Source: Bacillota bacterium (lineage in GTDB: Bacteria > Bacillota > Clostridia > RUG12999). Taken from it: 32,084 nt of DNA. The notes under the pieces are model-generated. The model had not been told where the DNA came from, did no database searches, and was given only the letters and a program-made list of their open reading frames with translations. The translations under genes and the position numbers were made by a program. Shown piece after piece: positions 1 through 32,084 of the stretch (positions within the stretch are counted from its first letter, which is position 1; every line of letters begins with the position of its first letter). The stretch lies in the NCBI GenBank assembly GCA_030705675.1, contig JAUZPZ010000007.1:1-32084 (forward strand), given 5' to 3'.

Positions 1-25
1 ACTCCCTTATAAAACAACAGTATTT

Positions 26-54
26 ATTATACCAATAATTTCCTTGTATTGCAA
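26..54 (-). promoter_or_regulatory. Minus-strand promoter firing out of the window
   Basis: Read on the minus strand there is TTGCAA, a 17-nt spacer and TATAAT preceded by TGG (extended -10). It points leftwards, so it should drive a gene lying before base 1. The same TGGTATAAT form precedes the tRNA genes at the other end of the window. Confidence 0.55.
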
Positions 55-154
55 GTTTTTTTTGACAATTCATCAAAAAGCACAAAATATTATGAATAAT
101 CAAAGGTAAATAATGCAAAACGGCGATTTTACTATTGCGAAAATCTTCGGCTTA

Positions 155-345
155 TGGTATAATAAACACATAAATGTGCTTATTATATTTTTTTAAAGCC
201 CGCGCGATTTTTTTCGTCTTGCGGCTTTTTCGCCTTGCGGCTGAGCCGCATGTTGCCGAAACGCACATGGGCAATTATACCAAAATTTTTACGAATTTAT
301 GGTATAATAAACACATAAATGTGCTTGTTATATTTTTTTAAATCC
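155..345. repeat. Hairpin repeat family, locus 1 (one full copy, one partial)
   Basis: Unit 1 runs from TGGTATAAT at 155 to ATTATACCA at 282, which are exact reverse complements. A second, decayed unit starts with TGGTATAAT at 300, 145 bp after the first, and becomes unrecognisable around 345-375. Each unit opens with a near-palindrome built on AATAAACACAT, followed by a GC-rich block containing GCGGCTGAGCCGC. Unit 1 carries an extra partial duplication of a TTGCGGC segment, which explains its greater length than the copies at 29375-29650. The same family recurs there. No coding potential is visible. It may be a MITE-like element or a structured RNA unit. Confidence 0.75.
300..308 (+). promoter_or_regulatory. 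Extended -10 box inside repeat, upstream of the dipeptidase
   Basis: TGGTATAAT at 300-308 is a full extended -10 match about 120 nt before the dipeptidase start. No good -35 is seen at 17 nt. The sister box at 155-163 does have TTGCGA 17 nt upstream. These are the only promoter-like sequences I see before the gene. Confidence 0.4.
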
Positions 346-427
346 TGTGCGAACTTTTCAGCATGAGTAGCCGCTAACTAAAACAAATTTCTTGTTTTCA
401 TGCCGAATAATCAGAGGGGGAAGAGTG

Positions 428-1855
428 ATGGATAATATTATTTACAAAAAAGTAAAAAAGTATTTTGAAGATAATAAAAAGACAATAATAGACGAGCTGG
501 AAGAGCTTATAAAGATACCGAGTGTAAATAACCATGATAGCGAATATATATTTGGGACAGAGGTAAACAGAGCCCTTGAGGCGGGCGCTGCGCTTGCGGC
601 AAAATATGGGTTTGAGGCGAAGGTAAAAGGAAGCTATGCGATTGCACATTTTGGAAAGGGTAGTAAGAGCATAGGCTTGTTTGGACATTTGGATGTAGTA
701 CCCGCAAATGAAAAAGATTGGGTTTATACAAAGCCGTTTTTACCTTTTATAAATGACGGGTTTATTATAGGACGAGGGTCGGAAGATGACAAAGCCGCGA
801 TTGTCATTGGCTGTCATGTTGCCGCCGCCATTAGGGAGATCGGTATCTCGCTCGGCTCCGAGATTACTTTGTTTATGGGAGGAAACGAGGAGTGCGGAAT
901 GAGGGATATTGCCGATTTTGTGCAAAATGAAAAGATGCCGGATATTTCGATAATACCGGATAACGAATTTCCTGTATGTATAGGAGAGAAAGGAATATGC
1001 TGTATTACCGCAAAATGTCGTATGCCTTTTGAAAGTATACGCAGGATATACGGAGGAATGGCACATAATGTTGTATTGGGCGAGGTTGCGGCAGAACTGG
1101 ATTATGATGATATTACCGCTGCCGATTTGCTTGATGCTATAAATAAAACTAAAGACATAAAAGCGGAAGTAAACAAAGAAGGCATAAATGTAAAAGCGTT
1201 TGGGGTGTCTGCTCATGCGGCGTATCCGGAAAATTCTTTTAATGCAGGAATAAATCTTGCGGATTTGCTGTGCGGATTTAACCGTATAAGTGAGAACGAT
1301 AAAAAAATTCTCCGATTTATGCGCAGTGTTCAGGAAAGACCATACGGAGAGCCTTTTGGAATTGAATCCGAAGATGAGCATTTCGGAAAACTTACTGCGG
1401 TAAACGGTATTGTCCGTACGGAAAACGGACAGCTTGTCCTTTTGTTTGACATACGTTACGGAACGAGCGTGGAAAACGAAAAGATGCTGAAAAAAATAAT
1501 AAAAGTATTCGACGAAAATGGTTGGGATGTAAGAATTGACGAGGATGAAGAAGGATTTGAGCTTCCTTGTGACAGCGAAACGGTAAAGGCCTTTGAAAAT
1601 ATTTATAATGCTGTGTCGGGCGAGAAATTTGCCCGTGCGGACTATTCGGGCGGTGGAACATATGCCAGAAAACTGAAAAATGCGTACAGTGTCGGAACGA
1701 GCATTTATAACGGTGAGGGCGGAAATATGCCTGTAGGACACGGTGGGGCACATCAGTCGGATGAATGTATTTCCGTGGAAGGTATGCTTTTGGCGGCACA
1801 GGCTATAACCCTTATGGTGATTGAAGCGGACGAACAGTTAAATAAAGAGATATAA
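428..1855 (+). CDS. pepV: M20-family dipeptidase, PepV-like
   Basis: Predicted cytoplasmic zinc metallopeptidase of 475 residues that hydrolyses dipeptides, within the usual PepV/Sapep size range. Seen: the metal site HLDVVP near residue 85, GRGSEDDKAA about 30 residues later with the bridging aspartate, GNEECG holding the catalytic and metal glutamates, a PDNEFPVC segment, a lid/dimerisation domain with SAHAAYPE, and the terminal HGGAHQSDE carrying the last histidine ligand. All catalytic positions appear intact. The ATG at 428 follows GGGGGAAGAG; the track's start at 392 adds 12 residues with no ribosome site and is not preferred. The gene stands alone and its last codons lie inside a 32-bp tandem repeat. 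The exact substrate is not predictable; it could be an aminoacyl-histidine or general dipeptidase. Confidence 0.9.
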   Translation: MDNIIYKKVKKYFEDNKKTIIDELEELIKIPSVNNHDSEYIFGTEVNRALEAGAALAAKYGFEAKVKGSYAIAHFGKGSKSIGLFGHLDVVPANEKDWVYTKPFLPFINDGFIIGRGSEDDKAAIVIGCHVAAAIREIGISLGSEITLFMGGNEECGMRDIADFVQNEKMPDISIIPDNEFPVCIGEKGICCITAKCRMPFESIRRIYGGMAHNVVLGEVAAELDYDDITAADLLDAINKTKDIKAEVNKEGINVKAFGVSAHAAYPENSFNAGINLADLLCGFNRISENDKKILRFMRSVQERPYGEPFGIESEDEHFGKLTAVNGIVRTENGQLVLLFDIRYGTSVENEKMLKKIIKVFDENGWDVRIDEDEEGFELPCDSETVKAFENIYNAVSGEKFARADYSGGGTYARKLKNAYSVGTSIYNGEGGNMPVGHGGAHQSDECISVEGMLLAAQAITLMVIEADEQLNKEI

Positions 1856-1941
1856 ACAGTGTGTAACAATGCATAAAAGAGATATAAACAATATGTAGTA
1901 ATACACAAGAGAGATATAAACAATATGTAATAATACACAAA
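1846..1941. repeat. Three 32-bp tandem repeats over the dipeptidase stop
   Basis: Units start at 1846, 1878 and 1910, each beginning AGAGATATAAAC. Copies 2 and 3 are nearly identical; copy 1 is more diverged and contains the last codons and stop of the dipeptidase gene. There are no spacers, so this is not a CRISPR array. Confidence 0.8.
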
Positions 1942-1982
1942 AAAGCCATTGCAATTTTAGTAAAAAGGCAGGGGCTTTTTGG
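1940..1982 (+). terminator. Possible terminator after the dipeptidase
   Basis: AAAAGCC pairs with GGCTTTT across a loop of about 25 nt, with the T-run forming part of the right arm. The long loop makes this only a moderate candidate. Confidence 0.4.
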
Positions 1983-1983
1983 C

Positions 1984-2012
1984 TTGACTTTGTATTAAAA
2001 CGCTGATATAAT
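1984..2012 (+). promoter_or_regulatory. Promoter of the secreted GH99-like gene
   Basis: TTGACT at 1984, a 17-nt spacer and TATAAT at 2007 preceded by TGA (extended -10). It lies 40 nt before the start codon, which has an AGGGGG ribosome site. Confidence 0.8.
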
Positions 2013-2051
2013 TAATTGTGTATATGAAAAATTCATTAGGGGGAATTTTGT

Positions 2052-5000
2052 ATGATTAAAAAGATAACAGCCTTGTTTCTTATGGTTGCTGTGATGTTAA
2101 GTTTTCCGCTTACGTCGTCGGCTTTCGTTAGAAATTCTTTGGGGCAGGGATCATCGGCGCTTAGACATAAGATGGGTACAGGAAGCCATGTTCCTTTTCA
2201 AATTGCCAACGACATGGTGGTGGGGGTAAAATATAGTATAAAAGTTGGTGAAAAGCTTACGTCGGCAGAGGTTTCATGCCCAAGTTTTTCTAACAATATA
2301 GGATCCATGACAATGAGAATATACAATTGGACAGATGATTATAAAACAACTATATCCAAAAAACCAGTTGTAGAGAAAAGGTTTGAGGATTATAATGATA
2401 ATTCCATACTTACAATTTCGTTGCCGGACGAAGTGGAACTGACGGGAGATATCCTTCTTACATTCAGTGATACAACTGAAAACGTAGGAATATGGAAGTA
2501 CCCTGTGGGTATTCCGGAAACCGCTATGTATATAAACGGGCAAATCAGTGATGGTGCCCCAGAGGGAACTTTTTGTTGTGTTCCGTTAAACCTTACAGGA
2601 ACTGCTGACCAACCGACAAAAAACCCTTACGAATCAATCGAGATGAAAAATTATGACATCCAGGCTAATCTTTCGCCTTCCTCGATGACAGTTAGTGATG
2701 CAAATGGCACAAAATACAACTCATTAAATATAACATCAGGCGCATACGCCGGATATTATAATATGGATTTCGGAAACGAGTCTCCGAAGGGCATTGAAAT
2801 GGTTGTAATAAATAATGGCGTTATGGGAGATTCCGGACAGATACAGGTTGTGTTGGATGATCTTCTTAAAGGGGATGTAATTGCAGAGCTTAATGTAGAA
2901 TATGATAGTACAGACAATTATTGGGAGACTTTATCGGGAAAAATCACTCAAAATATAACGGGAGTACATAACGTATTTGTTACATTTACATACACGGGAT
3001 ATTCACCGGTAACAATGAAATTTGTAAAAGATGAGCCTGGCGACTCAAAGCAGGAAATAAGGCTTAAAGAGTTCAATGATACCAAAAATTTTGAGCTTAA
3101 AGATACTTATGCAGACACTTGGGTAGCAACGGATATGCTGGGCAGAAAACTGCCTGATTATGAAACGGTGGGAAAATACAACCCCGACAAACAAGTGGGT
3201 ATGTTTTACTGGACGTGGCATGCGCAGCAGCCGATGCTTAATTTAACTAGCATGAGCAATAACCAGGAAGTGCTGGATACTTATCCTGGAGATGTTTCGG
3301 AAATTTACAATAATTTTGATTATCCTAAATGGGGTACGTCGGGTTATTGGAATGAATCAATTTACGGGTATTATCATGGGCTTGACACCTGGGTTATGAG
3401 AAAGCAGTTGGAAATGCTTTCAGCAGCGGGTGTGGACAGTTTGTTTTTTGACGCCACAAACGGGTCGCAAACATGGACCGGAGGATACATGACCCTTGGC
3501 AAAGTTATGCATCAAATGCATAATGAAGGGATAAAAACTCCGGGTATGGTGTTTATGATGCCATTTGCGGAGGGATCGGACACCGTACTCAGCCTTGAAC
3601 GCATTTATGAAAATATGTATTCGACAGGACTGTACAGTGACTGCTGGTATTACTGGAAGGGCAAACCTTTGGTTATGGCATATTATGATATGCTTAAGAA
3701 TGATACAGGATATAAGGATTTGAATGAGGAACACCAGGAAATTCTTAATTTCTTTACTTTCCGTCCCGGTCAGCCGTTATATACGGCCGGTCCGAAAAGC
3801 GATGATCAGTGGCCTTGGCTGGAAATATATCCTCAGTTTCCTTATGGTAAATCGGATAAATACGGCTGCGAATGTGTTAGCGTGGGAGTTGCGCAGAATT
3901 ATCACGATGGCGGTAAAACGGCAATGAATAACGGGGCGGATGTTTACGGCAGAAGCTATACATATAAAGACAGGTTTTCAAACTTGTCCGCAACTTCAAA
4001 ATATTACGGATATAACTTTGCGGAACAATGGGAAAGGGCATATCAACTTAACCCTGAATTCGTGTTTATAGACGGTTGGAACGAGTGGGCATCAAGTCAT
4101 TCCACAGTATGGGGCGGAACAAAGGGAGGATATTCGGACACATTCAGTGATGAGTACAGCCGTGATATTGAACCGACAAAAGGGGATCTCAAGGATTGTT
4201 ACTATTATCAGCTGGTATCCAGTATCAGAAAGTTTAAGGGTGTAAGACAAACTCCCGAGGCCTCGAAGGAAAAAACAATTGATCTTAACGGAGATTTTTC
4301 ACAGTGGGATGATGTCGGACCGGAATTTGTGGGATATAAAGGCGGAACTGAACCGAGAAACGCACGGGGTGTTTCTGTGGTCAATAAAAAAGTTGTTTAT
4401 ACTAACGATACGGGAAGAAACGATATAGTTCTCTCTAAGGTGGCAAGAGACAGCGACAATTTGTATTTCTATGTTGAAACGGCCGCAAATTTAACTCCCT
4501 ATACAGATCCGTCATGGATGCGTCTGTTTATCAACACAGACCGCGGTTATAGCACCGGCTGGGAAGGCTACGATTATGTAATAAATAGGGTAAGCCCGAC
4601 GGCAGAAAAGGCAGTGCTTGAAAGAAGTAAAACCGGATGGAATTGGGAAAAGGTTGCGGATGTGGATTATAAGGTAGACGGAAACAAGATGATGATTACG
4701 GTGCCGAGAAATCTTATAGGCGTGAATGGCAATGTTGATATTGAATTCAAATGGAATGACAACATGCAGGCGCAGGGCGATATTATGGATTTCTATACAA
4801 ACGGTGATACCGCACCTATAGGAAGATTTGCTTACCATTATGTGGAAAACATCAGCAAAATGGCAAAAATAAAGGATGAACCCGTACAGCCTAAGAGAAG
4901 TGCGTCGGATAAACTCAAATATTATACGGTAATGTTTTTGGATAAATCAAAAGCTTTTGTGAAAAATACTGCTACTAAAATTGATCCTGACAACGATGCT

Positions 5001-5360
5001 GTAACACCTAAAATCATAGATGATAAAACACTTGTTCCGCTGCGTTTTCTTACGGAGAGTTTGGGAGCCACGGTTACATGGAAAGATGAAACACAGACCG
5101 CAAGGATTATATTCAGCAATAAGAGAATATTCGTAACGGTAGGATCCAGCACATTGAAAGTGGAGAAAGAAAAGTATCAGCTTGAAACGCCGGCAGTTGA
5201 AATGGACGGTAGAATTTATGTGCCTCTTCGTGATATAGTTGAAGCTGCGGGAATTGATTGTGTATGGATTGACCCCGGAATAATCATTGTGGGAGATAAC
5301 GCAAACCAGATTGTCGGAGACCAGGATGTGGAAACGTACCTGCAAACACAAGATGAATAA
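2052..5360 (+). CDS. Secreted multidomain GH99-like protein with carbohydrate-binding and stalk domains
   Basis: An exported protein of 1102 residues, probably acting on or binding a polysaccharide at the cell surface. Residues 1-24 form a signal peptide ending in SSA. A beta-rich N-terminal part (about 30-190) is followed by a CBM6-like domain (about 198-330). A GH99/WbsX-like alpha/beta barrel (about 375-735) contains VGMFYWTWH at its start and FIDGWNEWASS near its end, the latter resembling the acidic end of GH99-like barrels. About 741-935 resembles a CBM9/DOMON-type carbohydrate-binding domain. The end (about 966-1085) is a copper-amine-oxidase N-terminal-like stalk repeat, with LVPLRFLTESLGATVTW and YVPLRDIVEAAG. 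It is a single gene with its own promoter. The barrel could also belong to a related DUF family (DUF5010 is one possibility). Catalytic activity is inferred, not shown. Confidence 0.7.
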   Translation: MIKKITALFLMVAVMLSFPLTSSAFVRNSLGQGSSALRHKMGTGSHVPFQIANDMVVGVKYSIKVGEKLTSAEVSCPSFSNNIGSMTMRIYNWTDDYKTTISKKPVVEKRFEDYNDNSILTISLPDEVELTGDILLTFSDTTENVGIWKYPVGIPETAMYINGQISDGAPEGTFCCVPLNLTGTADQPTKNPYESIEMKNYDIQANLSPSSMTVSDANGTKYNSLNITSGAYAGYYNMDFGNESPKGIEMVVINNGVMGDSGQIQVVLDDLLKGDVIAELNVEYDSTDNYWETLSGKITQNITGVHNVFVTFTYTGYSPVTMKFVKDEPGDSKQEIRLKEFNDTKNFELKDTYADTWVATDMLGRKLPDYETVGKYNPDKQVGMFYWTWHAQQPMLNLTSMSNNQEVLDTYPGDVSEIYNNFDYPKWGTSGYWNESIYGYYHGLDTWVMRKQLEMLSAAGVDSLFFDATNGSQTWTGGYMTLGKVMHQMHNEGIKTPGMVFMMPFAEGSDTVLSLERIYENMYSTGLYSDCWYYWKGKPLVMAYYDMLKNDTGYKDLNEEHQEILNFFTFRPGQPLYTAGPKSDDQWPWLEIYPQFPYGKSDKYGCECVSVGVAQNYHDGGKTAMNNGADVYGRSYTYKDRFSNLSATSKYYGYNFAEQWERAYQLNPEFVFIDGWNEWASSHSTVWGGTKGGYSDTFSDEYSRDIEPTKGDLKDCYYYQLVSSIRKFKGVRQTPEASKEKTIDLNGDFSQWDDVGPEFVGYKGGTEPRNARGVSVVNKKVVYTNDTGRNDIVLSKVARDSDNLYFYVETAANLTPYTDPSWMRLFINTDRGYSTGWEGYDYVINRVSPTAEKAVLERSKTGWNWEKVADVDYKVDGNKMMITVPRNLIGVNGNVDIEFKWNDNMQAQGDIMDFYTNGDTAPIGRFAYHYVENISKMAKIKDEPVQPKRSASDKLKYYTVMFLDKSKAFVKNTATKIDPDNDAVTPKIIDDKTLVPLRFLTESLGATVTWKDETQTARIIFSNKRIFVTVGSSTLKVEKEKYQLETPAVEMDGRIYVPLRDIVEAAGIDCVWIDPGIIIVGDNANQIVGDQDVETYLQTQDE

Positions 5361-5575
5361 AATATTTAAGAAGATGGCGCTATGACGGCTTATAAAAAAG
5401 TCAAATGAAACCTACTGCGCCACGCGGGTGCGGAAACCTAAGAGAATTTTTTTGTTGATGGAATTTCTTATACAATAAAAAAATCAAGTAAAAAAGCAAA
5501 ATAGCTCAAGTGGGCGGACTGCACTAAAGCCCCGGTTTGAATGATTTAAAAGGTCATCCAAACCGGGGCTTTTTT
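5361..5575 (+). ncRNA. Orphan structured RNA candidate or long 3' UTR
   Basis: No coding frame is seen. TGGCGC (5375) pairs with GCGCCA (5417), enclosing TGAC/GTCA; GGGT-ACCT can form a next hairpin. Later, GGGC near 5512 can pair with GCCC that also forms the left arm of the terminator, an antiterminator-like option. I do not recognise a known riboswitch class (TPP, SAM, FMN, glycine, T-box, c-di-GMP and c-di-AMP signatures are absent). No plus-strand gene follows, so if transcribed it is a stand-alone RNA or the 3' end of the upstream message. Confidence 0.3.
5526..5575 (+). terminator. Strong intrinsic terminator
   Basis: AAAGCCCCGGTTTG pairs with CAAACCGGGGCTTT, with an extra ATGA/TCAT pairing in the loop, followed by a T-run. 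It closes either the GH99-like message or the RNA candidate before it. Confidence 0.9.
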
Positions 5576-5583
5576 AAAATAAT

Positions 5584-5660
5584 GTTTGTGTCACGGACTA
5601 ATTTTGCACAAACACGGTTGTATTTATTAGACCTCTCGTGGTTAATTTTGCAAGAGGTCT
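5584..5660 (-). terminator. Two hairpins downstream of the CBS gene, sharing loop sequence
   Basis: GTTTGTG/CACAAAC (5584-5613) and AGACCTCT/AGAGGTCT (5629-5660) are perfect stems of different sequence whose loop regions share TAATTTTGCA. The second stem overlaps the CBS stop codon. The T-rich tract on the minus strand is weak, so termination is plausible but not certain. Confidence 0.45.
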
Positions 5661-6027
5661 ATTGAATAAAGCCGTCCTCATTCAGGGAATCACGTGTAAT
5701 TATACCTACGAATTTTCCCCGATCCATTACAGGAAGGGAATAAAGGTGCTCTTCCTCCATGAGACGTATTATAAAGCTAAGATCGGAGCGGGCAATTACA
5801 GACATACGGCATGGTTCCATAATATTGCCTACAGTTTCTGTGTCTGATTCGCTCGGAATGCCAGACCGGCGGACAAAGCCGCATATTCTGTTGTTATCAC
5901 ATATGCACAGGCAATATATGTTATCCTTCTTCATAAGATTTTTTGCATGAGCTACAGTTCTTTCGGGGTCAATTATTACCGGCGGACGCATAACGTCTTT
6001 TGCGGTAATGTTATGAAGTTCTTTCAT
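5659..6027 (-). CDS. CBS-domain-pair protein
   Basis: A small cytoplasmic protein of 122 residues made of two CBS repeats, a fold that usually binds adenosine nucleotides. Repeat 1 includes DVMRPPVIIDPERTVAHA and repeat 2 GNIMEPCRMSVIARSDL, each followed by the typical strand-helix (LCICDNNRICGFV; SLPVMDRGKFVGIITRDSL). The start MKELHN is chosen because AAAGGAG lies 7 nt before its ATG; the track's earlier ATG adds 15 residues and no ribosome site. It stands alone and diverges from addB, sharing a 120-bp intergenic region. The ligand and partner are unknown. Confidence 0.85.
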   Translation of the reverse strand: MKELHNITAKDVMRPPVIIDPERTVAHAKNLMKKDNIYCLCICDNNRICGFVRRSGIPSESDTETVGNIMEPCRMSVIARSDLSFIIRLMEEEHLYSLPVMDRGKFVGIITRDSLNEDGFIQ

Positions 6028-6087
6028 ACTGACAACTCCTTTTAAATTAGTATGCCCAAAGAATAAATGCAATAAACCTATAAACTC

Positions 6088-6116
6088 TTTACAGAAAAGA
6101 AATTATATTATATAAT
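6088..6116 (+). promoter_or_regulatory. Promoter of addBA
   Basis: TTTACA at 6088, a 17-nt spacer and TATAAT at 6111. It lies 32 nt before the addB start. Confidence 0.7.
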
Positions 6117-6147
6117 AAATATGAATATGAAAAGCGGAGGGAAAGTA

Positions 6148-9100
6148 ATGTCATTGCAGATAATTTACGGCAGGGCGGGCAGCGGAAAGAGTTTTGAGTG
6201 CCTGAAAATTGCTTCGGAAACATGGCACAAAACAGATAAAAAGGTTTTTTTCATTGTGCCTGAGCAATACTCTTATGAAACAGAAAAATCGCTTGTGGAA
6301 GAGCTTGGAATAATTAGTCCTAAAACTGTTGAAGTACTTTCTTTTAAGCGTTTGTTTTATTACGTATGTAATAATGTCGGCGGAATTCTTGCTCCACGCC
6401 TTACGGACACGGGGAAAGCCATTCTTTTGCGCAAGGCGGCAATCAAATGCGCGGACGGCCTGAAAACATTGGGTAAAACCACAAAATACAGCGGGTTTAC
6501 TGAAGTTATGGCAACTCTTTTTTCTGAATTTAAAAGATATAACAATACTCCTGACAGCATAGATAAAGTAACGGAAAAACTGCAAGATAACAGTTATTTT
6601 AAGCTTAAAATGCAGGATATAAGTATGCTGTACAGAGCGTATGAGGAAGAGATAGCCGGTATATTCACTGATCCTGACGATGAGCTTACGTGGCTTTCGA
6701 CGCTGCTTAGGGAAAATAGCAGCTTTTTTGCCGATAGCATTTTTCTTATAGATGAATTTACAGGGTTTACTCCACAGGAAATGGGCGTGATTGCCGAAAT
6801 TGCAAAGCAGGCGCCGGAAATAAAAATTACGCTGTGCACCGACACACTCCTACAGACAGACAGCGGTTATGAAGTTTTTGATATGCAAATAAAAACTGCC
6901 ACCAAGCTTGACATGCTCGCACAGGAATATGGAATAAAGGGGGATAAACCGCTTTATATGGGGCGGTTATATAAAACGGAAAACCATCCCGAATTTGCGC
7001 ATTTGGAAAAAAATCTTACAAAAAATGTGTATACGAAATATGAAGATAAAACTGAAATGATAAAAATTACGGCGGCAATGAATTACAGCGGAGAGCTTGA
7101 AGACGCCGCCGAGGAGATAATACGTCTTACAAGAGATGAAAACTACCGGTATAGGGATTTTATGGTTGTAGCAAGAAATATTGATAATTACAAAACCCTT
7201 GTATCAAGTGTGTTTTCAAGATATGGATTGCCTGTGTATGTAAGCGATAAAACCTCAGCGGCGGAGGAAACACCGGCTTACGCGCTTTTATGCGGGATGA
7301 ATATTATTGTTAAGAACTGGAGCTACGAGGCTGTATTTTCTTTTTTAAAAACAGGATACGCAAACCTTACAGATGAAGAAACTGACTTGATTGAAAATTA
7401 CATAATCAGAACGGGAATAAGGGGTACAAGCTGGACAAACGGTAAACCGTGGAAATATATGCCGGAGGGCGTGGATGGTGAAACCCTTGCCGAAATTGAA
7501 AAAATAAGGGCAAAAGTGATAGCTCCTGTAATGAGTCTTAATGAGAGGTTTTTGACGGCAAAAACCGCAAAAGAATATATGGTGGCGCTTGTAGAATTTA
7601 TGACGGAAGAAAAATTTGCGGAAAAAGTGTCCGCCGCCGCTGAAAATTTTAAAGGCATAAGTCCCGATATTTCCGCACGATATGAACAGATTTACGCAAT
7701 AATAATTTCCACTATGGATGAAATAGAACAGGTTACAGGTGACAGTGAGGAATTTACTCCGGAGGAGTTTACGCAAATATTTACGGCGGCACTTCAAACG
7801 CATCAGGTGGGCATTATTCCCACATCTGCTGATAGCATTACAGTTACCGATGCCGAACGCTGCGGGGCGCAAAAGTGCAAAGTTATGTTTTTGATTGGCG
7901 TAAACGACGGAGTATTTCCGAAGATTTTCAGCAACGAGGGAATAATAAAAGATGAGGAGAGGGAAATGCTCGCGCAGGCAGGCTTGCAATTGTCTCCGGA
8001 TACGGTAAAACGAACATTTGACGAAAGCTTTATTGTATATTCAACCCTTCTCGCCCCATCTGAAAGGCTATATATTTCATATTCCCTTGCCGATAACAAA
8101 GGCGCCGCCCTCGCACCTTCGGGATTTATAAAAAAGCTTAAAATTATGTTTCCGAACATATCAGAGCGCAATCTTGTCATAGCGGAAAAAAGTCCGACCG
8201 AGAGGCTTGTGAATCCAGGTTCGGCTTTGGACAGGCTTGCTGAGGCGAAAAGCCGTGAACGTGAAGGTGAACAAATTGAAAAAATATGGGCGGATGTGGA
8301 AAAATGGTACAGTGAGCATGAGCAGTATCCGGAAAAATACGAGATGATAAAAAGGGGATATTGCTATAGAAATGCGGCATACCCAATATCAAAGGAAACT
8401 CTTGATGGTATTTACAAAGATGTTGTGTATACATCAGTTTCAAGGCTTGAAACATACAAAAAATGTCCGTTTATGTATTATGCCCAGTATTTGCTAAAGG
8501 CAAATGAAAGGGAAACAACCGAGATACGCAGTGTAAATATCGGAAACATTATGCATACGGTAACGGAGAAAATATCTTTGAAAGTACATGATGAAATCGG
8601 AAACTGGAATGATGTCCGCGATGATTGGATAGAAAAAAATGTGGAACTGATTGCGGAAGAAGAAATCAAAAAGCTTTCCGAATATTTTGACAAGCTTGAG
8701 CCGCGGCAGCTGTGGACGATGGCAAGGTTGAGGCGCGCCATAATAAATTCAGCTAAGATAATTGCCTATCAGTTGCAGTCAGGCGATTTTATGCCGATGG
8801 GTTATGAGATTGAATTTGACGACGGCGGCAAATATAAATGTATAGAGATTGATGTTGGAGACAAAAAAATAAAGCTGCGCGGGAAAATTGACCGCGGTGA
8901 TATTTTTATTGATGATAGCGGACGGAAGTTTATAAGAATTGTAGATTATAAGTCGGGAAATAAAGAGTTTGACATATCGGATTTATATTACGGGATGAAT
9001 TTGCAGATGGCGGTATATCTGGACAGCCTTACCGTGCAGGAAAATGCCGTCCCGGCGGGAATGCTTTATTTCAGACTGTATGACCCCATTGTCGAGACCG

Positions 9101-9525
9101 AGGGTGATGTGCCTGCCGATAGCGTGGAGGACAAATTCAGAGAAAAATACAGAACCAAAGGGCTTCTTCTTGCGGACAGCGGAATTTTGGAAAAAATGGA
9201 CAGAAATATCCATGAGAATAAAAGCTATCTTCCCGTAGGTTTTAACAAGGACGGAAATTTTAAGGCAAGCTCTAAGGTGGCAACTTATGAGGAATTTACG
9301 GCAATGAACAGATATTTGCGGCAAATGATAAAAAAAATGACCTCACAAATGCTTACAGGGGACGCGGATATATATCCCGTAAAGATAGGGAAAACGGTTC
9401 CATGCCAGTATTGCGCATATAAGCAGGCTTGCCATTTTGACACCGCCGGTGGGAACAGATACAATAACCTTACCCAAATAGAAACAGATGAGGTATGGAA
9501 AAAAAATCATGGAAGAGAGCGGTGA
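6148..9525 (+). CDS. addB: ATP-dependent helicase/nuclease AddB
   Basis: One subunit (1125 residues) of the AddAB complex, which processes DNA double-strand ends for RecA-dependent repair. The N-terminus has the Walker A motif GRAGSGKS (residues 8-15). The C-terminal RecB-type nuclease shows GKIDRGD and IVDYKSG near residue 930. Four cysteines, C773 and the CxxCxxxxxC cluster at 1086/1089/1095, match the AddB iron-sulphur cluster that staples the nuclease domain. ATG 6148 is chosen because GGAGG lies just upstream and the protein then starts MSLQIIYGRAGSGKS as in the family. The 9 extra residues in the track are unlikely. The 3' end overlaps or nearly abuts addA, which indicates one operon. 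Confidence 0.95.
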   Translation: MSLQIIYGRAGSGKSFECLKIASETWHKTDKKVFFIVPEQYSYETEKSLVEELGIISPKTVEVLSFKRLFYYVCNNVGGILAPRLTDTGKAILLRKAAIKCADGLKTLGKTTKYSGFTEVMATLFSEFKRYNNTPDSIDKVTEKLQDNSYFKLKMQDISMLYRAYEEEIAGIFTDPDDELTWLSTLLRENSSFFADSIFLIDEFTGFTPQEMGVIAEIAKQAPEIKITLCTDTLLQTDSGYEVFDMQIKTATKLDMLAQEYGIKGDKPLYMGRLYKTENHPEFAHLEKNLTKNVYTKYEDKTEMIKITAAMNYSGELEDAAEEIIRLTRDENYRYRDFMVVARNIDNYKTLVSSVFSRYGLPVYVSDKTSAAEETPAYALLCGMNIIVKNWSYEAVFSFLKTGYANLTDEETDLIENYIIRTGIRGTSWTNGKPWKYMPEGVDGETLAEIEKIRAKVIAPVMSLNERFLTAKTAKEYMVALVEFMTEEKFAEKVSAAAENFKGISPDISARYEQIYAIIISTMDEIEQVTGDSEEFTPEEFTQIFTAALQTHQVGIIPTSADSITVTDAERCGAQKCKVMFLIGVNDGVFPKIFSNEGIIKDEEREMLAQAGLQLSPDTVKRTFDESFIVYSTLLAPSERLYISYSLADNKGAALAPSGFIKKLKIMFPNISERNLVIAEKSPTERLVNPGSALDRLAEAKSREREGEQIEKIWADVEKWYSEHEQYPEKYEMIKRGYCYRNAAYPISKETLDGIYKDVVYTSVSRLETYKKCPFMYYAQYLLKANERETTEIRSVNIGNIMHTVTEKISLKVHDEIGNWNDVRDDWIEKNVELIAEEEIKKLSEYFDKLEPRQLWTMARLRRAIINSAKIIAYQLQSGDFMPMGYEIEFDDGGKYKCIEIDVGDKKIKLRGKIDRGDIFIDDSGRKFIRIVDYKSGNKEFDISDLYYGMNLQMAVYLDSLTVQENAVPAGMLYFRLYDPIVETEGDVPADSVEDKFREKYRTKGLLLADSGILEKMDRNIHENKSYLPVGFNKDGNFKASSKVATYEEFTAMNRYLRQMIKKMTSQMLTGDADIYPVKIGKTVPCQYCAYKQACHFDTAGGNRYNNLTQIETDEVWKKNHGRER

Positions 9526-9530
9526 AGGAA

Positions 9531-12500
9531 ATGCCTAAATGGACAGATGAACAGAAAACGGCGATAAATGAAAGGGGCTGTGATTTGCTTGTGTCCGCCG
9601 CGGCGGGTTCGGGTAAAACAGCGGTGCTTTCAGAGCGCGTATTGAGAAGGATATCAGACCCTGAAAGACCCGTGTCGGTAGACCGACTTCTTATAGTAAC
9701 TTTCACAAATGCCGCCGCGGCTGAAATGCGACAGAGGATAATAGATAAACTGCGGGAAGAACTCGAAAAATATCCCGAAAACATTATATTGTCAAAACAG
9801 CTTACTCTTGCGCCCAGAGCAAATATTACGACAATTCACAGCTTTTGTCTTAACGTAATAAAAAGTAATTTTCACCTTCTTGACATTGACCCTTCCTTCG
9901 GGATACTGGACGAAGGGGAAAAAGAAATTATATGCCTTCAGCTTGCGCAGGAAGTAATAAACGAAATGTATGATAAGCACGGAGAAAAGTATTCACATAT
10001 GGCTTTATGGCTGGCAGACGGTAAAGATGAGCAGCTTGCCGAAGAAATAATTGAACTGTATAAATACATACAAAGTTTTGGGGATCCTCTTGCATGGCTA
10101 CATGAGCAGGTGGAAAAATATAATATAACCGACTTTGATATGGATAGCTTAGAATGGACAGACATACTCAAGGAAAAATACAAGAATGAAACCGCCATGT
10201 GTCTTGATATGCTGAAAGAGGCGGAGAAGCTTTCTGTGGACGGCGAAGCAGATGGATACATTGAAACCATTGCGGAGGATTTTAAGATAGTGGAGGCTAT
10301 GGTGGCGGCACTTGCGGGAACATGGCAGGAAGTATATAAAGCCGCTAAGGAGTGTAACTTTAATCCCATTAAAAGAAATAAAAACAAAGACTGTCTGTTT
10401 AAAGAAGAAATAATGGCTTTAAGAGAAAAAATAAAGAAAAAATGCAAGGCGACCGCAGGAGAAATTATCAAGATAGAAGAAGGGGAGGCCGCGGCTTCGC
10501 TTTTAAAGGCATATCCTTTGTTCTTGCTCCTTGAAGAAAGCATACAGCTTTTTACGGATAAATATATGAGCGCAAAAAAGGAAAAAAATGTGCTGGATTT
10601 TAACGATTTTGAGCATGTTGCGCTTTCCTTGCTAAATGATGAAAATCTGCCGGTTTCGCAGGAGCTTAGAAATAAATTTGATGAAATTTATGTTGACGAA
10701 TATCAGGACTGCAATGACGTTCAGGAATGTATATTCTCAGCTATAGCGCGCCGCAGTGGTGGTAAAAGCTGCAATATGTTCATGGTGGGAGATGTAAAGC
10801 AGAGCATATATAAATTCAGGCAGGCGGATCCGGGCATATTTATAGGCAAGCTTGAAAGATACGGAAGCGACGGAATACAAAAGAAAATAATGCTTAACAA
10901 AAATTTTCGCAGCAGACCGCAGATAGTGGACTGTATAAATAATTTGTTCCGTAAAATAATGAGCCGTGAGATAGGAAATATTGAATATGGTGCGGAGGAG
11001 GAACTGAACGCGGGATTTGATTATCCCGAATATACAGAGCATGAAAACGGAGGAAGCCCAGAGCTGCTCGGAGTAATGTGGGATGAAGATATTGAAAATG
11101 AAATAGAGTATGAGGAGGAAGTCAGCGAGGAGGATATACCGGAGACTAAGGAAGAACTGGAAGCAAGGCTGGTTGCGTGCAAAATACGCGGCATGATAGG
11201 AAATTTTTATGTGTATGACCGTACCATTGAAGGCTATAGACCGTCAACATATAAAGATTTTGCAATACTTATACGCAGTTCCGGCAGGCAAAATGGACGT
11301 ATTGAGGCGATAGAGGCAGAGCTTAAAGCACTTGATATACCTTATTTTTCAGACAAAGGCGGTGGTTTGTTTGACGCGCTTGAAACCGAACTCCTTATGT
11401 CCGCCCTTAATGTTACGGACAATCCGCTTCAGGATATACCTTTAATAGGGTTGATGCGCAGTGCCCTTATTGGGTTTGATGAGGATGAACTGCTTAGAAT
11501 AAGAAAATATAAATCAAATTGCAATTTTTACGGGGCAGTTGCGCTATGTTCAAAAGATGACAGCGAGCTGGGCGGAAAATGCATGAAATTCCTTAGCATG
11601 TTAAAGGAGTGGAGAAATTTTGCAAAGGCGGCAAAAATAACTGAACTTATAGGTAAAATCATAGAGGACACATCGTTTTATGCTTATATACAAACTCTTT
11701 CGGGGGGCAGAAACAGGCGCGCGAATATCGAATTGTTTATTGAATACGGAAGACAGTTTGAAAATGCGGATCTACACGGAGTGTTTGCTTTTGTGAAATA
11801 CATTGAGAAAATGAAGGGTACAAGAAATACCGAAACCGCAAAAATTCTTTCCGAGGCGTGCGATGTTGTACGCATAATGACTATTCATAAATCAAAGGGA
11901 TTGGAGTTTCCTGTGGTATTTCTGATGTTTGCGGGCGGAGGGATAAGCAATAAGGATTGGGCAAAGAAAAAACTGCTTATTCATAAGAGGTATGGCATAG
12001 GGTGTAATTTTGTAGATGCTGAAAAACATATTAAATATCCGCTTATCACAAAAATGGCGGTAAGCCGTAAAATCAAAACAGAAGGGTTATCGGAAGAAAT
12101 GCGTGTTCTTTATGTCGCTCTTACCCGCGCGAGGGAAAAGCTGTTTGTCACCGTTTCGGGTAAAAAAGCGGGAGAAAAGATAGAAAATGCAAAATCACGC
12201 GCTGAATCCGGGCACGCAAAGCTGTATGAGGTTGAAAATGCGAAATCGTATCTTGACTGGCTGCTGCTTGCAATGAATGGGGCGGGGGAAGGTTCGGATT
12301 GGAAAACCGAGATAATTTCGGCGGCGCAGCTTGCGCTTAGATATAAAAATGCACTTGAGAGCTTGAAAGTAAAAGAAAAGGAGAATGAAGCCGGGGGTGA
12401 GTACGCGGAAGTTGTAAATAGGCAGTTGTCTTATGAATATCCTCATAGAGCCGCTTTATCGCTGTCTGCAAAGTATTCCGTTACTGAAATAAAGCATAGG

Positions 12501-13091
12501 TTTAATGCAAAAGAAGACGGTGGGGAAAAAGTGGTATCCAAAAAGGAGGAACTGTTGCCGGGGTTTATGCGGGGCGAAAAGTTTACACCAAGCTTTGTGG
12601 GCACGGTGTATCATCTCATACTTCGGTTTGCGGATTTTTCGCTTACTCCCGATGAGGCGGTAAAGGAGTGTCGGGCAATGCTTGTCGATAAAGGATTTTT
12701 GAGCGAAAGTGAACTTGAACCTATTGATAACGCTATACTTATTAATTTTATGAACTCTGAAATATATGACAAAATGAAGGGAAGCAATGTGATTTACAGG
12801 GAAATACCGTTTAACATAAGCGTAAGCGGAGATACCCTTACGGGAGATGACAGATTGAAAGATGAGAAGGCACTGCTTCAAGGCATAATTGACTGTTTAT
12901 TTGTAATCGGTGATAAGTGTTATGTTGTGGATTACAAGATGGAAGGATCCCGATATACTGACGATGAGCTTGTTGAAATGTACAGAAAGCAGATTGAGCT
13001 TTATACCGTTGCCGCGGAAAAAATAACAGGAAAACCGATAGGAGGAAGATATTTGTATTTTTTGGGAAGAGGACGGCTGTGTGAACTGTAA
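9531..13091 (+). CDS. addA: ATP-dependent helicase/nuclease AddA
   Basis: UvrD-type helicase and nuclease subunit of AddAB, 1186 residues. Seen in order: Walker A SAAAGSGKT (about 23-31), VTFTNAAAAEMR, TIHSFC, motif II DEYQDCNDVQE (about 388), motif III GDVKQSIYKFRQ, motif V TIHKSKGLEFP (about 783), motif VI YVALTRAREK (about 860), and a C-terminal nuclease with GTVYH, GIIDCL and VVDYK (about 1131). Residues for ATP hydrolysis and nuclease chemistry look intact. The start at 9531 gives MPKWTDEQ, the usual family beginning, with GAAGG immediately before it. The track start at 9495 would overlap addB by 31 nt and add 12 residues; it cannot be excluded. The gene is translationally linked to addB. 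Confidence 0.95.
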   Translation: MPKWTDEQKTAINERGCDLLVSAAAGSGKTAVLSERVLRRISDPERPVSVDRLLIVTFTNAAAAEMRQRIIDKLREELEKYPENIILSKQLTLAPRANITTIHSFCLNVIKSNFHLLDIDPSFGILDEGEKEIICLQLAQEVINEMYDKHGEKYSHMALWLADGKDEQLAEEIIELYKYIQSFGDPLAWLHEQVEKYNITDFDMDSLEWTDILKEKYKNETAMCLDMLKEAEKLSVDGEADGYIETIAEDFKIVEAMVAALAGTWQEVYKAAKECNFNPIKRNKNKDCLFKEEIMALREKIKKKCKATAGEIIKIEEGEAAASLLKAYPLFLLLEESIQLFTDKYMSAKKEKNVLDFNDFEHVALSLLNDENLPVSQELRNKFDEIYVDEYQDCNDVQECIFSAIARRSGGKSCNMFMVGDVKQSIYKFRQADPGIFIGKLERYGSDGIQKKIMLNKNFRSRPQIVDCINNLFRKIMSREIGNIEYGAEEELNAGFDYPEYTEHENGGSPELLGVMWDEDIENEIEYEEEVSEEDIPETKEELEARLVACKIRGMIGNFYVYDRTIEGYRPSTYKDFAILIRSSGRQNGRIEAIEAELKALDIPYFSDKGGGLFDALETELLMSALNVTDNPLQDIPLIGLMRSALIGFDEDELLRIRKYKSNCNFYGAVALCSKDDSELGGKCMKFLSMLKEWRNFAKAAKITELIGKIIEDTSFYAYIQTLSGGRNRRANIELFIEYGRQFENADLHGVFAFVKYIEKMKGTRNTETAKILSEACDVVRIMTIHKSKGLEFPVVFLMFAGGGISNKDWAKKKLLIHKRYGIGCNFVDAEKHIKYPLITKMAVSRKIKTEGLSEEMRVLYVALTRAREKLFVTVSGKKAGEKIENAKSRAESGHAKLYEVENAKSYLDWLLLAMNGAGEGSDWKTEIISAAQLALRYKNALESLKVKEKENEAGGEYAEVVNRQLSYEYPHRAALSLSAKYSVTEIKHRFNAKEDGGEKVVSKKEELLPGFMRGEKFTPSFVGTVYHLILRFADFSLTPDEAVKECRAMLVDKGFLSESELEPIDNAILINFMNSEIYDKMKGSNVIYREIPFNISVSGDTLTGDDRLKDEKALLQGIIDCLFVIGDKCYVVDYKMEGSRYTDDELVEMYRKQIELYTVAAEKITGKPIGGRYLYFLGRGRLCEL

Positions 13092-13098
13092 AATCGTG

Positions 13099-13127
13099 TT
13101 GACATCTTAAAGGCAATGTGGTAAAAT
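13099..13127 (+). promoter_or_regulatory. Promoter of the phosphofructokinase gene
   Basis: Consensus TTGACA at 13099, 17-nt spacer, TAAAAT at 13122 preceded by TGG. It lies only a few bases after the addA stop, so the phosphofructokinase gene has its own transcription start. Confidence 0.75.
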
Positions 13128-13159
13128 TATTGTATAATTTTGCTGGAGGCTGAAGGAAA

Positions 13160-14407
13160 ATGTCAAAAAATATTATAGTGGGTCAGTCGGGCGGACCGAC
13201 AGCGGTTATAAATGCCAGCCTTGCCGGAATTTTTGCCGAGGCAAGAGATATGGAAGCGGATAAAATTTATGGCATGGTAAATGGTGTAGAAGGGCTCCTG
13301 AAAGGAACGATAGCAGATCTTTCAGAATATATAAAAACGACCGAGGATATAAAAATTCTTTGTCAAACCCCTTCGTCATTTCTCGGCTCGTGCAGATTCA
13401 AGCTTCCTAATATTGAAAAGGGCAATGAAATATTCGAGAAAATTTTTGAAAAATTAAACGAGCTTGAAATTGAGGCGTTTTTCTATATTGGCGGGAATGA
13501 TTCAATGGACACAATAAAAAAACTTGCCAATTACGCGAAAATAATTGGTAGTAGCATAAAGTTTATAGGCGCGCCTAAAACAATTGACAACGACCTTGCG
13601 GTGACTGATCATACTCCGGGTTTCGGAAGCGCCGCGAAATACATAGCGACCATGACAAAGGAAATTATATGTGATAGCGCGGCTTACGATTTAAAAAGTG
13701 TTACCATTCTTGAAATAATGGGCAGAAATGCGGGATGGCTCACCGGAGCTTCGGCACTTGCACGCGGTGAGGATTGTGAAGGACCTGACCTTATATATCT
13801 CCCTGAAATTCCTTTTGATATGGACAGTTTCACAGAAAAAGTAAAAAACCTTTTTGAGGTTAAAAACACCCTTGTTATCGCCATATCCGAAGGCATAGCC
13901 TTTAAGGATGGCACAAATGTTTGTGAAATGTGTTTTAAAAATGAAAATCTGGACGCTTTCGGGCATAAATCGCTTACTGGTGCGGCACAGTATTTGGCAG
14001 CGGAGCTTTCTTCAAATCTGGGCTGTAAAGCAAGAAGTATAGAATTCAGCACATTGCAAAGGGCGGCGGCGCATATAGCCTCGGATACCGATATAAATGA
14101 AGCGTTTATGTCAGGTGCACATGCTGTTCGGGCCGCATTTGACGGAGAAACCGGGAAAATGGTTATACTTGAAAGAGCGGCGGGCAAGGAATATAAGTGT
14201 GTTACAAAGACTTATGATATTGATAAGATTGCAAATGAAGTAAAAACAGTGCCGCTATCCTGGATAAACGATGAAGGCACAAACGTGACGGAGGAATTTA
14301 TAAATTACGCGCGTCCGCTTATATGCGGAGAAAATGATATAATTTATAAAAACGGACTTCCAGTGCATTTAAAACTTAAAAACAAAGTTGTACAGCCGCG
14401 TGATTGA
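13160..14407 (+). CDS. pfp: Pyrophosphate-dependent 6-phosphofructokinase
   Basis: Glycolytic enzyme of 415 residues interconverting fructose 6-phosphate and fructose 1,6-bisphosphate. Family motifs are GQSGGPTAVINAS at the start, YIGGNDSMDT (about 109-118), PKTIDND (about 139-145), GFGSAAKYI and MGRNAGWL. The aspartate in GGNDS and the lysine in PKTIDND are the residues that mark the pyrophosphate-using branch; ATP enzymes have glycine at both places. The length, longer than the roughly 320 residues of bacterial ATP enzymes, agrees. The start has AAGGAA before it. It is monocistronic: its own promoter lies upstream, and a terminator overlaps its stop codon. The donor preference is inferred from these residues. 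Confidence 0.92.
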   Translation: MSKNIIVGQSGGPTAVINASLAGIFAEARDMEADKIYGMVNGVEGLLKGTIADLSEYIKTTEDIKILCQTPSSFLGSCRFKLPNIEKGNEIFEKIFEKLNELEIEAFFYIGGNDSMDTIKKLANYAKIIGSSIKFIGAPKTIDNDLAVTDHTPGFGSAAKYIATMTKEIICDSAAYDLKSVTILEIMGRNAGWLTGASALARGEDCEGPDLIYLPEIPFDMDSFTEKVKNLFEVKNTLVIAISEGIAFKDGTNVCEMCFKNENLDAFGHKSLTGAAQYLAAELSSNLGCKARSIEFSTLQRAAAHIASDTDINEAFMSGAHAVRAAFDGETGKMVILERAAGKEYKCVTKTYDIDKIANEVKTVPLSWINDEGTNVTEEFINYARPLICGENDIIYKNGLPVHLKLKNKVVQPRD

Positions 14408-14429
14408 AAATCCGCGGCTTAATTTTTTT
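14394..14429 (+). terminator. Terminator overlapping the pfp stop codon
   Basis: AGCCGCG (last pfp codons) pairs with CGCGGCT, followed by TTAATTTTTTT. Confidence 0.8.
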
Positions 14430-14522
14430 ACTATGGATAAAAATGAAAATATTTTTAAAATAAAAATATGCTGAAAATTTCTTTTATCATTTAATACAAA
14501 AAAACAATTTCTTTATAAAAAT

Positions 14523-14583
14523 AACCGCCGACAAATAAAGCCGGCGGTTCGTACCGCGGAATTTTATTTCCGCGGTTTTTTTA
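14523..14583. terminator. Paired hairpins, bidirectional terminator
   Basis: AACCGCCG/CGGCGGTT is followed on the minus strand by ATTTTTAT and would end the minus-strand gene at 14659. ACCGCGGAA/TTCCGCGGT is followed on the plus strand by a T-run and backs up the pfp terminator. The remaining gap (14430-14658) holds AT-rich DNA and a short TTCCGGA-AA-TCCGGAA palindrome at 14625-14640. Confidence 0.8.
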
Positions 14584-14658
14584 TAGGAAGGTGTAGACTG
14601 TTTTAATACAGCTTTTAATATAACTTCCGGAAATCCGGAATCACGAGGCCGTCAATTA

Positions 14659-15093
14659 TTATTCTGCTTGGCAGCATTCTGTAATCGAGGAGAGTATACA
14701 GCAGATTAATTTGATAAATGATACGAAAAGAAATACAAGAGCAGCTACCAGCAAACCGAAAATAACTGCCGATGCAATATCTGCGGCTACTATAGGAATA
14801 AGTGTTGCTATGATACCGAGCACCATTGTTCCAATAAGACCTATAATTAACGAAAGTCTGTTTTCGCATAGGCACAAGGCAACAGCACTTGCACTGTCAG
14901 TTCCTAAGGAAGCTGCAATAATCAGCAGTGCGAGTATTATTGCTACGATTACGGCAAAAATAAGGGCGGCGTAAATCAGGGGAGCAGTAATTGCAATAAC
15001 AGCACTATATAACAAAGCGCCGAGAATTGCACCGACTACAAGTGCGATAAACACAGCAGCAGAGCTTATGCAACAGGGTGAGCATCTATTCAT
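14659..15093 (-). CDS. Cys-capped small membrane protein, unknown function
   Basis: I do not recognise a family. The 144-residue protein is almost entirely hydrophobic, with about four membrane segments very rich in Ala, Ile, Leu and Val. Cysteine clusters sit at both ends: MNRCSPCC at the N-terminus and ICCILSSITECCQAE at the C-terminus, plus CLCENR in a middle loop. Such clusters could bind metal, form disulphides or be lipidated, but nothing shows which. The start at 15093 is chosen because GAAAGGAG lies 9 nt upstream; the track's longer form lacks a ribosome site. It lies next to, and on the same strand as, the DUF378 gene, but a terminator between them implies separate transcripts. Confidence 0.7.
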   Translation of the reverse strand: MNRCSPCCISSAAVFIALVVGAILGALLYSAVIAITAPLIYAALIFAVIVAIILALLIIAASLGTDSASAVALCLCENRLSLIIGLIGTMVLGIIATLIPIVAADIASAVIFGLLVAALVFLFVSFIKLICCILSSITECCQAE

Positions 15094-15177
15094 AAAATGA
15101 GCTCCTTTCAAAATATATATGGCGATTGCCACAATAATATTTTATGAAATAAAAAGCTTTTAAGTGAAAAAAAAAGT

Positions 15178-15217
15178 AAAAGCCTTGCAAATAATAAGAA
15201 ATCTGCAAGGCTTTTTT
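15178..15217 (-). terminator. Terminator of the DUF378 gene
   Basis: AAAAGCCTTGCA/TGCAAGGCTTTT hairpin, followed on the minus strand by a long T-rich tract. A further AAGGCTTTTTTT copy lies at 15225-15237. On the plus strand a shorter T-run also follows the hairpin. Confidence 0.8.
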
Positions 15218-15237
15218 GATTCGCAAGGCTTTTTTTG

Positions 15238-15447
15238 TTATCTTGCGCGTGTAGGAACGTCTTCTCGATCTCGGAAAAGAAGGGTTATACACCATATTCC
15301 CGCTACCGCAACTATTGTGTAAACAATTCTGCTCAACATAGAGAGCTGACCGCCAAGCAGTGTGCCTATAGCATCTACTCCGAAAATACCTATTGAGCCC
15401 CAATTGAGCGCACCTATAATAACAAGAACCAATGCTGTTGTGTCCAT
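15238..15447 (-). CDS. DUF378 family membrane protein
   Basis: A 69-residue protein with two membrane segments. The N-terminal LVIIGALNWGSIGIFGVDAIG with its conserved NWG motif, followed by the LSRIVYTIVAVAGIW segment, is typical of DUF378 (YuzA-like) proteins. Its function is unknown in the family. AGGAGG precedes the ATG by about 9 nt, so the start is secure. Upstream on the same strand there is a TATAAT at 15501-15506 and a tandem 16-bp repeat (TTGAACYGTGTTTATT form) in the leader. Confidence 0.88.
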   Translation of the reverse strand: MDTTALVLVIIGALNWGSIGIFGVDAIGTLLGGQLSMLSRIVYTIVAVAGIWCITLLFRDREDVPTRAR

Positions 15448-15470
15448 AAAATTATGCCTCCTAAAAAAAA

Positions 15471-15510
15471 TTTGAACTGTGTTTATTTTGAACCGTGTTT
15501 ATTATAAACG
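15471..15510 (-). promoter_or_regulatory. Probable DUF378 promoter with tandem 16-bp leader repeat
   Basis: On the minus strand TATAATAAACAC is followed by two near-identical copies of a 16-bp unit (plus strand TTGAACTGTGTTTATT and TTGAACCGTGTTTATT). The 12-mer TATAATAAACAC is identical to the start of the hairpin repeats at 158 and 29378. No convincing -35 is seen. Confidence 0.4.
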
Positions 15511-15569
15511 GAAAAAAAGAAAAATATACACAGCGATGTAATAGTGAATAAAATCTATCCAACATGTAA

Positions 15570-15583
15570 TAATATCAATATTA
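15570..15583. promoter_or_regulatory. Perfect 14-bp palindrome before the sugar ABC operon
   Basis: TAATATCAATATTA is a perfect inverted repeat 44 nt before the ATPase start. It could be an operator, but no regulator gene lies nearby and AT-rich DNA yields such palindromes by chance. Confidence 0.25.
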
Positions 15584-15626
15584 AACATTATACAGTGCAG
15601 CAATAATTTATGAAGAAGGTGAGAGA

Positions 15627-17135
15627 ATGAGCGATATCGTTCTGGAGCTTAAAAATATAACTAAAATATTTCCCGGCGTAAAAGCTCTCAATAATGTAAA
15701 TTTTTCTCTTGAAAGAGGAAAAATTCATGCAATTATGGGAGAAAATGGAGCAGGGAAATCTACATTTATAAAAGTCATTACAGGCGTGCACAGACCGGAC
15801 GGAGGAGAAATTTATATAAACGGTGAAAAAGTTGAATTTTCAGGTCCGAAGGACGCGCTGGAAAAGAGCATAGCGGCAATATATCAGCACAGCACAAATT
15901 ATCCTTATTTAAGTGTTACAGAAAACATATTTGTCGGGCACGAAATAACAATTGGAAAAAGCGGAAGGCTCGACTGGAAGAAAATGAGAGCGGAAGCGGG
16001 GAGATTGCTTAGTGAGCTTAGCAGCGATATAAGTCCGAGAAGCCAAATGGGAAATCTTACGATAGCGCAGCAGCAAATGGTCGAAATAGCAAAAGCAATT
16101 TCAACAAACGCAAAAATTCTTATTATGGATGAACCTACCGCATCTCTTTCAAAAAGGGAATGTGAACAGCTTTATACAATAACTGAAAAATTAAGGGATA
16201 GTGGAGTATCAATAATTTTTATTTCACACCGTTTTGAGGATATGTATCGTTTGGCAAGTAAGGTAACCGTGCTGAGAGATTCTAATTATATCGGAACCTG
16301 GGATGTGGAAGGAATTTCAAATGAAAAGCTCATATCGGCGATGGTGGGCAGGGAAATAAGCGATATTTATCCGAAAACAAATATACCTGAGGGTAAAGAA
16401 ATTTTTCGCGTCGACGGACTTACAAGGACAGGCTATTTCAGCAATATAAGCTTTAATCTTCATAAAGGTGAAATTCTCGCGCTCACCGGTCTTGTAGGAT
16501 CGGGCAGAACCGAGGTGTGCCAATGTATTTTTGGAATTGAAAAACTTACTAGCGGAAGAATTTATTTGGATGGAAATCATATAAACATTGAAAATCCCAG
16601 AAAAGCACTTAAATTAGGAATAGGCTATTTGCCTGAAGACAGGCAGAAGCAGGGTCTTATTCTTGAATGGGAATTGTATAAAAACGAAACACTTGCCACG
16701 CTGGAAAAGTTTACACAATTTATTAAAATAAACGAAAAAAGTGAACGCCAAAAGGCAAAAGAGTTATCTGAGGAAGTAGATGTAAAAGCCGTAAGTGTCT
16801 ACGATACCGCGGAATCTCTGTCGGGAGGAAATCAGCAAAAAGTAGTTGTGGCAAAATTATTGAATTCAGATTTACGTATAATAATCCTTGACGAGCCGAC
16901 AAAAGGAGTCGATGTAGGTGCTAAAGCCCAAATATATGCTATAATGTCGAATTTGGCAAAACAGGGGTATGGCATAATTATGGTATCGTCGGAAATGCCG
17001 GAAGTTTTAGGAATGGCGGACAGAATCGTAGTAATGCATGCCGGGCAGGTTTCGGCGATATTTAACGTAAAAGACGCCACTCAGGAAAAAATACTTGAAG
17101 CTGCAATGAAAGTACACAAGGATGGGGGAGATTAA
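15627..17135 (+). CDS. Sugar ABC importer, two-domain ATPase (RbsA/MglA type)
   Basis: Cytoplasmic energy subunit of 502 residues for the importer encoded by the next three genes. Domain 1 has Walker A GENGAGKST, signature-region NLTIAQQQMVEIAKA and Walker B ILIMDEPTASL. Domain 2 has the degenerate Walker A GLVGSGRTE usual for this subfamily, LSGGNQQKVVVAKLL and IIILDEPTKGVD. This double architecture is diagnostic of the carbohydrate uptake type 2 (CUT2) family. GAAGGTGAGAG precedes the ATG. The stop lies 1 nt before the first permease start. Paired with two different permeases and a RhaS/LsrB-like binding protein, rhamnose or an autoinducer-2-like furanose are the best ligand guesses; ribose or galactose are less likely. 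Confidence 0.92.
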   Translation: MSDIVLELKNITKIFPGVKALNNVNFSLERGKIHAIMGENGAGKSTFIKVITGVHRPDGGEIYINGEKVEFSGPKDALEKSIAAIYQHSTNYPYLSVTENIFVGHEITIGKSGRLDWKKMRAEAGRLLSELSSDISPRSQMGNLTIAQQQMVEIAKAISTNAKILIMDEPTASLSKRECEQLYTITEKLRDSGVSIIFISHRFEDMYRLASKVTVLRDSNYIGTWDVEGISNEKLISAMVGREISDIYPKTNIPEGKEIFRVDGLTRTGYFSNISFNLHKGEILALTGLVGSGRTEVCQCIFGIEKLTSGRIYLDGNHINIENPRKALKLGIGYLPEDRQKQGLILEWELYKNETLATLEKFTQFIKINEKSERQKAKELSEEVDVKAVSVYDTAESLSGGNQQKVVVAKLLNSDLRIIILDEPTKGVDVGAKAQIYAIMSNLAKQGYGIIMVSSEMPEVLGMADRIVVMHAGQVSAIFNVKDATQEKILEAAMKVHKDGGD

Positions 17136-17136
17136 T

Positions 17137-18135
17137 ATGAAAGGCACAAAGTCATTTATAAACAATAATATAAGAGAAATTGTGCTTGCAATTGTTATAA
17201 TAGTGCTTGCCGTATTTGTAAACATTCGCAGTTCGGGCGCGTTTCTGACAGGGGAAAATATAATGGATACCCTTTCAGAAACGGCTGTTATGGCAATAAT
17301 TTCTGTTGGCATGATGATAGTCCTCCTGACGGGAGGTATTGACCTTTCGGCGGGTGCGGTTATGGGACTTGCGGGCATGACTGCTACAACAATTCTTAAA
17401 AACAATCATAATTTAAATCCTTTTACCGTAATTCTCATAGCTGTTATTGTCGGCGTTTTGTGTGGTCTCGTAAATGGATTTCTTGTTGCGAAATTAAACA
17501 TTTTCCCTATTATAGCAACTTTGGGAACCATGTATATATTCAGAGGTCTTGTATATGTTGTAAGTCCTATCGGACGTGTAAATCCGCAGGAAATGACAAC
17601 ACCTTTTTTAAATATCGCTACAAAACCGTGGTTCTTTAAAATTAATAACCTGGTATTAATTACAATTATAATTTATCTTATTGCTTGGTATCTGCTTGAA
17701 TATTTTCGGGCGGGACGCCGTATTTACGTTGTGGGAAACAGCATTTCTTCGGCACGGATAAGCGGTATAAAGGCATCAAAAGTACTTTTGTGGGTATATA
17801 CCATCGCCGGTGCTCTTGCCGGGCTGGGCGGCATACTGTATGTTGGTAAATACAGTTTTGCGACGGGAGATACCGGAAGCGGGTTTGAAATGAATCTTAT
17901 TGCGGTGTGCGTACTTGGCGGAGTCAGCGTCACCGGAGGAACGGGTAAGATTTCCGGAGTGATTTTGGGCGCGATATTATTTGGAGAATTGACAAGGGCA
18001 ATGCCCATGATCAATATATCAGAGTTTTGGCAGGAAGCGGTCAGAGGTCTTATTATAATCCTGTCTGTAATTGTAAATGCGCTTATTCAGAGAAATGTAG
18101 TACGTAAATCTCTTGAAAGGAGGGATGAACTGTGA
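17137..18135 (+). CDS. Sugar ABC importer permease 1 (CUT2 family)
   Basis: Membrane permease of 332 residues in the RbsC/RhaP/LsrC family, with about nine or ten hydrophobic segments. Family landmarks are GGIDLSAGAVMGLAGM near residue 65, NGFLVAKLNIFPIIATLGTMYIFRG, and the C-terminal GFEMNLIAVCVLGGVSVTGGTG. The start at 17137 has GGGGGAG 5 nt upstream; the earlier in-frame ATG at 17122 lies inside the ATPase gene and the ribosome site. Its last bases overlap the GTG of the second permease by 4 nt. The two permeases are not duplicates, which points to a heterodimeric channel. Confidence 0.92.
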   Translation: MKGTKSFINNNIREIVLAIVIIVLAVFVNIRSSGAFLTGENIMDTLSETAVMAIISVGMMIVLLTGGIDLSAGAVMGLAGMTATTILKNNHNLNPFTVILIAVIVGVLCGLVNGFLVAKLNIFPIIATLGTMYIFRGLVYVVSPIGRVNPQEMTTPFLNIATKPWFFKINNLVLITIIIYLIAWYLLEYFRAGRRIYVVGNSISSARISGIKASKVLLWVYTIAGALAGLGGILYVGKYSFATGDTGSGFEMNLIAVCVLGGVSVTGGTGKISGVILGAILFGELTRAMPMINISEFWQEAVRGLIIILSVIVNALIQRNVVRKSLERRDEL

Positions 18136-19169
18136 GTGATAAAAATTATGGAAGAACAATTATTGCGGAACGGGCGTTCAATACAAAAAGATTTTTTTTA
18201 CGCTGGGAATGGATGCTTGTTGTTTTGCTGGTTATAATAAATATATATAACAGCATAAACGCCCCCGGATATTGGGGCACGGGACTGCTTACCTACGGAG
18301 TACGGGATTTTATGGACAAGGCAATTATGGTATTCCCAATGATGCTGGTTTTGCTGTTAGGAGAAATCGACGTTTCCGTAGCCTCCACCATGGCGCTATC
18401 CTGTGTTATAATGGGAATGGTTTACGGGGAAGGAAGTACGGGCGTACCCATGTGGGCGGCAATTTTGGCTGGCCTTTTTATAGGCGCTGTGTGCGGTTTC
18501 ATAAACGGACTGATTTTGGTCGCTTTTAAAGAGTTATCTTCGGTTATAGTGACTATTTCCACAATGATAATTTTCAGAGGAATTGCACAAATATTGCTGG
18601 AAACACGATCATCCGGAAAATTCGCTTCATGGTTCCAGTATTTAAATTACGGACAAGTGGGAATAATTCCATTTGATATAATATTTTTTGCGATCGAGAC
18701 AATAATTTTTGCCTATGTTATTCATAAAACTCCGTTTGGCAGAAGGGTTTACGCAATGGGCTCAAACATTACAACCGCTCGCTATTCGGGGATAAATACG
18801 GGAGGAATAAAGCTGCTGATTTTTACATTAAACGGTTTATTTGCAGCTGTGGCGGGTATGTTTGCGGCATCAAAGATGAGCAGCGTACTTCCCTCAATGG
18901 CAAAAAATTATGAACTTGATGTCATATCCATGGTAGTACTCGGAGGCGTAAGTACGTTGGGAGGCAAGGGAAATGTCCTAGGCGTAGTGCTTGCCACTTT
19001 TGCGGTGGGAATGATAAGATATGGTCTTGGACTTGCGGGAGTAAATTCACAGACAATACTTGTAATTGTAGGACTTATGCTTATAATAGCGGTATCAGTG
19101 CCGAACTTCAAAAAAACTTTTGGGGAATCGGCATTAATAAAAAAATTTTCAAAAAGTAAATTAGCATAA
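18132..19169 (+). CDS. Sugar ABC importer permease 2 (CUT2 family)
   Basis: Second membrane permease, 345 residues, with a GTG start that overlaps the previous stop (GTGA) and GGAGGG 7 nt upstream, so translation is probably coupled. It has a longer cytoplasmic N-terminus, then LLGEIDVSVASTMALS, INGLILVAFKELSSVIVTISTMIIFRG, and NYELDVISMVVLGGVSTLGGKG, which parallel the landmarks of permease 1. It resembles RhaQ/LsrD-type partners. It should form the translocation path together with permease 1. Confidence 0.92.
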   Translation: MSDKNYGRTIIAERAFNTKRFFLRWEWMLVVLLVIINIYNSINAPGYWGTGLLTYGVRDFMDKAIMVFPMMLVLLLGEIDVSVASTMALSCVIMGMVYGEGSTGVPMWAAILAGLFIGAVCGFINGLILVAFKELSSVIVTISTMIIFRGIAQILLETRSSGKFASWFQYLNYGQVGIIPFDIIFFAIETIIFAYVIHKTPFGRRVYAMGSNITTARYSGINTGGIKLLIFTLNGLFAAVAGMFAASKMSSVLPSMAKNYELDVISMVVLGGVSTLGGKGNVLGVVLATFAVGMIRYGLGLAGVNSQTILVIVGLMLIIAVSVPNFKKTFGESALIKKFSKSKLA

Positions 19170-19185
19170 AAAGGAAGGAAAAAAA

Positions 19186-20250
19186 ATGAAAAAGAATTTA
19201 TTGAAACTCATTTCACTAATTACAACAGTAGCAATTTTGTCTACTGTTGCAGGGTGTGGAAGAAAAACTATTACAAAATGGCAAAGCAATGCAGGCAATG
19301 CAGTAAAAGGGACCATAAGCGGAAAAACATTTGCGCTTGTGGGCAAAGATGTAAGTAACCCATACATGCAGAAAATGTATGAGGGCTTTGAAAATGCATG
19401 TAAAAAAATAGGGGTAAAAGCGGTTTACCGCGGACCAGACCTTGCAACGCCGGAAAAGCAGATTGAAATTATCAATCAGCTTGCGGCGCAGGACATAGCG
19501 TTGATTGCGGTTGCAGCAAATGATGCGAATGCTTTGCAGCCCGCTCTTAAAAACGCAATGAATAAGGGAATAAAAGTAATATCTCTGGATTCCGCCGTAA
19601 ATAAAGAAAGCCGTATGCTACACATTCAGCAGGCCGATCCGGAGAAAATAGGAAGAGGTCTTATACAGGCGGCATACGACATGGTGAATGGTAATGGCGG
19701 AATAGCGGTGCTTTCAGCTACCGCACAGGCTACAAATCAAAATTTATGGATTTCATGGATGAAAAAGGAAATTGATGAAAATAAAGACAAATATAAAAAC
19801 ACTCCCCTTGTAAAGATTGTTTATGGGGATGACGAGCCCACAAAATCAACATCCGAAACGAATGCTCTTCTCACAAATCCTCAAATAAAAGTAATAATTG
19901 CACCTACGACAGTAGGAATGCTGGCGGCCGGAAAAGTATTGCAGGATAAAAAATCCAGTGTAAAGCTTACAGGTTTGGGACTTCCGTCCGAGATGGCACA
20001 ATATATAGAAAGCGGAGTGTGCCCATGGATGTATTTATGGAACCCTATAGATATAGGGTACTTGGCGGCGTATACAGGAAAAGCACTTGTTGAAGGAAAA
20101 ATAAAGGGAAATGTGGGAAATACTTTTAACGCCGGCGATCTTGGAGAAAAGAAAGTGACAAAGGCAGCAGACGGCGGTACGGAAGTAATGCTTGGAGAAC
20201 CGTTTAAATTTGACAAAAGCAATATAGCCAAATGGAAAACGGTATATTAA
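19186..20250 (+). CDS. Sugar-binding lipoprotein, RhaS/LsrB-like
   Basis: Substrate-binding lipoprotein of 354 residues that feeds the importer from outside the membrane. A lipoprotein signal ends in STVAGC, with Cys24 as the lipidated residue. The mature part is a periplasmic-binding-protein type 1 fold: ALVGKDVSNPYMQKMYEGFENA, then LATPEKQIEIINQLAAQDIALIAVAANDANAL, ISLDSAVN, and LSATAQATNQNLWISWM. The ATNQNxW stretch and the LDS aspartate are characteristic of the RhaS/LsrB branch. AAGGAAGG precedes the ATG 16 nt after the permease stop. A stem (ATGGTGCG/CGCACCAT) follows at 20257-20279 without a T-run. The ligand remains undecided between rhamnose, AI-2-like molecules and other sugars. Confidence 0.88.
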   Translation: MKKNLLKLISLITTVAILSTVAGCGRKTITKWQSNAGNAVKGTISGKTFALVGKDVSNPYMQKMYEGFENACKKIGVKAVYRGPDLATPEKQIEIINQLAAQDIALIAVAANDANALQPALKNAMNKGIKVISLDSAVNKESRMLHIQQADPEKIGRGLIQAAYDMVNGNGGIAVLSATAQATNQNLWISWMKKEIDENKDKYKNTPLVKIVYGDDEPTKSTSETNALLTNPQIKVIIAPTTVGMLAAGKVLQDKKSSVKLTGLGLPSEMAQYIESGVCPWMYLWNPIDIGYLAAYTGKALVEGKIKGNVGNTFNAGDLGEKKVTKAADGGTEVMLGEPFKFDKSNIAKWKTVY

Positions 20251-20256
20251 GCCGAA

Positions 20257-20279
20257 ATGGTGCGTTATAGGCGCACCAT
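20257..20279 (+). terminator. Stem-loop after the sugar ABC operon
   Basis: ATGGTGCG/CGCACCAT with a 7-nt loop. No T-run follows, so it may protect the 3' end of the message rather than terminate it. Confidence 0.4.
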
Positions 20280-20338
20280 ATACATAAAAAGGTTGCATAT
20301 AAAGCTAAAAAAATGCCTAACAACAGCTTAAAAAAATA

Positions 20339-20367
20339 TTGACAAACAATAAATAAAATGATATAAT
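20339..20367 (+). promoter_or_regulatory. Promoter of the SLH protein gene
   Basis: TTGACA at 20339, 17-nt spacer, TATAAT at 20362 preceded by TGA. Both hexamers are consensus plus an extended -10; it is the strongest promoter by eye in the window, fitting an abundant surface protein. Confidence 0.88.
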
Positions 20368-20421
20368 GAAACCATATATAACTTGTTTTAGAAAAAAGTA
20401 TTGCAAAAAGGAGAGGCTATT

Positions 20422-22557
20422 ATGAAAAAGGCGTTACTTTCTTTTGCCCTTACTATTGTTATGATTATGACAATGGCTGCGGGAGTATCGGCGGAATCTT
20501 TGACTAACGTACTTAAGGGGTTGGACTTGTCTAATATAGGAAATGATGTTAATGTTCCGGTAGATATTAAAATTTCACCTGCTCAAGAAACAAATTATGA
20601 AAACTCTATGTCTGAGCATACGGTTAATGACTTTGAGAAGTTTTCATTTAAAGCCGCTCTTGATATGGGAAAAGTAAGGAAAAAATTCGAGTCTTACAAA
20701 AGCTATTTACAAATTTTAGCAGGAACGGATACAGAGTTGGTAAACGATATAAACAATATTAATGTATCTGGAAGATTCACAATAAAAATTTGCTGGCCAG
20801 ACACGCGTTCAGAGCTTGCTGAGTCAATGCGCTATTCGGGTTCCGATACGTCTTATGATATGCATGGATTTTCATTTGATCCTAGCGATACAGATATTAA
20901 CCCTTTAGCTAACATTAAAGATATATACACCGAGGTAAATCCGGAAACTGGCAATATTGAAAGAACATATGCAGCTTGGGGAGGCTGTCATATTCTTACA
21001 ATCAATATTTATTTAAAACATCTTACTTATGGAGATTTATCAGGCACAGTAAAGCCGGGAATAGATTATAAAACATATCTTGGAAATATATTGCTTGAAA
21101 CAAACGCAACTGAAGTGTTTTCTGCAGATGTAAATAATATTTATACAGTATATAGCGATGTTGGCGGTAATACAAACTATACTTATACTGATGCTATTGC
21201 CGGAACCACTACAACTATTAGTCACACGGATTATACAGCGGTTCAGAAAGCAGGAGGAGCGGATAGCTTAGCTCTTAATGATGTTGCTGATACGAGTGAC
21301 GAAGTCAAATCAAAAGGAATAAGTGCAACAATAGAACTTGTAAAAACAGGATATATAAAACTTGACTTTAAAGTAGACGGCAAATATCTTCGTAATGGCA
21401 CGAGCGGTACTTACTATACCGGGGGACATGCTCCTGTTTATGCTGATGTCATTTCATTCGATCCGTCTAATTACAGCACCGTAAATGATATTAAAAGCTC
21501 ATATAAGTTTATAGGATGGTCTACCAGTGTTGACGGGACGGTAATAAAAGATGTTACAACATTTAATACAGATACGACACTTTATGCCGTGTTTGAAAGG
21601 ATAAGCACGGGCGGCGGAGGCGGAGGCGTCTCAGATTTAGTGAATGTTAAATTTGACATTGATGGAGATACAAGTTTGGTTAAACTTGTTTCGGGTAGTG
21701 ATCCTTTTAGTGTAGACCTTAATAAAATTACGGTTCCGGATAAGGTTGGATATAAATTTAAAGGCTGGTATAAAGATAAGGCTATGACACAGCTTGCGCC
21801 GGTTGATTTCCAGACATCTGTAACAACGACCCTTTACGGAACATATGTTAAGACAGAAGTCCCTCCACAGCTTGAGTCGGTTATTCACTTTGCTTACGTG
21901 ATCGGATATCCGGATGGCAGCGTAAAACCGGAAAATAATATTTCAAGGGAAGAAATAGCTACAATTTTCTATAGATTGCTTACTGATGCAACAAAAGATA
22001 AAATTGTTACAGGAACTAATAATTTCAGCGATATGGAATTGAGCAGATGGTCTAATAAGGCTGTTTTAACAATGGCTGCCGGTGGATATATAAAGGGTTA
22101 TGAGGATGGTTCGTTTAAACCCGAAGATTATATTACAAGAGCTGAGTTTGCAACAATCGCATCCAGGTTCCTTGAGGAAAACGATAGCGTCAATAATACA
22201 AAACTTACCGATATAAATGGGCATTGGGCAGAAAAATATATAAAACAGGTTGCTGATAGCGGATGGATTACCGGATATGAAGACGGTACATTCAGACCTG
22301 ACGCTTATATAACAAGAGCCGAAGCGATGACAATAATTAATAGAATTCTTAATCGTCACATTAACGAGGAAGGGTTATCGAAGGATGCAAAACAATGGTC
22401 GGATAACCTGCCGAGTGCTTGGTATTATTATGATGTGCTTGAAGCTACTAATGCCCATGATTATAAGAGAGAAGAAAACGAAACCTACGAGACATGGACA
22501 TCTATTAATGAGAATAATGTATGGCAGGATAAAGCCCAATATGAAGATGTAAAATAG
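20422..22557 (+). CDS. SLH-domain surface protein with InlB-type B repeats
   Basis: Secreted protein of 711 residues, probably held on the cell wall by its SLH domains. Residues 1-24 are a signal peptide ending in GVSA. About 30-325 is an unrecognised region. Two Listeria-Bacteroides (InlB B-repeat) modules follow, with FIGWSTSVDG...TTLYAVF and FKGWYKDKAM...TTLYGTY, separated by a GGGGGG linker near 397. Three SLH repeats then occur at about 487-522, 534-585 and 594-643 (YPDGSVKPENNISREE, YEDGSFKPEDYITRAE, YEDGTFRPDAYITRAE); the first lacks its usual beginning. The last roughly 65 residues are acidic and of unknown role. The ATG at 20422 follows AAGGAGAG; the track's upstream TTG start is rejected. 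The protein could be structural or an adhesin. Confidence 0.88.
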   Translation: MKKALLSFALTIVMIMTMAAGVSAESLTNVLKGLDLSNIGNDVNVPVDIKISPAQETNYENSMSEHTVNDFEKFSFKAALDMGKVRKKFESYKSYLQILAGTDTELVNDINNINVSGRFTIKICWPDTRSELAESMRYSGSDTSYDMHGFSFDPSDTDINPLANIKDIYTEVNPETGNIERTYAAWGGCHILTINIYLKHLTYGDLSGTVKPGIDYKTYLGNILLETNATEVFSADVNNIYTVYSDVGGNTNYTYTDAIAGTTTTISHTDYTAVQKAGGADSLALNDVADTSDEVKSKGISATIELVKTGYIKLDFKVDGKYLRNGTSGTYYTGGHAPVYADVISFDPSNYSTVNDIKSSYKFIGWSTSVDGTVIKDVTTFNTDTTLYAVFERISTGGGGGGVSDLVNVKFDIDGDTSLVKLVSGSDPFSVDLNKITVPDKVGYKFKGWYKDKAMTQLAPVDFQTSVTTTLYGTYVKTEVPPQLESVIHFAYVIGYPDGSVKPENNISREEIATIFYRLLTDATKDKIVTGTNNFSDMELSRWSNKAVLTMAAGGYIKGYEDGSFKPEDYITRAEFATIASRFLEENDSVNNTKLTDINGHWAEKYIKQVADSGWITGYEDGTFRPDAYITRAEAMTIINRILNRHINEEGLSKDAKQWSDNLPSAWYYYDVLEATNAHDYKREENETYETWTSINENNVWQDKAQYEDVK

Positions 22558-22859
22558 GGAGAAAAACAAAACATCTTAAAATTGGCAAAGTGATATTTCT
22601 ATAAATTTAGGTTTTCTATTATAAAATTTTTGGTTTATGGGCAGGAACAGCCGTATTTTGGCTTTCCTGCCTTACCTATATATAAAAGCTAATTTTATAT
22701 GGTATTGTCATATTCGGCACCCCGTGGCGGTATCGTAAGGGACGCCGCCTAATTTACTATTTTATATGGCGGAAAATTTATTTCATATTGAGCCGTTAAT
22801 GTCAAAATATAAGCACTCTATGGGCACGCCCGCATAAGCCGCCTAAAAAGATATTGGAA
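22558..22859 (+). other. Non-coding gap with an imperfect hairpin
   Basis: GGCAGGAA..AGCC/GGCT..TTCCTGCC (22640-22671, one bulge) is a strong stem but lacks a T-run; it may end the SLH message. A GGCGG/CCGCC stem and AT-rich DNA follow. No coding frame or recognisable repeat is seen. Confidence 0.45.
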
Positions 22860-22888
22860 TTAACATATCAAAACAATTGTCATATAAT
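22860..22888 (+). promoter_or_regulatory. Promoter of the unknown gene at 22925
   Basis: TTAACA at 22860, 17-nt spacer, TATAAT at 22883, 36 nt before the start codon. Confidence 0.65.
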
Positions 22889-22924
22889 GTAATACAAACA
22901 GCATTATAGTTAAGGAGAATGTTA

Positions 22925-23473
22925 ATGTATAATAATCAATTACCTCCGACAAATTGTCCAAAAGCAATAGAGCAAATTCCAATTTCATTATCTGAATCCC
23001 TTCAGGGCAAGTATTTTGTAGGAATAAGCCGCGAAGAATTTGGCGCAGGCAAATATGCGTGGGCCGGTCTTTTTAATCCCGAAGGTTCAGGCGTATTACT
23101 TTTTGCAAATGTTTTTACGGTAAGTAATGTCACCGAAATTCCTTTTTCTTTTCAGGTTTGGCTGAATGCGACAACTTTAGGGACAGCGAAACCAACTGAT
23201 ATGCAAAGTTCCGCAAACACGGCAATACAACCCATTCCAAAGCCGAAAGTTCAGTTTTTATATGCGGAAAATGTTGACGCACAACCTACGGAAGGAACGT
23301 TAATATTCGGGCGGCGCTGTCCTGCTGAAACAACAATTGTTTCTGAAGAAGACGGAAAATTCATTTGTCCGCCGGGAGGAAATTTCCTGATAAATTGTCT
23401 TCCCCCGGAAACAAGCGATGAAAAAATATTAGGCCGCATTGCATTTGGCTGGTGGGAAGAGCCTTGTAGATAG
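22925..23473 (+). CDS. Unknown protein, possibly DUF6143 family
   Basis: Soluble-looking protein of 182 residues without a signal peptide or membrane segment. It is rich in Pro, aromatic and beta-forming residues, with GKYFVGISREEFGAGKYAWAGLFNPEGSG in the first third, then a stretch describing a beta-sandwich-like pattern and a C-terminal GRIAFGWWEEPCR. From memory it resembles small proteins labelled DUF6143 in Clostridia and bacilli; this is tentative and carries no function. ATG 22925 is chosen because AAGGAG lies 7 nt upstream, while the track's ATG at 22919 sits 1 nt from it. It has its own promoter and terminator. Confidence 0.7.
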   Translation: MYNNQLPPTNCPKAIEQIPISLSESLQGKYFVGISREEFGAGKYAWAGLFNPEGSGVLLFANVFTVSNVTEIPFSFQVWLNATTLGTAKPTDMQSSANTAIQPIPKPKVQFLYAENVDAQPTEGTLIFGRRCPAETTIVSEEDGKFICPPGGNFLINCLPPETSDEKILGRIAFGWWEEPCR

Positions 23474-23568
23474 TGTCTATTGAATGAGATATCCCAAAAC
23501 AGAAATTTCAAAATCACTGACGGCGACCCCTGCAATAGTGGCTTATCGTTTTATATTTTGCATAAAAG

Positions 23569-23605
23569 TTGGTCTGATAAAAAAATCAGACCAATTTTTG
23601 TTTTA
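23569..23605 (+). terminator. Intrinsic terminator
   Basis: TTGGTCTGAT/ATCAGACCAA perfect stem with a 6-nt loop and a TTTTTGTTTT tail, after the gene at 22925. Confidence 0.92.
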
Positions 23606-23610
23606 TCATA

Positions 23611-23658
23611 TTGTAATCGGTATTACTTTATGATATAATCTATTGTAACCGATGTTAC
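23611..23658 (+). promoter_or_regulatory. Promoter with two operator-like palindromes
   Basis: TTGTAA (23611), 17-nt spacer and TGATATAAT (-10 at 23634) form the promoter. GTAATCGGTATTAC (23613-23626) overlaps the -35 and GTAACCGATGTTAC (23645-23658) lies just past the -10. Each has 5-bp inverted arms, and their centres are 32 bp apart, about three helical turns, so they lie on one face. A dimeric repressor, probably the product of the next gene, could clamp the promoter. Confidence 0.65.
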
Positions 23659-23679
23659 ATTTATGCTGGGGGTGCTTTT

Positions 23680-24216
23680 ATGGAACAAAACGAGTGGATT
23701 GCAATTAATTATACATTGCCAAGTGAGCCGTCAAGGGTACGAGTATCCATTTGGAGAAAGCTGAAAAGAATCGGAGCAGTTAGTATACAACAATCTATGT
23801 GGATATTGCCTTTAAGCAATGAAAATAATGATTTGTTGAATGAAATTAAAAATGAAGTCTTAAGGAGCAGTGGCGAGGCACTTGTTATATCGTTCTCTAT
23901 CGAAGAAGATGGTAAAAAACTTATTATAGAAAATTTCAATGCGGCGAGGGACGAGGAATATGGGGAGCTTCTTGAACAATGCGAAGAATTTTTCAAAGAG
24001 ATTGATAAAGAAATAGCACGAAAAAATTTTATATTTGCTGAAATTGAGGAAAATGAAGAAGAACTAGGCAAGCTTAAACAATGGTATGAAAAAATAGCGG
24101 CACGGGATTTCTTTGGTGCGCCACTTCAAGAAAAGGCAAAGTTGATTTTATCTGAATGTGTGAAGGTGTTGGATAACTTCTGTGAAAAAGTATATGAATT
24201 TAATGACAAAGCGTAA
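23680..24216 (+). CDS. ChrB/PaaX-like transcriptional regulator
   Basis: Predicted cytoplasmic regulator, 178 residues. The first 70 residues (WIAINYTLPSEPSRVRVSIWRKLKRIGAVSIQQSMWILP) match the winged-helix-like N-terminal domain of ChrB and PaaX proteins. The remainder is highly charged and helical and lacks the C-terminal catalytic-type part of full ChrB, so it is the short form. GGGGGTG precedes the ATG. The next gene, an MFS exporter, follows after 10 nt and its ribosome site overlaps the stop, so the pair is an operon. The double-palindrome promoter upstream suggests autoregulation. The inducer is unknown; chromate is only one possibility from the family name. Confidence 0.75.
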   Translation: MEQNEWIAINYTLPSEPSRVRVSIWRKLKRIGAVSIQQSMWILPLSNENNDLLNEIKNEVLRSSGEALVISFSIEEDGKKLIIENFNAARDEEYGELLEQCEEFFKEIDKEIARKNFIFAEIEENEEELGKLKQWYEKIAARDFFGAPLQEKAKLILSECVKVLDNFCEKVYEFNDKA

Positions 24217-24226
24217 GGTGAATAAA

Positions 24227-25429
24227 ATGAAAAAGAAAATTGTTTTATCTAATATTGTAATGCTTGGACTTGTCAGCATGTTTGTTGATTTGAGTACCGA
24301 AATGGTTTATCCTTTGGTTCCGCTCTTTTTAACAGCTACGCTTGGGGCATCACCAGCCATCGTGGGGATTATTGAAGGAATTGCCGAGAGTATTGCATCA
24401 CTTCTTAAGGTTTTTAGCGGCTATATTGGAGATGTATACCATAATAAAAAACGTCTCGCTTTCGCCGGATATTCGGCGTCTGTTATTTATAAGATATTTC
24501 TCATTCTGGCCGCGTCATGGCCGGGTGTTTTAGTGGCAAGAGTGATCGACCGTACCGGAAAAGGTATTCGCACCGCTCCGCGCGATGCGCTTGTAGCGCA
24601 GTCAAGTAACGGCAAAAAACTGGGTGGGTCATTTGGACTACATAAGATGCTGGATATGGCCGGGTCATCTCTCGGCGCATTGTTCGCTTACCTCTTTATT
24701 GTTACTAACTTCGGATTTCACAAAGCGTTTCTGTTTTCCATTATTCCTGCGGTCATTGGTATTCTGATCATTTTTGCCGTTAAGGAAGACAAGAGCTGTG
24801 AAGTTCCCTGCGAAAAGCTTACGCTTAAGGGGATTAAGCTTGATGGAAAACTAAAAATGTATCTTGCAGTAATGTTTATATTCTGCCTTGGAAATTCATC
24901 AAATACATTTTTACTTTTAAAAGCTCAGGAAAGAGGTTTTTCGTCATCACAGGTCATTTTGTTGTATCTGATTTTTAATGTGGCAACATCCGTTCTTGCT
25001 ATTCCGTCGGGTAAGCTGTCCGATAAATTTGGGAGAAGCAAGATACTTGTACCGGGATACTTGATATACGGCTTTGTCTATCTCGGATTTGCGCTTATGT
25101 CATCGAAGCCTGCCATTCTGTTTCTGTTTATTGCATACGGTGCATACACAGCCTTTGTCAGCGGCGCAGAACGAGCCTTCATTGTGGAAAACTCTCCATC
25201 CGGTCTTAAAGGAACCATACTCGGACTCTATGGAATGCTGCAGGGCATTGGCTTGCTTCTGTCTTCTATTATTGCTGGCTTACTATGGGATTATATTAAT
25301 TCTGGCGCGTCGTTTATATTTGGAGGTGTAATCGGCATTATTTCAGCCCTTACAATTTTGGTTATATTAGAGAAAAATAATTTGATGAAGCTTTTCCAAC
25401 GGGCAACGAAAGATGCTGATAAGGTATAA
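24227..25429 (+). CDS. MFS transporter
   Basis: Major facilitator permease of 400 residues, about 12 membrane segments, probably an exporter given its regulator partner. The family loop between segments 2 and 3 is visible (SGYIGDVYHNKKRLAFAG), as is RVIDRTGKGIRTAPRDALVA after segment 4 and the second-half copy SGKLSDKFGRSKILVPGY. The RTGKGIRTAPRDAL motif is typical of a subgroup often annotated as multidrug or metal-resistance MFS proteins. The start at 24227 is chosen by AAGGTG 8 nt upstream; the track start lies inside the preceding gene. Its substrate cannot be read from the sequence. Confidence 0.85.
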   Translation: MKKKIVLSNIVMLGLVSMFVDLSTEMVYPLVPLFLTATLGASPAIVGIIEGIAESIASLLKVFSGYIGDVYHNKKRLAFAGYSASVIYKIFLILAASWPGVLVARVIDRTGKGIRTAPRDALVAQSSNGKKLGGSFGLHKMLDMAGSSLGALFAYLFIVTNFGFHKAFLFSIIPAVIGILIIFAVKEDKSCEVPCEKLTLKGIKLDGKLKMYLAVMFIFCLGNSSNTFLLLKAQERGFSSSQVILLYLIFNVATSVLAIPSGKLSDKFGRSKILVPGYLIYGFVYLGFALMSSKPAILFLFIAYGAYTAFVSGAERAFIVENSPSGLKGTILGLYGMLQGIGLLLSSIIAGLLWDYINSGASFIFGGVIGIISALTILVILEKNNLMKLFQRATKDADKV

Positions 25430-25485
25430 AGCTTTGATATAAAAGTAACGATCAAGCATAATGTTCATACGATAGGAGATTACTA

Positions 25486-25983
25486 ATGAAAGATAGTATT
25501 TACAAACAAAAAAACTTAGTTCATATAGGTTTTGAAATTGGGCTGATTTTAAAGGGCATTCACGGCTTTATTGAGATTATTGGCGGGGTATTTCTGTTAT
25601 TCTTAAGCCCGAGCAGGCTGGATTGGCTGACACGTTTTTTAACTCAGCATGAATTATCGGAAGATCCCAAGGATAAAGTGGTGAATTTACTGTTAACCTT
25701 AAGCAGCAGTTTTTCAATTAGAGCCCAACATTTTGCTGTATTTTATTTGATGTCGCATGGGATTATAAAATGTATCCTGATTCTTTTACTGTGGCGAAGG
25801 AAGCTGTGGGCATATCCGCTTACCATCATCTCTTTAATTCTGTTTATCGCGTATCAGATATACCGTTATACGCTGACTCAATCTATATTTCTCGTGTGGC
25901 TTACTATTTTCGACGTTGTTATGATTATATTGACCTACCTGGAATATAAAAGAGTTAAATTAGCACTTACAAAAACAAAATAA
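25486..25983 (+). CDS. DUF2127 membrane protein
   Basis: Membrane protein of 165 residues with four predicted segments. The beginning HIGFEIGLILKGIHGFIEIIGG, the loop ending in RAQHFAVFYLMSHGIIKC, and the closing TIFDVVMIILTYLEYKR fit DUF2127, a family without known function often found beside envelope and stress genes. TAGGAG lies 8 nt before the ATG. It stands 56 nt after the MFS gene and before the ECF promoter, so it may be read with either the exporter or alone. Confidence 0.8.
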   Translation: MKDSIYKQKNLVHIGFEIGLILKGIHGFIEIIGGVFLLFLSPSRLDWLTRFLTQHELSEDPKDKVVNLLLTLSSSFSIRAQHFAVFYLMSHGIIKCILILLLWRRKLWAYPLTIISLILFIAYQIYRYTLTQSIFLVWLTIFDVVMIILTYLEYKRVKLALTKTK

Positions 25984-25995
25984 TCTTAATTCTAG

Positions 25996-26023
25996 TGCAA
26001 CCTTTTTCGGTTAGCTACGTGTA
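25996..26023 (+). promoter_or_regulatory. ECF-type promoter before the sigma factor gene
   Basis: TGCAAC at 25996, exactly 16 nt, then CGTGTA at 26018. This matches the shape of ECF promoters recognised by SigM/SigV/SigW-type factors of Bacillus (TGAAAC-N16-CGT). The C-T-rich stretch right after the -35 is also typical. It lies 31 nt before the sigma factor start, as expected for autoregulation. Confidence 0.7.
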
Positions 26024-26054
26024 ATAAAATGAAAGCCATAAAGGTGGTGAGGTT

Positions 26055-26597
26055 TTGGATGAGATTTCTTTGGTAATATCTGCACAGAAGGGTGAAAAAG
26101 AGGCGTTTCAAAGCCTTGTTGCCTATTACTATCCGTATGTTTCAAAATTTCTTTTGAAGATGTGTGAAGATGTGACTATAAGTGAGGATTTGACACAGGA
26201 TACATTTTTGAAACTAATACGGGGAATTGATAGATTTGATATTTATGGAAAAGCTTCCTTTACAACTTGGGTAATGACGATTGCAAAAAACTGTTATATT
26301 GATTATTTAAGACGAAACAAGCAGGAGATATTAAGTCTTGAGGAGCATGAGGCAGCATCTCAATCTAATGTTCAAGATATGGTGCTGGGCCGTATACAGG
26401 CAGAAGAAATGCTAAAAGTTCTGGAAACCCTGCCGACCGAACAGGCTGTTGCCATCAAGTTGAAATATATGGAACAGCAATCTCTTCAGGAAATTGCCTA
26501 CCAGCTTTCATGCGAAACAAAGACAGTAAAAAGCCGTATACATAATGGCATGGTCAAAATTAGAAAAATGATGAAAGGAGATTTTTATCATGAATGA
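26055..26597 (+). CDS. ECF sigma factor
   Basis: RNA polymerase sigma factor of 180 residues, group 4 (extracytoplasmic function). Region 2 is about 10-75: FQSLVAYYYPYVSKFLLKM, DLTQDTFLKLIRGIDRF and the -10 recognition helix ASFTTWVMTIAKNCYIDYLRR. Region 4 is about 115-172, with LETLPTEQAVAIKLKYMEQQSLQEIAYQLSCETKTVKSRIHNG forming the helix-turn-helix for the -35. The start is a TTG with AAGGTGGTGAGG upstream; no in-frame ATG fits better. The gene overlaps the next by 8 nt. The promoter in front matches the kind such factors read, so it probably controls its own operon. Confidence 0.92.
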   Translation: MDEISLVISAQKGEKEAFQSLVAYYYPYVSKFLLKMCEDVTISEDLTQDTFLKLIRGIDRFDIYGKASFTTWVMTIAKNCYIDYLRRNKQEILSLEEHEAASQSNVQDMVLGRIQAEEMLKVLETLPTEQAVAIKLKYMEQQSLQEIAYQLSCETKTVKSRIHNGMVKIRKMMKGDFYHE

Positions 26598-26859
26598 AAA
26601 TATAGACGAGCTGCTTTGCAAGTTAGACGATGAAATTGACAGAAAATGCTTAGAAATCAAACAAAGGAATAGAAACAAAATACTGCAAACAGTATTTATC
26701 ACCACCTGTGTTTTATTCATCATTTTACCTATAGTACTTATTTTTGCGGGAGTTAGCCTTTGGACATTCTGCATTCCGGCAATTATTTTTTTCACAATCA
26801 GCTTTAGCTTATTATCTCCACTTGCACTTAATAACAAATCGGGAGGGTTAGAAATATGA
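26590..26859 (+). CDS. Small membrane protein, probable anti-sigma component
   Basis: Protein of 89 residues with a charged N-terminal cytoplasmic part (NIDELLCKLDDEIDRKCLEIKQRNRNK) and two membrane segments (about 31-52 and 54-75). No database family is recognised. Its place directly after the sigma gene, overlapping it by 8 nt, and its overlap by ATGA with the next gene strongly suggest a role in holding the sigma factor at the membrane, like the small partner proteins of Bacillus SigM. AAAGGAG lies 9 nt before the ATG. This role is an inference from position and shape only. Confidence 0.8.
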   Translation: MNENIDELLCKLDDEIDRKCLEIKQRNRNKILQTVFITTCVLFIILPIVLIFAGVSLWTFCIPAIIFFTISFSLLSPLALNNKSGGLEI

Positions 26860-27809
26860 ATCGATTTAATAGTTTTGTGAGAAAGCTCAATTTTAAGAAG
26901 GTAATTATTGTCTATCTGATTGTTTCGGTTCTCGCCGGAATCCTATCAGTTGGATTTTTAGCTTATACATTCCGCGATAAACTCACATTTGCCTATGCGT
27001 ATCACCAAATCAGTGAAAAGGTAAGTCACAATAAATACGGTATTGAAAATCTTAAAACCGAATTAAGTAATTTATCTAATAAGTCATCTGATATGGTTGA
27101 TATTTTGATTCTGGATAGTAAAAACAAAATTATGTTCAGCGCCAAAAACTCTGATTTGTCTAAAAGAGGGACAATCGAGCTTCTCCCAAATGTTGATGGA
27201 GGAAATCGTTTTCTTATGGATAAGGAAAATCCGGATGCGTATTTTAAGCTGATAAAGGGTGACAAACATACTTTGTCCATGACTATGCTTGGCGTTGAAA
27301 ATAAAGTGGAACAAGACTATAAAGACCGCTATTTCTATGAAAAAAGTTTTGATGCCAAGAAAGTATATTTACTTTCTTATATTATGGATAAATCAAACGG
27401 ATATAAAACTTATTTTATCAGCGATGTTCATCCCGTCGCGGGTGGTGTACTCTATATCAAAGCCGTAGCTGCTCTTGCCACGTTGCTTTTTATGCTTTAT
27501 TGGGTTTTGCTGGCACTTTGGGTTTATGCACAGGCACTCAAATCAAGACAAAATGCAGCTGTGTGGGGATTGATTACGCTGTTTACGAATCTGGCTGGAT
27601 TGTTTGTTTTCCTCATATACAAGCAAGGTCATCAAGCCTGTTATAAATGTGGGGCTCTGCAAAACAGATCAAACATTTATTGTACCTTCTGCGGTACGAA
27701 GATTGGCTTTGTCTGTAAAAAGTGCAATATGCCTGTAAGTGAAAATGACAGCTACTGCAAAAATTGCGGCAATGCGCTGTGTAGTGAACAGGAAGGAAAA
27801 CAGAAATAG
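26856..27809 (+). CDS. Membrane protein with double zinc ribbon, probable sensor/anti-sigma partner
   Basis: Protein of 317 residues. A basic N-terminus leads into membrane segment 1 (about 18-38), then about 160 residues of soluble sequence, and two hydrophobic segments near 203-228 and 235-255 with the WVLLALWVYAQALKSRQNAAVWGLI pattern of PLDc_N-like hairpins. The tail has two zinc ribbons, CYKCG..CTFCG and CKKCN..CKNCG (residues 262 to about 308). It overlaps the small membrane protein by 4 nt and has GGGAGG before its start. A sensor of envelope or redox state that works with the anti-sigma protein is a reasonable guess. Odd point: three segments with an inside N-terminus would place the ribbons outside. 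Confidence 0.8.
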   Translation: MNRFNSFVRKLNFKKVIIVYLIVSVLAGILSVGFLAYTFRDKLTFAYAYHQISEKVSHNKYGIENLKTELSNLSNKSSDMVDILILDSKNKIMFSAKNSDLSKRGTIELLPNVDGGNRFLMDKENPDAYFKLIKGDKHTLSMTMLGVENKVEQDYKDRYFYEKSFDAKKVYLLSYIMDKSNGYKTYFISDVHPVAGGVLYIKAVAALATLLFMLYWVLLALWVYAQALKSRQNAAVWGLITLFTNLAGLFVFLIYKQGHQACYKCGALQNRSNIYCTFCGTKIGFVCKKCNMPVSENDSYCKNCGNALCSEQEGKQK

Positions 27810-27810
27810 T

Positions 27811-28455
27811 ATGAATAAACGAAAAAAATGGCTTGTTATTGTACCGATTATATTGTTTGCCATGTTAGCTGTATGCATTCAGGCAAAACGGTCTGCTCCG
27901 TTCGATGAATGGGCCTACAGTAAAGCCGCTGAAGGTATATCACCTAATTTAACTATGATGATGAAACGCATTACGCACATTGGGGATTCCACCGTTATTA
28001 TTATATTTTGCTTGGCACTGTTTATCGTACCAAAATTAAGAAGAACAATTGCGCTGCCAGTTTCAATAACTATGATATCTTCTGCCATATTCAATATTGT
28101 GTTAAAACGTATCTTCGCAAGAAGCCGTCCGAATATTTTGCAGCTTATAAGCGAAACGGGCTATAGCTTCCCCAGCGGCCATGCAATGAACAACGCTGCC
28201 CTTTATACCATGCTGATATTGCTTATTTGGAGATATTTCAAGAATACTTCTTTGAAGATAACCCTTTCTTTGGTTTGTGCTGTAATGACAGTTTTGATAG
28301 GATATAGCCGAGTTTATTTAGGTGTCCACTATGCGGACGATGTTTTAGGCGGCTGGTTGTTCGGATTTGCAATATCAATACTTGTCTATTTATTATGGGA
28401 TAACAAACTTTCAAACAAGAACACAAAACTCAAGGTACCTCAAGAAAGGAATTAA
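27811..28455 (+). CDS. PAP2-family membrane phosphatase (BcrC-like)
   Basis: Membrane phosphatase of 214 residues. All three PAP2 motifs are present: KRIFARSRP (about 100), SFPSGHAMNN (about 120) and SRVYLGVHYADDVLGG (about 168), including the catalytic histidines. About six membrane segments are visible. Members such as BcrC and PgpB remove phosphate from undecaprenyl pyrophosphate outside the membrane, recycling the cell-wall lipid carrier and giving some bacitracin resistance. The ATG at 27811 follows the previous stop by 1 nt; the track's upstream ATG lies within the zinc-ribbon gene in another frame. The substrate is inferred from context (DedA partner, ECF control); phosphatidylglycerophosphate is the alternative. 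Confidence 0.87.
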   Translation: MNKRKKWLVIVPIILFAMLAVCIQAKRSAPFDEWAYSKAAEGISPNLTMMMKRITHIGDSTVIIIFCLALFIVPKLRRTIALPVSITMISSAIFNIVLKRIFARSRPNILQLISETGYSFPSGHAMNNAALYTMLILLIWRYFKNTSLKITLSLVCAVMTVLIGYSRVYLGVHYADDVLGGWLFGFAISILVYLLWDNKLSNKNTKLKVPQERN

Positions 28456-28458
28456 AAA

Positions 28459-29067
28459 ATGCAAGAATGGATCATCAGTATCATGAATCAGTTCGGATAC
28501 TTTGGTATTGCACTACTCATTGCCATTGAAAACGTATTTCCTCCAATTCCCTCTGAACTGATTTTGACCTTCGGCGGCTTTATGACTACATATACCAGCA
28601 TGAATATCTGGCTGGTGGCTTTGTGTGCCACCGTAGGTTCTGTTACCGGTGCAATTATTCTTTATAGCATTGGGCGGCTTTTGCCAATCAAAAAAATGGA
28701 ATGGATCATTGGTAAATGGGGACGTGTACTCGGCTTAAAAAAGGAAGATGTAAAACGGGCAGAAAATTGGTTTATCCGCCGCGGTACTTCCACTATCTTT
28801 TTTTGCAGATTTATTCCCCTTGTACGAAGCCTTATTTCCATACCGGCTGGTATAGCGCATATGCGCAGGGGTAAATTTCTTTTGTATACAACCCTCGGCA
28901 CAGCTATTTGGAATGTGGTCTTAGTGTGCCTTGGTGCCTTTGCCGGAGCCGAATGGAAATGTATTGTTAAATATACGGATACATATTCGTATATCGCTCT
29001 TGTTATTATGGCTGTAATAGGGATTGGGCTTACTATCTGGTTTATAAAAAAAAGAAAGCCACATTAA
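28459..29067 (+). CDS. DedA-family membrane protein
   Basis: Membrane protein of 202 residues, 3 nt after the PAP2 stop with AAGGAA before its start. DedA hallmarks are ENVFPPIPSELILTFGGF near residue 24, the re-entrant region, and FFCRFIPLVRSLISIPAGIAHMRRGKFLLYTTLG around 113-146 with the conserved arginines, plus the AIWNVVLVCLGAFAG segment. Some DedA proteins (UptA in Bacillus) carry undecaprenyl phosphate back across the membrane. Coming right after a PAP2 phosphatase, it would complete carrier recycling: dephosphorylate outside, then return to the inner face. That functional pairing is inferred. Confidence 0.88.
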   Translation: MQEWIISIMNQFGYFGIALLIAIENVFPPIPSELILTFGGFMTTYTSMNIWLVALCATVGSVTGAIILYSIGRLLPIKKMEWIIGKWGRVLGLKKEDVKRAENWFIRRGTSTIFFCRFIPLVRSLISIPAGIAHMRRGKFLLYTTLGTAIWNVVLVCLGAFAGAEWKCIVKYTDTYSYIALVIMAVIGIGLTIWFIKKRKPH

Positions 29068-29091
29068 TGGTCGAAACAAAAAAAGGCTTGA

Positions 29092-29217
29092 GCCAAACAA
29101 TTGTCAGAACAAGGCATTGAATATGCAACTGATGCATTAAATTCGATTACAGATAATTTTGAGGGTGCAAATGTGAAAACTATAAAGCCTTCAAACATCA
29201 ATAATATAGCCGTTTAA
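29092..29217 (+). pseudogene. 3' fragment of a lost gene
   Basis: Forty-one open codons ending in TAA read like a protein C-terminus (KQLSEQGIEYATDALNSITD, then an ending PSNINNIAV). No start codon or ribosome site precedes it and a TGA abuts it upstream. The corresponding tail at 31579-31627 is shorter and has lost the frame. The parent gene is not recognised. Confidence 0.4.
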
Positions 29218-29309
29218 ATAAGAAAAAGCCTTGAAACTACGCAGTTTTAAGGCTTTTGTGCATAAAAAAATAGCAAGCCAATGATACATTTGCTTGCTAT
29301 AATTATGGT
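29161..29309. repeat. Left copy of about 140-bp direct repeat
   Basis: From GAGGGTGCAAAT to ATTATGGT this matches 31579-31717 along its whole length with scattered differences and one deletion of about ten bases in the right copy. It includes a gene tail and two terminator-like hairpins. The last matching bases, TGGT, correspond in the right copy to the ACCA end of tRNA-Arg. Confidence 0.85.
29226..29256 (+). terminator. Terminator closing the ECF-PAP2-DedA operon
   Basis: AAGCCTTGAAAC pairs with GTTTTAAGGCTT (one wobble), followed by TTTGTG. No other plus-strand terminator lies between dedA and here. Confidence 0.65.
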
Positions 29310-29374
29310 TTGACTAGGTGTAGCAAGCTGTTGATACAAAATCACTAAAAATCCTTATAAAATCAGTGTTTACA

Positions 29375-29650
29375 TGATATAATAAACACGTAAACGTGTT
29401 TATTATATAGCTAAACGCATAGCGCCCGCGATTTTTTCGCCCTGCGGCTGAGCCGCTTGTGGTCGAAACGCAGATGCGCATAATTATATCATAACTTTGC
29501 AGTTATGATATAATAAACACATAAACGTGTTTATTATATAGCTAAACGCCATAGCGCCCGCAATTTTTTCGCCCTACGGCTGAGCCGCTTGTGGTCGAAA
29601 CGAAGATGCGCATAATTATATCATAACTTTGCAGTTATGATATAATAAAT
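29375..29650. repeat. Hairpin repeat family, locus 2 (two full units plus a start)
   Basis: Unit A is 29375-29491, unit B 29506-29623, and a third unit start lies at 29638; period 131-132 bp. Each unit begins TGATATAAT and ends ATTATATCA, exact reverse complements, and the linker TAACTTTGCAGTTA extends the inverted pairing to 14 bp. Unit A opens with a perfect palindrome, ATATAATAAACACGT-AA-ACGTGTTTATTATAT, which carries TATAAT on both strands. A GC-rich block with GCGGCTGAGCCGC and a CGAAACG segment follows. The units are homologous to those at 155-345. Confidence 0.85.
29638..29646 (+). promoter_or_regulatory. Extended -10 box at the end of the repeat array
   Basis: TGATATAAT lies 104 nt before the ABC-2 ATPase start, on the same strand. 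No good -35 is visible at the usual spacing. It is the best promoter candidate for the exporter genes. Confidence 0.4.
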
Positions 29651-29749
29651 GTATGTAATATGAGAATTTGTTATATAAAAAGTAGGCTAAAAAGTGAGTA
29701 GTTCTTCAATTATTATTCTTTTCTATTAAAAATGAAAGGGAGGAATCTT

Positions 29750-30472
29750 ATGAATTTTGTGGTAAAGGTCGAAAATATCAGTAAAAGTTACAGCAAAAGG
29801 GTTGTTTTAAATTCTGTAAATCTAAGCATTGAAAAAGGGCAAATATACGGTTTGATTGGTCCTTCTGGTGCTGGAAAAACAACTCTGGTTAAAATAATGG
29901 TTGGTATGGAAAAGGCTGATACGGGCATGATCTACGTATTAGATAAAAAAATGCCCAACCTGGAAATTTTACAAGACATAGGCTATATGGCCCAATCAGA
30001 TGCCCTGTATGATGAGTTGACAGGTGAAGAGAATCTCAAGTTCTTTGCTTCGTTGTTTAAATTAAATAAGACAGATCAAAAGACAAGAATTGCTTACGTA
30101 GCCGAACTGGTTAATTTAACCGGGGAACTTAAAAAGAAGGTATCAGCATATTCGGGTGGAATGAAACGCCGTTTATCACTTGCTGTAGCATTGATTCAAA
30201 ATCCAAGCGTGCTTATACTTGACGAACCGACTGTAGGAATTGACCCTGAATTAAGATTTAATATTTGGAATGAACTACATCGCTTAAGAGATAAAGAGAA
30301 AAAGACAATAATCGTTACAACACATGTTATGGATGAAGCAGCAAAATGTGATGTACTTGCAATGGTGAGAGATGGACATATCATAGCCAGCGGCACGCCT
30401 AAAACCCTGATAGAAACATATAATGTATCCAATTTAGAGGACGTATTTTTAAAGGCAGGGGGTAAACATTAA
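29750..30472 (+). CDS. ABC-2 exporter ATPase
   Basis: Cytoplasmic ATPase of 240 residues for the membrane partner that follows. It has Walker A GPSGAGKTT (about 37-45), the Q-loop near MAQSDALYDELTGEENL, signature YSGGMKRRLSLA, Walker B VLILDEPTVGIDP and the H-loop TTHVMDEA. This is the DRA/NatA-like type used for drug, antibiotic or lipid export. The ATG at 29750 follows GGGAGG by 7 nt; the track's extra six residues come from reading the ribosome site. Its stop overlaps the permease start by 1 nt. No regulator or two-component system is adjacent. Confidence 0.9.
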   Translation: MNFVVKVENISKSYSKRVVLNSVNLSIEKGQIYGLIGPSGAGKTTLVKIMVGMEKADTGMIYVLDKKMPNLEILQDIGYMAQSDALYDELTGEENLKFFASLFKLNKTDQKTRIAYVAELVNLTGELKKKVSAYSGGMKRRLSLAVALIQNPSVLILDEPTVGIDPELRFNIWNELHRLRDKEKKTIIVTTHVMDEAAKCDVLAMVRDGHIIASGTPKTLIETYNVSNLEDVFLKAGGKH

Positions 30473-31521
30473 TGAGAACAAAAGCATTGGTGAAAAGAAT
30501 AATTCAGCAGATGCTACGTGATAAGAGAACTCTGGGGCTTTTATTTGTTGCACCATTAATGATACTAACCCTTATGTATTTTTTATTTAACAGCAACACG
30601 GCTACAAACCTTAAAGTAGGTGTTATAAACGTTGATAAAACTATTGTTTCAGAACTGGAGAAAAACAGCATAACAGTAAAAGCATATAGTAACGCTTCAA
30701 ACGATACCATAGTCAATGATAAACTTGATGGACTGCTTCAAATGGAGAAGAATAAACTAATTTTAACCCTTCAAAATAATGACCCAACAGTATCCCAAAT
30801 GCTAAAGCTGAAGATAAATCAAACAATAGCATCCGTACTAACTCTAAAGTCCGGTGTTGCACCTCATGGACTTAAACCGCCGTCAATTGAAGTTAATTAC
30901 GTGTACGGTAACAGTGAAACTACATTTTTTGATATTTTCAGTACCATTTTAGTGGGCTTTTTTGTATTTTTCTTTGTTTTCCTTATTTCAGGAATCGGTC
31001 TGCTGCGTGAGAGGACAACCGGCACTCTGGAGCGTTTGATGTCAACCCCTATTAAAAGATGGGAAGTTATAACCGGTTATCTGATCGGATATGGTATATT
31101 TGCTGTTCTTCAAACACTTATAATAGTCACATATGCAATAAAAATCCTCAACCTTACACTTGTAGGTTCCATTTGGTACGTTTTACTTATTAATCTTATA
31201 GTGGCCTTTGTGGCATTATCGTTGGGAATTCTGCTATCTACTTTTGCAGCCTCTGAGTTTCAGATGATGCAATTTATACCTATTATAATAATTCCTCAGA
31301 TATTTTTTGCAGGAATATTCCCTGTTGAAAATATGGCAAAATGGTTGCAGGTTATTGCAAAAATCATGCCCATATATTATTGTGCAGATGCGTTAAAGAG
31401 TGTCATGTATAAGGGATTGGGCTTTAATGCAATTAAATGGGATATTCTCGTACTTGCGGTTTTTGCTGCAGTTTTTGTAATCTTAAATATTTTTGCCCTT
31501 AAAAAGTACCGGAAGTTATAG
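30472..31521 (+). CDS. ABC-2 exporter permease
   Basis: Membrane subunit of 349 residues. Segment 1 (about 20-40, LLFVAPLMILTLMYFLF) is followed by an external domain of about 120 residues and then five membrane segments from about 158 to 345, the pattern of ABC2_membrane_3 (YhgE/LinK-like and DrrB-like) permeases. The conserved LLRERTTGTLERLMSTPIKRWEVITGYLIGY loop, which couples to the ATPase, is intact. The start overlaps the ATPase stop and GGGGG lies 8 nt upstream. The substrate is unknown; antimicrobial peptide or lipid export would suit its neighbour, the envelope-stress operon. Confidence 0.88.
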   Translation: MRTKALVKRIIQQMLRDKRTLGLLFVAPLMILTLMYFLFNSNTATNLKVGVINVDKTIVSELEKNSITVKAYSNASNDTIVNDKLDGLLQMEKNKLILTLQNNDPTVSQMLKLKINQTIASVLTLKSGVAPHGLKPPSIEVNYVYGNSETTFFDIFSTILVGFFVFFFVFLISGIGLLRERTTGTLERLMSTPIKRWEVITGYLIGYGIFAVLQTLIIVTYAIKILNLTLVGSIWYVLLINLIVAFVALSLGILLSTFAASEFQMMQFIPIIIIPQIFFAGIFPVENMAKWLQVIAKIMPIYYCADALKSVMYKGLGFNAIKWDILVLAVFAAVFVILNIFALKKYRKL

Positions 31522-31630
31522 ATTTTACACTATACAGTTTCATTGTAGGAAGGATTTGATTTTTTTAATACCTGCTAGAGGGTGCAAATTAGAGCCTTCA
31601 AGCATTAATAATATAACCGTTAAATAAAAA

Positions 31631-31664
31631 AAGCTTTGAAACCACGCAGTTTCAAGGCTTTTGT
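31631..31664 (+). terminator. Terminator after the ABC-2 exporter genes
   Basis: Stem AAGCTTTGAAAC/GTTTCAAGGCTT with one wobble and a short TTTT tail. Confidence 0.65.
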
Positions 31665-31668
31665 GCAT

Positions 31669-31707
31669 AATAAAAAAATAGCAAGCCAATAATACAATGG
31701 CTTGCTA
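31669..31707 (-). terminator. Terminator of tRNA-Arg
   Basis: TAGCAAGCCA/TGGCTTGCTA 10-bp stem; on the minus strand it is followed by a T-rich run, 6 nt past the tRNA. Confidence 0.85.
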
Positions 31708-31713
31708 TAATTA

Positions 31714-31790
31714 TGGTGCGCCAGAAGGGATTCGAACCCCCGGCCTTTTGGTTCGTAGCCAAACACTCTATCCAGCTGAGCTACTGGCGC
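31714..31790 (-). tRNA. tRNA-Arg (anticodon ACG)
   Basis: A 77-nt gene with encoded CCA. Acceptor GCGCCAG pairs with CTGGCGC, discriminator A. The anticodon stem TTTGG/CCAAA encloses CTACGAA, giving ACG. D-arm GCTC/GAGT and T-loop TTCGAAT are normal. Its 3' end is shared with the direct repeat. Confidence 0.97.
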
Positions 31791-31808
31791 ACATTAACAA
31801 CAAAAAAT

Positions 31809-31837
31809 ATTATACCATAAATCTTAACAAAAAGCAA
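31809..31837 (-). promoter_or_regulatory. tRNA-Arg promoter
   Basis: On the minus strand TTGCTT, 17-nt spacer, TATAAT with TGG before it, 19 nt upstream of the tRNA. Confidence 0.75.
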
Positions 31838-31910
31838 GTGCTTTTTAAAAAAAATAAAGAAATCTTTTGTTCAATTGTTAAACGGGTGAAACTTTCCAGA
31901 AAAAATAGCA

Positions 31911-31938
31911 TAAAAAAAGCCGCTTAAATAGCGACTTT
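31911..31938 (-). terminator. Terminator of tRNA-Ser
   Basis: On the minus strand AGTCGC pairs with GCGGCT (one wobble), followed by a run of seven T. Confidence 0.75.
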
Positions 31939-31946
31939 TAATATTT

Positions 31947-32038
31947 TGGCGGAGAGAGAGAGATTCGAACTCTCGGATAGCTATTAACCATCACACGATT
32001 TCCAATCGTGCGCCTTAAGCCAGCTCAGCCATCTCTCC
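31947..32038 (-). tRNA. tRNA-Ser (anticodon GGA)
   Basis: A 92-nt class II tRNA with encoded CCA. Acceptor GGAGAGA/TCTCTCC, discriminator G, anticodon stem CACGA/TCGTG around TTGGAAA giving GGA, a long variable arm and T-loop TTCGAAT. Confidence 0.97.
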
Positions 32039-32063
32039 ATAGCGTTACTGCCTAACGCATAAT

Positions 32064-32069
32064 ATTATA
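32064..32069 (-). promoter_or_regulatory. tRNA-Ser -10 box
   Basis: TATAAT preceded by TGG on the minus strand, 25 nt upstream of the tRNA; its -35 lies at or past the window edge. Confidence 0.65.
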
Positions 32070-32084
32070 CCATATAATAATTGA

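What the first reader, a model, noticed from the sequence alone, without database searches (positions are those of the whole stretch)
29375..29650. Repeat family with co-varying terminal inverted repeats at two distant loci
Units at 155-345 and 29375-29650 share layout and sequence (AATAAACAC palindrome, GCGGCTGAGCCGC core). In locus 1 the ends are TGGTATAAT...ATTATACCA; in locus 2 TGATATAAT...ATTATATCA. The same position changed in both arms, keeping the pairing, which suggests selection on, or a mechanism copying, the inverted structure. Candidates: a MITE-like mobile unit, a BIME-like element, or a structured RNA repeat.
Basis: partly seen in the sequence, partly recalled or inferred. Interest (0 to 1): 0.72.

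Follow-up and report, generated by a model that had tools for sequence, protein, structure and literature searches.

The report
Mobile hairpin repeats inserted at promoters
The two repeat loci are copies of a small mobile DNA element, present in many gut Clostridia, that inserts right behind the "TATAAT" box of existing promoters and prefers promoters whose sequence matches its own hairpin ends; this is an unusual way of choosing a target, and no mobilising enzyme was found.

Summary
Units at 155-308 and 29375-29646 belong to a dispersed ~120-160 bp family with three hairpins: hp1, a GC-rich central hairpin and hp2. Own genome: ~19 covariance-model hits. Three same-family species: ~30 each. 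Class-wide: 29 of 291 genomes. Of 35 base pairs, 31 show double changes. Copies sit directly downstream of a promoter -10 box TGNTATAAT: TTG lies 16-18 nt upstream in 41 of 64 independent left flanks. Empty orthologous sites were recovered for 17 copies. In 16 the uninterrupted site already carries a -10-like hexamer, and the element lies just after it, always in one orientation, with TGNTATAAT at its right end. In genome G145, T-type elements entered promoters that already read TGT (5 of 5) and A-type elements TGA (2 of 2 tested). Part of the pairing extends into host flank, as if written by fold-back copying. No Y1 transposase, IS110 or integron integrase explains it. Best reading: a non-autonomous element that recognises -10 boxes by sequence match, with the mobilising enzyme unidentified.

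The parts
135..140 (+). host -35 hexamer TTGCGA, 17 nt before the -10 box (locus 1)
155..163 (+). TGGTATAAT: extended -10 box, left boundary of the element (locus 1)
   Evidence: empty sites of homologous copies
158..187 (+). hairpin 1 (hp1); its 5' arm contains the -10 box
198..272 (+). GC-rich central hairpin with the GCGGCTGAGCCGC tip
274..308 (+). hairpin 2 (hp2): ATTATACCA ... TGGTATAAT, right end of unit 1
300..345 (+). start of a second, truncated unit (hp1 303-332, then the beginning of the centre)
428..1855 (+). downstream gene: M20 family peptidase
29355..29360 (+). weak -35-like hexamer TTATAA, 17 nt before the -10 box (locus 2)
29375..29383 (+). TGATATAAT: -10 box, left boundary (locus 2, unit 1)
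29378..29407 (+). hp1, unit 1
29422..29479 (+). central hairpin, unit 1
29483..29514 (+). hp2, unit 1: ATTATATCA ... TGATATAAT; its right arm is also the left boundary of unit 2
29509..29538 (+). hp1, unit 2
29554..29611 (+). central hairpin, unit 2
   Evidence: family D2, offset 132
29615..29646 (+). hp2, unit 2, ending TGATATAAT
29732..30472 (+). downstream gene: ABC transporter ATPase

Best explanation
This is a family of non-autonomous mobile elements of ~120-160 bp. SHOWN: copies move or spread (empty versus filled orthologous sites). They sit immediately 3' of a pre-existing TGNTATAAT -10 box, always in the same orientation relative to the promoter, and their right end supplies a second TGNTATAAT, so units can lie head to tail. 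The element's hp2 arms match the -10 sequence that the site had before insertion, and the three-hairpin architecture is conserved across several Clostridia families while stem sequences change in a paired way. INFERRED: the element recognises its target by sequence match (base pairing or short homology) between the host -10 box, probably as single strand, and its own hairpin-arm sequence ATTATANCA. An enzyme acting in trans, not yet identified, handles the folded ends and the conserved central hairpin. Replication template switching at the hairpins then corrects or extends the arms, which gives the paired changes. By position the element should become a structured 5' leader of the downstream gene.
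For: TTG at exactly 17 nt before TATAAT in 31 of 64 independent flanks, against ~1.3 expected per position. Empty sites for 17 copies, 16 with a -10-like hexamer already at the junction. G145: five near-identical T-type copies at sites that read TGT in at least one relative, and two A-type copies at TGA sites. Left 9-mer versus hp2 arms beats all 20,000 within-genome permutations, also without G145 (0 of 5,000) and without G145 and the g3 genus (8 of 5,000). 31 of 35 pairs with double changes, covariation score 0.427 against 0.124 shuffled. hp1 pairing runs into unique host flank beyond every one of 5,000 permutations. Centre and hairpins shared by several families. A second, unrelated cassette sits in the same array between TGGTATAAT repeats in G007, with the array-free promoter in G005.
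Against: No mobilising enzyme found: Y1 transposase absent from G005, G007, G008 and G145, IS110 absent from the copy-rich genomes of family f1, no integron integrase above cut-off, no coding version among fetched loci. The match is not absolute (targets TGC or TGT with G-type elements). One empty site (G008:C137) is not a promoter. About half of all other TGNTATAAT sites in the fetched DNA also have TTG at 16-18 (92 of 188), so recognition of a promoter cannot be separated from recognition of the 9-mer. All genomes are assemblies of limited quality; no activity was measured.
Confidence: 0.55

Rival explanations
1. No dedicated enzyme: units are copied by replication template switching between identical 9-nt TGNTATAAT boxes. 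A nascent strand leaves a promoter's -10 box, copies a resident unit from its left box to its right box and returns.
For: Explains fixed orientation, clean junctions, the match to the target base, tandem units, unrelated cassettes between the same boxes and hairpin arms copied from flank. Template switching is documented to create and maintain perfect stems (PMC8794818).
Against: Does not explain why the central hairpin is conserved across families. Copying of ~130 bp anchored by 9 nt at both ends would be unusually frequent. Some target boxes differ from the element's box.
Confidence: 0.2
2. Classical MITE of a DDE insertion sequence with terminal repeats and a 9-bp target duplication TGNTATAAT.
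For: Inverted TGNTATAAT / ATTATANCA ends. In copies G007:C49:12502 and G000:C192 the right arm carries the unusual TGC of the left side while the inner arm does not; for G007:C49 the empty site also reads TGC.
Against: In G005:C101 and G007:C49:15841 the right copy is element-type and differs from the verified target. Single orientation at the promoter. Inner arms match the target too. No coding relative found among fetched loci.
Confidence: 0.1
3. IS200/IS605-like or REP-like element moved by a Y1 (HUH) transposase that inserts single-stranded DNA 3' of a guide-matched target.
For: Same logic as IS608: insertion 3' of a short target kept in the left flank and recognised by base pairing with an internal guide next to a hairpin (PMC5934647). 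Fixed orientation, hairpin ends.
Against: No Y1 domain in G005, G007, G008 or G145 and its sisters. The Y1 protein of the own genome is RAYT-like and has its own, different repeat.
Confidence: 0.1
4. Not mobile: a structured 5'-leader RNA (regulatory) conserved at promoters.
For: Strong paired changes; position between promoter and gene.
Against: Empty orthologous sites and near-identical copies at unrelated genes. The 5' arm of hp1 includes the -10 box, upstream of the expected start, yet shows paired changes (for example G005:C52 versus G007:C46). No Rfam match.
Confidence: 0.04

Closest known systems
Correia repeat enclosed elements (CREE, Neisseria)
   Same: Small non-autonomous elements. 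[quoted passage not shown] Often upstream of genes.
   Different: CREE insert at TA (or CA), and only 15 potential Snyder promoters were listed in strain FA1090. Here almost every copy is at a -10 box that existed before insertion, the element's arms match it, and there are three hairpins.
IS200/IS605 insertion sequences (IS608) and derivatives
   Same: Hairpin ends; insertion in one orientation 3' of a short target recognised by base pairing with an internal guide (PMC5934647).
   Different: No Y1 transposase in the copy-rich g3 genomes or G145; match over ~9 nt rather than 4; the target sequence recurs at the right end.
IS110 / bridge-RNA elements
   Same: Target choice set by base pairing between element-encoded sequence and target (PMC11208160).
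   Different: Here no recombinase gene within the element, and no IS110 family protein in G000, G005, G007, G008.
Integron cassettes (attC)
   Same: Imperfect palindromic ends with variable centres; units of different content joined head to tail at one short core.
   Different: No integron integrase above cut-off; the core is a promoter -10 box; the cassettes seen carry no gene.
REP/BIME repeats with RAYT
   Same: Dispersed intergenic palindromes.
   Different: The RAYT-like gene of this genome is flanked by a different repeat, GGCACGTCCCCATGACACC.

Membership tests
MITE (non-autonomous derivative of a DDE insertion sequence) | short, non-coding, dispersed, with empty sites | tested here: met
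MITE (non-autonomous derivative of a DDE insertion sequence) | target duplication of constant length flanking both ends | tested here: inconclusive
   TATAAT is present on both sides; the base before it follows the target in some copies and the element in others
MITE (non-autonomous derivative of a DDE insertion sequence) | autonomous IS with the same termini | tested here: inconclusive
   none among the fetched loci; whole genomes could not be scanned for it
IS200/IS605 or REP/RAYT | Y1 HUH transposase in the host | tested here: not met
   absent from G005, G007, G008, G145; RAYT of G000 has another repeat
IS200/IS605 or REP/RAYT | insertion 3' of a guide-matched target in one orientation | tested here: met
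   (works like it, not a member)
IS110 / bridge RNA | DEDD recombinase | tested here: not met
   no PF01548 hit in G000, G005, G007, G008
Integron cassette | integron-type integrase | tested here: not met
   0 of 21 genomes above cut-off
Correia elements | insertion at TA with TATAG[CT]GGATTAA termini | tested here: not met
   termini are TGNTATAAT and the site is a -10 box
Rfam structured RNA | match to a curated family | tested here: not met
   only two tRNAs in the window

The most novel reading that the evidence does not exclude
A guide-directed mobile element whose address is the bacterial promoter: the transcript or single strand of the element carries a sequence complementary to the -10 box and, with an unknown recombinase, inserts units into the open -10 region. 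Different units could then be stacked as cassettes behind the promoter, which acts like a landing site.
Probability: 0.25. Interest if true: 0.92.

Novelty: new variant of a known kind. Interest (0 to 1): 0.74.

Why it matters
Small bacterial repeats are usually known by their sequence, not by how they choose a site. Here filled and empty sites show an element that goes to the -10 boxes of working promoters and matches their sequence, in many gut Clostridia. That makes target recognition testable, predicts that the elements become structured leaders of many genes, and points to an unknown enzyme with matched targeting. It is also a warning: paired changes in hairpins can come from target matching and fold-back copying, so they do not by themselves prove a functional RNA.

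Tried and rejected
Two-locus segmental duplication: rejected. RAYT/REP mobilisation: the RAYT-like gene found, with a different repeat. IS110 and integron integrases. Phage carriage: no exact pattern match in viral contigs. Known RNA family: none. Autonomous coding version: none among fetched loci. Reading the -35 result as proof of promoter recognition: rejected, because other TGNTATAAT sites in these genomes also have a -35 in about half of cases. Reverse insertions: no complete copy tabulated has a right flank that starts with ATTATANCA (sequences); the counting test looked inside hp2 and is not informative. A truncated copy, L016, has its right end facing a -35. Empty-site search for G000 copies in its own genus gave only coding-flank matches and was not pursued. 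A direct file of the whole genome was not available, so stretches around hits were used. Literature: searches for a repeat with this insertion site returned nothing equivalent; most subscription journals are not in that library.

Full report
What is there. The window carries two loci of one repeat family. Each unit has three hairpins. hp1 reads TATAATA-variable-TATTATA. The centre is a GC-rich hairpin. hp2 reads ATTATANCA-variable-TGNTATAAT. Locus 2 has two units sharing the middle TGATATAAT; locus 1 has one unit and the start of a second. Downstream genes are an M20 peptidase (locus 1) and an ABC transporter (locus 2). The folding of one unit is far better than that of shuffled sequence.

The family. 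A search with one locus gave 37 matched pieces in the own genome. A covariance model built from 15 units finds 19 places in the own genome, 28-31 in each of three species of another genus of the same family (g3: G005, G007, G008), and two strong ones in a different family (G015). In a wider draw 29 of 291 genomes of the class have matches; the weakest, such as G133, differ at the left end, but copies from several other families show the same order of parts. In an alignment of 94 members, 31 of 35 pairs show changes on both sides and 96% of cells pair; the covariation score is 0.427, against 0.124 for shuffles and at most 0.054 for slid structures (the alignment was fitted to the model, so this leans towards the structure). 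The g3 genomes are uncultured Clostridia assemblies by their record titles.

Where the copies sit. The left end TGNTATAAT of almost every first unit is preceded by a -35-like hexamer. Of 64 independent left flanks, 31 have TTG exactly 17 nt before TATAAT and 41 have it at 16-18, with ~1.3 expected per position. The sequence TGNTATAAT is by itself a good promoter marker here: 92 of 188 other such sites in the fetched DNA also have TTG at 16-18. So promoter recognition cannot be told apart from recognition of the 9-mer.

Empty sites. Joined flanks were searched in sister species. In g3, comparison gave empty sites for ten copies; nine have a -10-like hexamer at the junction (for example G005:C39:18407, G007:C49:12502, G005:C101, G005:C1:51560 and 73930, G007:C49:15841, and G007:C71:19907 with G008:C251). 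One, G008:C137, is a non-promoter site between two genes. In the G145 genus, seven copies have empty sites, all at a -10-like box. The inserted DNA begins directly after TATAAT and ends with a further TATAAT, and the host sequence then continues. No complete copy tabulated lies in the opposite orientation (sequences).

The co-variation explained. The base N in TGNTATAAT of the host box agrees with the inner and outer arms of hp2: TGG/TGG/TGG in 28 copies and TGA/TGA/TGA in 6. Over 73 unique single copies the 9-mer at the host box matches both arms better than any of 20,000 within-genome permutations; the result holds without G145 (0 of 5,000) and without G145 and g3 (8 of 5,000). In G145 five near-identical T-type copies stand at TGTTATAAT; the empty sites of these five read TGT in at least one relative each, although two of the five also show other bases in further relatives. 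The two testable A-type copies have TGA in relatives. The match therefore precedes insertion at least in part; it is target choice, not only later repair. Exceptions exist (TGC or TGT targets with G-type elements). In G007:C49:12502 the right arm carries the target's C while the inner arm does not; in G005:C101 and G007:C49:15841 the right arm stays element-type.

A second source of pairing. hp1 pairing sometimes runs past the -10 box into host flank: by 10 nt in G008:C119:5299, 9 nt in G008:C154 and 5 nt in G007:C59. Summed over unique flanks this exceeds all 5,000 permutations (38 against a mean of 13.9 and a maximum of 33). Between the orthologous copies G005:C52 and G007:C46 both arms changed together inside the -10 hexamer, TATAAT to TATCAT. 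This arm lies upstream of the expected transcription start, so selection on the transcript is a poor explanation. Template switching is known to write and correct such stems (PMC8794818).

Cassette arrays. In G007:C71 an unrelated ~160 bp segment and one unit lie in series between three TGGTATAAT repeats behind one promoter; G005 has the bare promoter with a single TGGTATAAT. Other repeats (GAAAGGGGGAC...; AGGAGGTTCCTCGTCGGGA...) occupy the same -10 sites in sister species. The -10 box thus behaves as a shared landing site.

Mechanism. Fixed orientation, hairpin ends and a matched target resemble IS200/IS605 logic (PMC5934647) and, more loosely, bridge-RNA elements (PMC11208160). But Y1 transposases are absent from the three g3 genomes and G145, IS110 proteins are absent from G000 and g3, and integron integrases are absent above cut-off. 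I therefore commit to an unidentified enzyme in trans that acts on the folded ends and the conserved centre, with template switching without any dedicated enzyme as the main rival. The descriptive core (mobile, at -10 boxes, matched to the target) I hold at about 0.9; the enzyme-based mechanism at about 0.55.

Compared with known elements, Correia repeats are nearest in effect: a native -35 joined to a -10 at the element's end (PMC2649163). They insert at TA and only a minority form such promoters. A review of prokaryotic MITEs did not mention TATAAT as an insertion site. I therefore call it a new variant of a known kind.

Noticed in passing
window 26-54, minus strand: An unoccupied promoter with exactly the target layout: TTGCAA, 17 nt, TGGTATAAT on the minus strand, with no hairpin element behind it.
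   Followed up: partly
G000:C167 end (L011) and G000:C193 start (L007): Apparently the same locus twice: nearly identical flanks, but the unit on C167 lacks 34 nt of the central hairpin tip. Probably two strains in the assembly, i.e. natural variation of the centre.
   Followed up: partly
window 29223-29310 and 31628-31717: Two terminator-like inverted repeats (AAAAGCCTTGAAAC... and ATAGCAAGCCAAT...) occur together twice, flanking the ABC transporter genes 29732-31521.
   Followed up: no
window 1846-1945: Three tandem copies of a 32-nt repeat AGAGATATAAACARTRTGTARYAATRC just after the M20 peptidase gene.
   Followed up: no
L046 (G000:C159), 948-1715 minus: A RAYT-like Y1 transposase of 255 aa with nearby copies of GGCACGTCCCCATGACACC; relatives G020, G017 and G006 have analogous genes with GGGGACGGTTCTGTGTC-type repeats. 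A separate repeat system.
   Followed up: partly
L220, L221, L219, L213, L104, L117, L167: Other modular repeats in the g3 genus (GAAAGGGGGAC..., TTCCAAGAAGGGATTC..., AGGAGGTTCCTCGTCGGGANACGACTCGG...) sit at the same -10 boxes and form mosaics with this family.
   Followed up: partly
L291 (G133), L066/L175 (G017), L065/L174 (G003): Weak model hits with the same centre but a different left end, followed by TTTGTGCCGRCGCRRRGYGRCGGAATGGAG; possibly a sister family with another target.
   Followed up: no
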